Below are positions 1 through 64,000 of a stretch of 64,000 nt of DNA, one piece after another (positions within the stretch are counted from its first letter, which is position 1; every line of letters begins with the position of its first letter). Both the position numbers and the translations under genes were made by a program. Source of the DNA: Treponema sp. (lineage in GTDB: Bacteria; Spirochaetota; Spirochaetia; Treponematales; Breznakiellaceae). Below the pieces are notes generated by a model, which was not told the origin of the DNA, ran no database searches, and saw only the letters and a program-made list of their open reading frames with translations. The stretch is taken from the NCBI GenBank assembly GCA_031281025.1, contig JAITFY010000097.1:1-64000 (forward strand), in the 5' to 3' direction.

Positions 1-2
1 TT

Positions 3-440
3 GCCAGTCTGTCAAATAAGCAGGTTGAATTGCGCTGCGATGCAGAGTCAAAAAACGCAATCGGCACTATACCTGCTGCTTTGACGCTGAAAGACGCAAC
101 CGAAGAAGACTGGGAAACCGAATTCCTTGATAACATTCTTGCTGTAAAGACAGTTTTTTCTTGTGATGAGGCAATCGCGCACATTAACCATTATGGAACA
201 AAACATTCAGAGGCAATTCTCACCAACGATTTGAGAGCAGCGCAAGACTTCCGTTTGCGGGTAGACGCGGCATGTGTTTACGTTAATGCATCAACCCGGT
301 TTACAGACGGCGGTCAATTTGGTTTTGGCGCAGAGCTGGGAATCAGCACTCAAAAATTCCATGCCAGAGGGCCAATGGGACTTGAAGCTCTCACAACAAT
401 AAAGTATCTTGTAACAGGTGATGGACAAATACGGGAATAA
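3..440 (+). CDS. proA: Glutamate-5-semialdehyde dehydrogenase (gamma-glutamyl phosphate reductase), 5'-truncated by window edge
   Basis: Open frame from base 3; C-terminal motifs [41 protein letters not shown]; followed by proB. Confidence 0.93.
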
Positions 441-455
441 CATAAAGGTAAAAAC

Positions 456-1244
456 ATGATTACACAATTAATAAAAGATGCACGAAAAATCATTTTTAAG
501 TTTGGCTCCAACACACTTGCCGGCAAAGATGGAAAGATCAATACAGCGTTTCTTTTGGAATTTGCCGACCAGGCTGCGGCGTTTATCAAAAACGGTAAAC
601 AAATTGTCATTGTATCTTCGGGCGCTCAAGTGGCAGGGCTTTCTACCATGGATAAATGGGCGCGTAAAAAGGATATTCACTACAAACAGGCTTTGTGCGC
701 AGTTGGACAGGTTGAACTAATGGAATCGTGGCGCCGTGCTTTTAAACAATACGATTTACACATAGCGCAAATTCTCTTAACTCGCGAAGATTTTAATGAT
801 ACCAACAGAACATTGAACATGCGTAACACACTTTTTACTTTGGTAGACGAAGGCATCATTCCAATTATCAACGAAAATGATACTGTCTCTGTAGAGCAGA
901 TAAAAATCGGCGACAACGATACTCTTGCCGCACGTTCGGCAATTCTTTGGAGCGCCGATCTTTTAATTCTTTTCAGCGATATCGACGGACTATACGACGA
1001 AAACCCCAAAGAAAACCCTCAGGCTGCATTGGTGGAAGAGGTGCGGGACGTTAAAGAGGTGCGAAAAAACATCACCATAGGAGCAACCAATAGCTTTGGA
1101 ACGGGCGGCATCGCAACAAAGCTGGATGCCGCAGAGCTTGCATTATCTTATGGTATTCCTACAATCCTTGCAAACGGCGGTAAAACGCGCAGCCTGGAAG
1201 CGCTTGCCTTGGGAACTCAAAAAGGAACGATGTTTCTGGCTTAA
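456..1244 (+). CDS. proB: Glutamate 5-kinase
   Basis: KFGSNTLAGKDGKI, VIVSSGAQVAGL, NENDTVSVEQIKIGDNDTLAA, GTGGIATKLDAAELA motifs; SD aaagg upstream. Confidence 0.95.
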   Translation: MITQLIKDARKIIFKFGSNTLAGKDGKINTAFLLEFADQAAAFIKNGKQIVIVSSGAQVAGLSTMDKWARKKDIHYKQALCAVGQVELMESWRRAFKQYDLHIAQILLTREDFNDTNRTLNMRNTLFTLVDEGIIPIINENDTVSVEQIKIGDNDTLAARSAILWSADLLILFSDIDGLYDENPKENPQAALVEEVRDVKEVRKNITIGATNSFGTGGIATKLDAAELALSYGIPTILANGGKTRSLEALALGTQKGTMFLA

Positions 1245-1252
1245 CAACCAGG

Positions 1253-1477
1253 TTACTCTTTTTTTTCTTTTTCTTCTTTTTTGGCTTCTGCGCGATCTTT
1301 CATATTGGCAATGCCAATAAAAACAGCGATCATTCCTATCAGGATCAACAGGACAGGGGAACCACCTCTGAGAAAGACCAATACGTCATTTCCCCACCCA
1401 AGCCCATAGTATACCTTTGGTAAAATCGCGAAAACAGCCCCGGCAAGAATTACAAGCCCAATAATTACTGATTTCAT
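1253..1477 (-). CDS. Small membrane protein, unknown function
   Basis: Two hydrophobic segments, charged EAKKEEKEKKE tail; SD-like aggag upstream. Confidence 0.6.
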   Translation of the reverse strand: MKSVIIGLVILAGAVFAILPKVYYGLGWGNDVLVFLRGGSPVLLILIGMIAVFIGIANMKDRAEAKKEEKEKKE

Positions 1478-1501
1478 ATTATTTCTCCTATCTTTATTAA
1501 A

Positions 1502-1855
1502 CTATTTCTTACGAGATAGCCCAAAAATCATTATAACAAAAGCGGAAATGAAAAAAAGCGCTCTCACAGTTGGTAGTATAAATGATACCAATGGAACCGA
1601 ATCAAAAATCAAAAAACCATCACCACTAATGCCAAGGGTTCTTAATATTGAATACACGGTCTCGACATAAGTTACAATAATACCAAAAATTATCAGCATC
1701 CATGCCGCATCTCTAATTTTTGGCCATAGAAAAATAGCCAAAAAAGCCGCTATTGCCCCAAGGATAAGCTGACTGGATATAAAAAACATTTGCCCAGTAT
1801 CCATATATTCTATTATCCATTTTATAAGGGATAATATCAAGTTGGGAGTATACAA
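1502..1855 (-). CDS. Small integral membrane protein, unknown function
   Basis: 117 aa with several hydrophobic helices; fills the gap. Confidence 0.55.
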   Translation of the reverse strand: MYTPNLILSLIKWIIEYMDTGQMFFISSQLILGAIAAFLAIFLWPKIRDAAWMLIIFGIIVTYVETVYSILRTLGISGDGFLIFDSVPLVSFILPTVRALFFISAFVIMIFGLSRKK

Positions 1856-1908
1856 AAATAATGATTTTTATGTTATTATTAGATATTATTATAGTACGGT
1901 GAAATTGT

Positions 1909-3783
1909 ATGGAAAATAAAGAAGCTGATAATCCAGGTACTCCGGGAAATATCCAAAATTCCGAAATGGACGAAAAAGTATCCGATATTGACGATTTTTA
2001 CCAAAATATGACAGATGAGCTTAAAAAACAAAGAAATCTGCTTAAAGAACGCCTGGAACAACAGGAATTAATTTCAGAAATTTCCCGAAGCTTTGTTTCG
2101 TCAGGAGAATCACAAGCGCTTATAAACGAAGCCATTGCCAAATTGGGTAATTACCATAAAGTATCCAGAGTTATCATTTTTAATATGGATTACCATGGCG
2201 GTAATGTAAATATGATGTATCAATGGTCTACAGATAATCACATATTGCGCAAAGGAAATTTTGATATACATGCTTTTGCAAAATCCCATTTTCCGGAAAA
2301 ATTGTACGACAGCAGTTCGATGCCGTTTGTTTCATGTTCTGATACAACAAAAAGCACGATCGATGATGCCCGTGAATTGATAGTAGACGACGTTTATGCG
2401 TTTATCAGCGTACCGCTTTATGTCGAGGGGTTTTTATGGGGGGTGCTGGTTACAGAACAATGCCATACTCCGCGTCATTGGACAGACAACGAAAAAAGAT
2501 TTGTAACAATGATTGCAAGCACAATTGCCGCTGCAATCATGCTTGATGTTTACAATTATGAATTAAAAGACGCAATAACAAAAGTTACCGCTACAAGCAA
2601 GGCAAAAGGCGACTTCCTTTCTGTCATGAGCCACGAAATACGCACACCGTTAAACGTAATTTTAAACATGGCCTCAATTGCAAAAAACGCTGAGGATCTT
2701 GAACGAAAAGATTATGCGTTGGATAAAATAATTAATGCATCAAAACATTTATTGGGTGTAATTAATGATATATTGGATATGTCAAAAATCGAAGCCCATA
2801 AATATGAAATAGTACCGGTTAAATTTAATTTTGAAGAAATGATCTCGCGGGTTGTTGATATCATCAATTCCCGTGTGGAAGAAAAACAACAAAAATTATT
2901 AGTAAAAATAGACAAGAACATTCCAAAGAATATTGTTTGTGATGATCAGCGGCTTTCGCAGATAATAACGAATCTTTTGGGTAACGCAGTAAAATTTACA
3001 CCAGAAAATGGAACCATTAATCTTGAAACGCAATTGCTGGGAGAAAAAAACGAAGTTTGTACAATACAAATTGCAGTAACCGATACAGGAATCGGCATCA
3101 GTGCAGAACAACAAAAAAACCTGTTTCAGTCTTTTCAACAGGCGGAGGCCAACACGACGCGAAAATACGGCGGTACCGGTTTAGGGCTTTCGATCTCCAA
3201 AAGTTTTGTAGAATTGATGGGCGGAAACATCTGGGTTGAATCTGAACCCGGCAAGGGATCTACTTTTGCTTTTACAATTCAAGCACAACGCTGTCCGCTT
3301 TCTGAAAGTGAAGAAACCAATGAACAAACTGAAACAGAAGATCCTTCGGTTGGCAGTAAAGACCAAAAAGACACAAAAATAAATTATTCTGGTCACCGCA
3401 TATTACTTGTAGAAGATATGGAAATAAACCGCACGATTGTATTAATGCTACTGGAAGAAACAGAAATAAATATAGACTGCGCAGAAAATGGAGTACAAGC
3501 AGTAGAAATGTATAAAGAAAATCCAGGTAAATATGAAATGATTTTCATGGATATTCATATGCCAATAATGGACGGTTATGAAGCAACGCGTCAAATTAGA
3601 TTAATGGAAAAAGAGCAGAATGAAACTTCCGGGCAGCAAAATCGAATACCAATAATTGCAATGACTGCAAATGTTTTTAAAGAAGACATTGATAATTGTA
3701 TTAATGCAGGGATGGATGGCCATCTTGGAAAACCGCTGGATATTAATGCCTTTATGGAAAAACTCCATACCCATTTATTCTGA
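1909..3783 (+). CDS. Hybrid histidine kinase (GAF-like sensor, HisKA, HATPase, C-terminal receiver)
   Basis: H-box SHEIRTPLN, N/G boxes (NLLGNAVKFTPE, DTGIGIS, GGTGLGLSIS), receiver FMDIHMPIMDGYEATRQIR. Confidence 0.92.
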   Translation: MENKEADNPGTPGNIQNSEMDEKVSDIDDFYQNMTDELKKQRNLLKERLEQQELISEISRSFVSSGESQALINEAIAKLGNYHKVSRVIIFNMDYHGGNVNMMYQWSTDNHILRKGNFDIHAFAKSHFPEKLYDSSSMPFVSCSDTTKSTIDDARELIVDDVYAFISVPLYVEGFLWGVLVTEQCHTPRHWTDNEKRFVTMIASTIAAAIMLDVYNYELKDAITKVTATSKAKGDFLSVMSHEIRTPLNVILNMASIAKNAEDLERKDYALDKIINASKHLLGVINDILDMSKIEAHKYEIVPVKFNFEEMISRVVDIINSRVEEKQQKLLVKIDKNIPKNIVCDDQRLSQIITNLLGNAVKFTPENGTINLETQLLGEKNEVCTIQIAVTDTGIGISAEQQKNLFQSFQQAEANTTRKYGGTGLGLSISKSFVELMGGNIWVESEPGKGSTFAFTIQAQRCPLSESEETNEQTETEDPSVGSKDQKDTKINYSGHRILLVEDMEINRTIVLMLLEETEINIDCAENGVQAVEMYKENPGKYEMIFMDIHMPIMDGYEATRQIRLMEKEQNETSGQQNRIPIIAMTANVFKEDIDNCINAGMDGHLGKPLDINAFMEKLHTHLF

Positions 3784-4380
3784 ACCGGGATTTGAAAACA
3801 GCTCTACTGCAAAAACAACTGTATCACGTAATTCATCAAGATTCTCCCGTTTTAAGACTACTATTTGGTAAATGGCAGTTTCGACAAAACTATTTAGATA
3901 ATCAGCTGTGGTTTTAATATTAACTTTTTTAAGCTCTCCCGATTTTATACCTTCTATCAACATTGATAATAAAATATGCCGCAATTTTACTGTTCTCCTG
4001 CGGACTCGTTTTTCTGGATCAACATCAGTTCTTGAAAGATGTAATAGATAATCCAATACAACAGAAAGAAGCTGGCGGTTATGTTCTATTTGTTTAAAAA
4101 TCGCAAAATATACTTTTGTTATTTTTTCTACACTACCTAATGAATCATCGGAAGTAATCTGTTTAAGTTTTTCTTCCAGATTTAATAAAACCTGTTTAAT
4201 GCTGTAGTTAAAAATCTCTTTTTTATTTTTAAAATAGAGATACAAAATAGTCCTGGTAATTCCACATTTATCCGCAATTTTTTGAAAAGTAGCATTCTCA
4301 AACCCGTCATCCTTAAAAACAGCAAGAGCTTTTTCAAGAATTTTTTTCCGCCTTTTGTCATGCTCAACAGCAGCTGCCAT
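3775..4380 (-). CDS. TetR/AcrR-family transcriptional regulator
   Basis: N-terminal HTH: RRKKILEKALAVFKDDGFENATFQKIADKCGITRTILYLYFKNKKEIF. Confidence 0.9.
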   Translation of the reverse strand: MAAAVEHDKRRKKILEKALAVFKDDGFENATFQKIADKCGITRTILYLYFKNKKEIFNYSIKQVLLNLEEKLKQITSDDSLGSVEKITKVYFAIFKQIEHNRQLLSVVLDYLLHLSRTDVDPEKRVRRRTVKLRHILLSMLIEGIKSGELKKVNIKTTADYLNSFVETAIYQIVVLKRENLDELRDTVVFAVELFSNPGSE

Positions 4381-4405
4381 TTTTCCTCCTTTTAATTAAC
4401 ATATA

Positions 4406-5641
4406 TTAGTTTAACTCAAAACAATAAAAATAAGAAGGAATTGCGCCATTACTTATTTCACGGCATGAATCCGCCTTTTTGCCAAAAAAGCTTTCAAACC
4501 CGCTGTGGTCGGAAATAAGAGCAAGTTTCCAGCCTGGGAATTGCCGGCTTAAACCAGCCATTTGCTGGTAGGCCTTCTCTGCCTGAAGTTGATCTCCAAG
4601 CCGTTTGCCGTAGGGCGGGTTGGTAACAATAAAACCGGCATCCTGATAAGGAGCTTTGGTATTCGACATTGGAAGAACCTTTAGCTCTAAACCCAAAGGG
4701 TTACTGTTTGCAGTTCGAATTCCACGTAAAACAGAGCGGCCTTCGATGATGTCACACAGGCGGGCAATGTTGGATTCGGCAATGGACACAGAACGAAGGT
4801 CTTCATCACTGCCGTTTATTCTTACAAGACGATCATTATTTGAGCGGCTAACATCGATTTTGGCACGGTATTCTTCGCGTACTGCCTGTTCGATTTTTTT
4901 ATCAGCAATGAGCATGTCCTCCAGGGCAAAGCGCCTGCCAAGTCCTGGTGCAATGTCCCATGCATACATCGCCGCTTCAATGAGCACCGTACCTGAGCCG
5001 CAAAAAGGATCGTAAAGAGGAAACTTGCGTTTCCAGCCGGATAACAACAACATGGAAGCAGCCGTCGTTTCCCGCAGCGGCGCAGCGCCTCCCTCACTTC
5101 GATAACCTCGTTTGAACAAAGGTTCTCCGCTCAAGTCCAAAAGCAGGGAAACCACGTCTTTTTCGATGTACACACGTACTTCTGCTATTTTTAGTGGTTT
5201 AACTCCCTGCAACTGGTCTTGTCTGGAAATCATTGCAGGTTCGGGGAGCCTATTTGTTTTGTACTTATCGCAAAGGCGCTTTGCCGCTGCTTTGTGAACA
5301 ACTGCCTGAATACTGGTTTCCGCTTTTAACTGCGACCTGTTTGTCCGCACTTTTGCAACCTTTAAGCCCATGCCTTTTGGTACAAACTGCTCCCAGGCCG
5401 CAGAGCTGGCTCCTTCAAAAAGCTCATCAAAATCGGCTGCCTTAAATTGCGTAATTTCCAGCAATACACGGTCGGCGCAGCGAAGACCAATCAATGCGTA
5501 ATAAAGACCCGCCGTATTTGTTTTGAACCGCACCCTGCCATACAGGGATTCGTCAACTTTGAGACTGAGTTTTCGTAATTCATTTGATACAACTTTTTCA
5601 GCGCCTACCGCACATAAAGCAACGGCGGTTATGGTTTCCAT
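4406..5641 (-). CDS. THUMP-domain class I SAM-dependent RNA methyltransferase (RlmL/YpsC type)
   Basis: THUMP-like N-terminus; FDPFCGSGT-type motif (YDPFCGSGTVLIEAAMYA) and TNPPYGKRLGD. Confidence 0.9.
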   Translation of the reverse strand: METITAVALCAVGAEKVVSNELRKLSLKVDESLYGRVRFKTNTAGLYYALIGLRCADRVLLEITQFKAADFDELFEGASSAAWEQFVPKGMGLKVAKVRTNRSQLKAETSIQAVVHKAAAKRLCDKYKTNRLPEPAMISRQDQLQGVKPLKIAEVRVYIEKDVVSLLLDLSGEPLFKRGYRSEGGAAPLRETTAASMLLLSGWKRKFPLYDPFCGSGTVLIEAAMYAWDIAPGLGRRFALEDMLIADKKIEQAVREEYRAKIDVSRSNNDRLVRINGSDEDLRSVSIAESNIARLCDIIEGRSVLRGIRTANSNPLGLELKVLPMSNTKAPYQDAGFIVTNPPYGKRLGDQLQAEKAYQQMAGLSRQFPGWKLALISDHSGFESFFGKKADSCREISNGAIPSYFYCFELN

Positions 5642-5647
5642 AAATGG

Positions 5648-5676
5648 ATTATATACATTAAAACAATTTTTGAAAA
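5648..5676 (-). promoter_or_regulatory. Predicted promoter of the rlmL-like gene: TTTTCA-N17-TATAAT, -10 ends 6 nt before ATG
   Basis: Minus-strand TTTTCA aaaattgttttaatgta TATAAT ccattt ATG; no SD. Confidence 0.6.
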
Positions 5677-5756
5677 GCTGTCAGTCAGAATTTATAAACC
5701 TCAGTTGTTTATAGCTAACTATCAATGTATACTTATAAAACAGGAGATTTTTAATA

Positions 5757-7091
5757 ATGGAAAATATGGATTTTTCAATTGAAACGCTTGGGAAGCCTTC
5801 GGTGCTTTCGCCAATTAAAATGTCCAAAGAAATTGGGGATAAAGCTGCAAAGTTTGTTGTAGATGACAGGTTTGTAAGGTTAAGTTCATTTATAGTTCCC
5901 GGAAGGCAGCCAAGTATGGATAAAACACAAGTCCTGGAGCGTGCCGGCCCAAGAGAAACCATTTACTTTACGCCTGCTCATGTACATGCCGGCATCGTAA
6001 GCTGCGGAGGATTGTGTCCTGGAATTAACGATGTAATCCGGTCAATTGTACGCTGCTTGTGGATGCGTTACGGAGTAAACAGGATTTCGGGTATCCGTTA
6101 TGGATACAGGGGATTTTTACCGGAAGATCAATTTCCCATAAAAAACCTTGATCCTGATCTTGTAAATGATATTCATAAAATTGGCGGCACGTTTTTGGGC
6201 AGCGCCCGCGGCGGCGGCAATGAAGTTGAAAAAATTGTTGATACAATGGAGAAGCTCAACCTGAACATGCTCTTTGCCATCGGCGGAGACGGTACTCAGC
6301 ATGGAGCTCTTAGCATTGCCGAAGAAATCACCAGGAGAAAACTTAAAATAGCCGTAATAGGAATCCCTAAAACCGTTGATAATGATTTTGCCTTTTTAGA
6401 CCGTTCCTTTGGTTTTAGCACTGCAGTTTCCAAAGCCGTAGAAGTTGTGTCAGCAGCTCATGTTGAAGCAACATCTGCAATTAACGGCGTTGGTCTTGTA
6501 AAAGTTATGGGCAGAGATTCCGGTTTTATTGCGGCGCATACAGCGCTTGCAAGCCACGAAGTTAATTTTGTTCTGATCCCCGAAGTACCATTTAATCTTG
6601 AAGGCAACAATGGTTTTTTACATCATCTGGAAGAACGGCTCAAGAAAAACAAACATGCAGTTATAGTTGTTGCCGAAGGCGTAATGCAGGATCAACTCAT
6701 GAAAGAAAAGAAAACCGACGCCGGCGGCAACTTAAAAATGGCCGATGTTGGAATTTACATTCGCAGCAGGATCATCAAACATTTCGAAGAGAGAGGAATA
6801 GAGATAAATCTAAAATATATCGATCCAAGTTATGCGATACGTTCCTCTCCTGCAAACCCCGATGATTCGGTTTATTGTACACGTCTTGGAAATGCTGCTG
6901 TTCATGCCGCAATGTCAGGAAAAACCAAATTGATCATCGGCATTGTAAACAACAGGTTTGTTCATCTGCCAATCAAGGCAGTAATTTCTCATCGCAACAA
7001 GGTTAATCCAGAGAGCAGTTTGTGGCGCGATACGCTGGATGCTACGCATCAACCGCCATTGATGGTGAACAGATTTTACTATGAGAAATAA
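5757..7091 (+). CDS. Phosphofructokinase (PFK-A superfamily, long-clade type)
   Basis: [48 protein letters not shown] motifs; SD aggag. Confidence 0.92.
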
Positions 7092-7872
7092 ATTAACCGA
7101 CGAGCTGGCTGTTTGCGGGATGAATGCAGTACTGGCAATTGGCGAATATCATCCTGATACGATTAACAGACTTTTCCTGCGCGAAGACCGTCTTAAATCT
7201 TTTACCGGAGTCTGCAAACAGCTTGCCGAGCGCAAACGGCCTTACAAAATATGCGAAGACGAAGAGCTGGAGCGTATCTGCAAAAGCGTACACCACCAGG
7301 GTGTGGTAGCCATGATCGAAGAGCCGGTAATTGAACCGTTAAGTGTAGAAGACCTTGATCTGTGGGTTAACGAAGGAAAAACAGGCATTCTTCTTCACTC
7401 TGTCGGTAACGATCATAATTTGGGCGCTATTGCACGGGCTGCTGCTTTTTTTGATGTAAGTTTTATGGTTTTAAACGAAAAATGTATAATTGGCAATGAT
7501 GAAGACAAACAAGGTTTAAGGCTTACAACCAGCGCCTATCGTGTTGCGGAAGGCGGGTTTGAGCATTTTTTAGTACGGAAAATCACAAACACAGCTGCTT
7601 TCCTAAAAGATGCGTCAAAACGTCTTGTCACAATAGGTACTGACACAAGGGCAAGGCGGCGTATCAGTGATTTGAAAGGCATTGTTAAAACTGGCAGTCA
7701 GGTTAAACGTCCCGGTATTGTTCTTGTACTTGGCAATGAAGAAACCGGGCTTCCCGATAACGTGAAAGAACAGTGTTCATGCCTGCTGCGAATCCCTGGC
7801 ACGGGCAATATCGAAAGCCTTAATGTATCGCAGGCTGCCGCTCTTTTCCTGCATACCATTTTTGAAGTATAG
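7081..7872 (+). CDS. TrmH/SpoU-family RNA 2'-O-methyltransferase
   Basis: [50 protein letters not shown]. Confidence 0.93.
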
Positions 7873-7917
7873 AGTTACAGTCTTTTCAAAACACAAATAA
7901 TACCGTACCATACGTTT

Positions 7918-8760
7918 ATGGCAACACGTAAAAACAATAATAAAAAAGAATCCAAAAAATCTCAGATAGTACTTATTTTCTGGCTTATTTTTATAATCGT
8001 AATTATCAGTATTTTTTTGATAAACGCAGAAACCATTCAAAGAAATTTTGGTGTTTTTTGTGTTCGTATAACTTCCCCTTCGGGAAACGAGGAAGTACTT
8101 TTACTGGCTGATGATATTCCTTTAATCGACGAACGTACGCTTGATGACCAAACGCCTGCAGTGCGTGTTGAAATCGTTGAGCAGCCTGTTGTAACTCCGC
8201 AAACTGAGCCTGCACAGCCGTCCGCTGAGCTGCCTGTTGAGCAGCCTGCTGCAACACCGCAAGCTGAACCTGCACAGCAGCCGGCAACAACGCAGCAAAC
8301 GCCGCCGCAACAGCCAATTCAGCCGGTGACACCGCCTGCCCAGACCAGAGACAGAACCATTTACTTTGCACAGGTCAGCGGTGATGGGCAGATTTTACAT
8401 ACAAGAGTTACGCGCAGGTTACCGGTTTCACAAACCCCAATGCAGGATGTTTTAAATGCCTTGCTTGCCGGCCCTTCTGCAGAAGAACTTAGCCGCGGCA
8501 TTTTAAATTTAATTCCGCAAAATACCAGGATGCTTTCGGCAATTGTTCGCGGAGATACCGCATATATCAATTTTAGCGAAGATTTTCTTTTTACCACATT
8601 TGGAGTTGAAGGTTATGTTGCTCAACTGCGGCAAATTGTATGGACAGTGACAGAGTTTCAAAACATAAGAGACGTACAATTTTTAATTGAAGGCCGGAGA
8701 ATGGATTACCTGGGCGAAGGCATATGGATTGGAAGCCCGATTAGCCGGTTATCCTTTTAA
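7918..8760 (+). CDS. Membrane-anchored GerMN-domain protein with Pro/Gln-rich linker
   Basis: N-terminal TM, VEQPAATPQAEPAQQPATTQQTPPQQP linker, C-terminal LNALLAGPSAEELSRGILNLIPQNTRMLSAIVRGDTAYINFSEDF typical of GerMN. Confidence 0.8.
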   Translation: MATRKNNNKKESKKSQIVLIFWLIFIIVIISIFLINAETIQRNFGVFCVRITSPSGNEEVLLLADDIPLIDERTLDDQTPAVRVEIVEQPVVTPQTEPAQPSAELPVEQPAATPQAEPAQQPATTQQTPPQQPIQPVTPPAQTRDRTIYFAQVSGDGQILHTRVTRRLPVSQTPMQDVLNALLAGPSAEELSRGILNLIPQNTRMLSAIVRGDTAYINFSEDFLFTTFGVEGYVAQLRQIVWTVTEFQNIRDVQFLIEGRRMDYLGEGIWIGSPISRLSF

Positions 8761-9553
8761 CGGAAACCGCTCTTCCTGTACTTGCGTCAATTTCGGCAAT
8801 TACGCCCTGTACTTGTCCCAGGCTTTTTGCCGCTGCGGTTTTCAGTTGGTACATAACCAATTTGTTAAAACGTTCCAGGCAGATTTTAGGGTCCATGCCG
8901 ATAACGCTGTTTGTATTGCCGGTCATTCCCAAATCGGTGATATATGCGCTGCCCTTTGGCAGTATTCGCTCGTCGGCAGTCTGCACATGCGTATGTGTGC
9001 CGGCAATCAATGAAACGCGGCCATCAACATAAAATGCGAGCGCTTCCTTTTCTCTGGTTGACTCAGCGTGGAAGTCTACCAGTATTACCGGAGATGCAAT
9101 GGAAGAACCGCTGTTGTGGGTATTTATCAGCCGGTCAAAACTTTGAAAAGGGCAATCAATAGGGCTCATCAATTCGCGTCCCTGAAGATTTATCACAATC
9201 CAGTTTATTCCTTTTTTGTTTATGCAAACAAATCCGGCGCCCGGAACAACTACAGTTGGAGAGCCTGATGGATAATTTGCAGGACGCAATATGTTACTTT
9301 CCGCTTCCAGAACAGGCCAGAATTCCCGGTTTTCCCAAATATGATTGCCCGAAGTTACCACATCTGCGCCTGCTATTATGATGCGCCTGAAGTTTTCTTC
9401 TGTCATGCCAAAACCTTCATCGGCATTTTCGCCATTGACGGTGACAAAGTCAATTTGGTGTTCCTTGATTAAAAGCGGCAGTTTTGCCTCAAGAGCTTCC
9501 AGCCCTGGATTTCCAACTACATCGCCAATCATTGCTACTCTAATTTGATCCAT
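8741..9553 (-). CDS. TIGR00282/YmdB-family metallophosphoesterase
   Basis: IRVAMIGDVVGNPGLEAL, TVNGENADEGFG, TSGNHIWENREF, GTHTHVQTADERILPKGSAYITDLGMTG. Confidence 0.93.
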   Translation of the reverse strand: MDQIRVAMIGDVVGNPGLEALEAKLPLLIKEHQIDFVTVNGENADEGFGMTEENFRRIIIAGADVVTSGNHIWENREFWPVLEAESNILRPANYPSGSPTVVVPGAGFVCINKKGINWIVINLQGRELMSPIDCPFQSFDRLINTHNSGSSIASPVILVDFHAESTREKEALAFYVDGRVSLIAGTHTHVQTADERILPKGSAYITDLGMTGNTNSVIGMDPKICLERFNKLVMYQLKTAAAKSLGQVQGVIAEIDASTGRAVSVKRITG

Positions 9554-9632
9554 GGATAGATATTGCCATAAATGTTAGTAAAATGTAAACTGTACAAGCG
9601 AAGTTTAAAATGAGGTAAAATTTGGGGTTTTT

Positions 9633-10328
9633 ATGACAAGGGGAATTCTTATTGCAGGAAATGATTCCACTCTTAGCCGGGCTATTGAGGTTGAGGCAGC
9701 CAACAGGGTAAAGCAGTATGTTTCGGCATTGATACCAAACAGGCTTTCGGATGGAATGACGATTTCTGCTGATGTTCGAGGCAGCAACGATTCCTCTTCT
9801 GAGGATGACAAACAGTTCTCTCTTAACTGGAATCCTTCCAGCCCGATTTCGGCCAGGGCTCTGGTACTTGCCGCAGAAAACCGGCTTGAACGCATTGACG
9901 AAGCGATCCTTGTCTGTTCGCCTCCATCAATTCGCAGTAAACCTGCAAAACTCCCTTTTTCTGCCGTAGAAGTCATGCTTAACGATCACATAAAGGGATG
10001 GTTTTATCTTATAAAAGAATTAACTGCAATTTTTAAAGAACGTGAAAACGGAACATTGGTTCTTGTTTATCCCGATATCAATTTTAATTCTGGAAAAGAA
10101 AAAGTTGTAGATTTTTTGGGTCCTTCGGCTATTGCGTCTTTTCGTGCCCTTGCTCACGGTTTGTTATCGGCTGCACACTGCGAGCCCTATATCACTACCG
10201 GTTTCTCTACGTCCGATCTTGGAAACGAAACTGCCTTTGCCTCTTTTATCTTTAAATCCATCGATGACTTAACAAAACGCTCCAACGGGAAACTTTTTAA
10301 ATACGGAAAATTTAGCTTTTTCAAGTAA
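9633..10328 (+). CDS. Conserved hypothetical, possibly SDR-like Rossmann fold
   Basis: Full-length ORF filling the gap; MTRGILIAGNDSTLSRAIEVEAANR start; family not firmly recognised. Confidence 0.6.
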   Translation: MTRGILIAGNDSTLSRAIEVEAANRVKQYVSALIPNRLSDGMTISADVRGSNDSSSEDDKQFSLNWNPSSPISARALVLAAENRLERIDEAILVCSPPSIRSKPAKLPFSAVEVMLNDHIKGWFYLIKELTAIFKERENGTLVLVYPDINFNSGKEKVVDFLGPSAIASFRALAHGLLSAAHCEPYITTGFSTSDLGNETAFASFIFKSIDDLTKRSNGKLFKYGKFSFFK

Positions 10329-10333
10329 CATCA

Positions 10334-10379
10334 ACAAGCTCAGACGCAACATCAAGTTGTCTGAGCCTGTCGAGACAAC
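10334..10379. repeat. Palindromic repeat related to the trmD element (shares TGAGCCTGTCGA)
   Basis: ACAAGCTCAGAC...GTCTGAGCCTGT near-perfect inverted repeat, and GTTGTCT-N10-AGACAAC, between convergent genes. Confidence 0.65.
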
Positions 10380-10383
10380 AACA

Positions 10384-10884
10384 TCACAGCCAGATACGAA
10401 TACCAATTTCAACCGGCCACCGGAAATGAGGAAAATCGATATCGCCGTCATCGCCTGTTATAATACTTATCCCTAAACTGGGTGCAAGAGTAACGAATAT
10501 TTCTAAAAGATCAATTGGCTGGAAAGTCAGACCAAGAGGAGCCCGCAGACCAAATTCCAGAGCTGCAATATCACCCAAATATATGCTGCCGTAGCCGCCA
10601 AGTCCTAAATACCATCCTAATGTTGGAATAAGCTTCGAGCCAAAGAAATAACGATCTCCTTGAACACCGATAGTGGGTCCTTTATTAACACTCACACCCC
10701 AAAAGAATGGATTATTGGGTAATTTAAGGGATAAAGCTGCACCTTCATTACCAGTAAAGCCATCATCAAGGTGACCGCCCCACATAACGCCAATCCCTAA
10801 ACCACCGGGATGAACATTTTGGGCAAATGCCGTACCTGTCGTAAAAATTACGAGCAGAACCAGAACAGAAAGAATCTTTTTCAT
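10384..10884 (-). CDS. Small secreted protein, probable outer-membrane beta-barrel
   Basis: Signal peptide MKKILSVLVLLVIFTTGTAFA; Gly/aromatic alternating pattern. Confidence 0.65.
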   Translation of the reverse strand: MKKILSVLVLLVIFTTGTAFAQNVHPGGLGIGVMWGGHLDDGFTGNEGAALSLKLPNNPFFWGVSVNKGPTIGVQGDRYFFGSKLIPTLGWYLGLGGYGSIYLGDIAALEFGLRAPLGLTFQPIDLLEIFVTLAPSLGISIITGDDGDIDFPHFRWPVEIGIRIWL

Positions 10885-10944
10885 TTTAATCTCCTTATGA
10901 ACTAATATATATTGAATAGCTAAATTTGTAAAGAGTGTAAAAAA

Positions 10945-11655
10945 TCATATAAGCCTATATTTTACCTTATGATCATAAACATCAACACCTTCTTTCTTTT
11001 TGAGAAATCCACATGCCCAATATGTAAAGGGAGTCATAACGATCTCTACACCGCATTTTAAAATATAATTTGTTATTACAAGACTCCAAAAGATTTCCCA
11101 CTTAAATACGCCGGTTGCACTGGCTATCAATACAAAGATAAATGTATCCAGAAACTGCCCAACCAATGAAGATCCGATAGTTCTTACCCAAAGCATACGT
11201 CCTTTCATTACAACTTTTATTTTGGAGAGAACTACCGCATTGGAAAATTCTCCTGCAAGGTATGCAGAAAGGCTTGCAAGCACGATGCCGCCATAGCTCA
11301 TCCCGCCTAAAATCGCATTAAACATTTCGTTTCCAACTTCGGCTTCCCAGAAAGATTCCGGCGGCAGCATACCCAATACGAAAAAAACCAATGTAGTAAG
11401 CGCCATTGCAATAAACCCCGTCCAGATAACGCGTTTTGCAACCTTAAACCCGTAAACCTCGGTAAGCACATCCGCCAGCACATAAACCAGCGGAAACAGC
11501 AGTGTTCCGCCGTCAAAAGCCAACGGAATCGCAAAAAGAGAAACTCCAAGATCGACAATTTTAGCCGAAGACGCAATGTTACTAACAATAAGAATCACAA
11601 CAAAAAAAGACGCAATTACATCCAGATACTTAAAAGAGACAGGTTGATTTGACAT
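10945..11655 (-). CDS. yhhQ: Queuosine precursor transporter, VUT/YhhQ family
   Basis: SNIASSAKIVDLG, FDGGTLLFPLVYVLADVLTEVYGFKVAKRVIW; start reassigned to ATG at 11655 after SD GAGG (ORF track extends into the leader). Confidence 0.9.
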   Translation of the reverse strand: MSNQPVSFKYLDVIASFFVVILIVSNIASSAKIVDLGVSLFAIPLAFDGGTLLFPLVYVLADVLTEVYGFKVAKRVIWTGFIAMALTTLVFFVLGMLPPESFWEAEVGNEMFNAILGGMSYGGIVLASLSAYLAGEFSNAVVLSKIKVVMKGRMLWVRTIGSSLVGQFLDTFIFVLIASATGVFKWEIFWSLVITNYILKCGVEIVMTPFTYWACGFLKKKEGVDVYDHKVKYRLI

Positions 11656-11660
11656 TTTTT

Positions 11661-11697
11661 CCTCGTTTTTTTTAAGCGGGTTACTAGGATACCGCTT
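11661..11697 (-). ncRNA. preQ1-I-type riboswitch aptamer upstream of yhhQ
   Basis: Minus-strand RNA AAGCGGUAUCCUAGUAACCCGCUUAAAAAAAACGAGG: P1 AAGCGG/CCGCUU, CUAGUAAC loop, A-rich tail, CCU/AGG pseudoknot over the SD. Confidence 0.88.
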
Positions 11698-11704
11698 GAG
11701 GGGT

Positions 11705-11751
11705 GTCGGCGACAAAAGTGCCATACGAGTATGGTGCTTTTGGTCGCCGAC
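11705..11751. repeat. 47-bp near-perfect palindrome in the yhhQ leader / glgP 3' region
   Basis: GTCGGCGACaAAAGtgCCATACgaGTATGGtgCTTTtgGTCGCCGAC. Confidence 0.85.
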
Positions 11752-11792
11752 AGGACCCCAAGTAAGCTATTTAGCAAACATTTCTGGAGTGC

Positions 11793-14333
11793 CTAGGCCC
11801 ATTTAATAAAGCCGCACCGATACGGATGAATCAAAGCTTCATGTTTGGGAAGTATGCGTATCGTATGCCCCTGCATTCCCGTATCCACACATTCAATACG
11901 AATTTGATATACGTTGATATTTCCTTCGCATTTTACCCATTTCATTTCGGTCTTTCTTGCATCGGCAATTTCATTGGTTTGATTTGAAACTGTGCCGTGA
12001 TACAATTCAACCAGCAGCTCGTTTGGAGAAATACTGCCTAAATCGAGATGGGCTGTTACCGTCAGCATATCGCCGCGTTGCATCACAGGTTTGGCATTGG
12101 ATTCGGTTTTTATGATTTTTAAGCCAGGCCATGCATGCTGCAATTTTGCAAAATACGCCGCGATAGATTTTGTTTCGGCATAGTCATCTTTACTAAAACG
12201 GCGATAATTCTTAAGCGCCGGAAAGTAAAATTGATTTGCATAATCCATTAACATCCTGTGACATGACATCGACTGCCCAATCTGCCTCATGCTGGCTTTC
12301 ATCATTTTTATCCAGCCTCGTGGAAGCCCGTCATTTCCCCTTTGGTAGAACAATGGAATAATATCCCGTTCAAGCAAATCATACAGCGCCTTGCTTTCTA
12401 CATCGTCCTGCAGTTTTTCGTCGTGATAATACTCACCATGACCGATTGACCATCCTGCTTCGGGATCGTAAGCTTCGTCCCACCATCCATCCATGATGGA
12501 GCAGTTAAGGACGCCGTTCATTGCCGCTTTCATACCGCTGGTTCCAGATGCTTCCATTGGCCGGCGCGGTGTATTCAGCCACACATCCCCGCCAGAGGTT
12601 AAATACTTTGCCACGTTCATATCGTAGTTTTCTACGAATACTATACGGTTTGAAACATCGTATTTATCCGCAAAGTGTATCAATTCACGGATTAGTTCCT
12701 TACCAGGTATATCATGAGGGTGCGCTTTGCCGGAGAAAATCAGCTGGACAGGGCGATCGTTGTTTTTTACAAGCCGAATCAAGCGTTCCGGATCGCGAAG
12801 CAATAGATTACCGCGTTTGTAAGTTGCAAAGCGGCGGGCAAAACAAAGAGTAAGCGCATAAGGAGAGAGAGCGTCTTCTGCCTGTCTAAAACGGCGCATA
12901 TCGACGCCTGTTCGCACGTATTGTGCATGGATACGTTCACGTATAAAGGCAACCAGCCGTTCACGGCGGCGCTCATGAGTACGCCAAAGTTCTTCGTCGG
13001 AAATACGGTCTATACGCTCCCAAATACTAAGCTCTGTTGGTTTATCTTCAAAGGTGGGGCCAAGATAGCGATCCAGTAATTCAAGCATACCGGAAGAAAT
13101 CCATGTGCGTGGATGAACACCGTTTGTGACATGCCCTATTGGTACTTCGTTCAGCGGAAGCCCCGGCCACAGTCCTCTCCACATATCCCGTGATACAACA
13201 CCATGAAGTCTTGCAACACCGTTGACATAAGCCGACAATTTCATTGCCAACACTGTCATACAGAAAACTTCACGCTCATCATTTACATCTATTCGCCCCA
13301 GTCCAAGGAATTCTTTCCAGGAAATACCCAGTACTTGCGACCAGCTCTTGAAGTATTTATCCATCATGGCAATATCAAAACGTTCATGTCCTGCCGGAAC
13401 AGGTGTGTGTGTAGTGAATAAATTTGTAGGCCAAATAAGTTCGCACGCTTCATGAAACGAGAAGTTTTTCTCTGTCATGATTTCACGGGCACGTTCCAGT
13501 GCAAGGAATGCCGAATGTCCTTCGTTCATGTGAGTTGCTGCCGGGTTGATTCCTATCGCTCTTAAAGCACGAATACCGCCGATGCCAAGGAGAATCTCCT
13601 GCTGCATACGGGTTTCTTTATCTCCGCCATACAGAGCTGCTGTTACATTTCGGATATCCTGCGTATTTTCTTCCATGTTGGTATCCAACAGGTATAATGA
13701 AGAACGTCCTACTTTTACTTCCCAAATTTGAGCGACAGCCTGCTGTCCCGCCAAATCTACGGAAATTTTAATCGGCGCGCCATCTTTGTCAACTTTTCTT
13801 TCTACCGGCATATTGTACCAGTCATTTTCCGGGTAACTTTCCTGCTGGAATCCATCGGCGTTCAGCATTTGCTTAAAATACCCTTGACGGTACAACAGCC
13901 CGATACCAACCAATGGCAGCCCCATATCCGATGAAGCTTTCATGTGATCCCCAGAGAGAATCCCAAGGCCGCCGGAATAAATAGGCAGAGCCGCATCCAT
14001 TCCGTATTCCATCGAGAAGTATGCTACAACATCCTTGTAGTTCCCCCGGTACCAGGTATCGCCTTTTTTATAGCGTTGAAACCTGTCATAAACTTCCTTG
14101 AGAGCCGCAAGGTACGAATCGTCATTTGCGGTCTGCGCAAGCCGTTCCTGGCTGACCATTCCCAGTGTCCGTATAGGACTTTGCTGAGATTTAAGCCAGG
14201 CATCAAAGTCCAGCCTGATAAAAAGCTGAACCGCGTCATAATTCCACGATAACCAAAGATTGCGGGCAATCTCCTCTAAAGGTTTTAATGCCGCAGGGAG
14301 TTTTGGTTTAACTGTATATGTTGATACGTTCAT
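11793..14333 (-). CDS. glgP: Alpha-glucan (glycogen/maltodextrin) phosphorylase
   Basis: AYFSMEYGMDAALPIYSGGLGILSGDH, THTPVPAGHERF, GKAHPHDIPGK, TSGGDVWLNTPRRPMEASGTSGMKAAMNGVLNCSIMDGWWDEA. Confidence 0.96.
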   Translation of the reverse strand: MNVSTYTVKPKLPAALKPLEEIARNLWLSWNYDAVQLFIRLDFDAWLKSQQSPIRTLGMVSQERLAQTANDDSYLAALKEVYDRFQRYKKGDTWYRGNYKDVVAYFSMEYGMDAALPIYSGGLGILSGDHMKASSDMGLPLVGIGLLYRQGYFKQMLNADGFQQESYPENDWYNMPVERKVDKDGAPIKISVDLAGQQAVAQIWEVKVGRSSLYLLDTNMEENTQDIRNVTAALYGGDKETRMQQEILLGIGGIRALRAIGINPAATHMNEGHSAFLALERAREIMTEKNFSFHEACELIWPTNLFTTHTPVPAGHERFDIAMMDKYFKSWSQVLGISWKEFLGLGRIDVNDEREVFCMTVLAMKLSAYVNGVARLHGVVSRDMWRGLWPGLPLNEVPIGHVTNGVHPRTWISSGMLELLDRYLGPTFEDKPTELSIWERIDRISDEELWRTHERRRERLVAFIRERIHAQYVRTGVDMRRFRQAEDALSPYALTLCFARRFATYKRGNLLLRDPERLIRLVKNNDRPVQLIFSGKAHPHDIPGKELIRELIHFADKYDVSNRIVFVENYDMNVAKYLTSGGDVWLNTPRRPMEASGTSGMKAAMNGVLNCSIMDGWWDEAYDPEAGWSIGHGEYYHDEKLQDDVESKALYDLLERDIIPLFYQRGNDGLPRGWIKMMKASMRQIGQSMSCHRMLMDYANQFYFPALKNYRRFSKDDYAETKSIAAYFAKLQHAWPGLKIIKTESNAKPVMQRGDMLTVTAHLDLGSISPNELLVELYHGTVSNQTNEIADARKTEMKWVKCEGNINVYQIRIECVDTGMQGHTIRILPKHEALIHPYRCGFIKWA

Positions 14334-14384
14334 ATATTAAGTTTATGGCGGTTTTTACATTATGTCAATGGAGCTTTGGCTATG

Positions 14385-15737
14385 TTATTTACAATATTCG
14401 GCCATAACACTGGATAATTTTTGTGTCATTGACAGTATTTGAAAATAACCAGTTTTCATCGATTCACTTTGTTCTTTAAGTTTATTGAGTGCGACAGTAA
14501 CTTCGTTGCTTTTTGTTGCCAGATCGTTAAAAGTATCGATCAATTCAGTCATGGTTCCTGCAAAACCGTTTATATCTCTGGATATTTCTGCAATCCGGTT
14601 TTCGGTATTGGCGGATTGTTTTGTGGTAACCGAAATTCCATCAATAATGGTTTTTAAGGTTATGGAAATATTCCGGGAATTTACACGAGTATTGTCTGCA
14701 AGACGGCGAATTTCGTCGGCAACTACCGCAAACCCCTTTCCTGCTGCTCCGGCGTGAGCGGCTTCAATTGCTGCATTCATGGATAAAAGGTTAGTATTTG
14801 CCGCAATTGCACTGATAATGTGGATTGCATCCGCTATACCTCCCACAGATTCAGAGATAGTATTAACCGACTGAATGGTTTCCTGCATGGATTCCTGCCC
14901 CTGAGCGGCAGTTTCTATCAACATCTTTATGGTATCTTGTTCCCTGCGTGAAATTTCTGAAGTGTGTCTTATCGAACTTATCATTATTTCCGTTGCAGTT
15001 GATGAATCATTTACCGATGTTACTTCCTGATCGACTGTTTCGTCCATTTCATGTATCAGTTTGTTTATCCCTTCGATAAGGCTGGAGGCGTGTTTGAGCT
15101 GCTCCCTGAGCTGCCGTTCTGTCTCCGCAGCCATTTCTCTTTCATGAATGTCCATAAACAGGCCGGCTACCCGTAAAGGAACTCCATTCGCATCACGAAT
15201 AGTTTCGCCTAATGCCTGAAACCAACGATATTCGCCGGACTTTAATTTGCACCGGTATTCAAGATTATACGGCGTATTGCCCGAATGATCCGACAAATGT
15301 TCGACAAAAGCGTTTAAAGTTCTTTCTTTATCTTCTGGATGAAGACGATCAACCCAGCTGCTGGTTAAGTTGGGGAAATCAATTTCATTTTTAAAACCCA
15401 GCATTCTGCGGAATTCGTCCGACCATGTGAATTTGTTGTTTGGATTGGCAGGATCACCTGCAACTACGTTCATGTCCCATAAACCGGTATGTAAAGCTTT
15501 ATTTGCAAGTTGAAATTTCATAATATCATAGCGCATATTGTCCTGGTTAATTTTTATTGCCTTTGAAAAATTTTCGAATATTTCTTTAATTTCCGGCGAA
15601 ATTTCAGCGGTTGGTGCTTTAACAGAAAAGTCTGCGGATTCACATTCCGCCAATAAACGTCTGCTTTCTGACAATAAAGCTCCTATGCCAAAGCTCTTGT
15701 TGGCAGATTGTTTAATGTTATCTTTTTTAGAAAACAT
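14385..15737 (-). CDS. Methyl-accepting chemotaxis protein with PAS domain, no evident TM segment
   Basis: PAS-like [15 protein letters not shown]...[18 protein letters not shown]; hairpin [38 protein letters not shown]. Confidence 0.92.
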
Positions 15738-15787
15738 AATACCATCCTTATCCTTATCGTATATTAATTATACAACAATTTTCTTTA

Positions 15788-17644
15788 TTATTCATTGTTT
15801 TCTTTAAGAGATTCAAACATTGAAGAGAATGGAGAAACGATATCTATTTTGGAATCCCAAATATTTTGATCTTCCTGTTCGCGGGTAACAGTTTCATAAA
15901 TACTGCTAAAATCAAATTCACTTGCAGATGCCAGTAACCCCTTGCTGATGGATTCCGATTCTGGATCATATTTACAAGCTGTAGCCAAAAGACCGCCTTT
16001 TTTAGTTCTTCCAATTTTTTTCTCTGTCCGCCTTAAAAGACCGATTTGGGTTTCTTCATCGGCAGGTTCCAGATAAAAACCTTCAAAAACTTTAATATCA
16101 TCTATGTTTTTAATTTCTTCAATTGCAGAAATTAATTCTGATTCTTCAAGAATCTCAATGTCATCGATTTCTTCGAGGGCTTCGGTTTTCTCGAAACCTT
16201 CAACTTTTTCCTCGATTTCTTCAATTTTTTCGAGGGTCTCGGCTTCTTCAAGCGCTTCCGCTTCCTGGATTTCTTCAATTTCTTCGAGGGTCTCGATTTC
16301 CTCAAGCGCTTCCGCTTCCTGGATTTCCTCGATTTCCTCAAGCGCTTCCGCTTCCTGGATTTCTTCAATTTCTTCGAGAGTTTCTACTTCTTCGAGTACC
16401 TCCAGAGCTTCGTGTTGAATTGGAGAATCTGGTATATCGATACTGCTGCCGGATTTGATTACTGTAAGCAGTTCATCCCATGAATTATCGATAATAATAT
16501 CAACGTTTTTTTCCATGTGGGACTTTAATTTAAGGTTCCGTTTTATGTCTAATTTAATCTCGTCCCGGCGCTGCTCAAGCTCCAAAATCCATTTGGCTCT
16601 TTCCCGGTTTGACTTATTTACATATAATTGCTCAAAAAGTTTTTCGCGCAGGTTTTTTATCCTGTTTCGTACAACTGTAAGTTTATTTGCTTTTAGATTT
16701 GACAGGAAAAACAACAACAAATAAAACGAAATAAATATGGAAAGATTTAAGAGAAGTTTCATGGAAGCAGGAATCGAAAATAAATAATCGTTTATCAAAC
16801 GGCCAAAGAAAAGACCATTATGTGTTTTTGATGAAACTAAAGAAAATTTAATCCCCGATTCTTCTGAATCAATGGTAACGTGGCTCATTTCGTTATTCCA
16901 AATTGCGGATATTTTTTCTAGTATTTCTGTTCTTGATGAATCCACACCCATGATTCTGGGAATTCCCAAAAGAACACCGGGAGGATCTCCAAGTATAGAA
17001 ACATTTTCGTTTATTTCCAGCCGTCCTTCGGCGATTAACTTTTCTGTTAATGCCCTGACAGATACGGTAAAAAGCGCAGTTCCCCTGTAAACTTCCATTG
17101 AATCGTTAAATGGGAACGAATAAACTATCCTGTCGGTTTGATCATCCATTGTAAATTTCGCATAACTACCGGATGGAACACTCACTGTTTCAAAAGGCAG
17201 CGCTAAAGGGTCTTCATTGTAATTTCGATATGCGGTTGAATAATTGTTTTGGCTGATAATATCGCGGGGTGATGTTGAAAAATGAATCCTTATTCCGTTA
17301 CTGTCAACAAATTGAACAGACTGAAGCCCAATGGTAGTTTCCAGCATCATCCCATATATTCTTGAACGTTCAAAAATATCTTCTGCATTTTGGTTATGTA
17401 AAAAACTGCTGCGGATGGCCGGATAGTTAAGCGAAGCAGCAAATCTTCTTTGAAGATAAAAAATGTGGTTTTCAACTATGTCAGCATCTATGACATTTTC
17501 TTTGATATATGAATTCAAAACAGAAGGGTTGTAAAATCGCGCCTGGATAAATTCCAGCAGCTCATTATCAGTCAGCCAGAAAAAACCAGCAAAAAGGAGG
17601 AGAGAAATTACTAATACCAGCAGCGGTTTAAAAAATGTTGACAA
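15788..17644 (-). CDS. Membrane protein with extracytoplasmic Cache-like region and Glu-rich tandem-repeat cytoplasmic tail
   Basis: Two TM segments flanking about 260 aa; C-terminal (EALEEIEEIQEA)n repeats. Confidence 0.75.
   Translation of the reverse strand: MSTFFKPLLVLVISLLLFAGFFWLTDNELLEFIQARFYNPSVLNSYIKENVIDADIVENHIFYLQRRFAASLNYPAIRSSFLHNQNAEDIFERSRIYGMMLETTIGLQSVQFVDSNGIRIHFSTSPRDIISQNNYSTAYRNYNEDPLALPFETVSVPSGSYAKFTMDDQTDRIVYSFPFNDSMEVYRGTALFTVSVRALTEKLIAEGRLEINENVSILGDPPGVLLGIPRIMGVDSSRTEILEKISAIWNNEMSHVTIDSEESGIKFSLVSSKTHNGLFFGRLINDYLFSIPASMKLLLNLSIFISFYLLLFFLSNLKANKLTVVRNRIKNLREKLFEQLYVNKSNRERAKWILELEQRRDEIKLDIKRNLKLKSHMEKNVDIIIDNSWDELLTVIKSGSSIDIPDSPIQHEALEVLEEVETLEEIEEIQEAEALEEIEEIQEAEALEEIETLEEIEEIQEAEALEEAETLEKIEEIEEKVEGFEKTEALEEIDDIEILEESELISAIEEIKNIDDIKVFEGFYLEPADEETQIGLLRRTEKKIGRTKKGGLLATACKYDPESESISKGLLASASEFDFSSIYETVTREQEDQNIWDSKIDIVSPFSSMFESLKENNE
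16170..16410 (-). repeat. In-frame tandem repeat coding for EALEEIEEIQEAEALEEIETLEE
   Basis: Repeated ctcaagcgcttccgcttcctggatttc(t/c)tc(a/g)atttc(t/c)tc blocks. Confidence 0.8.
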
Positions 17645-17715
17645 ACTATTTACCCGTTTCTTCTATAGTATCGGCAGTTTTCCTGTGCAAATTCGCTTTT
17701 TTTGCCCAAACCGCT

Positions 17716-19143
17716 TTATGGCTGGGGAGGCGGAGCTTCAGCCGCAGGTTGTATTACGGGGTTAATTCCAAGGTTTTTCATCTGTTCATCCGCCTCTTTT
17801 TGAGCGCTGTATTCATACCGTAACTGATTGGCTTTGACAAAAGAGTTTTTTAGGGCAGATAATTCAGGTTTTACCCCTTTGATTTTATCTCTGCCTTCTG
17901 GAAGAACGTTTGTTTTGAAAAAATCATCCAGTGCGCTAATGGTTCTATGAAGATTTTGAATTTCCTTGATATATTTCTCAAGATAAACGATTATCTGGTC
18001 TTCTGTCATGACAGCAAGTTTATTATATGCAGGACCGCGGGCTAAACTGCTTAAAATCTTGCCTCTTTTTTCCAATTCGTCCCTAAATTGATGGAAATTT
18101 AGCTTTTCTTTTAACGGCAACCCTTTGGTTCCATCCGGGTATTCAACAATGTAGATTACTGGGTCTGGTTCCGCTTTGGTCATTTGTTTAATCAGGTCTT
18201 TTAACTTTTCTAAAAAACCTTTCTTGCGGCTTTCCATAACAGCTTGATTTTCGTCAAATTTTGAAACAATTTCGGCAAGTGTGCTTGATGAATTGCCAAT
18301 AACCTGAATACCATCAAGAAGGATTGCCTTAAAATCAACAACTTGTTTTGCGATTTTGGGTTTATCATCCACTATTCTTAACGAATTAAGAATCGCATCT
18401 CTCAAATCTATACCGCTTGGGGAATAATCTTCTTTGATAATCTCCTCTATCAATTCCCTATAAAAAGGCTGTCCAGGCATTTCTGTGGGCGCTTTTTTCC
18501 TGATGTTTTCCAGCGTAGCATCGCTTGCAGACATACTTTGAGTGATTTTTTTTCGGATATCAAGTTTGTATCTTTCTCTGTAATAGGTGCTAAGATCCTT
18601 TATTGTCCTCATTATTATATTGGTTGTTTTTGACAATCTGGAAAGACTTTCGCTGATAATCCCAAGAGTAATTGCATCAACACCCACTTTTGACTGATTG
18701 GTTATGTATACAACCGACCTAGTCATCATACTTTGCGAATCCGCAGAAAAACTAACCCAGTCGATATACCGGACAAGCCCCACAATTCTTTTCATACGGT
18801 CAAGATTAAGAAAATCCACACCCAGTTGATAAAAATTGACCAAAAAATCCAGTTGATTATCATAATTTGCAAGCCGGATAGTGAGCTGCTCAATCCGTTT
18901 TACTTCCGGGAAACTGCTGGAATCCGGTACTTCAATTTCGCTGATTTTGGCTTCCTGTTTATAAGGATCTTCATCTATTAGTTTTTTCTTTAAATAAATG
19001 TTATACAATGTTGCAAAAGAGGTGTGAAATACCCTTAACTCTTCCTTGAATTTCCCCAATTCGGTGTGTTCCAGCCATTCTTTTCTGGCTTCCAGTACCT
19101 GTCCAAGCGTATCAATGTAGTTGATTTGTCCATTTTCTGCCAT
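17716..19143 (-). CDS. Conserved hypothetical, largely alpha-helical
   Basis: 475-aa ORF, no recognised motif, directly upstream of the Cache-like gene on the same strand. Confidence 0.7.
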   Translation of the reverse strand: MAENGQINYIDTLGQVLEARKEWLEHTELGKFKEELRVFHTSFATLYNIYLKKKLIDEDPYKQEAKISEIEVPDSSSFPEVKRIEQLTIRLANYDNQLDFLVNFYQLGVDFLNLDRMKRIVGLVRYIDWVSFSADSQSMMTRSVVYITNQSKVGVDAITLGIISESLSRLSKTTNIIMRTIKDLSTYYRERYKLDIRKKITQSMSASDATLENIRKKAPTEMPGQPFYRELIEEIIKEDYSPSGIDLRDAILNSLRIVDDKPKIAKQVVDFKAILLDGIQVIGNSSSTLAEIVSKFDENQAVMESRKKGFLEKLKDLIKQMTKAEPDPVIYIVEYPDGTKGLPLKEKLNFHQFRDELEKRGKILSSLARGPAYNKLAVMTEDQIIVYLEKYIKEIQNLHRTISALDDFFKTNVLPEGRDKIKGVKPELSALKNSFVKANQLRYEYSAQKEADEQMKNLGINPVIQPAAEAPPPQP

Positions 19144-19234
19144 CTATATTAATTATGGTATAAATTCAAAAAAAATGCAAATATAGCTGCGGCTTAGTAA
19201 AGGCTCTTTAAATAGTCCTACTCATTATCACGAC

Positions 19235-19263
19235 TTGCATAAACCTGTCAAAATCACTATCAT
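19235..19263 (+). promoter_or_regulatory. Predicted promoter TTGCAT-N17-TATCAT, -10 ends 8 nt before ATG
   Basis: TTGCAT aaacctgtcaaaatcac TATCAT cataaaat ATG; no SD. Confidence 0.55.
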
Positions 19264-19271
19264 CATAAAAT

Positions 19272-20066
19272 ATGAATTGTAACCCAGCAAATCCAAACGG
19301 ATCAGAAAAACTTGATGTATGGCAGGAAACCTTTCCCATACGATTCGGTGTAATCGATAAATCAGACAGACTCACCCTGGACGCAGTGTTCCAGTTTTTT
19401 CAGGAAGCGGCAATCAGCCATGCGCAGAACCTGGGAGTTGGACGCGAAGATATGGCAAAAGCAGGCCAGGTCTGGATCATTTCGCGAATGTCTGTTTTGG
19501 TAGACAGGCGGCCAAATTACTGTGAAGCTGTTTCACTTCGCACATGGCCGCGGGGGTTTGAAAGACTTTTTGCAATCAGAGATTATCAGATCAAAGACAA
19601 AGATGAAAAAGCCGTCATTTCTGCCCGCAGTGCATGGTTAATCATTGATATCGATAAACGCCGCCCCATAAGACCGGAGTTTTTTAAAGATCTAATGCCA
19701 TTAAATGAGGGATTGGAAGCCGTTTCTGCGGAAGCAAATACGATCATCAGCCTAAAAGAACAGGAAAGTCTACAAAAAGCCGCAGAAAGAAAAGCGCTTT
19801 ACACCGATCTTGACTACAATGGACACGTAAACAATGTTCGTTATATCCAATGGATAGAAGATTCACTTGATCCTGTGCTTCTGGAAAATGCCGGTAAACT
19901 GCGCCTGGACATCAATTATTTGAGCGAGATTATCAGCGGTGAAACGATTTCGCTTTTTTCTGCTCCAATCCAGATTGATAATAACGCTTGTCAAACTTTT
20001 GCTTTTGAAGGCAGAAAAACCGAAAGTAATACCGCTGCATTCAGAGCAGAATTAAAAATATGGTGA
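19272..20066 (+). CDS. Acyl-ACP thioesterase (FatA/FatB family)
   Basis: FQEAAISHAQNLGVG, WIISRMSVLVDRRPNYCEAVSLRTWPRG, DLDYNGHVNNVRYIQWIEDSL. Confidence 0.9.
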   Translation: MNCNPANPNGSEKLDVWQETFPIRFGVIDKSDRLTLDAVFQFFQEAAISHAQNLGVGREDMAKAGQVWIISRMSVLVDRRPNYCEAVSLRTWPRGFERLFAIRDYQIKDKDEKAVISARSAWLIIDIDKRRPIRPEFFKDLMPLNEGLEAVSAEANTIISLKEQESLQKAAERKALYTDLDYNGHVNNVRYIQWIEDSLDPVLLENAGKLRLDINYLSEIISGETISLFSAPIQIDNNACQTFAFEGRKTESNTAAFRAELKIW

Positions 20067-20070
20067 CATC

Positions 20071-20110
20071 TGAGGCAATGCAAAACTCGGTTGGTTTTGG
20101 GATTGCCTCA
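20071..20110 (+). terminator. Hairpin after the thioesterase gene, possible terminator
   Basis: TGAGGCAATgCaAAAC...GTTTTgGgATTGCCTCA; poor U-tract. Confidence 0.5.
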
Positions 20111-20170
20111 TCTATTCAATAATTAAAAAATAGCTTATACTTTATCACCAATGTATTTAAGGAGAAAAAA

Positions 20171-20656
20171 ATGGTAAACAAAAAAAAAGCACTAGGAATG
20201 TTAGTAATCGTGCTGGTATTCGCAATAATGGTTATTGGGTGCAACAGAACAGGCGCTTCTTCACTTGAAGGAATATGGATTGCCGAAGACGGTTCAGAAT
20301 TAGAACTGAATGACGGGAATTTTGAAGTTAGGTATGACCAAATAATAATTGCAAAAGGAACTTATACAGTTAGTGGAGACAGTAAAACACTGATAAACAC
20401 CCATTATAATGGACTTTTTCTGGATTTAGGGCCGGAATTATATACAAGAAGTGAGTTAGAAGCAATTTTAAAAAGTGAATACGATTTTCCAATAGAGGAA
20501 ATGGATGAATTTTTTGAAGCAGATTTTCTTGATTACATTGACCAATTTCTGGATGAAGTTTTTGAAATGGTTGTTTTTAACTTTTCCATTACTGGTAATA
20601 CCCTTGCCTGGACAATGGATGGAATACCTGTACTCTCGTATACCAAAAAACAATAA
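20171..20656 (+). CDS. Putative lipoprotein
   Basis: Signal with lipobox VIGC after MVNKKKALGMLVIVLVFAIM; SD aaggag. Confidence 0.75.
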   Translation: MVNKKKALGMLVIVLVFAIMVIGCNRTGASSLEGIWIAEDGSELELNDGNFEVRYDQIIIAKGTYTVSGDSKTLINTHYNGLFLDLGPELYTRSELEAILKSEYDFPIEEMDEFFEADFLDYIDQFLDEVFEMVVFNFSITGNTLAWTMDGIPVLSYTKKQ

Positions 20657-20671
20657 CGCAGTTGCCAGGCG

Positions 20672-21442
20672 TTATAAAGCGCTTGGCGGAACCACAATTA
20701 CATTTGCCGCATTCCCGTCTCGTGTGTAGATACGATCTGGGTTGTAGGGGTCGGTGAATCGCCGGCCCCTATTGAAAAATACATATTGATAAGTGCCAGG
20801 CGGCAGCGGAATAGTGACACTGTACACACCCGCAGGGCCTTCTCTCAATTCGTACATGAAAGGATCCCATCCGTTAAAACTACCGGCAACAGTGACGGTC
20901 TCTCCCGATGGCCCCCAGAATTGGAAAACCAGGCCTTCTGGAAGACCATTTAGGGGATTTGGCCTAATCGTTCTGGGCGGTATGTGCAGTAATGACATGG
21001 TCAGGCCGGAAGCAGGGTCGCGGCGGCTAAGCGGGTTAGCGGGATCTGTCGTCCATAAACCGTTAATTATCAGCCTGTATTCCAGTTCCCTCATATGATC
21101 CGGAATCCGGTACACATGGAACTGAATTCCCGAATCCTTGTATTCGCTGGGAGTTTTCTCTCCTGGTAAAAGAATAGGATTAAAATAGTCTTGCGGGATA
21201 TGAAGCGGCCTAAACCAGTAAGTTTTACCAAAAAATTCGTGAGCAAAAGCGATTCCAACCCGCCGTAAGCCCGAATCTGCGGTGAAAATCACAAAATTCT
21301 CGTGAATTGCAGGCTCACTCGGCCTTTGGAGGGATAATAATAGATTAATCAACTCATTGGATTCCCAATCCTCGGAATTCGCCGCCGTAAAGGAAAATGA
21401 GACAATTACAATGAAAAGAACGAATTTTCTAATCGTTTTCAT
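20672..21442 (-). CDS. Secreted protein with CBM48/AMPK glycogen-binding-like (E-set) domain
   Basis: Signal peptide; VFQFWGPSGETVTVAGSFNGWDPFMYELREGPAGVYSVTIPLPPGTYQYVFF. Confidence 0.85.
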   Translation of the reverse strand: MKTIRKFVLFIVIVSFSFTAANSEDWESNELINLLLSLQRPSEPAIHENFVIFTADSGLRRVGIAFAHEFFGKTYWFRPLHIPQDYFNPILLPGEKTPSEYKDSGIQFHVYRIPDHMRELEYRLIINGLWTTDPANPLSRRDPASGLTMSLLHIPPRTIRPNPLNGLPEGLVFQFWGPSGETVTVAGSFNGWDPFMYELREGPAGVYSVTIPLPPGTYQYVFFNRGRRFTDPYNPDRIYTRDGNAANVIVVPPSAL

Positions 21443-21468
21443 ACATTCTTTACAATTATCGGTCGATA

Positions 21469-21474
21469 TATAAT
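21469..21474 (+). promoter_or_regulatory. Perfect -10 TATAAT 9 nt before ATG
   Basis: TATAAT tatcttaat ATG; no SD; -35 unclear. Confidence 0.45.
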
Positions 21475-21483
21475 TATCTTAAT

Positions 21484-24400
21484 ATGCCAACTATAAATGA
21501 GCTAAAAGAGTTTAGAGCCTCATTCAACAACATTGCAAAAGAGAGAGAAGATCTTTCTTCTCAAAACATACCTTTTGACGAGCTCGCTCTTCCAACTACA
21601 GAAGCGCCTCCATTTTACTATTCCCGTGAGACAGAAGTTTCAGATGAGCAGCCTGACGATATTCCTGATTTATCTGCTACTGATCAGGATGCCGGCGGCT
21701 TTGACTTTAGCTCTTTTTTAAGTGACCTTACCAGTGAAACAACCCCGCCTCCCTCTGACAATCTTGATGATCTTCTTGGTGGTACAGCAGAGGATACCTC
21801 TTCATTAGATTCATCAGGGTTGGATGATCTTCTTGGTGGTACAGCAGAGGATATTGCTCCATCAGATTCATCAGGATTGGACGATATTCTTGGCGGCATG
21901 GACGAAGGTTCTTTTCCAGCCGATTTATTATCAGGACTCTCTGATGATATGGAATCTGATATGGAATCTGACTCAAGTGAAGAAATTCCCTCTGATAATT
22001 TTAGCGATTTTGAGTTTCCTGCGGACGAAAGCGAAACTGGCGAAACAAACCTGGATTTCCCTCAGGAATTTCAAGAGCCATCTGATGACATCTACAGCGA
22101 AGGCGGTATCGACCTGGGCGGGGAGTCAATGTTTAACACTCCAGAGTCAGATATCCCAATGTCAGATATCCCAATGTCAGCTGACTCAATGTCAGATGAC
22201 TCAATGTCAGATGACTCAATGTCAGACTTCATGTCAGATGACTCTGTTGAGTCAGACTCTACAGACTTTGACTTAGCGGACATGGGCTTTACTGAATCGG
22301 ACTCTATCGAAACTGATTCTGCTGAATCCAGTCCAACGATAACGGACTCTGAATTCGATAGCTTCGATTTTCCTCTGGACAACTTCACTTCTGACGAAAC
22401 TGCGTCAGATACCTCGATGTCAGATGACTCGATGTCAGATTTTGATCCGTTTGCTTCTCAAGCCGATGATTCGGAACAATCCGCGGAACAATCCGCGGAA
22501 CAATCCGCGGAACAACCTGTCGAAGATACCTCTTTAGATGATATTTTTGGGTCAGCTTTTTCTCCAGAGTCAGACACCACTTTTCCAGGATTAGATGATA
22601 TTGAGTCTGGCAGTGAAAATACAGATTTTGGGCAAACTGAGTTTGAACAAACGGGGTCTGAAGAATCTCAAGATCAGGAATTTGGCAGCGATGATTTTCA
22701 TATTCCCGGACTTGATGATATATTTGATAAATCAAAACCCGGATTAAATATCAATCTTCCGCAGAAAAAAAGCTCGTTTTTTAGGCGTAAAAAATCAAAA
22801 GCAGAAGAACCGCCTGATGTTCAATCAATCGAAGAAATCGCATTAAGTCAGGATGATTTAAGCAGTTTACTAAAAACATTGTCTGTGTATCCGCTAAATT
22901 TAAGGATTGCCTGTCAGGAAGTAATTGCGGAGCAGGTTATTTTGCCTCAGCAATTATCAAGATTAATCAGACTTCTGATTGTCGGCGCTCATGTGAAGGA
23001 AACCGCCGCCCTTATAGAAGAAATTACCGGTAAGGCGATTGTAATACCTAAAAGTTTTGAAAAAGGCACAGGTTTGGCTTTTGAAGCGGAACAGGCAAGT
23101 TTTGCCTACATTTTTGTTAATAATTTCCTTCCGGTTTTTAGGTTAATTGCTGTCATTGCATTGTTTGCAGCTTCAGTTGTATATCTTGGTTACCGGTTTG
23201 TCTACATACCAATGGTGGCCGAGTCTTTGTATCAACGCGGCTATGAACGAATTGCAGCCGGTGAATATCAGCGGGCAAATGAGCTGTTTCATCAGGCTTT
23301 TACTTTGCATCGTAAAAAAAGCTGGTTTTACACTTATGCCGAAGCATTCAGGGATCACCGGCGTTTTATGCTTGCAGAAGGAAAATACGAAGAACTTTTA
23401 AGATTTTATCCGCGGGATAAAAAGGGAGTTCTGGATTATGCCAACTTGCTTAGCAATTATATGTTTAATTATGACAGGGCAAATAGACTGTTGCAAAGGG
23501 AGCTTCTTGATTATGCTCCTAACGATGTTGACGGCCTTCTTGCGGCGGGGGATAATTTCCTTGCCTGGGCCGACTCTGATCCATCAAGGTTTTTTGACAA
23601 ATACGAAGATGCCCGTTATTCCTACGCACGGGTTCTGGAAATTCAGGGGTGGCAGGTACCTGTTGTTGAACGGATGCTGAAGTACTTCATTCGTATAGAC
23701 GATCTAGGTGAAGTTATTCATCTGCGGAGATGGTTTGAAAGTAATAACAGGCGAAAGCTTTCTCCCGAATCTCTTGCAGAGCTTGGCGGCTATCTCCTGG
23801 ATAAACAGCTTGAAACTCCAAGGGGTGTACCTAATCCGTTTATCGAAAGTATAGAAAGTGTACGGAATATGTTATTGCAGGCAGTTGGGGAAAATCTTAA
23901 TCTGCCGGAGCCCCATTATCATCTTGCACGTTATCATCATTGGCTTGGCAACACTCAAGAAGAGCGGCTGACTCTGGAAAATGCCATTCGTGCGTTTGAC
24001 CTGGCCAGCACCGAAGACAATAGGCGGCGTCTTAATCGAGTTGATGCACATTATCGTTATTCCAATTTACTGGTAAATAACAGGGAATTCTTTCCTGCCG
24101 AAGAACATCTGGTTATTGGCATCGAGTTATTCGAAGAATACCTAAGGAGAGATTTGATACGCGCCACTCCTCAATTAGGCCGGCTCTATGCTGCCAGAGG
24201 GGATCTTGAATTCTACGTTAAAACAGGCGACAGGCAAGCTGCAACAAATGCGCTAAGATTTTACAATCTAGCCGAGAGATACGACCATGCGCCGCCCGAA
24301 ATCCTGTTCCGCATGGGTGCGGCTCATTATCAGCTTGAAGATTGGGGAAATTCACTAAATTATCTTACAAGAGCTTCTGTTGATATGCCGTTGAACAGGC

Positions 24401-24885
24401 GGCTGCTCCATGCACTCGGCAATGTTTCTTATCAGCGCGGCAATTACTTTGCAGCACAGAGCTACTTTAACCGCCTGCTGGATGTTCTTGAAAATCAGCG
24501 TGTCCGCCTGCCTGTATTGCTGCCTAACGATAATGTGCAATTCCTGGAGATTGGCGAACGCTTGATGATGGCGCGCAATAACGCGGGCGCTGTCTACGAA
24601 GCCCTTGCCGAACAAACCGGAAACAACGAATTCCGCTCCCGTGCCATGTCTCTGTACTCCGAGTCTGCCCGCGCTTGGGATTCCATCACCAGAAACCCCG
24701 AAACCATGACACGAATGCGCCTTTCCGATGTCCCAGGCGCTCCAGGGATCAATCTTGGTTACCTGAATGCAAATAACCTGATTCGTCCCGGAAGCGACTA
24801 CAGCCCTGCGGTCTTTGTGCGGATAGACAGAGACGGAATCGAACCTTCCAACTGGGAAAGACTGGCTCCTTTTGGCGGAATGTAA
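21484..24885 (+). CDS. Large TPR protein: acidic Ser/Asp-rich cytoplasmic N-terminus, one TM, periplasmic TPR region
   Basis: TM FRLIAVIALFAASVVYLGYRFVY at about residue 545; TPR-like repeats after it; N-terminal tandem repeats. Confidence 0.85.
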   Translation: MPTINELKEFRASFNNIAKEREDLSSQNIPFDELALPTTEAPPFYYSRETEVSDEQPDDIPDLSATDQDAGGFDFSSFLSDLTSETTPPPSDNLDDLLGGTAEDTSSLDSSGLDDLLGGTAEDIAPSDSSGLDDILGGMDEGSFPADLLSGLSDDMESDMESDSSEEIPSDNFSDFEFPADESETGETNLDFPQEFQEPSDDIYSEGGIDLGGESMFNTPESDIPMSDIPMSADSMSDDSMSDDSMSDFMSDDSVESDSTDFDLADMGFTESDSIETDSAESSPTITDSEFDSFDFPLDNFTSDETASDTSMSDDSMSDFDPFASQADDSEQSAEQSAEQSAEQPVEDTSLDDIFGSAFSPESDTTFPGLDDIESGSENTDFGQTEFEQTGSEESQDQEFGSDDFHIPGLDDIFDKSKPGLNINLPQKKSSFFRRKKSKAEEPPDVQSIEEIALSQDDLSSLLKTLSVYPLNLRIACQEVIAEQVILPQQLSRLIRLLIVGAHVKETAALIEEITGKAIVIPKSFEKGTGLAFEAEQASFAYIFVNNFLPVFRLIAVIALFAASVVYLGYRFVYIPMVAESLYQRGYERIAAGEYQRANELFHQAFTLHRKKSWFYTYAEAFRDHRRFMLAEGKYEELLRFYPRDKKGVLDYANLLSNYMFNYDRANRLLQRELLDYAPNDVDGLLAAGDNFLAWADSDPSRFFDKYEDARYSYARVLEIQGWQVPVVERMLKYFIRIDDLGEVIHLRRWFESNNRRKLSPESLAELGGYLLDKQLETPRGVPNPFIESIESVRNMLLQAVGENLNLPEPHYHLARYHHWLGNTQEERLTLENAIRAFDLASTEDNRRRLNRVDAHYRYSNLLVNNREFFPAEEHLVIGIELFEEYLRRDLIRATPQLGRLYAARGDLEFYVKTGDRQAATNALRFYNLAERYDHAPPEILFRMGAAHYQLEDWGNSLNYLTRASVDMPLNRRLLHALGNVSYQRGNYFAAQSYFNRLLDVLENQRVRLPVLLPNDNVQFLEIGERLMMARNNAGAVYEALAEQTGNNEFRSRAMSLYSESARAWDSITRNPETMTRMRLSDVPGAPGINLGYLNANNLIRPGSDYSPAVFVRIDRDGIEPSNWERLAPFGGM
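21760..22515 (+). repeat. In-frame short tandem repeats in the N-terminal region of the TPR protein
   Basis: DDLLGGTAEDxxxxDSSGL twice plus partial; DSMSDDSMSDDSMSD; EQSA three times (12-bp gaacaatccgcg). Confidence 0.85.
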
Positions 24886-24916
24886 GCAAGCAAATTTGCA
24901 TTGTCCCCCAGAACCC

Positions 24917-24945
24917 TTTACACAACCCCGCAAAAATCCTACACT
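24917..24945 (+). promoter_or_regulatory. Predicted promoter of rpsP operon, TTTACA-N17-TACACT
   Basis: TTTACA caaccccgcaaaaatcc TACACT upstream of a structured leader. Confidence 0.5.
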
Positions 24946-25030
24946 AAGCTTACGGTATAAGTTTGTCTGAGCTGCCGTTAATCCAATTTGTCAGACCCCG
25001 TTGTACGGGAAACTTGTAGGAGGACTTTTT

Positions 25031-25282
25031 ATGAGCGCAGCAATCAGGCTCAAGAGATTTGGAACAAAAAAGCGGCCTTATTACCGCATTGTTGTTATGG
25101 ACAAGATGGCGCCTAGAGATGGAAAAACTATCGATGAGCTTGGCTATTATCATCCTATCGAAGCAGAAGATAAACAGATTGTTTTTGATGCGGAAAAAGC
25201 CAAAATATGGCTGGCAAAAGGCGCAAGTGTATCCGATACGGTTCGCAGGATTTTCAACAAAAAAAACGTCACCGTAAAGTAA
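25031..25282 (+). CDS. rpsP: 30S ribosomal protein S16
   Basis: MSAAIRLKRFGTKKRPYYRIVVMDKMAPRDGKTIDELGYYHP; SD aggagga. Confidence 0.97.
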   Translation: MSAAIRLKRFGTKKRPYYRIVVMDKMAPRDGKTIDELGYYHPIEAEDKQIVFDAEKAKIWLAKGASVSDTVRRIFNKKNVTVK

Positions 25283-25298
25283 CAACAGGAAAAACAAT

Positions 25299-25532
25299 AT
25301 GGAAAAAGATTTAATTGAATATCTGGCGAAATCCCTTGTGGATGATCCTTCTGCGGTAAATGTAAATGTTGTAGAAGGGGAAAAATCCACTATTTTGGAA
25401 TTGAGGGTGGCAAATGGCGATATTGGCAAAGTAATTGGTAAACATGGCCGCATTGCCAAAGCGATCAGAACTGTGCTTCAGGCTGCCAGCGCTAAAGCCG
25501 GAAAACATACCACATTGGAAATTCTTGACTGA
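25299..25532 (+). CDS. khpA: KH-domain RNA-binding protein (KhpA/YlqC)
   Basis: GDIGKVIGKHGRIAKAIRTVLQAASAKAGKH. Confidence 0.93.
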   Translation: MEKDLIEYLAKSLVDDPSAVNVNVVEGEKSTILELRVANGDIGKVIGKHGRIAKAIRTVLQAASAKAGKHTTLEILD

Positions 25533-26031
25533 TAAATTTGTTATTGGGCTGGTGGGAGCCCCTTTTGGAGTAAAGGGATTTGTAAAAATCCATTCCTGTT
25601 CGGGAGAAATTGAGCATCTTTTAAAGCTGCAATCGGTTGTTATAAGCCAGGACGGGAAAGAGCGGGAACTTAAAATCGAAGAAAGCACCCCTTACCCCCC
25701 CGCTGTATTGATGCGCTTTGCAGGTATAAACAGCCCTGAAGCTGCAAAAACCCTGAATAGAGCGCAATTAATTGCAAATCGGGAGCAGGCTGCCCCGTTG
25801 AAAGATGGCGAGTTTTACATCGAGGACTTAAAAGGGCTGCCCGTACTCACAGCAGATAGCGAAGTCATCGGCGCTATAACAGATATTATCGATGGCGGCG
25901 GCGGAGAGTTAGTCGAGGTAAAGCTTAACTCCGGAGAAAAACGCTTGATACCTTTCAGGAAGGAGTTCATTACCGAGATAAACCCAGAGAAAGGCAAAGC
26001 AGTACTTCAAAACTTATGGATTTTAGAGTGA
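25525..26031 (+). CDS. rimM: Ribosome maturation factor RimM
   Basis: TTG start giving (M)TDKFVIGLVGAPFGVKGFVKIHSCSGE; 8-nt overlap with khpA; GEFYIEDLKGLPVLT. Confidence 0.92.
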   Translation: MTDKFVIGLVGAPFGVKGFVKIHSCSGEIEHLLKLQSVVISQDGKERELKIEESTPYPPAVLMRFAGINSPEAAKTLNRAQLIANREQAAPLKDGEFYIEDLKGLPVLTADSEVIGAITDIIDGGGGELVEVKLNSGEKRLIPFRKEFITEINPEKGKAVLQNLWILE

Positions 26032-26038
26032 TAAACCT

Positions 26039-26860
26039 ATGAAATACACAGTTTTAACGCTATTTCCAGAAATCACCGATGCTTTTTTTGCCAATTCAAT
26101 CATGGCAAAAGCGATAAAACGTGGAATTATCGAGTATCAAGCGATAAATATCCGTGATTTTGCCGCTGACAAGCACAAAACCTGCGACGATGCACCCTAC
26201 GGCGGCGGTCCGGGAATGCTCATGCTGCCCGAACCGCTTGCCCGTGCTCTGGAATTTGCCGGCGCTTCGACAGGCTCAGCGACCGGCGCTTTAGGGTCAG
26301 TGGCCGGCACTGTCACTGAGCCTGTCGAAGTGAAAGAAAAAAAGGTTATATATCTTAGCCCTTCTGGCCGATCATTTAATCAGGAGCTAGCAAAGGAACT
26401 GGCTCAAGAACAGGAGTTAATCCTGATTTGCGGACGGTACGAAGGCATCGATCAACGTATAATCGATCGCTATGTTGATGACGAAATCTCAGTAGGGGAT
26501 TACGTTCTTTCTTCGGGCGAAGTGGCAGCGCTGGCGATTATCGACGCTACATACCGGCTGGTGGATAGCGTAATTTGTGCAAATTCGCTGGATGAAGAAA
26601 GCTTTTCTTTGGGACTTTTGGAGTATCCCCAGTTTACACGACCTGAAGTTTTTGATACAATTAAGGTTCCAGAAGTTCTGTTGTCGGGGCATCACGAGCA
26701 GATACGGCTTTGGCGCCTTGAAAAAAGGGTCGAAAAAACCTTGCGTCAAAGACCGGATTTAATACAGCAAGGCAGGGAACTTGGGATTTTTAACAAGGAA
26801 ATAAACGGCATTATAGGTAAATATCAAGGAGAAAGTAATGAACGAAATTCAAGCCATTGA
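26039..26860 (+). CDS. trmD: tRNA (guanine-N1-)-methyltransferase with in-frame palindromic-element insertion
   Basis: [49 protein letters not shown]; extra [23 protein letters not shown] segment. Confidence 0.95.
26265..26330. repeat. 66-bp palindromic element inside trmD
   Basis: Perfect 15-bp arms CTTCGACAGGCTCAG...CTGAGCCTGTCGAAG; 66 bp = 22 codons. Confidence 0.92.
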
Positions 26861-27230
26861 AGCTGCACAAATGAAATCAGAACTCGATCAATTTAAAGTT
26901 GGAGATACAGTTAAGGTTCACTTTAAAATCGTAGAAGGAAAAAATGAGCGTGTACAGATCTACGAAGGTCTTGTCATCGCAATGAAGAATTCCAAAGTGG
27001 GAAAAACTTTTACGGTAAGAAAAATATCCTACAGTATCGGTGTGGAAAGAGTTTTCCCGCTTCATTCCCCGCGCATCGTTAAGGTAGAAGTTGTACGTCC
27101 CGGAAAAGTCAGGCGGGCAAAGCTCTACTACATCCGTCAGAAGATCGGCAAGGGTGCAAAAATTAAGGAACTTATCATCAAAAAAAGCGCCAAGTCCGCT
27201 GCGGCTCTTGTTACCGGGCAGGAAAGCTAG
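26838..27230 (+). CDS. rplS: 50S ribosomal protein L19
   Basis: [62 protein letters not shown]. Confidence 0.96.
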
Positions 27231-27286
27231 GTATCAAAAGTATTCCCTTATTTATAGGTATGGAGCTATAAATTTGAGGTTAAAAA

Positions 27287-28462
27287 ATGAATGTATTAAA
27301 TACAAATGATTTAAGACCGGGTCTGATTTTTTCCCAGCCGGTGTATGCGGATGGGAGAAACATGCTTGTACCTGCAAATGTTCCTCTTCGTCAAAAGGAT
27401 ATTGATCTTCTTGTTTCCTGGGGTATTGATATTGTAAAAACCGATGGGAATATACTGGAACCAGAAGAAGAAAAAAAAGAAGAAAAAAAGAAAAGTGTAC
27501 AAGAAGAAGTAGTACCAGAAAAGAAAACGTCCAGCAAATTTTCCATCAGCGATGTTCAATCAAATTCACCTCCATATCGTGCTTATAAAAATCTGATCGA
27601 AAAATTAAACTCTCTTTTTCTGAATTTAAAATCCGGGGATGATGTTGATGTGCGCATGGTTGATAAAATCACCGATCAATTGCTTCAGGATTTAAGGGAT
27701 CATTTAGGCGCTTTTATTGGCTTCATTCTTGGCGGAGAAGTTGCTGGAAACGAATTGGCAAAAAGTTCTGTTAATACTGCAATTCTTTCGGCCTTGACAG
27801 CTTACGAGCTTAAACTGCCAAATCATAAGATAAACAATATTGTTTCGGGAGCGCTATTGCATGATGTTGGCATGCTCAGGTTATCCAAAGGCATTACCGA
27901 AAAAAAGGGCGCTTTAACCGAAGCGGAACTTGAGCAGATAAAAGGCCATTCAATGTATTCCTCAAAAATCGTTGCAAAAGAGCTGTTCTGTCCGCATGAA
28001 GTAAACCAAATTGCTTTACAGCATCACGAACGATGGGATGGTCAAGGTTATCCCGAAAAACTTATGGGGCAGGCAATTTATATTGGCGCCCGGATTGTAT
28101 CAGTTGCCGATGCCTTTGAAGCTATGGTAAGCAAAAAATCTTATAGGGATTCTTTAAGCGGATATCAAGCGGTAAAAAATCTTCTTGCCGATAATGCCCG
28201 CCGTTTTGATCCGGCAGTAATAATGGCATTCACAAAAATAATGGGTATTTATCCAATTGGTTCAATTGTCCGGCTAAATGACGGCTCTGTAGCAAGGGTC
28301 ATTAATGTACATGCCAATGCTCCGGTTAGGCCTGTAGTTGAATTATTGTTGGATAAAAACGGCAATGAATATGATTCAAAAAATAAAAAAAACGTCGATC
28401 TTTTAAGTGACAAAACTATTTATATTAGACAAGCAGTAGATCCTTCGGAATTATCAATTTAA
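27287..28462 (+). CDS. HD-GYP domain protein with variant HD motif (HDVGM)
   Basis: GALLHDVGMLRL, IALQHHERWDGQGYPEKL, RIVSVADAFEAMVSKKSYR. Confidence 0.92.
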   Translation: MNVLNTNDLRPGLIFSQPVYADGRNMLVPANVPLRQKDIDLLVSWGIDIVKTDGNILEPEEEKKEEKKKSVQEEVVPEKKTSSKFSISDVQSNSPPYRAYKNLIEKLNSLFLNLKSGDDVDVRMVDKITDQLLQDLRDHLGAFIGFILGGEVAGNELAKSSVNTAILSALTAYELKLPNHKINNIVSGALLHDVGMLRLSKGITEKKGALTEAELEQIKGHSMYSSKIVAKELFCPHEVNQIALQHHERWDGQGYPEKLMGQAIYIGARIVSVADAFEAMVSKKSYRDSLSGYQAVKNLLADNARRFDPAVIMAFTKIMGIYPIGSIVRLNDGSVARVINVHANAPVRPVVELLLDKNGNEYDSKNKKNVDLLSDKTIYIRQAVDPSELSI

Positions 28463-28822
28463 ATGAGTTTACATAACAAAAAGTTGGGGAAAGATGGCGA
28501 GGAGCGGGCTGTTATTGCACTTGAATCCGCAGGTTTGGAAATAATCGCTAAAAATTATCGTTCAAAAACCGGCGAAATTGACATTATTGCCCTTGAAAGT
28601 GAAACAATTGTCTTTGTTGAGGTAAAAAACTGGTCTGTTTTTGGCATGGAAGACCTCAGATATGGTGTTGATATAAAAAAACAGCGAAAAATCATTAAAA
28701 CAGCTAAGTTTTTCCTATTAGAAAATCGAAAATATAGTAACATGATAATTCGTTTTGATGTTGTATTTGTCAGCAATAATTCTGTAAACCATCTTGCGTC
28801 GGCCTTCACGGAGTGTGTATGA
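28463..28822 (+). CDS. UPF0102 (YraN-like) nuclease-fold protein
   Basis: KLGKDGEERAVIALESAGLEIIAKNYRSKTGEIDIIALESETIVFVEVK. Confidence 0.92.
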   Translation: MSLHNKKLGKDGEERAVIALESAGLEIIAKNYRSKTGEIDIIALESETIVFVEVKNWSVFGMEDLRYGVDIKKQRKIIKTAKFFLLENRKYSNMIIRFDVVFVSNNSVNHLASAFTECV

Positions 28823-28998
28823 TAAAAGAACAGACTTTGAAAGATATTAAACCCGACCGCGTAGAAATTCTTAGGCAGCGTTTAAATGACGAGAATTATA
28901 TTCATGCTGCTATTCAAAGACTGGCTCTTATAATGAGCAGGCAATTAATGGAAATTTCCAAAGAAGGTATTTATTATGAGCGGAAGAGGCGGAAGTAA
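28819..28998 (+). CDS. Small conserved hypothetical
   Basis: ATGA overlap with the YraN-like stop codon; about 23-nt overlap with next gene. Confidence 0.6.
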   Translation: MIKEQTLKDIKPDRVEILRQRLNDENYIHAAIQRLALIMSRQLMEISKEGIYYERKRRK

Positions 28999-29458
28999 TC
29001 GCAAAAACCGGCATCGTTTTGGGCGTAGAGATGAATCTCAAAAACATGGTAGAAAATCTAACGAGGGTATTTTTCCCGAACCAAAGTTCGAAAAAAACCG
29101 TGATAATACCCATGAACGTCCGCGCTGGACAGCGCCTGTACCGCCTGCCAATCCTGTCACTACACCCAGTTGTCCATGGTGTGGAAAGCCGATAAAAGAT
29201 GTTTCTACCGCAATCTCCGATAAAACGTCTGGTCTTCCCGTTCACTTTGATTGTGTATTAACACGAATCACCGAAATGGAAAAACTTGATAAAAACGACA
29301 GTGTCTGTTACATCGGCGGCGGCCGTTTTGGAATAGTCCATTATAATAACCCGCCAAATATGAAAGACTTTTCTATCAAAAAAATACTTGAATGGGAAAT
29401 CAAAGATAAACAGTACGAGTGGCGAAAACCCTTTAGCGATTACTTTTCTTTAACGTAA
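28976..29458 (+). CDS. Small basic protein with CxxC/HxxC zinc-ribbon-like motif
   Basis: CPWCGKPIKDVSTAISDKTSGLPVHFDCV. Confidence 0.7.
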   Translation: MSGRGGSNRKNRHRFGRRDESQKHGRKSNEGIFPEPKFEKNRDNTHERPRWTAPVPPANPVTTPSCPWCGKPIKDVSTAISDKTSGLPVHFDCVLTRITEMEKLDKNDSVCYIGGGRFGIVHYNNPPNMKDFSIKKILEWEIKDKQYEWRKPFSDYFSLT

Positions 29459-29480
29459 GGATTTATCTAAGGAGTGTAAA

Positions 29481-30200
29481 ATGGTTGGAATAATTGGTGC
29501 GATGGAGAATGAAATTAGCCTTCTTTGTGAAACAATGGGGGATTTCTTTACAGAAAAAATTGGCGGTTTTGATTTTTTTACCGGAAAAATCGAAGGAAAA
29601 GAAGTTGTAGTTCTACGCTGCGGAATTGGCAAGGTGAATGCTGCTGTTGGCTGCGCATTGCTCATTCAAAGCTTTAACCCCAATTATATTATCAACACCG
29701 GTTCGGCAGGCGGCATCAAACCTGAATTAAATGTGGGAGACGCTGTCATTTCTACCGGGCTTGTTTATCATGATGTTGATGTTACTGCGTTTAATTATTT
29801 ACCGGGCCAGCTTCCGGGGCAGCCGCAGATTTTCCCGGTGGAAGAAAGCCTTGTTCAGCTTGCCGAAAATGCCGTAGACGAACTAAAGCGGGAAAAAATA
29901 CTTCCTGATTCGTTTAACCACTGCCGCGGCTTGATTGGGTCGGGAGATGCGTTCATGCACGAGGTTGAACGTATTAACGCAGTCTGCCGCCTTTTCCCGG
30001 ATTTAACCGCAGTAGAGATGGAAGGCGCTGCCATCGCTCATTGCTGCCGGCTTTTTGCCATTCCTGCTCTGGTTATTCGCTCTCTTTCTGACATTGCAGG
30101 CAGCGAATCGCCCATGAGTTTTGCAGAGTTCCTGCCGATTGCGTCAAAACATTCTGCACAGATTGTTATAAGTTTGGTTAAAAGTGATTTACTGTTTTAG
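29481..30200 (+). CDS. mtnN: 5'-methylthioadenosine/S-adenosylhomocysteine nucleosidase
   Basis: MVGIIGAMENEISLL, GIGKVNAAVGCALLI, GSAGGIKPELNVGDAVIS, AVEMEGAAIAHCC. Confidence 0.95.
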   Translation: MVGIIGAMENEISLLCETMGDFFTEKIGGFDFFTGKIEGKEVVVLRCGIGKVNAAVGCALLIQSFNPNYIINTGSAGGIKPELNVGDAVISTGLVYHDVDVTAFNYLPGQLPGQPQIFPVEESLVQLAENAVDELKREKILPDSFNHCRGLIGSGDAFMHEVERINAVCRLFPDLTAVEMEGAAIAHCCRLFAIPALVIRSLSDIAGSESPMSFAEFLPIASKHSAQIVISLVKSDLLF

Positions 30201-30210
30201 TTAAAATAAC

Positions 30211-30253
30211 TATCACGGTGATACCGTGGTATTACCGCGGTATTACCGAGGTG
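30211..30253. repeat. Short tandem/palindromic repeat ATTACCGNGGT between convergent genes
   Basis: atcacggtg ataccgtggt attaccgcggt attaccgaggt; overlaps cheB stop. Confidence 0.7.
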
Positions 30254-31382
30254 TCTTTGCAACTTCACAAATTCGGCGTGCTATTTTGTTCAGAGAAACC
30301 TGCTCCATTACATGGCCAAGTTCGTATGCTACACGCGGCATTCCGTAAACAACGGAGCTAGGTTCGTCCTGGCCAAGGGTCATTCCGCCTTCTTTGTAAA
30401 TCGTTCCAAGATGCTGCGCTCCATCCCGGCCCATACCAGTCATGATTACGCCAAGCGCGCTGTTGGTATATGACATTGCCACCGATGCAAAAAGAACATC
30501 CGCAGAAGGCCTGTGTCCAGAAACCAATGGAGCATCCGAAAGACGGACAACATTGCCGGAGGTTTTTTTCTCGATTTCAAGATGTTTGTTGCCCTGTGCA
30601 ATAAGGATCCTGCCGGGCACGATTCCGTCTCCGTCTTCTGCTTCCTTGACTTCCAGCGGGCAAATGCGATCCAGGCTCTTTGCAAACTCATTGGTAAAAC
30701 CAAGCGGCATGTGCTGTACCACTAAAATAGGCGCTTTTAAATCGGCATCCAGTTGGGAGAAAACAATGCGTAATGCATCTGGTCCGCCCGTGCTGATTCC
30801 AATTGCAATGATTTCGGTTCTACCGGGTTTGCGCATCTGTGGAGGGGGCGGAGCAGGAGCGACTGGTTTAACTTGTGCCATGTTAAAATGAATGGCAATG
30901 TCCGATGTTTTTGCGAATGGAGCTTTCTGTTCATATTCGGAAGGTGTAAGGACTTTTTTCCCTATAGATCTGCGATATGCGGAACCATAACCGAGAAGCT
31001 TGGCGACAAGATTGTTTTTGACAACATGAATGTCCTCAGAGATAGAGCCTGATGGTTTTTGGACAAAATCGCTTGCGCCCAAAGAAAGAGCTTCCATAGT
31101 TACTTCCGCTCCTTTGGAAGCAATTGAAGAAAGTATCACTACAGGAATTTCGATTCCTTGTTTTTTTCGTTCTTTTAGAAATTGAATACCGTTCATTTCC
31201 GGCATTTCCAGATCTAAAACTATAACATCTGGATTAACACGGGGGATTTTCTGTAAAGCGAACAGACCATTCATTGCTTTATCAGCAACAACCAGCCCTG
31301 GCGTATCTTCTACCATGCGGCCAATAAGATTACGCATTAACGCTGAGTCATCTACAATTAATACTGCAATTTCGTCTGCCAC
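30243..31382 (-). CDS. cheB: Chemotaxis-specific protein-glutamate methylesterase
   Basis: Receiver VLDLEMPEMNGIQFL; GISTGGPDAL, VVQHMPLGFTNEFA, GMGRDGAQHLG. Confidence 0.96.
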   Translation of the reverse strand: MADEIAVLIVDDSALMRNLIGRMVEDTPGLVVADKAMNGLFALQKIPRVNPDVIVLDLEMPEMNGIQFLKERKKQGIEIPVVILSSIASKGAEVTMEALSLGASDFVQKPSGSISEDIHVVKNNLVAKLLGYGSAYRRSIGKKVLTPSEYEQKAPFAKTSDIAIHFNMAQVKPVAPAPPPPQMRKPGRTEIIAIGISTGGPDALRIVFSQLDADLKAPILVVQHMPLGFTNEFAKSLDRICPLEVKEAEDGDGIVPGRILIAQGNKHLEIEKKTSGNVVRLSDAPLVSGHRPSADVLFASVAMSYTNSALGVIMTGMGRDGAQHLGTIYKEGGMTLGQDEPSSVVYGMPRVAYELGHVMEQVSLNKIARRICEVAKTPR

Positions 31383-31391
31383 AAAATACTC

Positions 31392-32210
31392 CTAAATGTT
31401 TTTACGATACAAGGTTGCCCATTCAGTCTTTAAAAATTCAAACTTGGTATTCATTCCAAAAAGAGATTCTGAATGACCGATAAACAAAAATGACTGAGAA
31501 GCCATTGAATCATAAAAACGGTTAATAACGGAAGTTTGAGCTGCTTCATCGAAATAGATGATAACATTCCGGCAAAAAACGATATCAAAATTTCTTTGTC
31601 CAGAATCGTTCTTTAAATTATGGTAGTCAAACTTAATTTTGGATTGGACATCGGCGCGGATTTTATAACCGCCGTCTACCTTGTCGAAGTACTTTGCAAG
31701 ATAACTATCAGGAATACCATCAATCCGGTTCTCGGCATAAAAACCTTCTTTGGCTATCATAAGACACTTCAGTGAAAGATCGCTGGCAAGAATGTCAAAA
31801 TTCCAGGATTTGGGAAGGACTTCGCTTAAAAGCATAGCGAGAGTATAAGGCTCCTCCCCTGTAGAACAACCAGCACTCCATATCCTGATTGTACCTGGAA
31901 TTTTTTTAATGTTATTTATCAATTCCGGGATAACATGCTTCTCTAATGCATCAAATTGCGCTTGATTTCTGAAAAAACGCGTTAAATTTGTCGTGATCGA
32001 ATCTAAAAATCCTTTAAGTTCCTCTTTATCAGTTTTTATCTGATCAAAATAGGTTCTTACGGAATCAACGCCTTTTTCACGAAGGCGCTCTTTTAGCCGG
32101 CTTTCCAATATAGAACGATTGGTGGGTGTGAAAGTAATGCCACTTTCTGCATAGATTAGCTCACGATACAGCTCATAGTTGGCATCATTTAAAAATTGAG
32201 TTTCCGCCAT
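31392..32210 (-). CDS. cheR: Chemotaxis protein methyltransferase
   Basis: TTNLTRFFRNQAQFDAL, IWSAGCSTGEEPYTLAMLL, FDIVFCRNVIIYFDEAAQ. Confidence 0.96.
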   Translation of the reverse strand: MAETQFLNDANYELYRELIYAESGITFTPTNRSILESRLKERLREKGVDSVRTYFDQIKTDKEELKGFLDSITTNLTRFFRNQAQFDALEKHVIPELINNIKKIPGTIRIWSAGCSTGEEPYTLAMLLSEVLPKSWNFDILASDLSLKCLMIAKEGFYAENRIDGIPDSYLAKYFDKVDGGYKIRADVQSKIKFDYHNLKNDSGQRNFDIVFCRNVIIYFDEAAQTSVINRFYDSMASQSFLFIGHSESLFGMNTKFEFLKTEWATLYRKNI

Positions 32211-32216
32211 ATATAA

Positions 32217-32245
32217 ATAATATATTAATAAATTGAATATGTCAA
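32217..32245 (-). promoter_or_regulatory. Predicted sigma70-type promoter of cheR: TTGACA-N17-TATTAT, 6 nt before ATG
   Basis: Minus-strand TTGACA tattcaatttattaata TATTAT ttatat ATG; no SD. Confidence 0.75.
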
Positions 32246-32289
32246 ATGGAATTACGCAGAAATTAACAAATTTTTAGTCTTTTTTATGT

Positions 32290-33171
32290 TTATTTTAATG
32301 GTTCCAGGTGTATTGTTGATACCATATTAAATCGTTCTTCTATCATGTTTTCGATTTCGGTGGCTATTTTATGCCCATTCTCGATAGTTTCATTTTTTTC
32401 TAGTCTGATATGAAATGTAAGTTCTTTTTGAGAAATATAATTGTGTAAATGAAAATGATGCAGATGCAAATCATCTTTATATGTTTTTTTTATTTCTGCA
32501 ATAATTTCCTCGATTAATTCCTTTTTTGGTTCTTCCCCCAAAATATTGGATACTGATTCCTTCATGATTTTAAAAGCTGCGAGGAAAATTGCCAGTGCGC
32601 AGAACATTCCTAAAACACTGTCCATCCACCATAAACCTGCAGCAAATCTGGTAATCAGAATGCCAATTAAAACGATTACCGATGACAGAGAATCCGATCT
32701 ATGATGCCAGCCGTCGGCTGTTATAACTGGATTATTGTATTTCCGCCCAAGATAAAACGCATATTGAGACAGTATCTCTTTAACAACTATTGATATTGCA
32801 GTAACAACAATTGCCATTGTTGTATATACAGCTTCTTGTTTGTGTTGGAATCTTTCAATTGAATCGGTGAGAAATTCGTAACCTATCACCCCTAAAACAA
32901 AAGCAACAAGAATTGACGCAATTAGTTCCCATCGTCCGTGCCCAAAGGGATGTTCTTTATCAGGTTTTCTTGATGCCAACTTGGCTGCGATAACAACAAA
33001 AATAGAAGTTAGTGAATCGGACATGGTATGCCATGCATCTGCTATCAAAGCTACCGAGCCGGTTAACATCCCTACCCATAGTTTAGCTGCAAATAATGCA
33101 GCATTAACAATAACAGAAAGAATACCTTCTAAAACCTGTGCTTTAATTTTTGTCATAATAACTCTCTTCAC
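32290..33171 (-). CDS. Cation diffusion facilitator family transporter
   Basis: ALIADAWHTMSDSLTSIFV, HPFGHGRWE, ADGWHHRSDSLSSV. Confidence 0.94.
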   Translation of the reverse strand: MKRVIMTKIKAQVLEGILSVIVNAALFAAKLWVGMLTGSVALIADAWHTMSDSLTSIFVVIAAKLASRKPDKEHPFGHGRWELIASILVAFVLGVIGYEFLTDSIERFQHKQEAVYTTMAIVVTAISIVVKEILSQYAFYLGRKYNNPVITADGWHHRSDSLSSVIVLIGILITRFAAGLWWMDSVLGMFCALAIFLAAFKIMKESVSNILGEEPKKELIEEIIAEIKKTYKDDLHLHHFHLHNYISQKELTFHIRLEKNETIENGHKIATEIENMIEERFNMVSTIHLEPLK

Positions 33172-33282
33172 AGGTTAAAGATAATCCTAAGGTTTTGTCA
33201 ATGGGGAATACATTAAAATACTTGTATTATTTTCCACATTATAATAAAATAACTTAGGTAACGTTATTAAAAAGGAGAAATT

Positions 33283-34845
33283 ATGTCAAGTGCAAATGTA
33301 CAGATGCTGATTGGCCTTGGAGTTTACATGGCCGTAATGATCAGTATAGGTTTATGGTATTCCAGAAAGGGTAATACAAATCCCGAGGATTATTTTTTGG
33401 CAAAGCGGCGTTTTGGCCCATGGTTGACATCCATGAGCGCTCAGGCCTCGGATATGTCCGGCTGGCTGCTAATGGGACTTCCCGGAGTTGCCTTTTTTCT
33501 TGGGGTTGGAGAAGCGTTCTGGACAGCGCTGGGTCTCTTTATTGGCACATGGGTAAACTGGGGTCTTGTTGCCAAAAGGCTTCGATCATACTCACAGATT
33601 GCGAACAATGCAATAACCCTGCCGGAATTTTTCAGTAAGCGTTTTCATGATAATAAACGGATACTCCTTGCGATTGCTGCCAGCATCAGTTTACTTTTCT
33701 TTTCTTTTTATGTTGGCTCACAGCTCCTGGTTGTAGGAAAACTGTTCAATAGTCTGTTTGGTTTAAATATGTTAATCATGGTTATTGTCAGTGCAATAGT
33801 CGTTCTGTCATATACATTGATTGGCGGCTTCCTTGCGGTTGGTATAACCGATCTTATTCAGGCATTAATAATGGTAATTGCTCTTGTTTTTATATTTATT
33901 TTTGGCTTTTTTTATGCCGGCGGTATTTCCGGCATTACCGAAAATTTACAGAATTTTCCCGGCTTCCTTGATTTCTTTGGTGTTGCAAACCCAATCATGG
34001 TAGCAAACGCAGATGGAGGCATGAGTCAACAGGTAATAGGCGGAGTTGCCCAGTTCAGCTCCACAGGCACCTCATTCGGCTTTATTGCCATCATAAGTAT
34101 CATGGCATGGGGGCTTGGTTATTTTGGAATGCCTCATGTACTGGTTCGTTTTATGGCAGTTAACAAAATCTCCAATATCCGCAAATCCCGCATTATCGCT
34201 GTTACCTGGTGTTTTATTGCCCAGTTTGCCGCTGTCTGTATCGGTCTAATTGGAAGGGCTATATATCGCGGTGATTTTGGCGATTCGGAAAGTATCTTTA
34301 TTGTTATGTCTCAGAGTTTCTTCCCGCCGCTTTTTGCAGGTCTTATAATATCGGGGATTCTTGCTGCAAGTATGAGTTCAAGCGATTCCTATTTATTGAT
34401 TGTATCATCGTCGTTTGCAAACGATATTTATAAGGGAATCGTTAAAAAGAATGCCAGTGAAAAAACTGTTATGCTGATAGCCCGCATTACAATGCTTGTT
34501 GTTTCGGTACTTGCCATTTTTGTTGCGCTCAATTTTGAAAAGTCTATTTTCCGTGTTGTTGCTTTTGCATGGGCCGGTCTTGGCGCTTCTTTTGGTCCTT
34601 TGGTTTTATTCTCGTTGTTTTGGAAACGAACAACCTTCCCTGCGGCTGTTGCTGGTATGATAAGCGGCGGTGTTATGGTATTGTTCTGGCGGCTTGTTGT
34701 CCGCCCTAATTTCCTTGATTTATACGAGTTGCTGCCAGCCTTTATCCTTTCGTGCCTTGTGATTTTCCTGGTAAGCTTGGTAACAAAAAAACCATCTGAG
34801 GCAATTGAAGCAGAATTTGATAAGGCAAAAGCCGCAGAATTATAA
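33283..34845 (+). CDS. putP: Sodium:proline symporter (SSS family)
   Basis: YSRKGNTNPEDYFLAKRRFGPWLTSMSAQASDMSGWLLMGLPG; GYFGMPHVLVRFMAV; SGILAASMSSSDSYLLIVSSSFANDIYK. Confidence 0.95.
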   Translation: MSSANVQMLIGLGVYMAVMISIGLWYSRKGNTNPEDYFLAKRRFGPWLTSMSAQASDMSGWLLMGLPGVAFFLGVGEAFWTALGLFIGTWVNWGLVAKRLRSYSQIANNAITLPEFFSKRFHDNKRILLAIAASISLLFFSFYVGSQLLVVGKLFNSLFGLNMLIMVIVSAIVVLSYTLIGGFLAVGITDLIQALIMVIALVFIFIFGFFYAGGISGITENLQNFPGFLDFFGVANPIMVANADGGMSQQVIGGVAQFSSTGTSFGFIAIISIMAWGLGYFGMPHVLVRFMAVNKISNIRKSRIIAVTWCFIAQFAAVCIGLIGRAIYRGDFGDSESIFIVMSQSFFPPLFAGLIISGILAASMSSSDSYLLIVSSSFANDIYKGIVKKNASEKTVMLIARITMLVVSVLAIFVALNFEKSIFRVVAFAWAGLGASFGPLVLFSLFWKRTTFPAAVAGMISGGVMVLFWRLVVRPNFLDLYELLPAFILSCLVIFLVSLVTKKPSEAIEAEFDKAKAAEL

Positions 34846-34854
34846 GTTTTACAG

Positions 34855-35553
34855 TTACAATCGTACAGCTTCAACCATGTAGCGGATGTCAAACCCGCTG
34901 GCGGCAACGCGTCTCATCTCAATCACGAAAATAACTGAACCGCCTGCGGGATCTATTATTACGTTTTTGAAGTTGTACTGGGCAACCCCCTGGCGAATAA
35001 AGTTAGGAGTGCCAACAGTGTAGTTTTTTACTTGACCGTTTGGCGAGGTGACATCAAGGCTGATATAAAATTGGGATCTTACATTCTGCCCGCTTCCGTG
35101 TATCGTGGGGATTAATTGTGCGTTATATCTATTCCCGGATAAAAAATCACGGAAAGTGATTTTTTCGCCGCGAGACGGCAGGTTATCGTTTCGGGAGATG
35201 TAAAGCGGTAGTCCCTGATTTTGGAAGTTTATATTATGACGGCTTACAATACTTGTATTGTTGGAGAGCAGCTGGTGAAAAACACCGGAACCGTCCTGGC
35301 CTGCCCTTATCGGAGTGTTCTGAGTAAAAGAAGCTCTGCCATTTTGTACAAAGTTGTTTCTGGCGACATCAACAACAAAAATTTCTGCCCAGGGTCGTAA
35401 AGACGGTGAAAGTACCCCGTATTGACCAAACATATACATTCTGCCATCAGGGGAAAATCCCAGATCGACAAAAATAGCGGTATCTCCGCCCCAAAGAGCA
35501 GAAACGCTTGTTAATATAAAAATCGAGATAAATATTACCTTTTTAAACAACAT
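34855..35553 (-). CDS. Predicted secreted protein (DUF2259-like)
   Basis: Signal peptide; FVDLGFSPDGRMYMFGQYGV...LRPWAEIFVVDVARNNFV. Confidence 0.6.
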   Translation of the reverse strand: MLFKKVIFISIFILTSVSALWGGDTAIFVDLGFSPDGRMYMFGQYGVLSPSLRPWAEIFVVDVARNNFVQNGRASFTQNTPIRAGQDGSGVFHQLLSNNTSIVSRHNINFQNQGLPLYISRNDNLPSRGEKITFRDFLSGNRYNAQLIPTIHGSGQNVRSQFYISLDVTSPNGQVKNYTVGTPNFIRQGVAQYNFKNVIIDPAGGSVIFVIEMRRVAASGFDIRYMVEAVRL

Positions 35554-35615
35554 AGAGTTCCCCTTATTTCATATTATCGGTATTACATGTTCAGTCTTGA
35601 GCTGATAAAAGGGCT

Positions 35616-36386
35616 TTAATGTCTGAACAATTTGTAAAACAACAATGTGAATTTGTAGCCAAAGTAGGGGAAAATACGCAAAAATTTAAGTGGTTTTTGG
35701 AAACAATACCCCGCCCATTCGAATCCTTTTTCAAAAGAAGACCGGGAAGGGCGCTTTTTTTTCTCGGCAAAAACGTCAAAGATGTCGCTGCACCATAGTC
35801 TTAGGCCATCACCAAGGGGGAGTTTATTCCTGGCAATCCAGCGTTCTTTTCCCCGAATTCCCTTGCCAACAAGGAGCAGGGAAGGCGACGATTTTTTTAT
35901 CGCTTTGATAATAATTACTTCATCTTGTTTTTTAAAGTAGCCGGGGTAACGTCCAACAATACGCAATCTTGGAAAAGTTTGCCGGATATTTTTTTCTGTT
36001 TTTAAAAGAACTCTATTTTTCCCACCCAATAGATAACATGAGAATTCCCGTTCTTCCAGAATTGTGAGCAAGCTGATAATAAAATCAAAAGGCATATACC
36101 GGTATGCTTTTCTTCCTGTTAAAAATCTGATGCCGCCAATCAGGCTTTTTGAAATTGGAATTACAAGAGAGGCTCCCTTTACATATGTGCGATATTCACC
36201 ATATCTTCTGGCACGCAATAAATCCCATAGAGAAAGCAGCACAATATTATGTTCTTTTTTCTCTTTTAAAAGCTCATAAACATATTCGCCCAGATGTTCT
36301 GGCGCGATAATATCGAGCGGTACTCTTAAAAATTCTATTCGTTGTTTGATTTCATTTACCCTGTTTATACTTTGTTCAACTCCCAC
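35616..36386 (-). CDS. WecG/TagA/CpsF family glycosyltransferase
   Basis: YMPFDFIISLLTILEEREFSCYLLGGKNRVLLKTEKNIRQTFPRLRIVGRYPGYF...LLVGKGIRGKERWIARNK. Confidence 0.82.
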   Translation of the reverse strand: MGVEQSINRVNEIKQRIEFLRVPLDIIAPEHLGEYVYELLKEKKEHNIVLLSLWDLLRARRYGEYRTYVKGASLVIPISKSLIGGIRFLTGRKAYRYMPFDFIISLLTILEEREFSCYLLGGKNRVLLKTEKNIRQTFPRLRIVGRYPGYFKKQDEVIIIKAIKKSSPSLLLVGKGIRGKERWIARNKLPLGDGLRLWCSDIFDVFAEKKKRPSRSSFEKGFEWAGYCFQKPLKFLRIFPYFGYKFTLLFYKLFRH

Positions 36387-37144
36387 GCATCTTTCTCCAG
36401 TAAAATTATTTTAATTGCCGCTGCGCAGTAAAGAGCGGCTGTTTCCGTCCGTAAAACTGTGTCCCCAATGGTTAAAGCTTTAAAGCCATTCTCAAGGAAT
36501 TGTGAGACTTCTGTTTCAGAAAATCCCCCTTCAGGCCCGATAGCCATAACTATGATCTTTGAATCATCTTTAAGATACCTATGAAGGCTAATTTTTTCAA
36601 CCCCTTGATGATGAAAAAGAAGCCCAAGCGCTCCATCCTTGTTAATTTTACCCCAATAGTCAAAAACTTCGTTTATTGTTAATGGAAAGTGTAAAGCGGT
36701 ACTAACTTTGGAACCGCTTTGTTGTCTGGCTTCTTTGACAATCCGTTCCCATCGGGAAAACTTTTTTTCGCCCACATTGGCTTTCCCGATTGAAAATTCA
36801 GAAACAAACGGTATTATCTGTGAAATACCGCTTTCTGCAGCCTGCCGTACAATAAGATCCATCTTGTCGCCTTTTGGCAGGGCTTGTAACAGGATGATTG
36901 GCGGGATACCGCTTTTGCAGAAGAGCCCGTTATCAAGGGATTTTTCCTCTTCACATTTACCAATGAGCAGGTTATTCCCTGTTGACAGTATTTTTATTAA
37001 CGTTTCCTTCCCGCAGGGAAGAAGAGCAGGGAAAAACTCCCCAACTGCCAGACGGCGGGTTCGTATAAGATAACGATAATTTTTGCCTTCCAGCCGGATA
37101 ATTCCGTCACTGTCAGGTTCGTTGTTTAGAATAAAATGTTTCAT
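36365..37144 (-). CDS. rsmE: 16S rRNA (uracil1498-N3)-methyltransferase RsmE
   Basis: QALPKGDKMDLIVRQAAESGISQIIPFVSEFS, RWERIVKEARQQSG, AIGPEGGFSETEV, LGDTVLRTETAALY-like (IGDTVLRTETAALYCAAAIK). Confidence 0.94.
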   Translation of the reverse strand: MKHFILNNEPDSDGIIRLEGKNYRYLIRTRRLAVGEFFPALLPCGKETLIKILSTGNNLLIGKCEEEKSLDNGLFCKSGIPPIILLQALPKGDKMDLIVRQAAESGISQIIPFVSEFSIGKANVGEKKFSRWERIVKEARQQSGSKVSTALHFPLTINEVFDYWGKINKDGALGLLFHHQGVEKISLHRYLKDDSKIIVMAIGPEGGFSETEVSQFLENGFKALTIGDTVLRTETAALYCAAAIKIILLEKDAWELNKV

Positions 37145-37228
37145 GGTTGTTTCATTTAAGTATATCTTGTTGTATGGAAATATAATATAATGTCGGCGGC
37201 GACATTAACACCGTAAAGGAGATGTATT

Positions 37229-37684
37229 ATGAAAAAGACATTAAAATTTATTGGGATTATTGCTTTTGTTGCAATAATCGGATTTTCAATGCTTGCTTGT
37301 GGTGATGATAATGGTAGTGACTACATTAGCACAAGCGGTAGCATAACCATTACAAATCTTGAGTTCTATAATAATAAATATGCGTGGGGAGTGGGTTATT
37401 TAGGAGAAACGACAGAACTTACAACTGGTGCCAACTTTAGTTCCAGTAAAGGAATTAGTGCCGGTTTGATAAAAAATGGGTCTGTTACTTTAAAGGTTTG
37501 GACTGATGGATTAGATACTATGCCAACTAACTTTAATGGCAACGGTGCTGTGAATTTTAGTATATCTATTCTTGAGTCTTCGACAGTTGGCGGCGATCCC
37601 GCTCCTGAACCAATAGGATTGGGCTCTTGCTCTGTAATATTTACGAATGGGACAGGAAGTGGTGTATTTGAGGAACATCTATAA
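37229..37684 (+). CDS. Putative lipoprotein
   Basis: Signal with lipobox SMLAC; SD aaggag; hairpin TAATGTCGgcggCGACATTA in the 5' UTR. Confidence 0.7.
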   Translation: MKKTLKFIGIIAFVAIIGFSMLACGDDNGSDYISTSGSITITNLEFYNNKYAWGVGYLGETTELTTGANFSSSKGISAGLIKNGSVTLKVWTDGLDTMPTNFNGNGAVNFSISILESSTVGGDPAPEPIGLGSCSVIFTNGTGSGVFEEHL

Positions 37685-37774
37685 GAGGCACGAGATTTTT
37701 AGGATATTTTAAAACGCTCACACAAAGCCACAAGGGCAGGTTGTTTTCATGCACTGAAAATGCTAATCTGACTT

Positions 37775-38758
37775 ATGAACATTAGACCTTCAATCGAGTT
37801 ATTAATTAACAATATCAGGCAGTTAATTTCGGTGGACGAAAAAAAACTGGAGTATATCATTGCCGCACAAATAGCAGGCGGACACGTAATTCTTGCCGAT
37901 TCTCACGGGGTTGGGAAAACTTCACTTGCAAGGGCTTTGGCTCAGTCAATTCGCTGGCGGCCTGTGGATTTGGCGGTTGCAGGCAGTAACGGAAATACCA
38001 CCATCAAAATGGAAGGGTTTAGCCGTATTCAGTGTACGGTGGATTTGCTTCCGCAGGATATATTGGGGTTTAACCGTTTTATCGGCCATTCGGGGGAAAT
38101 GATTTTTAACAAGGGCCCGGTATTTGCTCACTTTGTGTTATGTGACGAAATAAACCTGCTTACTCCCAAAACTCAGGGAAGTTTTCTGCAGGTGATGGAA
38201 GAGCAAAGCGTTACCATTGATGGCAGGCATTACAATTTAACAGATCCTTTCTTTATAATTGCAACAATGAACCTAAAGGGGGTTCATCTGTTTCCGCTTC
38301 CTACACCTCAGCTTGATCGTTTTATGATTCGCCTTTCTCTTGGTTATCCTTCCGCAGAAGACGAAACAGGAATAATCAACCGGCATGGAAAAATCGACGC
38401 ATGGGATAACTTCCAGAGCGTTATAGACAGCGCGGATTTAATTCGCTGGAAAAAAATGGTTGATGATGTGCAGATGCACCCCGATGTAACTTCCTACCTT
38501 GTTAACTGTGTTCGTTTTACCAGATTGCATCCTGATATCGAAACCCCCGCAAGCCCCCGCGCTGGTGTGCGTATTTCCAGACTGGCAAGATCGCTTGCCC
38601 TTTGCCGTGGTTTGGATTATGTGTCCGTTGATTTAATTAAGGAAATTTTTATACCTGCTATGGCGCATCGTATAATTACCCGTGATCCTTCCATACTTCC
38701 GGAAACGCCGCTTTTGAATATTTTAAATACCGTACCGGTTGAATCAAAACGGGAATAA
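37775..38758 (+). CDS. MoxR-family AAA+ ATPase
   Basis: GGHVILADSHGVGKTSLARALA, VFAHFVLCDEINLLTPKTQGSFLQVMEEQSVTIDG, FFIIATMN. Confidence 0.93.
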   Translation: MNIRPSIELLINNIRQLISVDEKKLEYIIAAQIAGGHVILADSHGVGKTSLARALAQSIRWRPVDLAVAGSNGNTTIKMEGFSRIQCTVDLLPQDILGFNRFIGHSGEMIFNKGPVFAHFVLCDEINLLTPKTQGSFLQVMEEQSVTIDGRHYNLTDPFFIIATMNLKGVHLFPLPTPQLDRFMIRLSLGYPSAEDETGIINRHGKIDAWDNFQSVIDSADLIRWKKMVDDVQMHPDVTSYLVNCVRFTRLHPDIETPASPRAGVRISRLARSLALCRGLDYVSVDLIKEIFIPAMAHRIITRDPSILPETPLLNILNTVPVESKRE

Positions 38759-40023
38759 TGATGCCTCGCTTTCGGCCTTTTTTAACGCCAATGGGGGGCG
38801 CTGTTTTTGTTATTACCCTGATCATTTTAATCCGCTCCCTCCTTCACCGTAATTCCTACGAAATTGTTCTTTCTTTTTTATTGCTATTTTTACTTTTGAT
38901 ACTTGGTGTTATTGGGGTGTGGAAATCGCGTAAACTAAAATCGTTGGAACCTAGCTGGAAGCCGCCTAACCCAATGACGGCTAACTTAAATCATGTTTGT
39001 TTGGACCAAACGCAGATTACCGGCCTTGAGGGTTCGTTGCCTCTTTTTTTTCGCCTGCACTTTTTTGTCCGGGGCCGTTTTTTCCCATGCGGCGGGAAAA
39101 AAAGCTGCCGTGTGTTTGTGGAAACTTCGGTGCCAAGAAAGGAAACCTCTGCGTTATTAGCGTTGGATTTTCCCATGTCGGGAGTGTTTCAGGGCGACGG
39201 CTATTGTCAGTTACGTGACATTTTTGGAATTTTTTCGTTTTCATGCGGATTGCCCCACAACAGAACCGTAAAAATAAGGAGCGCTCCGTGTTTTGGGAAA
39301 GAAATCAGGATAAATGCACAGTCCGGCGCAGAAGATCGCCGCAGCAAACCTTCCGTTGATGAAAAACGGTATTATATGCGTGAATACACTCCGGGCGATC
39401 GTATTCGTGACATCAATTGGAAAAGTTCTGATAAAATCGATACGCTTATTACCCGTATTTCTATGGACAATCAGGAAAAAATCAACCGGATAGAAATTCA
39501 TTTTCGTAATTATAAATCAGAAGAAAAAGGACAAAAAACTTCTCTTGAGGCTTTGTGGCTTTTGGATCGTGCCAAAGCAAGATTGGCTTATTTTTTAAGA
39601 AGCTTAATGGAATTGAGTTCTTCGTTTTTATTTGATGTCACTACAGCTCAGGGGAATTGGGAAATCGAAGATCAGGATGACCTTGAAGCTTTTTTTGATG
39701 AATTGGCAGGCTTTTCGTTTTTGCCGCCGCAGAGTGAACCGTTTGTCACAAAAGGTGCGGGAGATATGTATGTTTTTTCTACAGCGTGTGATATTGGGTT
39801 GCCCGGATTCATTCTTGTGAATAATCCAAGACCCATTACTGTGTTTATTGTACAACCTTTAGAAAAAGCTGCTGCGAATTCAGAAGTTGAAATTCTTTGT
39901 CTGAATGATTTTACCTTTAATGGATGCGAGCCTGATCTTCGCTGGTTTGCTGGATCAAAAATAAAACCGTTGGGAACCCAGGCAAATAAAATCGAGCTAT
40001 TTTATGCGGGGATAAAATTATGA
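38758..40023 (+). CDS. DUF58 domain protein
   Basis: MREYTPGDRIRDINWKSSDKIDTLITRIS; overlaps MoxR stop. Confidence 0.88.
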   Translation: MMPRFRPFLTPMGGAVFVITLIILIRSLLHRNSYEIVLSFLLLFLLLILGVIGVWKSRKLKSLEPSWKPPNPMTANLNHVCLDQTQITGLEGSLPLFFRLHFFVRGRFFPCGGKKSCRVFVETSVPRKETSALLALDFPMSGVFQGDGYCQLRDIFGIFSFSCGLPHNRTVKIRSAPCFGKEIRINAQSGAEDRRSKPSVDEKRYYMREYTPGDRIRDINWKSSDKIDTLITRISMDNQEKINRIEIHFRNYKSEEKGQKTSLEALWLLDRAKARLAYFLRSLMELSSSFLFDVTTAQGNWEIEDQDDLEAFFDELAGFSFLPPQSEPFVTKGAGDMYVFSTACDIGLPGFILVNNPRPITVFIVQPLEKAAANSEVEILCLNDFTFNGCEPDLRWFAGSKIKPLGTQANKIELFYAGIKL

Positions 40024-42335
40024 AAAGATCTTTAATTATTTTATTTTCACTGCGGTTGTTTTTATACTTTAGTGTTATAACATTGATCTTTATACATCCC
40101 GGTATTTCTGTATCATTTGATCGTATTGGATTGATACAGTGGTTTTTAGTAATTCCGCTTATGGCAATAACAGCTTTTATTCCTGAGCAGATTGTTAAAA
40201 TGCGTTATAAACGTATTTTTTATTTATCGTTTTTATCTGTACTTTCTTTGATTGCCGGTGTCTCAATCATTGGCGCTCTTAAGCTTTTTGCCGCAGGCTT
40301 AACAAGTTTTATGTTAACCGCACTTTTGTTTAATGAACACCGTACTTCGTTGTATGCCAGATTGGTTAAACTAACATCGCTTGAACCGTTCTTTTTTGCG
40401 TGGGTATGTTTGCGTCTGCTTTCACTGTCGCGATCCGGAGAAGATATTGCGGGACAGAGTATGATGCTTACTGAATTTATTCTTGTCTGGACAATGGTAG
40501 TTTTTTTATTGCATTGTGCAGTCATTTATTTATGTATTTATCCAAAAAGCTACAAGAGTGCATGGAAAGAAGGTCTCGTTTTTTTCTCTGGAGCATTGGC
40601 GCTTTTAATTGTTTTGCTTGTTGTTTTGCCCCAAGACTTTGTCCGCAATACGATAATTGACAATTTGCGTTCGGAAAGAATACCGCAAAAAATTGGTAAT
40701 TCGGATTTGGATCGGGGGATTCCGCAAAGAGGCGGCGGCCGTAGAACCTTGCCGCGGGGGCAAAACGGGCAAAACCAGAGTTTACGCGGACTTTCCGAAC
40801 ATGATTGGCCTGGCAGGGGAGGCGGCGCTGGCGAAACCCGTCAATATATGGTAAAAATTGTCGCATCACAAGTAGAACCTGTTTATATGGGCAATGTATT
40901 TCGCGGGCGCCTTGATCCTATAGATGGATTTTTATCAAGCCGTGAAGAGCCGCTTAACTATTTGGCTGAACAAAGGCTTTTTGTTACATGGTCTAACAAT
41001 GAGCCGGAAAATGATTTTGGCAGACAAAAACTGGAAGTTATTTCCCTTTCAACAATGCAGCAAAAATATTTGCCATGGCGTCCTGTTGTTGTCGATCCGA
41101 TTATACTAAATGAAAATGCCGGTCCTCTTAGATTTATTCATCAAGTTGTTTCAAACATCCATCTTGGCGATCCTTTGCTGCTTGTTTCTGCGCCAACGCG
41201 CCGTTTTAGCGAGCGTGAAAAAAATGCGCTTGCTCACTATCTGGAAATCCCGCTGGAAGCGGACGACATTCTGTTGTTTACTGGTTTTCTAAACGATGCG
41301 CTTGATACATGGCAAAAAAACAAGGAAGCAATTATTCGCAGTGACCGTTATCTGCAGGAAATATTTTCTGATACAAATTTGTTTAATGATTCCGGCACCA
41401 ATGAATATATGGAAATAATAATTGCCTTATTGGTAAGTTTTTCTCAATATCAATATAACCTTACTTATGGCAATGAGTATTCCATTGATGTGTTAAAATA
41501 TTTTCTTTTTGATTCCGAAGAAGGCGATTGTGTTGAGTTTTCCAATACTCTCGCCCTGCTTGGGCGGCTTGCGGGGATTCCTTCCCGTGTTGTAACCGGT
41601 TATCTTGTTGCGGATGGTTTACAAACGATGGCGCATCTTCGCGGTCTTGCTGCCTTACGTGAAAGTATTCCATACTTACAGCAATTTGATTTTAACGACC
41701 TTTTCCTTGTGACAAATATTCATGGTCATTCATGGACACAATTTTACATACCGGATTTTGGCTGGCTGGATTTTGAAGCGACATCTTTTTCACTGCCGCC
41801 AGAAGGCATGGGCGACTTTAACAACTGGGATGTAGTTATTCCGATATTGGACAGCGAACGGGTTTTCTCTCAATTAAGAAAATTCCCGTGGCGGGCAGTT
41901 GGCCGTGTTGCCATAACGCTGGTGGTCCTCGCAATCATTTCCGCCTATGCGTTACGTTACACCCGTGAACTTATCCTGTACATTGGCGCCCGCCGTGGCG
42001 GACGGAAAGGCGTGCGCAAAAGCGCGCGTTCTTTGTATCTGCTGCTTCTAACACGTCTTGCCGCAGACGGAAGCCCAATCAAGCCAGCTTCCAAAACAGC
42101 GTACGAGTACTCAGAGTTATTTGCAAATAGCTGTTCAAATGGTGAGTCACAATTTAAAACGTTTGCCGGCCTTTATTCAGAGCTTCGTTGGCGTCAATTT
42201 GTTAATCCTGCCGATGAAGATGAGCGTTATCAGCTTCTTCTTAATGAGTATGAAAAAATCCTGTCCATGCGGAAATCTGGGTTGCATCATGTAATAAAGA
42301 GAATATTTAGTTTACGGGGGCTGGCGTATTTATGA
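40020..42335 (+). CDS. Membrane transglutaminase-like protein (TgpA/DUF3488-type)
   Basis: Multiple N-terminal TMs; GDCVEFSNTLALLGRLAGIPSRVVTGYL, HGHSWTQFYIPDFGWLDFEAT. Confidence 0.9.
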   Translation: MKRSLIILFSLRLFLYFSVITLIFIHPGISVSFDRIGLIQWFLVIPLMAITAFIPEQIVKMRYKRIFYLSFLSVLSLIAGVSIIGALKLFAAGLTSFMLTALLFNEHRTSLYARLVKLTSLEPFFFAWVCLRLLSLSRSGEDIAGQSMMLTEFILVWTMVVFLLHCAVIYLCIYPKSYKSAWKEGLVFFSGALALLIVLLVVLPQDFVRNTIIDNLRSERIPQKIGNSDLDRGIPQRGGGRRTLPRGQNGQNQSLRGLSEHDWPGRGGGAGETRQYMVKIVASQVEPVYMGNVFRGRLDPIDGFLSSREEPLNYLAEQRLFVTWSNNEPENDFGRQKLEVISLSTMQQKYLPWRPVVVDPIILNENAGPLRFIHQVVSNIHLGDPLLLVSAPTRRFSEREKNALAHYLEIPLEADDILLFTGFLNDALDTWQKNKEAIIRSDRYLQEIFSDTNLFNDSGTNEYMEIIIALLVSFSQYQYNLTYGNEYSIDVLKYFLFDSEEGDCVEFSNTLALLGRLAGIPSRVVTGYLVADGLQTMAHLRGLAALRESIPYLQQFDFNDLFLVTNIHGHSWTQFYIPDFGWLDFEATSFSLPPEGMGDFNNWDVVIPILDSERVFSQLRKFPWRAVGRVAITLVVLAIISAYALRYTRELILYIGARRGGRKGVRKSARSLYLLLLTRLAADGSPIKPASKTAYEYSELFANSCSNGESQFKTFAGLYSELRWRQFVNPADEDERYQLLLNEYEKILSMRKSGLHHVIKRIFSLRGLAYL

Positions 42336-43633
42336 GTAATGCTAAATTTTATTTCTCGCAGAGGCGCAGAGACGCGGAGAACGCAGAGAAGAAAATTGGA
42401 ACTAACTTATTGTTAATTGCACTTGCAATTTTATCTTTGACAACCTGCTCGCGCAACTCAGACTGGGTTCAGTTTCGCGGCGAAGGCGGCAGGGGAGTTA
42501 GCTCTTCGCGAATAACTCCGCCGTTGGGATTGCGCTGGAAAATAAACCTTCAGGCCAACGATGAAACAATCCGTTCACTTAACCCGCCTGTAGTAATTGG
42601 TGATACAATTTATTTTGGTTCCGACGACGGCAATTTTTATGCCCTGGATGTAGAAAGCGGTTTTATGCGATGGGTATTCAAAAGCGGGGCGGAGATCAAC
42701 TCAATCCCTTATGCAGACAAGGATAAGGTTTACTTTGGCAGCAAGGACGGCAGGCTTTATGCTTTGTCACGCGAAACCGGGGAAGTAGAATGGACTTTTC
42801 AAACCATGAGTCAGATTAACTCGCAGGTGCAGCGTTACGGTGATTACATCATCTTTGTAGGAGACGCAGATGCCTTTTATTTTCTGTCTCCAGATGGCAT
42901 AGAACAATTTCGTATTATTAATCCGGGTTGGTATAATTACACTTTCCTGATAGCAGACGGCGTGATATATATGGCTACAGGCCCGCAGACAGAATTGATT
43001 GGTCCTTTTGATATCCATAAAAGAGATTTTTTATGGTTTTTAAATTACCGTGATCTTGATGCCTGGTGGTATTCTTTTTCTGCAGTTCGTGGAGATCTTT
43101 TATATTTTGGAACGGCAGATTTATTTACTAATTTTAGATTGACTAATATATCAAGAGGGATCAGATTTGGTTTTCATGCCTATAATCGTCATACCGGTGA
43201 ATTAGTCTGGCAGCAATACAAAGAAGGAGTATTAGATTCCATATATACAGAAGATCTGTGGAATTTTTTAATGAGATATTTTGATATATTGGATTTTATG
43301 GCTCCTACCATCTGGAGAGATTTAGTCATTTTTACCGGCGGGGATAATGTCGCCCGCGCGTTTGATGCCAACACCGGCAGCCTGCGATGGGAAAGGTATT
43401 TTAATACTCCGATAAGCTCTGCTCCCACTATTGCCGACGGCCGGGTCTACTTTGGTCTGCTTGGAGATTATTTTAACCCTCCGCAGTTGATTTGTATTTC
43501 GGCGCGGGATGGAAAATTGCTTTGGCAAATGGAAACCGAAGGTGCAATTTTATCCGCTCCGGTGATTGCCGGAAAAAGGGTAATTTTTGGCACCGACAAA
43601 AATATTTTTTACGTTCTGGAACAGGTGTTCTAA
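42332..43633 (+). CDS. PQQ-like beta-propeller repeat lipoprotein
   Basis: VIGDTIYFGSDDGNFYALDVESGFMRWVFKSGAEI repeats; lipobox LTTC; 4-nt overlap with upstream gene. Confidence 0.9.
   Translation: MSNAKFYFSQRRRDAENAEKKIGTNLLLIALAILSLTTCSRNSDWVQFRGEGGRGVSSSRITPPLGLRWKINLQANDETIRSLNPPVVIGDTIYFGSDDGNFYALDVESGFMRWVFKSGAEINSIPYADKDKVYFGSKDGRLYALSRETGEVEWTFQTMSQINSQVQRYGDYIIFVGDADAFYFLSPDGIEQFRIINPGWYNYTFLIADGVIYMATGPQTELIGPFDIHKRDFLWFLNYRDLDAWWYSFSAVRGDLLYFGTADLFTNFRLTNISRGIRFGFHAYNRHTGELVWQQYKEGVLDSIYTEDLWNFLMRYFDILDFMAPTIWRDLVIFTGGDNVARAFDANTGSLRWERYFNTPISSAPTIADGRVYFGLLGDYFNPPQLICISARDGKLLWQMETEGAILSAPVIAGKRVIFGTDKNIFYVLEQVF
42352..42391 (+). repeat. GCAGAGRCGCAGAG-type repeat forming codons 8-20 of the PQQ lipoprotein
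   Basis: ttctcgcagaggcgcagagacgcggagaacgcagagaa = FSQRRRDAENAEK. Confidence 0.75.
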
Positions 43634-43642
43634 AAGATTTAT

Positions 43643-44899
43643 ATGTCAGATTCAGTATTTTCTACATTAACAAAACTCAAAGGTAATCCGCGTGCATGTG
43701 TGTATACCGAGCCGCTTTGGGGTCTTTCCATGAATCTTTGTATGCCGTATTTATCGGTATATATGCTGGCGCTTGAATTAAGTGATACAAGGATTGGTTT
43801 TCTTGTATCAATAAATACATTGATGCAGGTGGCTTTTTCTTTTTTTGGCGGCCCCATTATTGATAAAATGGGCAGAAGAAAATCCACCTTTATTTTTGAT
43901 ATTATTGCCTGGTGTTTGCCTTCTTTAATTTGGTGGCAGGCGAAAGGTTTTTTATTTTTTTTGGCTGCGGCAATTCTTAACGGAGCCAATTCGATTACGG
44001 CAAATTCCTGGAATTGTCTTTTAATTGAAGATGCAGAAAAAAAACAGATAACTAAAATATTTTCGCTTGTTATTATTTGCGGGCATTTTTCTGCAATTTT
44101 TGCCCCAATAACTGCAGTATTAATTTCTAACCTTACGCTTGTTCCGGCAATTCGCATACTTTATCTAAACGCATTTATTTTAATGACGCTTAAAGTTATT
44201 ATCCTTTATTTTACATCAAAAGAAACAGCTATTGGAAATGTACGCTTGATTGATACCAAAGATAAAAACATTTTTCAACTTTTAGGCGGTTACCGTGATG
44301 TAGTAAAAATAATCCTGCAATCCCGCGGTATGGTATTTTCCATTTTGATTTCTGGTATTGGCTGGGTTGCGGGAATGATTAACAATACTTTCTGGCAGAT
44401 TATTGCCAATAAAAAATTGCTGGTTCCCGAAGCGATGCTTCCGCTTTTTAATGTGTTTAGATCTGTTATAGCGATTATTTTTCTTTTTTTCATTCTCCCC
44501 AGATTTCTTAAAGGTCTTTTAAAAGTCCCTCTTGTTTTTGCATTTACTTCTTTTTTTATTGGGCAGCTTTTGCTGATTCTGATACCTGTCGAAAGCGAAA
44601 TAAAATACCCGCTATTGTTAGTGTCACTTATGTTTGATGGTTTTGGTATTGGCGCTCTGGCTACATTATGTGATTCCATTATTGCAATTCATGTTAATCC
44701 CAATGAGCGTGCCAGAATTATGGCAATTCGTTTTATGTTCATCATGATTGTTTCCGCTCCCTTTGGTTTAATTGGCGGTATTCTTTCTGATATTTCCAGG
44801 AATTTGCCATTTGTATTGAATATGGTTATGCTTGCAATTGGCATTGTAATGACGCTGATTTACTATCGAAAAGAAAACGACCATTCCGCAGAACAATAA
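43643..44899 (+). CDS. MFS transporter
   Basis: About 12 hydrophobic segments; FFGGPIIDKMGRRKSTFIFD; NPNERARIMAIRFMF. Confidence 0.85.
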   Translation: MSDSVFSTLTKLKGNPRACVYTEPLWGLSMNLCMPYLSVYMLALELSDTRIGFLVSINTLMQVAFSFFGGPIIDKMGRRKSTFIFDIIAWCLPSLIWWQAKGFLFFLAAAILNGANSITANSWNCLLIEDAEKKQITKIFSLVIICGHFSAIFAPITAVLISNLTLVPAIRILYLNAFILMTLKVIILYFTSKETAIGNVRLIDTKDKNIFQLLGGYRDVVKIILQSRGMVFSILISGIGWVAGMINNTFWQIIANKKLLVPEAMLPLFNVFRSVIAIIFLFFILPRFLKGLLKVPLVFAFTSFFIGQLLLILIPVESEIKYPLLLVSLMFDGFGIGALATLCDSIIAIHVNPNERARIMAIRFMFIMIVSAPFGLIGGILSDISRNLPFVLNMVMLAIGIVMTLIYYRKENDHSAEQ

Positions 44900-44929
44900 A
44901 TGTTGCTTTCATTGTCATGTGTTTTATGG

Positions 44930-44935
44930 TATAAT
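44930..44935 (+). promoter_or_regulatory. Extended -10 (TGGTATAAT) 6 nt before ATG
   Basis: TATGGTATAAT gtatta ATG; no SD. Confidence 0.6.
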
Positions 44936-44941
44936 GTATTA

Positions 44942-45598
44942 ATGAAAACAATATTTGATCAAAGATATTCAAAACTTGGGCCTATTGTTGTAAAAGCTCT
45001 TAAATCCCGCTCATTTGATGCGTTTTATTTTGATGATACCGGCGAAGCGGTAAAAAAGGTTTTATCCCTTATCCCAAAAGATCATCTTGTATCATGGGGC
45101 GGTTCCAGAACATTGGTTGATCTTGGTATTTTGGAAGAGCTCTCAAACGAAGGTTACAATCTGCTGGATAGAGATAAAGCTTCCTCTCCGGAAGAACGCA
45201 CAGAGATAATGCGCCGCTCTCTGTTATGCGACACTTATCTTTCAGGTACAAATGCCATCAGTGAGGATGGCCAGCTTGTAAACATCGACGGGTTTGGAAA
45301 CCGTGTCGCTGCAATGACTTTTGGTCCCAAACAGGTAATTGTAGTGTGCGGCATGAACAAGGTTGCCAAAACTTGCAAAGATGCTCTTGTTCGTGTTAGA
45401 ACAACTGCCGCTCCCTTAAACATACAGCGGTTCCCAAATCTTAAAACCCCCTGCAGCGAAACAGGTACCTGTGCCGATATACAAGACAGCCGCTGTCTTG
45501 GCGCCGACACAATCTGTTCGTTTTTTGTAACCACACGGTTTTGCAAACCAGCAGGGCGGATAAAAGTGATTTTGATTGGCAAAGATTTGGGATTGTAG
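44942..45598 (+). CDS. LUD-domain (LutC/DUF162-like) protein
   Basis: VSWGGSRTLVDLGILEELSNEGYNLLDRD, YLSGTNAISEDGQLVNIDGFGNRVAAMTFGPKQVIVVCGMNK. Confidence 0.9.
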   Translation: MKTIFDQRYSKLGPIVVKALKSRSFDAFYFDDTGEAVKKVLSLIPKDHLVSWGGSRTLVDLGILEELSNEGYNLLDRDKASSPEERTEIMRRSLLCDTYLSGTNAISEDGQLVNIDGFGNRVAAMTFGPKQVIVVCGMNKVAKTCKDALVRVRTTAAPLNIQRFPNLKTPCSETGTCADIQDSRCLGADTICSFFVTTRFCKPAGRIKVILIGKDLGL

Positions 45599-45618
45599 AA
45601 AGGTAAATAACAAAAGCC

Positions 45619-46272
45619 ATGAAGTACCAAATTATTTATGCCGATCCGCCATGGAAATATTTATGGGGAACAGGAAAAAACGGCGGAAACTTTGCTCCAG
45701 AAAAGCATTATGAAACCATGACAACAGACGAGATTTGCAATCTTAATGTAAAACAAATGCGTGACAAAAACTGTGCATTGTTTTTATGGGCAACCATGCC
45801 TGCATTGCCGGATGCTTTTAAAGTTATGGATGCATGGGGATTTAAATATAAGACATGCGCTTTTTCTTGGGTAAAAATAAAAAAGGACGGATTACCCCTG
45901 CATGGAATGGGGAGTTATACCAAATCAAATATCGAAATATGTCTTTTGGGTAAACGCGGACATATAAAATCGGTTGACAAAACCGTACCACAAATTGTTA
46001 TGCACCCAAGATTGGGACATTCAATAAAACCCCCTGTTATCCGTGACAGGATAGTGCAGCTTTTTGGTAATCTAAAGCGCATCGAACTTTTTAGCAGACA
46101 GATAACTCCCGGATGGGATGCCGCCGGTTTTGGCATCGATGGAATATCATTACAGGAAAAAATCGACATTCTGATACAAGAAGATGAAAACTCATATTCT
46201 GACAGAATCAAAAAACAAGATGAAGTAATTCATGCAAAAAAAACTTCTGAAATGTCATTGTTTACAACATAA
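45619..46272 (+). CDS. MT-A70 family adenine methyltransferase
   Basis: IIYADPPWKYLWGTG, ALFLWATMPALPDAFKVMDAWGFKYKTCAFSWVK, HSIKPPVIRDRIVQLFG. Confidence 0.92.
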   Translation: MKYQIIYADPPWKYLWGTGKNGGNFAPEKHYETMTTDEICNLNVKQMRDKNCALFLWATMPALPDAFKVMDAWGFKYKTCAFSWVKIKKDGLPLHGMGSYTKSNIEICLLGKRGHIKSVDKTVPQIVMHPRLGHSIKPPVIRDRIVQLFGNLKRIELFSRQITPGWDAAGFGIDGISLQEKIDILIQEDENSYSDRIKKQDEVIHAKKTSEMSLFTT

Positions 46273-46321
46273 CAAATTCCAAATACATGCCAAAATAAAC
46301 TATTCTGGCATGTATTTTTGT

Positions 46322-46780
46322 TTATGCCGCATTGATCGTTATTGCTTTCTTTTGTGCTTCCGTACGTTTTTTAATTTCCAAACAGAGGATGCCGTTTTTG
46401 AAAGACGCATTAATCGCTTCTGGATTGGCATTTTTTGGTAACCTGAAAGTGCGGCTGAAAGAACAGAGACGCCGTTCCTTGATTAAAAAAACGCCCTGTT
46501 TTTCGTCAATCTTTTTCTCTTCTTGCTTATCCATTTCTTGTTTGGAAGCAATGATCAGATTTGAATCGTCCATGTGAACATCGATGTCTTTTTCATCATA
46601 ACCGGGCAATTCCATTTCCAAAACATAAGCGCCGTCAATTTCCCGGACATCTACCACAGGCATGTGGTTAAACATTCTTGTTGCCGGCGGAAGCAGCGAG
46701 TCCAAAGACTCAAGGCAGTTGCCAAACTCATTCATGATGTTTTGAATTGTGTTTGGGCGATAAAACGTTAAAGTTTTCAT
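46322..46780 (-). CDS. Hsp20/alpha-crystallin small heat-shock protein
   Basis: PVVDVREIDGAYVLEMELPGYDEKDIDVHMDDSNLIIASKQ, FSRTFRLPKNANPEAINASFKNGILCLEIKK; start MKTLTFYRP with SD aagga. Confidence 0.93.
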   Translation of the reverse strand: MKTLTFYRPNTIQNIMNEFGNCLESLDSLLPPATRMFNHMPVVDVREIDGAYVLEMELPGYDEKDIDVHMDDSNLIIASKQEMDKQEEKKIDEKQGVFLIKERRLCSFSRTFRLPKNANPEAINASFKNGILCLEIKKRTEAQKKAITINAA

Positions 46781-46808
46781 GGTTTTTTCCTTATCCAACG
46801 GGATTATT

Positions 46809-46861
46809 GGAACGATGTTCCTGGAACTACGTTCTTTGCAGTATTTCCGGTTCAACGAACC
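46809..46861. promoter_or_regulatory. Three 13-nt 5-3-5 palindromes upstream of hsp20
   Basis: GGAACgatGTTCC (46809), GGAACtacGTTCt (46823), GGTTCaacGAACC (46849). Confidence 0.6.
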
Positions 46862-47059
46862 AGCCCCCTTTCGGCGGGAAACTGCTTGTCCTCGTCGACA
46901 CAGATATATTAGCAGGAATTATGCCAAGTTATTTATCCGCAAACACCTCTAAAACAGGTTATTTTACATGCTTTTTTGAATACAGGTGTCTAAAAACTGA
47001 TAGAAAAAATATTTTCTGGTAATAATGATACATAGAGCGTAAAAATACTTTAAATTGGG

Positions 47060-47644
47060 TCAATTTGATACAATAGCAAAAAACCTCTCTATCTCGCGCA
47101 TTTTTTCTTCCGTATACTCACGTCCAGAATCGATTTTTTCAATTTCAAAATGTTTGCTTACTTCAAAACCACATACTTCAAGTGTGTTTTTGATAAACGC
47201 TCCCCGGACTGGGTTTTGCAGATAGTCGTTAAAAAATACTGAAGGCACAGACATTGTGGTGATAACAACGGCTTTCTTCCCTGTGATAAGGCCGGACAAT
47301 GAACCGTCTTCCGCCAAGGTATATGCCCAGCCCGGCAATAACACCTTGTCCCAAAAACCCTTTAAAATGGCGGGCATATTTCCCCACCAAACCGGAAACA
47401 GGATTACCAGCATATCTGCATTTGTTATCATCTTTTTATATTTTTCTACCAGCTTGTCTGTGGTTTTCCCTTTGCTCCACAGTTTTAGATCATCCGTATA
47501 CATAACCGGATCAAACTTATCATTGATAAGATCGATTGTTTCCACCGTGTGGCCTTTGCCGGTAAGAACTTTACGGATCATTGCTGCCGCATTTGTATTG
47601 AAGCTTTCCCTGTAAGGATGGCTTTCGATTATGAGAAACTGCAT
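47060..47644 (-). CDS. Flavodoxin-fold NAD(P)H oxidoreductase (quinone reductase family)
   Basis: IIESHPYRESFNTNAA, ILFPVWWGNMPAILKGFWDKVLLPGWAY. Confidence 0.9.
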   Translation of the reverse strand: MQFLIIESHPYRESFNTNAAAMIRKVLTGKGHTVETIDLINDKFDPVMYTDDLKLWSKGKTTDKLVEKYKKMITNADMLVILFPVWWGNMPAILKGFWDKVLLPGWAYTLAEDGSLSGLITGKKAVVITTMSVPSVFFNDYLQNPVRGAFIKNTLEVCGFEVSKHFEIEKIDSGREYTEEKMREIERFFAIVSN

Positions 47645-47674
47645 TTTTCTGCTCCTTATTTAACCAATGGATTA

Positions 47675-50600
47675 TTATTTTCGTTTGGCTTTTTGTTCTT
47701 TGGTTTTTACAGGTTTAACTGTTAAAACATCCAGAAAATAATCAAACCGGTAATTCGACTTTTCTTTTGCTATAGTAAGAATATCGTAAATACCTGTAAT
47801 GTGGTCAAGCTGTTCTTTAAAGGGAATTTCGGTGGCGCTTTTTACCATGAACAATAACAATGAATAAAAGAGCGCGTCTTCAAACCCTTCTTTGTTAAAC
47901 CATGCGACATCATCAAAAATGTTGATGCCTAAAATACGCCGGAAATCTTCTTCGTTGTAATTTGCATAGATAACCTGGATGGCAAACTCTGCTGCATTTC
48001 CTGTCCATTTAATTTTTGCATGAGCCGGAGTTGCAGCGCTAGCTTTGCTTGTACTGCGGCTTAAGACAGCCTTTACGATGTCCGTTATTCGCCATGCTTC
48101 CTGCTGGGAAGCGCCAAAACTGCGGTAGGTTTCCTGTAATTTGCGTCCAAAATCCCAATGGTTAAAAGCCAGGTCTACTGCATGGTTACCTGTTGCTTCC
48201 TTTCCAATAATCAAAGGCAGCAGTGAAAGTACGCCGTAACTGATAATTACCGAATAGATCAGCGGCTCTTTTAAAACACAATCTGCAAAAAACGCATGAC
48301 GCGTAACTTCAGGAGTATTCTTTAATACATCCTTAAATTTACTTAATCTGGTTAAAAATACTTCGAATTCTTTCCAAATTACTGCTTTGTCAACCGGCTT
48401 AAATGAACTGGTTTGATTCTTTGATGCAGTTGGACTACTTGCATCCAGAATGCTTGCAGTCCATTTTTCATAAGCGCCGTCTGCGCCAGCGATAAAATGA
48501 GCGGCGGTTTCTATAAATGTTTCGATGGGTTCTTTAAAAGACGTAAGCTCTGTTTGTTTTGACAATTCTGTAAACCGGTAGTAAAGTTCCCCAAGGAAAA
48601 TGTCTTTAATTGCGGCTAACGGATCGGGGACACCTCTGCCGTTTAAATCATTGTTTAACCTTGCCCAGCGCGTGTTAAAACCCGAAGTTTCCGGTACATC
48701 GTCTTCAACTTCGTGAATGTCCAGGAAAACTTGTGTTTCATAACCTTTTAAACCAACAAAAAAACCTTTTTCGCAAATTTCTTTTGATGAGCGGATGAAC
48801 CACAGGTTTGATTTTTGTTCGCGTAACAGGGTAAAGTAGTGGTTTTCGCCGTGGATAGCGAGCGCTTCGGAGAGAGTGTCTTTATATGTTGAGCCGTCTT
48901 GCTGCGGAATTGCAGGATCACTCATTCTAATCCAGCCTGATGTTTCATAGTAGGAATTATTGTAAAAAATTAACGCTTTTTCTTCGCGTCCGTTTATCCA
49001 GGCGCGGTTTGAATAGGCAAATACATTTTCGTTTACCGAATCGCTGCAAAAAAGATCAAAAATCCTAAAGTCAGCGCTGCCGGAAAAAAGTGCGCGGCGT
49101 TTTGTCAACGGGAAAATTTCGTGTTCGTGACGATCTATCAGATAGCCGTCCGGCATTTCTTCGCGGTAGGAACGGCGGTATTCCATTCCGTATTTTTCTT
49201 CGTACCCTTCGATTTGGCCATGTCCAAACATGGGCAATCCCGGCATCGTTACAAGCAGCGTACAGATACCAAAGTACTTGTCGCCCTTGCCAAATTGCAT
49301 GGCGGCAGTTTCTTCATCGGGGTTGTTCATAAAGTTGACAAATCTTTTAAGAATTTCCGGATCGAATTCCAAAGTGTTTTTAATGGTAGCGCGGTATTTA
49401 TCGTTCTCTTCGTTTTTAAGCATGTTCATAAATGCCGAGTTATAGACACGGTGCATCCCAAGTGTGCGTACAAAGTAACCTTCCATCATCCAGAAAGCTT
49501 CGGCGAGTAATAGGGAGTTTGGCGCTTCCACCGCGCAGCGATCAACTACTTCACGCCAGAACTCGTTGGGAATGCGGCGGTTAAACTCTTCGGTGGAGAT
49601 TGCGTGTTCCGCGCGGCTGGCAATGGCGCCGCCCGTTCCCGGAGCGGGGTACCAAAGCCGCTGGATATGCCGCTTTGCCATCGTCATGGCGGCATCAAAA
49701 CGTACAATCGAAAATTGCTGGCACACGCCAATTATCGTGCGAATCACTGCCTCGCGCGCTTCGGGGTTAAGAAAGTCAATCTGCGCTGTATCATTCCACG
49801 GCATCGATGTACCGTCGTTGCCGTGGTAAATGTAACGTGTCTCTCCGGTAAGGTTATCAACACGTTTAAAAACAACTGCAGCATCGCTGCGTGAAAAGTA
49901 GTGCTCCTCGATTTGAACGGTAATATCGCCGCGGCTTGAAAGGTTACCGCAGTTGTAATTGTAAGCGGGAAACGGCGGATACGAAAGCTGGAGGAATCGA
50001 TCGGGGTGTTCGATAATCCAGCGGCTGTCGAGGCCTGTGTGGTTTGGCACCATGTCAGAGCCAAGCCGGATTCCCCTTAACATACAACGTTCGCGCAGAT
50101 TGGAAAGAGCGCCCCAACCGCCCAATTCAGTTGCGATATCGTAATCGTAAAGGCTGTAAGCGGAAGCTGCCGCTTCGGGGTTGCCTGTCCACTGTTTAAT
50201 TGTTTTACTCGCCTGGCTTCGTTCCCACAGTCCGATAAGCCACAACCCGGTAAAACCGCGTCGCGCCAATTCATCAAGCTCTTCATCTGGGATTTGGTCA
50301 AGGCGGGAAATTTCCCTATTGTACTTTTGCGAAAGCTGATATAACCAAACAAGCGTGCTTTTTGCCATCAATACTGTTTTGGGCATCCAGTCCTGATCGG
50401 GGCTGAAGCGTTCATATTCATCGAGCCCTGCAAAACTCATCACTTGGGTAGGGCCTGGCCCAAAAAAACCTGGTTTGGTTTCTTCACTGATAACATCGAC
50501 GCTCATGAGCAGACGGGCTATAAACCTGGAAACAAGAAGCCCCCAGTTTTTTTGCATGTACTCAAGCTGTCCAAGAAGAGAGTTTGGAGAAGCAAGAGCG

Positions 50601-51292
50601 GGAGCGCGAAGGAAATCCCAAAGGCTCATGCCTTCGGGGCCAAAAGCCGGCAATCCCTTAAAATGCGCTTTAATTTCTTCGATTGCATCAGGATAAACTG
50701 TCTTGCCGGAAAGTTCTTTATCGTCAAATAAAAATTTGAATTGTTCAAAAGCAGGATTTAAGTTTGAAAGTGAAAGAAACAGTGTTTCTTCGATTGATAA
50801 AGCGCGGCAGCTTACGCCGTCTTCTGTATTGTTTAGATATTGCTCAACAGTTTTTTCGTTTTTGTAAACATCCCGCGGCGGAAATTGAACCGAAAAAGCA
50901 TTCAAAAGGCCGTCGGTTTTGTCTTTGCCAAGATTAGTATCTAACCTGTTAAGCGCAGTTTCAAAAATATCGTCCTGAACCTGCGCCTGATAAAGAGCGA
51001 CCACGTAATGGAGAATTTCATCGATTAACCCCATCGCGTAAAGGTCTCCAGCTTTAATAAACTTTTCGGGGTGTGCGGGGTCTTGTTTTGCGTTGAACTT
51101 TGCCGTCAATTCCCTGCACTGTTTAAGATCGATAAGAGCGACATTGCCTGACAAGGAAAAAAGACTGTCCTTTAAGCTATGCTCAAGACGGACATCACGG
51201 TTGATGTGAAATTCCATATATGCTGTGCGAATTTTAGTCTGGAGGGATTGTTGTTTTTCCAGCTTGGTCAATGTAATTGGAATTTTTATCAT
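47675..51292 (-). CDS. Large GH13-like alpha-amylase family protein
   Basis: DMVPNHTGLDSRW, IVRFDAAMTMAKR, LLLAEAFWMMEGYF; variant region IV NNPDE. Confidence 0.88.
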   Translation of the reverse strand: MIKIPITLTKLEKQQSLQTKIRTAYMEFHINRDVRLEHSLKDSLFSLSGNVALIDLKQCRELTAKFNAKQDPAHPEKFIKAGDLYAMGLIDEILHYVVALYQAQVQDDIFETALNRLDTNLGKDKTDGLLNAFSVQFPPRDVYKNEKTVEQYLNNTEDGVSCRALSIEETLFLSLSNLNPAFEQFKFLFDDKELSGKTVYPDAIEEIKAHFKGLPAFGPEGMSLWDFLRAPALASPNSLLGQLEYMQKNWGLLVSRFIARLLMSVDVISEETKPGFFGPGPTQVMSFAGLDEYERFSPDQDWMPKTVLMAKSTLVWLYQLSQKYNREISRLDQIPDEELDELARRGFTGLWLIGLWERSQASKTIKQWTGNPEAAASAYSLYDYDIATELGGWGALSNLRERCMLRGIRLGSDMVPNHTGLDSRWIIEHPDRFLQLSYPPFPAYNYNCGNLSSRGDITVQIEEHYFSRSDAAVVFKRVDNLTGETRYIYHGNDGTSMPWNDTAQIDFLNPEAREAVIRTIIGVCQQFSIVRFDAAMTMAKRHIQRLWYPAPGTGGAIASRAEHAISTEEFNRRIPNEFWREVVDRCAVEAPNSLLLAEAFWMMEGYFVRTLGMHRVYNSAFMNMLKNEENDKYRATIKNTLEFDPEILKRFVNFMNNPDEETAAMQFGKGDKYFGICTLLVTMPGLPMFGHGQIEGYEEKYGMEYRRSYREEMPDGYLIDRHEHEIFPLTKRRALFSGSADFRIFDLFCSDSVNENVFAYSNRAWINGREEKALIFYNNSYYETSGWIRMSDPAIPQQDGSTYKDTLSEALAIHGENHYFTLLREQKSNLWFIRSSKEICEKGFFVGLKGYETQVFLDIHEVEDDVPETSGFNTRWARLNNDLNGRGVPDPLAAIKDIFLGELYYRFTELSKQTELTSFKEPIETFIETAAHFIAGADGAYEKWTASILDASSPTASKNQTSSFKPVDKAVIWKEFEVFLTRLSKFKDVLKNTPEVTRHAFFADCVLKEPLIYSVIISYGVLSLLPLIIGKEATGNHAVDLAFNHWDFGRKLQETYRSFGASQQEAWRITDIVKAVLSRSTSKASAATPAHAKIKWTGNAAEFAIQVIYANYNEEDFRRILGINIFDDVAWFNKEGFEDALFYSLLLFMVKSATEIPFKEQLDHITGIYDILTIAKEKSNYRFDYFLDVLTVKPVKTKEQKAKRK

Positions 51293-51375
51293 GATATGGA
51301 CACTCCTATATTGCTAGCTTGATTATACATGGTAAAGGGGCAGTTGTCACCAGTCACTTCTTGGTACCCAGCACC

Positions 51376-51404
51376 TTGTGAAAATCATTAAAACAAACCA
51401 TAAT
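51376..51404 (+). promoter_or_regulatory. Predicted gpsA promoter TTGTGA-N17-CATAAT, 5 nt before ATG
   Basis: TTGTGA aaatcattaaaacaaac CATAAT aagat ATG; no SD. Confidence 0.6.
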
Positions 51405-51409
51405 AAGAT

Positions 51410-52474
51410 ATGGATTTTCAAATTGCAATTTTAGGAGCAGGCGCCTGGGGAACAGCAATTGCAAAAGTAATTGCCGAAAAAAAGAAAAATGTTATTATCT
51501 GGAGTTATGAAACTGATGTAAGGGATGATATTAACCAAAAAAAGGAAAATATCAGGTATTTACCCGGCGTAAAATTGCCAGAAACATTAAAAGCAACTTC
51601 GGATATAGAAGAAGCCGCCGAAGGGAAGCAATTCCTGATTTATGCAGTTCCGTCATTATTCCTTCTTGATACGTTAAAAAAAACACTTGCGGTAAATTCT
51701 ATACGGGAAGGTAAAACCACCATCGCAGTGATAACAAAAGGTTTCCTTCAAGGCGAAAACGGTCCGCGTATGATTGTAGAAACTATGGAAGATTATCTGC
51801 CAGGGTTTTTCCGGCAATCGCTTGTTTATATTTCCGGTCCCAGCCATGCGGAAGAAGTTTCTGACGGGAAAATAACCGGCCTTATTGCAGCCAGTGAAAA
51901 TGCCAAAAATGCCATTCGCTTTAGGAATTTACTAAAGAGTCCCCGCCTTTTGGTCTATTCGTCTTTGGATGTTCGTGGAGTACAGGTAGCAGCTGCGGCA
52001 AAAAACGTTATTGCCATAGCGTTTGGAATGCTGGATGCCATAAAAGATTCTGGAAAAGCCGATATGTTTGGCGATGGGACAGAATCTCTTCTGTTGGCGG
52101 CAGGGCTTAACGAAATACAGCTTCTTGGCAAAGCGTTAGGCGCAACACACGCCGAAACTTTTACTTCAATTTCCGGAATTGGCGATTTGGATGTTACCTG
52201 CCGTTCGGTACTTGGAAGAAACCGCCGCTTTGGCAGGGAAATAATCGATAAAGACATTCTGGAACCTTATAAAGATATAGAAGACCTTTTGGAGCGCATT
52301 GGAGAAATAGGTTATATGCCGGAAGGCATTGCTGCAGCAAAATATATACGGATACTTGCAGAGAAGCATAATTTAAAAATGCCTGTTTCGGTTGGTTTGT
52401 GTAAAATTTTAAACCGCGAGCTGGAGCCAATCGAATTTTGCGGAAACCTTTTATTTGATTGGGGCATTAAGTAA
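51410..52474 (+). CDS. gpsA: Glycerol-3-phosphate dehydrogenase [NAD(P)+]
   Basis: ILGAGAWGTAIAKVIAEK, ISGPSHAEEV, AAAKNVIAIAFGMLDAIK, ISGIGDLDVTCRSVLGRNRRFG. Confidence 0.96.
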   Translation: MDFQIAILGAGAWGTAIAKVIAEKKKNVIIWSYETDVRDDINQKKENIRYLPGVKLPETLKATSDIEEAAEGKQFLIYAVPSLFLLDTLKKTLAVNSIREGKTTIAVITKGFLQGENGPRMIVETMEDYLPGFFRQSLVYISGPSHAEEVSDGKITGLIAASENAKNAIRFRNLLKSPRLLVYSSLDVRGVQVAAAAKNVIAIAFGMLDAIKDSGKADMFGDGTESLLLAAGLNEIQLLGKALGATHAETFTSISGIGDLDVTCRSVLGRNRRFGREIIDKDILEPYKDIEDLLERIGEIGYMPEGIAAAKYIRILAEKHNLKMPVSVGLCKILNRELEPIEFCGNLLFDWGIK

Positions 52475-52498
52475 ATAAAACCATAAACGGAGATAAAA

Positions 52499-53854
52499 AT
52501 GTTTGAAAAATTAACCGGAAAAATTACCGATGCTTTACGTTTTGTTACCGGTAAATCTACAATCAGCGAAAAAAACATAGAAGATGCTGTTGAAGCCATA
52601 AAAATGGCTTTACTTGAAGCGGATGTTAACCTGCGTGTAGTACGCCGTTTTGTAAATTCCACAATCGAAGAAGCAAAAGGCGAAAAAGTTCTTCGTGCAG
52701 TAGACCCTGGGCAGCAGTTTATTAAAATCGTTCATGATAAACTGGTTTCATTTTTGGGTGATGACGATCCTGCAACCCGCGCCTTAAAATTGCGCGGCCC
52801 TGACGTGATCTCAAAAGTATTAATGCTCGGTTTACAAGGTTCCGGTAAAACCACAAGTTCGGCAAAACTTGCGTTGCGTCTCAAAAAAGATGGCCGCAAG
52901 GTTTTGCTGGTTGCATGTGACCTTGTGCGTCCTGCCGCAATGGAACAGCTTGCTGTTCTGGGCGAACAAATTGGTATTCCTGTTCACAGGGAAGAAGGCG
53001 CAAAAGACAGCATCAAAGTGTATCAGAATGCTCTTTCCTGGGCCAAAAAAAACATGATCGATACGATGATCATCGACACCACAGGCCGTCTGCAAATTGA
53101 CGAACCCATGATGCAGGAATTATCCCGGCTTAAAAACGCTGCCAACCCCGAAGAAATGCTTCTTGTCGCAGATGCAATGACCGGCCAATCCGCCGCAGAT
53201 ATTGCAAAAACATTTGACGAAAAAATCGGTCTTACCGGAGTAATCCTAAGCAAGTTTGACTCTGACACCAGAGGCGGCGCAGCCCTCTCGCTCAAAACCG
53301 TTACGGGTAAACCATTAAAGTTTACAGGTACAGGCGAAAAGCCGGAAGACTTTGAGCCCTTCCATCCCGAACGGATTGCCAGCCGTATACTTGGCATGGG
53401 CGATGTAGTAACCCTGGTGGAGAAAGCGCAGGAAGTAATCGATCAAAAAGAAGCGCTGGAACTTCAGAGAAAAATGGAGAAAGAAAGTTTCACTCTGGAC
53501 GACTGGCTTAACCAGATTCGCGCAATGAAAAAAATGGGCAGTCTTCAAAAAATGCTGGAAATGATTCCCGGAATGCAGGGACAAATAAACGAAGACGACA
53601 TAAACAAAGCCGAAATAAAAAAGCAGGAAGCAATTTTAAGTTCGATGACATTTAAAGAACGGGACAACCATCTGATTATCGGGCCGCCACGCAGAAGCCG
53701 CATCGCCCGCGGCTCCGGCACATCCGTTGCAGAAGTTGCACGTTTATTAAAAAAGTTTGAAAAAATGCGCGGCATGATGAAAAAGATGGCAAAAGGCGCT
53801 AGAGGCGGCAATATGCCCGGTGGAATGCAAATGCCGCAGGGGATGGGGTGGTAG
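52499..53854 (+). CDS. ffh: Signal recognition particle protein Ffh
   Basis: LGLQGSGKTTSSAKLA, DTTGRLQIDE, LSKFDSDTRGGAALS, Met-rich C-terminus GGNMPGGMQMPQGMGW. Confidence 0.97.
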   Translation: MFEKLTGKITDALRFVTGKSTISEKNIEDAVEAIKMALLEADVNLRVVRRFVNSTIEEAKGEKVLRAVDPGQQFIKIVHDKLVSFLGDDDPATRALKLRGPDVISKVLMLGLQGSGKTTSSAKLALRLKKDGRKVLLVACDLVRPAAMEQLAVLGEQIGIPVHREEGAKDSIKVYQNALSWAKKNMIDTMIIDTTGRLQIDEPMMQELSRLKNAANPEEMLLVADAMTGQSAADIAKTFDEKIGLTGVILSKFDSDTRGGAALSLKTVTGKPLKFTGTGEKPEDFEPFHPERIASRILGMGDVVTLVEKAQEVIDQKEALELQRKMEKESFTLDDWLNQIRAMKKMGSLQKMLEMIPGMQGQINEDDINKAEIKKQEAILSSMTFKERDNHLIIGPPRRSRIARGSGTSVAEVARLLKKFEKMRGMMKKMAKGARGGNMPGGMQMPQGMGW

Positions 53855-53857
53855 TTT

Positions 53858-55207
53858 TTGCTCATCAAAAAGGAAGATGACACCGAACAGTTTGGTTTTT
53901 TCTGGCCGGGCAAAAAGGAAGCCAAACACATTGCAGCCGCTCCTTCTGCCGGGACTCTGGTTCCTGTTCATGGCGATGGCGTTGACGAAGAAACTTCCCG
54001 GAACATCTACATCGAAGGCGACAACCTTGAAGTTTTAAAACTCCTGAATGAAACATACACCGGCAAAATAAAGATGATTTACATTGATCCGCCGTATAAT
54101 ACCGGAAACGATTATGTTTATTCCGATAAATTTGGCAAGTTCCATTTTATGTGGTGTTCGATGATGTATCCGCGTCTGTACCTTGCCCGTAAATTGTTAA
54201 ACGAAAACGGTGTTATTTTTATCAGTATTGATGATAATGAATTGGCTCACTTGCGAAAAATATGCGATGAGATCTTTGGCGAGGAAAATTTCGTAGCAAT
54301 TGTGCCAAGAATTGCAAAAAGAACATCCGATAAAGGCACTCATTTTAAACCTACAAAAGACTATCTGGTTTGTTTTGCAAAAAATCTTCCCATGCTTTCG
54401 CCTTTTGGCATTGCAAAAATTCGCGATGAGAAAAAATACGATATGATTGATAAAGACGGACGCAGGTATAAAAAAAGCGGCGCGTCATTGTATCAACCTT
54501 CGCTGGACTCGCGTCCAAATCAGCGGTACTATATTCAGGCTCCAGACGGCAGTTTGATCATTCCTCCTGGAAATGTTTTTCCTGACAAAAAGGAAGATAC
54601 CGCAAAAGTAAAACCATTATCAAATGCCGACAAAGTCTGGCGATGGTCGGCTGATACCTACTTAAAACAAAAACATCTTTTGATCTTTACAAAGGGCTCA
54701 TCTCAAAATCCGCTATTGGATGAAAACGGAAAACAATCAAAGTGGAATATATATCCTAAAGTATTTTTTGATGATGATGCAGCGGCAAAGCTCCACCCGG
54801 AAGATGTGATTTATGATTTTCCGAATTCGCAGGCCGCAAAAGAATTAAAATCATTGGGTATACCTTTTGATTTTGCAAAACCTTCTGGATTGATAAAGTA
54901 TTTAATTAGTTTAATAGATGATAAAGAAATGACAGTCCTTGACTTCTTCTGCGGATCGGCTACAACCGCTCATGCAGTTATGAAACAGAATGTACAAGAC
55001 AGCGGAAATCGCAGGTTCATCATGGTACAAATTCCGGAAATATGCAAAGAGGGCAGCGAAGCTGCCCAGTCTGGTTATAAAAATATCTGCGAAATAGGTA
55101 AAGAACGAATTCGGCGGGCGGGAAAGAAAATCAGGGAAGAAATAGGAAGTCTCGCAAAAGGGATTGATACAGGTTTTAAGGTTTTTCGTTTTGTTCCTTC
55201 TCAATAA
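53858..55207 (+). CDS. Site-specific adenine DNA methyltransferase, Type III Mod-like, apparently shortened at both ends
   Basis: IYIEGDNLEVLKLLNETYTGKIKMIYIDPPYNTGNDYVYSD; VLDFFCGSATTAHAVM; TTG start 3 nt after ffh. Confidence 0.88.
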   Translation: MLIKKEDDTEQFGFFWPGKKEAKHIAAAPSAGTLVPVHGDGVDEETSRNIYIEGDNLEVLKLLNETYTGKIKMIYIDPPYNTGNDYVYSDKFGKFHFMWCSMMYPRLYLARKLLNENGVIFISIDDNELAHLRKICDEIFGEENFVAIVPRIAKRTSDKGTHFKPTKDYLVCFAKNLPMLSPFGIAKIRDEKKYDMIDKDGRRYKKSGASLYQPSLDSRPNQRYYIQAPDGSLIIPPGNVFPDKKEDTAKVKPLSNADKVWRWSADTYLKQKHLLIFTKGSSQNPLLDENGKQSKWNIYPKVFFDDDAAAKLHPEDVIYDFPNSQAAKELKSLGIPFDFAKPSGLIKYLISLIDDKEMTVLDFFCGSATTAHAVMKQNVQDSGNRRFIMVQIPEICKEGSEAAQSGYKNICEIGKERIRRAGKKIREEIGSLAKGIDTGFKVFRFVPSQ

Positions 55208-55296
55208 TACTTTACTCTGAATGTTGTTTTATTATTATATTTACATTAGAACCTATACGGGTGCATAATCATGTACAAAATAAGGAAGAACGTATA

Positions 55297-58200
55297 ATGG
55301 AAAAAACTGCCAAAAGACAGTCAAAAGGCGTTGGAGGATTGATAAACCGGATTAATTTGAAACTCCGGACTAAACTGATTATTGTTTTTTTGGTGGTAAT
55401 GATAATTCCAATCATTATGCTCACGGTTTCTGCATTAGCGCAGCTCACAAAGCTTGGTAATGAGCTGCGAAATATTGCCGTCATTGACACCACAATTGCG
55501 TTGAATGACGGAGCCAGAGAAAGTATCGAAAGGCTGACAACCGATTTAGCCATGTCTGTTGCTAATTTTCTTCATCAACGAGATCAGGATATCCTTCTAC
55601 TTGCCAGTCTTCCGCATTCCAATGCAGTTTTGGAAGCTTTTTCCCGGAACAAAAATAGCAAACTGGTAAGGCCAGGCGAATGGGTAGTTTCGGAAGATGG
55701 CAAAACATGGGTCGAAAAAATCCCATTTGTTTTTGCCGACCAGGGCAATGTTTCTACTAACAGGGAAAATAATGATGAATTATTTGGAAGCGCTTTTCGC
55801 AGCAGGTCTCCGGAATTTTTCAGCCAATATCAGGAAAATGTACCATTATATGATGAACTTACATTTATTGATCTGAACGGAAATGAAATTTTTAAATATG
55901 TAAACCCTGATTCAACAAAAATAAATTATCCGTTGAATCCCAACAGAGTGAATGTATCCAACAGGATGAATACTTATGTCCGGGCGGAAACATATTTTGA
56001 AGAACTGCAAAAACTTCGTCCCGGTGAAATCTATGTATCAGATGTTATAGGCGCCTATGTGGGTACAAATTATATTGGAATGTACACGCCCGGCGTATTA
56101 AAAAATGTCCCCGAAACACATCCCAATCATGAGGTATTACAGGAGATTGGGAATCTGCCGCTAGAAGAGTTTATGAAGGCTGCCCGAAGACAGGCTTTCG
56201 CAGGAATGGAAAACCCTGTTGGCCAGCGCTTTGAGGGTATCGTACGCTGGGCTACGCCGGTTAGCGGCAATGGCGGCGAGATCACCGGTTACGTGACAAT
56301 GGCTTTAAATCACGACCATATCATGGAGCTGGTTGACTACATTAATCCCATGCTCGAGCGTTATACCCTGCTGCCAAGCCCGCATGACGGCAACTATGCG
56401 TTTATGTGGGATTACAAATCCCGCAGTATATGCCACCCAAGGCATCATTCCATTGTTGGTTTCAATCCAATTACCGGTGAACCGCAGGTTCCCTGGCTGG
56501 AAGGAACTCTTGCCATGGAAAGAGATATGGTGAACGGAGGTTTTCTTAGAGATGAAAACGGAAAAACCATTCCGGTAATTGTGGATGGACAGCGTATTCC
56601 AGCTCGTGATACGCCATTTTATGCATGGTACAGTGCAGGGGGCTCTGAATGGCTTGCTGCCAATCCTTCATGGGACAGGCTTTCTGCACAACCAACCGGC
56701 AGAAGCTGGGGTGATTTTTACGCAGAATTTCACCATAACAGGGAGGTTCTGCCGCAGTTTGGCGAAAGAGTATTGATAAACATGGGAGGTCTTCCTGTAC
56801 GGGATGCAGACGGCAACTTCATATTTGATTACGCGTCACGTGACAAGTCTCCTGCAAGAGCGTTAACCCGTGCCGGTTTTGTCGGGCTTGATGGGCGTTA
56901 TCTTAACAATGCGCCACAGTGTACCGGCTGGATGAACTTGACAGAAGATGGCGGTTCAGGTTCGTTTTATATTCTCTGGAGCGGCATTTACAAGCCAACC
57001 ACTGCCGGAGCCATTCATTACTATACAGGTCAATATGCGCCGGAAAACCAAAACGGCTCAAAGCGCGGATTTGCTTTTGTAACAATTGGAGCCGGCATTG
57101 AAGATTTTACTGCGCCTGCGCACTACATGGAAGAAAAGCTCACAGAAGAAATAAACTCCAGCCTGTTTCGTGACATATTTTTTCTTATTGGCATAGCTCT
57201 GACCTTGTTTGCAATGGTTGTTTTTATCGCCTTACTCTTGTCATCTTATCTTAATAACAATATCAAACTGGTGCTTGATGGTATTTCACGTTTTAGATCC
57301 GGTGAACGGCAATTTCGCCTGCATTCAGATATCAAAGACGAATTTGGCACTCTAGCCGCTTCTTTTGACGAAATGGCCGATAGTTTAGTAAGCAGCGTAA
57401 CCGGCCCGCTCTCTATCACAGATATGTCTTTTAACATCATTTATATGAATGATCATGCGTTAAAAGTGATAAATAAAACTATGGATGATGTTATAGGAAT
57501 ACCATATTACGATGCCAGCGTTTATCCCTTGGGTTCAAAATACGATCCTGTAACTGCTTTAGAGGAAGGCCGGGAAGCTGATGTATTCTTTAAGGAAGAC
57601 GCAGGACATTACTACAAAGGCGTTGCCAATTATATTTTGGATCAAAGCGGACAAAGAACCGGATGTATTATTGCATCCAATGATGTTACAGAAATAGAAG
57701 AAGCAAGAAAAAAAGCAGAACAGGCAAGTCATGCCAAAAGCAACTTTCTTGCCAACATGAGCCACGAAATCAGAACACCATTAAACGCCATTATTGGAAT
57801 GTCCTCTATTGGTGCGTCTGCTCCAAGCATTGATAAGAAGGATTATGCGATAGAGAAAATACAGGATGCTTCTAAACATTTGTTAGGTGTCATTAATGAC
57901 GTTTTGGATATGTCAAAGATAGAAGCAAAGAAATTTAACTTGTCGGTGACGGAATTTATATTCGAAAAAACAATTCAACGTGTTGTGGATGTCATCAATT
58001 TCCGCGTAGACGAAAAACAGCAGACTTTAAAAGTAGAAATTGATCCTGCCATTCCCCATTCTTTGATAGGTGACGATCAGCGTCTGGCGCAGGTTATAAC
58101 AAATATTTTAACGAATGCTGTTAAGTTTACCGATGAAGAAGGCCTTATATGCCTTGATGCCAGGTTAAAATCCGAGAAAAACGGTATATGCACAATTATC

Positions 58201-59265
58201 ATTTCGATTACCGACAACGGTATCGGTATAAGTGCCGAGCAGAAAGGCCGGCTTTTTAGCGCCTTTGAACAGGCAGAAGCCAGTACTACTCGAAAATACG
58301 GCGGCACTGGTCTGGGGCTTGTTATCTCTCAGAATATTATTGAAATGATGGATGGTATAATTTGGGTTGAATCGGAGCTTGGTAAAGGTGCAAAATTTTC
58401 GTTTACTGCAAACCTGGCTCGCGGCAGAGATGAACCCAAAAAGTTATTAAATCCCAACATGAATTTAAAAAACACCCGTATAATTGCAGTTGATGATGAT
58501 CCGGCTGTTCTGGAATTTTTTAAAGATGCCGCCGATAAAATTGGAATAACCTGTGATACTGCATTGAATGGATTGGAAGCGCTTTCGCTGGTTGCAAAAA
58601 CAGGAATGTACAATATCTATTTTGTTGACTGGCAAATGCCGGAAATGAACGGCATCGATTTTGCAAGGGTTATTTATGAAAAGAGAAGTGACAACTCGGT
58701 AATTATTATGACTTCTGCACATGACTGGGATTCTATCCAGGACGAAGCACAGGAAGTTGGCGTTAAAAACTTCATTCCCAAGCCCTTGTTTATGTCGAGT
58801 ATTGCGGATTGCATAAACGAATGTCTTGGTCATCAGGAAAAGGAAAATTCTAACGAAATTAAAAAATCCGCCATTGATTTTAAAAACAACTGCATCCTGC
58901 TGGTTGAAGACATAGAAATTAACCGGGAAATCGTACTATCACTGCTTGAACCAACAGGCCTGGAAGTTGATTGTGCAGAAAACGGTAATATCGCAGTTAA
59001 TATGTTTATAACAAATCCGGCCAAATACAAAATGATTTTCATGGATCTTCAAATGCCGGAAATGGACGGATACAATGCAACAAAAAATATTCGACTATCC
59101 GGTATTGAATGGGCAAAAGAAATTCCCATTGTAGCCATGACAGCCAATGTTTTTAAGGAAGACGTAGAGAAATGCCTTGCAGCCGGTATGAATGATCATG
59201 TTGGCAAGCCGCTGGATTTTAATGAAGTTATTACTGTGTTGAAAAAATATTTGAAGAATTCATGA
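55297..59265 (+). CDS. Large hybrid histidine kinase (extracytoplasmic sensor, HAMP, PAS, HisKA, HATPase, two receivers)
   Basis: [79 protein letters not shown]. Confidence 0.93.
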   Translation: [1322 protein letters not shown]

Positions 59266-59273
59266 TCGAGTAT

Positions 59274-60530
59274 TTAAAATTCCATGCCCATATTAAATAC
59301 CATTTGGTACAGGCCGGAATTAATATTATAGGCTAGGTTTAAACCTATGGCCGGTATGGCTATACGGCTCAAATAGAAACGAATGCCTCCAGAAGGACCA
59401 TGATCAAATTGAGAGCCAGAAATTGGGCCGTGTGAAAAAACACATTGCCAGGAACCCGGAGTAGACAATGTACCCCAACGAAACCGGTAAAGATGTTTTT
59501 CCAGGCCTGCCGAAAAACTTGCATAATGCCGGGCAGAAAAATTTCGGGGAAGGATATCTATTTGTACACTCTGCGGCGTATGTTCAAAAAGAATATTTGT
59601 ACTTGTATCTCCATCGGATCTCCAAACTATCCCGGTTCTTAAAATTGCACGAAAACCAGGTATCAGAGATCTTTCATAAGCGCCTCGCATTTCCGCTTGA
59701 TGAAAAGATGATCCCAAAAGGTTAAAGTTATAACCATATCTCAGAGAAATACCCTGTTGCGAAAGAAGAAAGCCATCCCAAGAGCTTTTACGCAGAGATA
59801 ATCCCGGTGATACAGACAATAGTGTCGCCCCATTCTCGGGAGGATTTATAGAATCAGGATTTTCAACAAGAGATATATTGGCATACGAAAATGAAACAGA
59901 ACCGGAAAAAAAATCTGTAAATGAATAGTTTAAACCCAAAGATAAACGAAGCTGGTTTGTAGAGTAACGGCGGTGTAATACTTCGTCTCCATCAAAATCT
60001 TCCCTTTCCATTTGGCCATACATAATAAAAGTGTTCCAGCCCGGCAGTCCTGAACGGTTTGGGGTATGGTTGTACATAACCATACCTGACAATCCTGATG
60101 AGCTATACATTACTCCAAAAGCCATTTGATCCCGCTGGCCAAAAGCATTTGTGTCCGCCAGAAAAAGACCTAAAAAATAGTTATTGGAGCTGATAACAAT
60201 CAAGGGAAAAGGAAAGAAAGCCCATTTTTCATGTACCGTAACTTTAAGCAGTAATCCATTTTCGATTTCGATTAATTCTGCCGAAACCATTTCCAAAATT
60301 CCTGTATTTCTTACTGCCGCATATACTTCATTCTGATCCAACAAATCTCCTTCCAAACCAAGAAATCTTTCCAGAGGATAATTCGCTATATGAGTTTTGG
60401 TTCGTCTTAGGCCGTCAACTTCGATTTTGATAATCGTTCCGGCAGGAGGACTGGCCGCTTCCTGTGCAGCTAATGGCGAAACAAGAAAAACTAATAAGAT
60501 GAAAGTAACTATTTTAATAAAATGCCTCAC
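59274..60530 (-). CDS. Outer-membrane protein with a single POTRA-like domain and beta-barrel (short Omp85/BamA-like)
   Basis: Signal peptide; IIKIEVDGLRRTKTHIANYPLERFLGLEGDLLDQNEVYAAVRNTGILEMVSAELIE; barrel-like C-terminus ending in F. Confidence 0.75.
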   Translation of the reverse strand: MRHFIKIVTFILLVFLVSPLAAQEAASPPAGTIIKIEVDGLRRTKTHIANYPLERFLGLEGDLLDQNEVYAAVRNTGILEMVSAELIEIENGLLLKVTVHEKWAFFPFPLIVISSNNYFLGLFLADTNAFGQRDQMAFGVMYSSSGLSGMVMYNHTPNRSGLPGWNTFIMYGQMEREDFDGDEVLHRRYSTNQLRLSLGLNYSFTDFFSGSVSFSYANISLVENPDSINPPENGATLLSVSPGLSLRKSSWDGFLLSQQGISLRYGYNFNLLGSSFHQAEMRGAYERSLIPGFRAILRTGIVWRSDGDTSTNILFEHTPQSVQIDILPRNFSARHYASFSAGLEKHLYRFRWGTLSTPGSWQCVFSHGPISGSQFDHGPSGGIRFYLSRIAIPAIGLNLAYNINSGLYQMVFNMGMEF

Positions 60531-60552
60531 CTAAGGTTTTTTGGGTATTTTT

Positions 60553-60612
60553 TATAATAGCATTTTTGTTCTGTTTGTTCCAACTGTACCGAGTTGGTTC
60601 CATGCTATTATA
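60553..60612. repeat. 60-bp nested inverted repeat between divergent genes
   Basis: TATAATAGCAT...CCAACTgtaccgAGTTGG...ATGCTATTATA. Confidence 0.85.
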
Positions 60613-60654
60613 TTGATCATAATGTAACGTATTGATAATATATCGTACAGTTAT

Positions 60655-61305
60655 ATGAAAAAATTATTTGTACGCTTTTTTATTATGATTACTGGACTTT
60701 TTTTCTACGCGCTTGGAATCATTGTTACCATTCAGGCCAATATAGGATATGCTCCGTGGGATGTTTTCCATGTAGGGATTCAAAAAAACATCCTCCTAAG
60801 TCTGGGAGCTGTTTCAATAATTGTGGGGATAGTGATTGCAATAATAGTTACGCTATTGGGAGAAAAATTGGGTTTTGGAACAATCTCCAATATCATATTG
60901 ATAGGAGTATTTGTGGATATTATTTTACTGTTCAATATTATTCCACAAGCAACAAATCCAACATTCGGGATAATAATGCTGATCACAGGTCTTTTTATTA
61001 TTGCTTTAGGTTCTTACTTTTATATTAAATCTGCCTTTGGAGTTGGTCCAAGAGATAATCTGATGGTTGTATTAGCCCGCAGAACAAGGCTGCCGGTAGG
61101 TCTTTGCCGGGGCATAATTGAACTGTTGGTAACAATTTTTGGGTGGGTTTTGGGCGGCATGGTAGGATTCGGAACTGTTATATCCGTAATTACCATTGGG
61201 CTTTGTGTTCAAATTGTATTTAAAATATTCAAATTTGATGTTACAGCAGTCAAACATGAAACATTGGGTGATACAATTAAAACGTTTAAAAAAGCGATTT
61301 CTTAA
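60655..61305 (+). CDS. YczE/YitT-like integral membrane protein
   Basis: IQANIGYAPWDVFHVGIQ; FYIKSAFGVGPRDNLMVVLARRTRLPVGLCRGIIEL. Confidence 0.85.
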   Translation: MKKLFVRFFIMITGLFFYALGIIVTIQANIGYAPWDVFHVGIQKNILLSLGAVSIIVGIVIAIIVTLLGEKLGFGTISNIILIGVFVDIILLFNIIPQATNPTFGIIMLITGLFIIALGSYFYIKSAFGVGPRDNLMVVLARRTRLPVGLCRGIIELLVTIFGWVLGGMVGFGTVISVITIGLCVQIVFKIFKFDVTAVKHETLGDTIKTFKKAIS

Positions 61306-61308
61306 CTT

Positions 61309-61965
61309 TTATAGTTTTTCGAATTGTTTTCTTGCATCGTAAAATACTTCTGTAATTAACGGGTCAAACATTTCACCAGTGCTATCCATGATAATTTTAA
61401 CCGATTCTTCGGGAGTAAATGGTTTTTTATAAGAGCGGGTAGATACCAGCGCATCATATACATCGAGAACTGCCATTATACGCCCCTGAAGCGGAATGTT
61501 TAATCTGTCCAGTCCGCGTGGATATCCTTTTCCATCCCATCGTTCATGGTGATACCCGGCAAGCAACTTGGCGCTGCGTAAATATTCCACATCTTCTCCA
61601 GTACGCGAAACGATTTGGTCTATAATAAGTTCCCCTTCCATGGCATGAGTTTTCATAATCTCAAATTCATCGTTTGTAAGCCTGCCTGGTTTACATATAA
61701 TTGAATCTGGGATCGAGATTTTGCCTATATCGTACAGACACGCGGAAGAATAGAGTATGCCCAAATCAATTTTGTTTAATTCATTGGTATATACCCCGCG
61801 TGTAAACATTGCGCTTACTAATATCTTTAAAGATGCTAATATGCGTTCTATGTGCCCATCCATCCCTATAACGCGGTTTTCGACCCTATCTGCTAGAACG
61901 AATACTGTGTCATTAAGCAGGTTTTGGAGCTGGGTATTTTGTTCCTTTAATGCTTTTTTTTCCAT
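61309..61965 (-). CDS. HD-GYP domain protein with HD to YD substitution
   Basis: SACLYDIGKISIPDSI, LAGYHHERWDGKGYPRGLDR, VLDVYDALVSTRSYKK. Confidence 0.9.
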   Translation of the reverse strand: MEKKALKEQNTQLQNLLNDTVFVLADRVENRVIGMDGHIERILASLKILVSAMFTRGVYTNELNKIDLGILYSSACLYDIGKISIPDSIICKPGRLTNDEFEIMKTHAMEGELIIDQIVSRTGEDVEYLRSAKLLAGYHHERWDGKGYPRGLDRLNIPLQGRIMAVLDVYDALVSTRSYKKPFTPEESVKIIMDSTGEMFDPLITEVFYDARKQFEKL

Positions 61966-62114
61966 GCTTCATGATAATATAGAAATAAATAAAAAGCAAG
62001 AATATCTTTTAATCATGACTCAAAGGCTTTGCTTTATTGCTAATAATATGTTAGAATAACTCATTCGTAAAGCTGTCAAATTTACGAAAATATAACATTT
62101 TATGGTAGGAAAAT

Positions 62115-62588
62115 ATGCCAAATAGTTCCGAATTAATAGTCTGGTCCAATACATTCGCTTGTGGGATAAAAGTGATAGATGACCAGCACAAAGAACTGGT
62201 AGAATTGGTAAATGATATGTTTAACCATGTTACCGGTAATGAAGATCAAGAACGTGATTATTTAAACAAAATTCTTCAGGAAGCGGTAAAATATATAAGG
62301 GTACATTTCGCTACAGAAGAGAAAATCATGATTGCGACAAAATTCTCCGGTTATACTGAGCATAAAAAGGCTCACGAGGATTTTATTTTAACTGTTGCCG
62401 ATAATATTAAGAATTTTACATTAGGAAAACGGCTTACCCTGATATTCTTTTCCAGATTTCTTAAAGACTGGGTATTGTCCCATATAGCGGTAATGGATAA
62501 ACAGTATTTTGAATATTTTAGAAGAATCGCCACACGTAAACCTGATGGAACATTAAGCATTACTGCAAGTGATGTAAAAAAACTATAG
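62115..62588 (+). CDS. Bacteriohemerythrin
   Basis: VIDDQHKELVELVNDMFNH, IRVHFATEEKIM, FSGYTEHKKAHEDFI, LKDWVLSHIAVMDKQY. Confidence 0.94.
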   Translation: MPNSSELIVWSNTFACGIKVIDDQHKELVELVNDMFNHVTGNEDQERDYLNKILQEAVKYIRVHFATEEKIMIATKFSGYTEHKKAHEDFILTVADNIKNFTLGKRLTLIFFSRFLKDWVLSHIAVMDKQYFEYFRRIATRKPDGTLSITASDVKKL

Positions 62589-62599
62589 GTTTTACAGCC

Positions 62600-62971
62600 G
62601 TGAATACAGAAATTGCCGGTCTGGACATCACAAAAGGACTCAGGCGGTATGGTAATAAAAAAGACGATTACCTAGATGTTTTACGTTTATTCGCAAGCGG
62701 CGTTAGTTCCATGTTAAGCGAGATAGAAACTTTCAACAAAGAGAAACTTTCTGATTACAGAATAAGAACCCATGGTATTAAAGGAGCATGCCAGGATATT
62801 TATGCCGAACAAACCGGAAAAGAGGCAAGTGACCTTGAAGAAGCGGCAAAAGCCGGTGATATTGGGTATATAACCAGACATAACCCTGCATTTTTAGTAT
62901 CTATAAAAAAATTAATTGCCGATATAGAAGATATGCTTGGTAATCAAAGTAAAGGAGGTTTAGAGTTATGA
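62600..62971 (+). CDS. Stand-alone Hpt (histidine phosphotransfer) domain protein
   Basis: IRTHGIKGACQDIYAEQTGKEASDLEEAAKAGD; GTG start. Confidence 0.8.
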   Translation: MNTEIAGLDITKGLRRYGNKKDDYLDVLRLFASGVSSMLSEIETFNKEKLSDYRIRTHGIKGACQDIYAEQTGKEASDLEEAAKAGDIGYITRHNPAFLVSIKKLIADIEDMLGNQSKGGLEL

Positions 62972-63366
62972 AAAGAAAACCATCTGGTATTACAGATATA
63001 ACCCGGCCAAACATCCTTGCTGTTGATGACGTTCCCAGTGTATTAAAATCAATCGAACTTGCCTTAAAAGACACTTTTAATGTTCATGCTCTGTCTAAAT
63101 CCGAAGATGTAATGGATTTTTTGCGGGACAATAAACCGGATTTAATTTTGCTGGATAACTTAATGCCTGTATTAACCGGATTTGATTTAATTCCCCTTAT
63201 ACGGGTATCGCCCGTTCATAAAAACACTCCAATAGTTATTGTTACAACAGAAAGTAGAATAGAATATGTAAGGGAAGCAATATCACTTGGCGCTACTGAT
63301 TATGTATTAAAACCATTTGAGCCAAAGGAGCTGCGGGACAAGGTGGCGAAGCATCTTGGTTTATGA
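62968..63366 (+). CDS. Stand-alone response-regulator receiver
   Basis: NILAVDDVPSVLKSI, LILLDNLMPVLTGFDLI, IVTTES, GATDYVLKPFEPKEL; ATGA overlap with Hpt gene. Confidence 0.93.
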   Translation: MKRKPSGITDITRPNILAVDDVPSVLKSIELALKDTFNVHALSKSEDVMDFLRDNKPDLILLDNLMPVLTGFDLIPLIRVSPVHKNTPIVIVTTESRIEYVREAISLGATDYVLKPFEPKELRDKVAKHLGL

Positions 63367-63374
63367 TACAAAAA

Positions 63375-63485
63375 CCACGAAGGATTGACATGCCAGCATG
63401 CCCGAAAGTTTTTGGAAAAAATATCCGTTCCTCCATTGAAACTCATCGAAACATTAAGGCATACAAGCATGCCAATCCTCCGTGG
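63375..63485. repeat. 111-bp MITE-like element with about 19-bp imperfect terminal inverted repeats
   Basis: CCACGAAGGATTGACATGC ... GCATGCCAATCCTCCGTGG (2 mismatches). Confidence 0.7.
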
Positions 63486-63491
63486 CTAATG

Positions 63492-63540
63492 ACAGGCTTT
63501 ACATTGTTTTAAGAGGGCGTCTAAAACAATATAAACCTGT
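63492..63540 (-). terminator. Strong hairpin between convergent genes, probable terminator
   Basis: ACAGGcTTTAcATTGTTTTA...TAAAACAATaTAAAcCTGT. Confidence 0.65.
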
Positions 63541-63548
63541 AAGATTTT

Positions 63549-63929
63549 TTATTGCTTGGTGAAAGGGTCGTCCATAATCCAACCAACCAGTTTGCCGTCT
63601 TCTATTGTTGCAGTTCCGGTGGTTTCAGCAGGTACTCCATACATTCCCTGTCTTTCAACAGTCCATGTTGCAGTTGATCCGCTTAAGGTATAAGTGCCGG
63701 CATTGGCGGTTAAGCTGCCGTACAATAATGTAAAGTTGGGATCATGTATGTTAATCCTAAACATATCGTTTCCATCATTGGTCCAGTTACCCAAAAAAGG
63801 GTTAGTGGCTGCTGCAGTTGCTGCCGATGTTGATGCTGAGCCGCTACCGCCGCTGCCCCTGCTGCATCCAATAAATACGACACATAAAACCAGTAAAATT
63901 CCCAGCATTATAACTAAATTTTTTTTCAT
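63549..63929 (-). CDS. Putative small lipoprotein
   Basis: Signal MKKNLVIMLGILLVLCVVFIGC lipobox; Ser/Gly linker; FLGNWTNDGNDMF. Confidence 0.75.
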   Translation of the reverse strand: MKKNLVIMLGILLVLCVVFIGCSRGSGGSGSASTSAATAAATNPFLGNWTNDGNDMFRINIHDPNFTLLYGSLTANAGTYTLSGSTATWTVERQGMYGVPAETTGTATIEDGKLVGWIMDDPFTKQ

Positions 63930-64000
63930 ATTACAAAACCTTCCTTCATACTTATTGTGAAGAACATACGTTCTTCATTCATTACACAAAACATTTTGCC

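Follow-up and report, generated by a model that had tools for sequence, protein, structure and literature searches.

A predicted preQ1 class I-type riboswitch over the Shine-Dalgarno of a queuosine-precursor transporter gene in Treponema

The short leader of a transporter gene in Treponema sp. raises the question whether a compact RNA overlapping the ribosome binding site may work as a riboswitch and, if so, which ligand it senses, how it acts, and which of the known types it resembles. The DNA analysed, hereafter the window, is a stretch of 64,000 nucleotides. The element found in it is best read as a preQ1 class I riboswitch controlling the translation of a queuosine-precursor importer, a reading to which we assign a probability of about 0.9.

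The leader and its gene

The gene resides at 10945..11655 of the minus strand, and encodes a queuosine-precursor transporter of the YhhQ/COG1738 type. The protein read from the ATG at 11655 (11655-11653) matches both PF02592 (E 2e-46) and TIGR00697, the queuosine precursor transporter family (E 3.1e-31, over the curated cut-off), and the yhhQ-family assignment made in the original prediction is confirmed by both. The longest ORF reaches up to 11724, within a hairpin located upstream, and would cover the aptamer, a masking effect that had been foreseen. The homologous proteins of relatives begin at or after 11655, and the aptamer is therefore untranslated leader.

Read on the minus strand, the leader sequence is CUC-AAGCGG-UAUCCUAGUAAC-CCGCUU-AAAAAAAAC-GAGG-AAAAA-AUG. 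The RNA initially described is found there letter for letter, with P1, loop, A-rich tail, and a CCU/AGG pairing that includes the Shine-Dalgarno (SD). The aptamer is made of 37 letters (11697-11661, minus strand, as are all the features that follow), and overlies the SD of the importer gene. P1 is a helix of 6 bp, in which the 5' strand AAGCGG (11692..11697) pairs with the 3' strand CCGCUU (11674..11679, supported by sequence and by pairing in relatives), 11697-11692 facing 11679-11674. The helix closes the loop UAUCCUAGUAAC (11691-11680), 12 letters long, which is made up of L1 UAU (11689..11691), the P2 5' strand, or anti-SD, CCUAG (11684..11688), L2 UAA (11681..11683, assigned by sequence) and, as last letter, C11680. 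This residue, adjoining the P1 3' strand, is the predicted ligand-specificity cytidine (for its role, see PMC11625349), and forms with the preceding A the 'AC' considered a signature of types II and III (PMC11625349). L1 varies elsewhere, being UA in most same-genus relatives, and UC in most of the more distant relatives as well as in the aptamer of Thermoanaerobacter tengcongensis (Tte). Past P1, the A-rich linker L3, a run of eight A (11666..11673), leads to the P2 3' strand CGAGG (11661..11665), which includes the SD GAGG (11664-11661) and is separated from ATG 11655 by 5 nt. In the pseudoknot, CCU 11688-11686 pairs with AGG 11663-11661, and G11684 with C11665; P2 is interrupted by an A.G mismatch, A11685 lying opposite G11664.

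The features of class I are recognizable in this arrangement: a loop closed by a P1 helix of about 5 bp, with an A-rich tail behind it, an H-type pseudoknot P2 joining the loop to the 3' tail, an invariant cytidine (C11680) adjoining the P1 3' strand, and the location ahead of a queuosine-precursor transporter gene.

Conservation among Spirochaetota

No match to Rfam was found in the whole window at curated cut-offs, and the case was therefore built from relatives. At the site, RF00522 (PreQ1) ranks first among 4227 Rfam families (21.4 bits, E 0.052), and the site is in turn the best one of RF00522 in the 2.35 Mb genome. The search with the Rfam preQ1 covariance model, indicated at the outset as a check, thus gave a mixed answer: the family is the right one, but the score does not reach the gathering cut-off of 39 bits, which is a database cut-off, and not a biological criterion. 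The cut-off was passed by 0 of the 40 genomes of the genus. RF00522 gave no match, even at E 10, at the yhhQ type III preQ1 riboswitch of E. coli K-12 (L121, 2180-2217), which has been validated (PMC10622847). As the model is blind to a validated switch, a sub-threshold score is no evidence against membership. A strict descriptor covering P1, loop and tail, drawn up once the site was known, identified one site in the window, and 0 sites in simulated sequence (3.84 Mb) of matched dinucleotide make-up.

In 22 aligned same-genus relatives the motif lies directly 5' of the homologous transporter gene, and it has been identified in more distant spirochaetes as well. Over 26 aligned sequences, the tail AAAAC and the cytidine preceding the P1 3' strand never vary. 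The inner five pairs of P1 are 100% paired in the same set, and two of them covary, with double changes from G-C to A-U and from A-U to G-C. P2 cells are 84% paired, one layer being often mismatched, and compensatory changes occur at 2 of the 5 pairs; the changes seen in relatives are U-A to C-G, U-A to A-U, and mismatch to U-A or A-U. Pairing with the SD is kept, and P2 covaries, in support of the proposed occlusion of the SD by the pseudoknot. The covariation score (0.253) is above all 500 shuffles (0.147 +/- 0.016) and slid versions (<=0.127), with the caution that P1 variation comes from two pairs and that the aligned rows are related.

A covariance model built from the 26 aligned rows (R1) served to scan 393 Spirochaetota genomes. 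R1 detects one site below E 0.01 in the genome of the window (E 2.4e-12). Among the 27 loci retrieved at E<=1e-4, 25, the window included, lie before a TIGR00697 transporter gene, and 2 before a QueF-II gene. Since queF was absent from the construction of R1, its recovery represents an independent functional link. Above E 1e-4 matches are mixed with noise, and those followed by unrelated genes or by none (such as L106 and L107, and L105, which has no ORF) were discarded as noise. A second model (R2) includes other genera and families only, and was derived from a length-matched subset because MAFFT misaligned short-loop relatives. R2 finds the window with 32.6 bits (E 2.2e-8), and this match, along with conservation and covariation in relatives, bears out the preQ1-I-type architecture first proposed.

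Some loci deserve mention on their own. In other Spirochaetota the same aptamer type precedes queF (QueF-II), at 1501-1549 of L100 and 1501-1545 of L103, both on the minus strand. In L012 two preQ1-type aptamers (2364-2402 and 2191-2242, minus strand), about 160 nt apart, precede one transporter gene; the pair sits in a duplicated leader segment, and the one lying upstream shows an SD-like AAGG, but lacks a start codon nearby. In L031 (2197-2269, minus strand) a hairpin is inserted in the aptamer loop, which spans about 38 nt; P1, the A-rich tail and the SD are unaffected, and the score with R2 is 43.3 bits.

Mode of control and alternatives

The gene lying upstream (11793..14333, minus strand) encodes an alpha-glucan phosphorylase of the glgP type (TIGR02094, E 3e-257). 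glgP also precedes the transporter gene in several relatives, and the two genes are probably co-transcribed. Control may perhaps be exerted on the second gene of a putative glgP operon. In some relatives (for instance L013) about a dozen bases separate the glgP stop from the aptamer, and no terminator was found at the site. SD burial, lack of a terminator and the short gap seen in these relatives favour translational control. About ten retrieved same-genus copies of the transporter gene have no aptamer before it, and the aptamer is therefore not essential. In same-genus loci of this sort (L017, L021, L032, L035 and L042, the last from a named Treponema MAG) the transporter frame lies a few bases past the glgP stop codon, which suggests that translational coupling to glgP has replaced the switch, now lost.

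In the model proposed, the P1 hairpin alone would form when preQ1 is scarce, the SD GAGG would be free, and the importer would be made. preQ1 would lodge between P1 and P2, paired with C11680, and lock the H-type pseudoknot; with the loop CCU placed on the SD AGG, ribosomes could not start, and import would stop. We infer preQ1 as the ligand, an OFF direction, and translational rather than transcriptional control, and most likely the importer gene is shut off when preQ1 is plentiful.

Between glgP and the aptamer lies the long hairpin of a dispersed palindromic repeat (11698..11762, reaching about 11787, minus strand), recognized from copies, alignments and folds. The repeat, about 100-130 bp in size and with outer arms CAGAAATGTNTGC...GCATACATTTCTG, has seven further copies in the genome. 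As a dispersed repeat, the hairpin was ruled out as a part of the riboswitch. The copy in the window is without the right arm, and abuts P1 exactly, fused to the riboswitch; in a relative (L011) the same repeat has an intact right arm, and is followed by a spacer, and then by the aptamer. From this comparison, the window leader looks like the result of a deletion ending at P1, by which the aptamer was left whole. In folds, the SD can be paired, in the absence of ligand, with the CCUC end of the repeat (11701-11698), and such pairing may lead to low basal expression if the transcript starts upstream. The element could thus be of the preQ1-I type by descent, and yet impaired or overridden here, the CCUC of the repeat sitting on the SD and keeping the gene low regardless of the ligand. 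We deem this unlikely. When CCUC is included in a minimal fold it pairs with GAGG, and the unpaired probability of the SD is 0.01, whereas the SD is free when CCUC is omitted; the exact junction of repeat and P1 fits the same picture. In the full leader, however, CCUC is taken up by other pairs, which leaves the SD largely unpaired (0.68-0.86). Moreover, no damage is seen in P1, P2, L3 or the pocket C, and the transcript may begin within the repeat or below it.

The identity of the ligand may be judged from the queuosine genes. The genome encodes TGT, QueA and QueH, the latter split over two contig ends. QueF was found neither in the genome of the window nor in four better-covered same-genus relatives (94-100% complete); as the window's assembly is 82% complete, gene absences rest mainly on the relatives. 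Matches to QueC are partial and weak (<=24.7 bits); other PP-loop ATPases would be expected to give such matches, and none was counted as QueC. Lacking QueF, preQ1 could not be made from preQ0, and importing preQ1 for TGT, QueA and QueH is hence the natural pathway. The organism appears, by its gene content, to have uptake as its only source of preQ1, and a preQ1 switch on the importer, acting in the presumed OFF direction, would represent plain feedback. That the aptamer binds a related 7-deazapurine (preQ0, queuine, or a guanine-like compound), and not preQ1, is quite unlikely. To our knowledge, all known members of this aptamer architecture sense preQ1, which speaks against preQ0 and queuine. 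Type II aptamers do bind preQ0 as well as preQ1 (PMC11625349, PMC10622847), and both compounds are carried by YhhQ-type proteins (PMC10622847, PMC5372724). Yet imported preQ0 would not be convertible without QueF, and this leaves preQ1 as the useful ligand. A plain ligand-free hairpin followed by an A-rich SD leader, resembling an aptamer by chance or generically, is hardly credible. In its favour are the sub-threshold Rfam score and the frequency of A-rich leaders in AT-rich genomes; against it, P1 and P2 covary, the pocket letters are invariant, and the models retrieve only queuosine genes at E<=1e-4.

Type of the aptamer and significance

The definitions of the preQ1-I types reportedly stem from McCown 2014. 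Type I aptamers carry UU after P1, with UC adjoining the P1 3' strand, and bind two preQ1 molecules (PMC11625349, PMC8752633). The signature is absent in the window, which has UA after P1 and AC before the P1 3' strand; the AC excludes type I (following PMC11625349), and UA together with AC leads us to predict a single ligand. The type I aptamer of Carnobacterium shares with the window the class I pseudoknot fold, the A-rich L3 and the location of the SD in P2, and differs by its UU and UC, and by the two preQ1 bound. The type III signature (UU after the P1 5' strand, a compact pyrimidine loop, a fully paired AAGG) is not found either, the window having UA and a 12-letter loop with AG, and the CCU/AGG pairing as the only type III trait. 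The type III aptamer of E. coli yhhQ, in which SD occlusion is full (PMC10622847), is similar in target gene family, in the pyrimidine-rich CCU matched to AGG, and in the AC before the P1 3' strand. It differs by the UU that follows P1, a tight loop (about 8 letters), an SD A touching the ligand, and the lack of a ceiling G-C, whereas the window has UA, a loop of 12 and a predicted G-C ceiling. The E. coli yhhQ site is not found by R1.

Type II is marked by AC before the P1 3' strand, and by a single-ligand pocket with a G-C ceiling; the window has the AC, and the pair G11684-C11665 as putative ceiling. Tte, a type II aptamer in which L2 is UAA-C, shares with the window the H-type pseudoknot, the AC, the L2 UAA and, by prediction, the G-C above the ligand and translational SD occlusion. 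Resemblance to Tte, noticed from the start, extends to relatives: the loop UCGCAGNNAC occurs in many spirochaete relatives, several carry the Tte loop pattern UCGCAG, and Tte-like tails AACAAAAC-AAGG are found. In Tte only C9 pairs with the SD, the rest of P2 consisting of non-canonical contacts (PMC10622847). Unlike Tte, the window and 20 of the 22 aligned same-genus relatives have 3-4 standard pairs over four SD positions, whereas spirochaetes outside the family, which have mostly Tte-like loops (UCGCAGNNAC and similar), have 1-2 SD positions paired, short-loop alignments being soft and SD-pair counts dependent on the anchoring G chosen. The loops that provide these 3-4 pairs exceed that of Tte by two or more letters. 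The original prediction had pointed to the Tte form in particular, a resemblance that is correct; as a refinement, three SD letters are here in Watson-Crick pairs, more than in Tte, and nearer to the E. coli type III. The best reading of the sequence is that of an aptamer with a type-II-like pocket and a type-III-like SD occlusion.

The closest named relatives are Treponema MAGs, which we take, from the sample names, to be of termite-gut origin. The chances are evenly balanced that the preQ1-I aptamers of Spirochaetota make up a large group which Rfam overlooks, and that one lineage within it, termite-gut Treponema, went over from partial SD occlusion of the Tte kind to full occlusion by Watson-Crick pairs. 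The series of relatives suggests a passage from partial to full occlusion within one phylum. If true, these would be naturally occurring aptamers midway between types II and III, with one ligand and tighter switching than Tte. Novelty is limited, the architecture, the ligand class and the target gene having all been described elsewhere; a real preQ1-I-type riboswitch, of a known kind, unannotated in this group, and with a modest structural twist, is well supported by the comparisons made. preQ1-type control would thus reach a phylum outside the phylum list of a 2024 review (PMC11625349), and the stock Rfam model misses the spirochaete group as well as the type III switch of E. coli. Relatives with one to four SD pairs would provide a ready set in which the extent of SD burial may be compared with switching strength.
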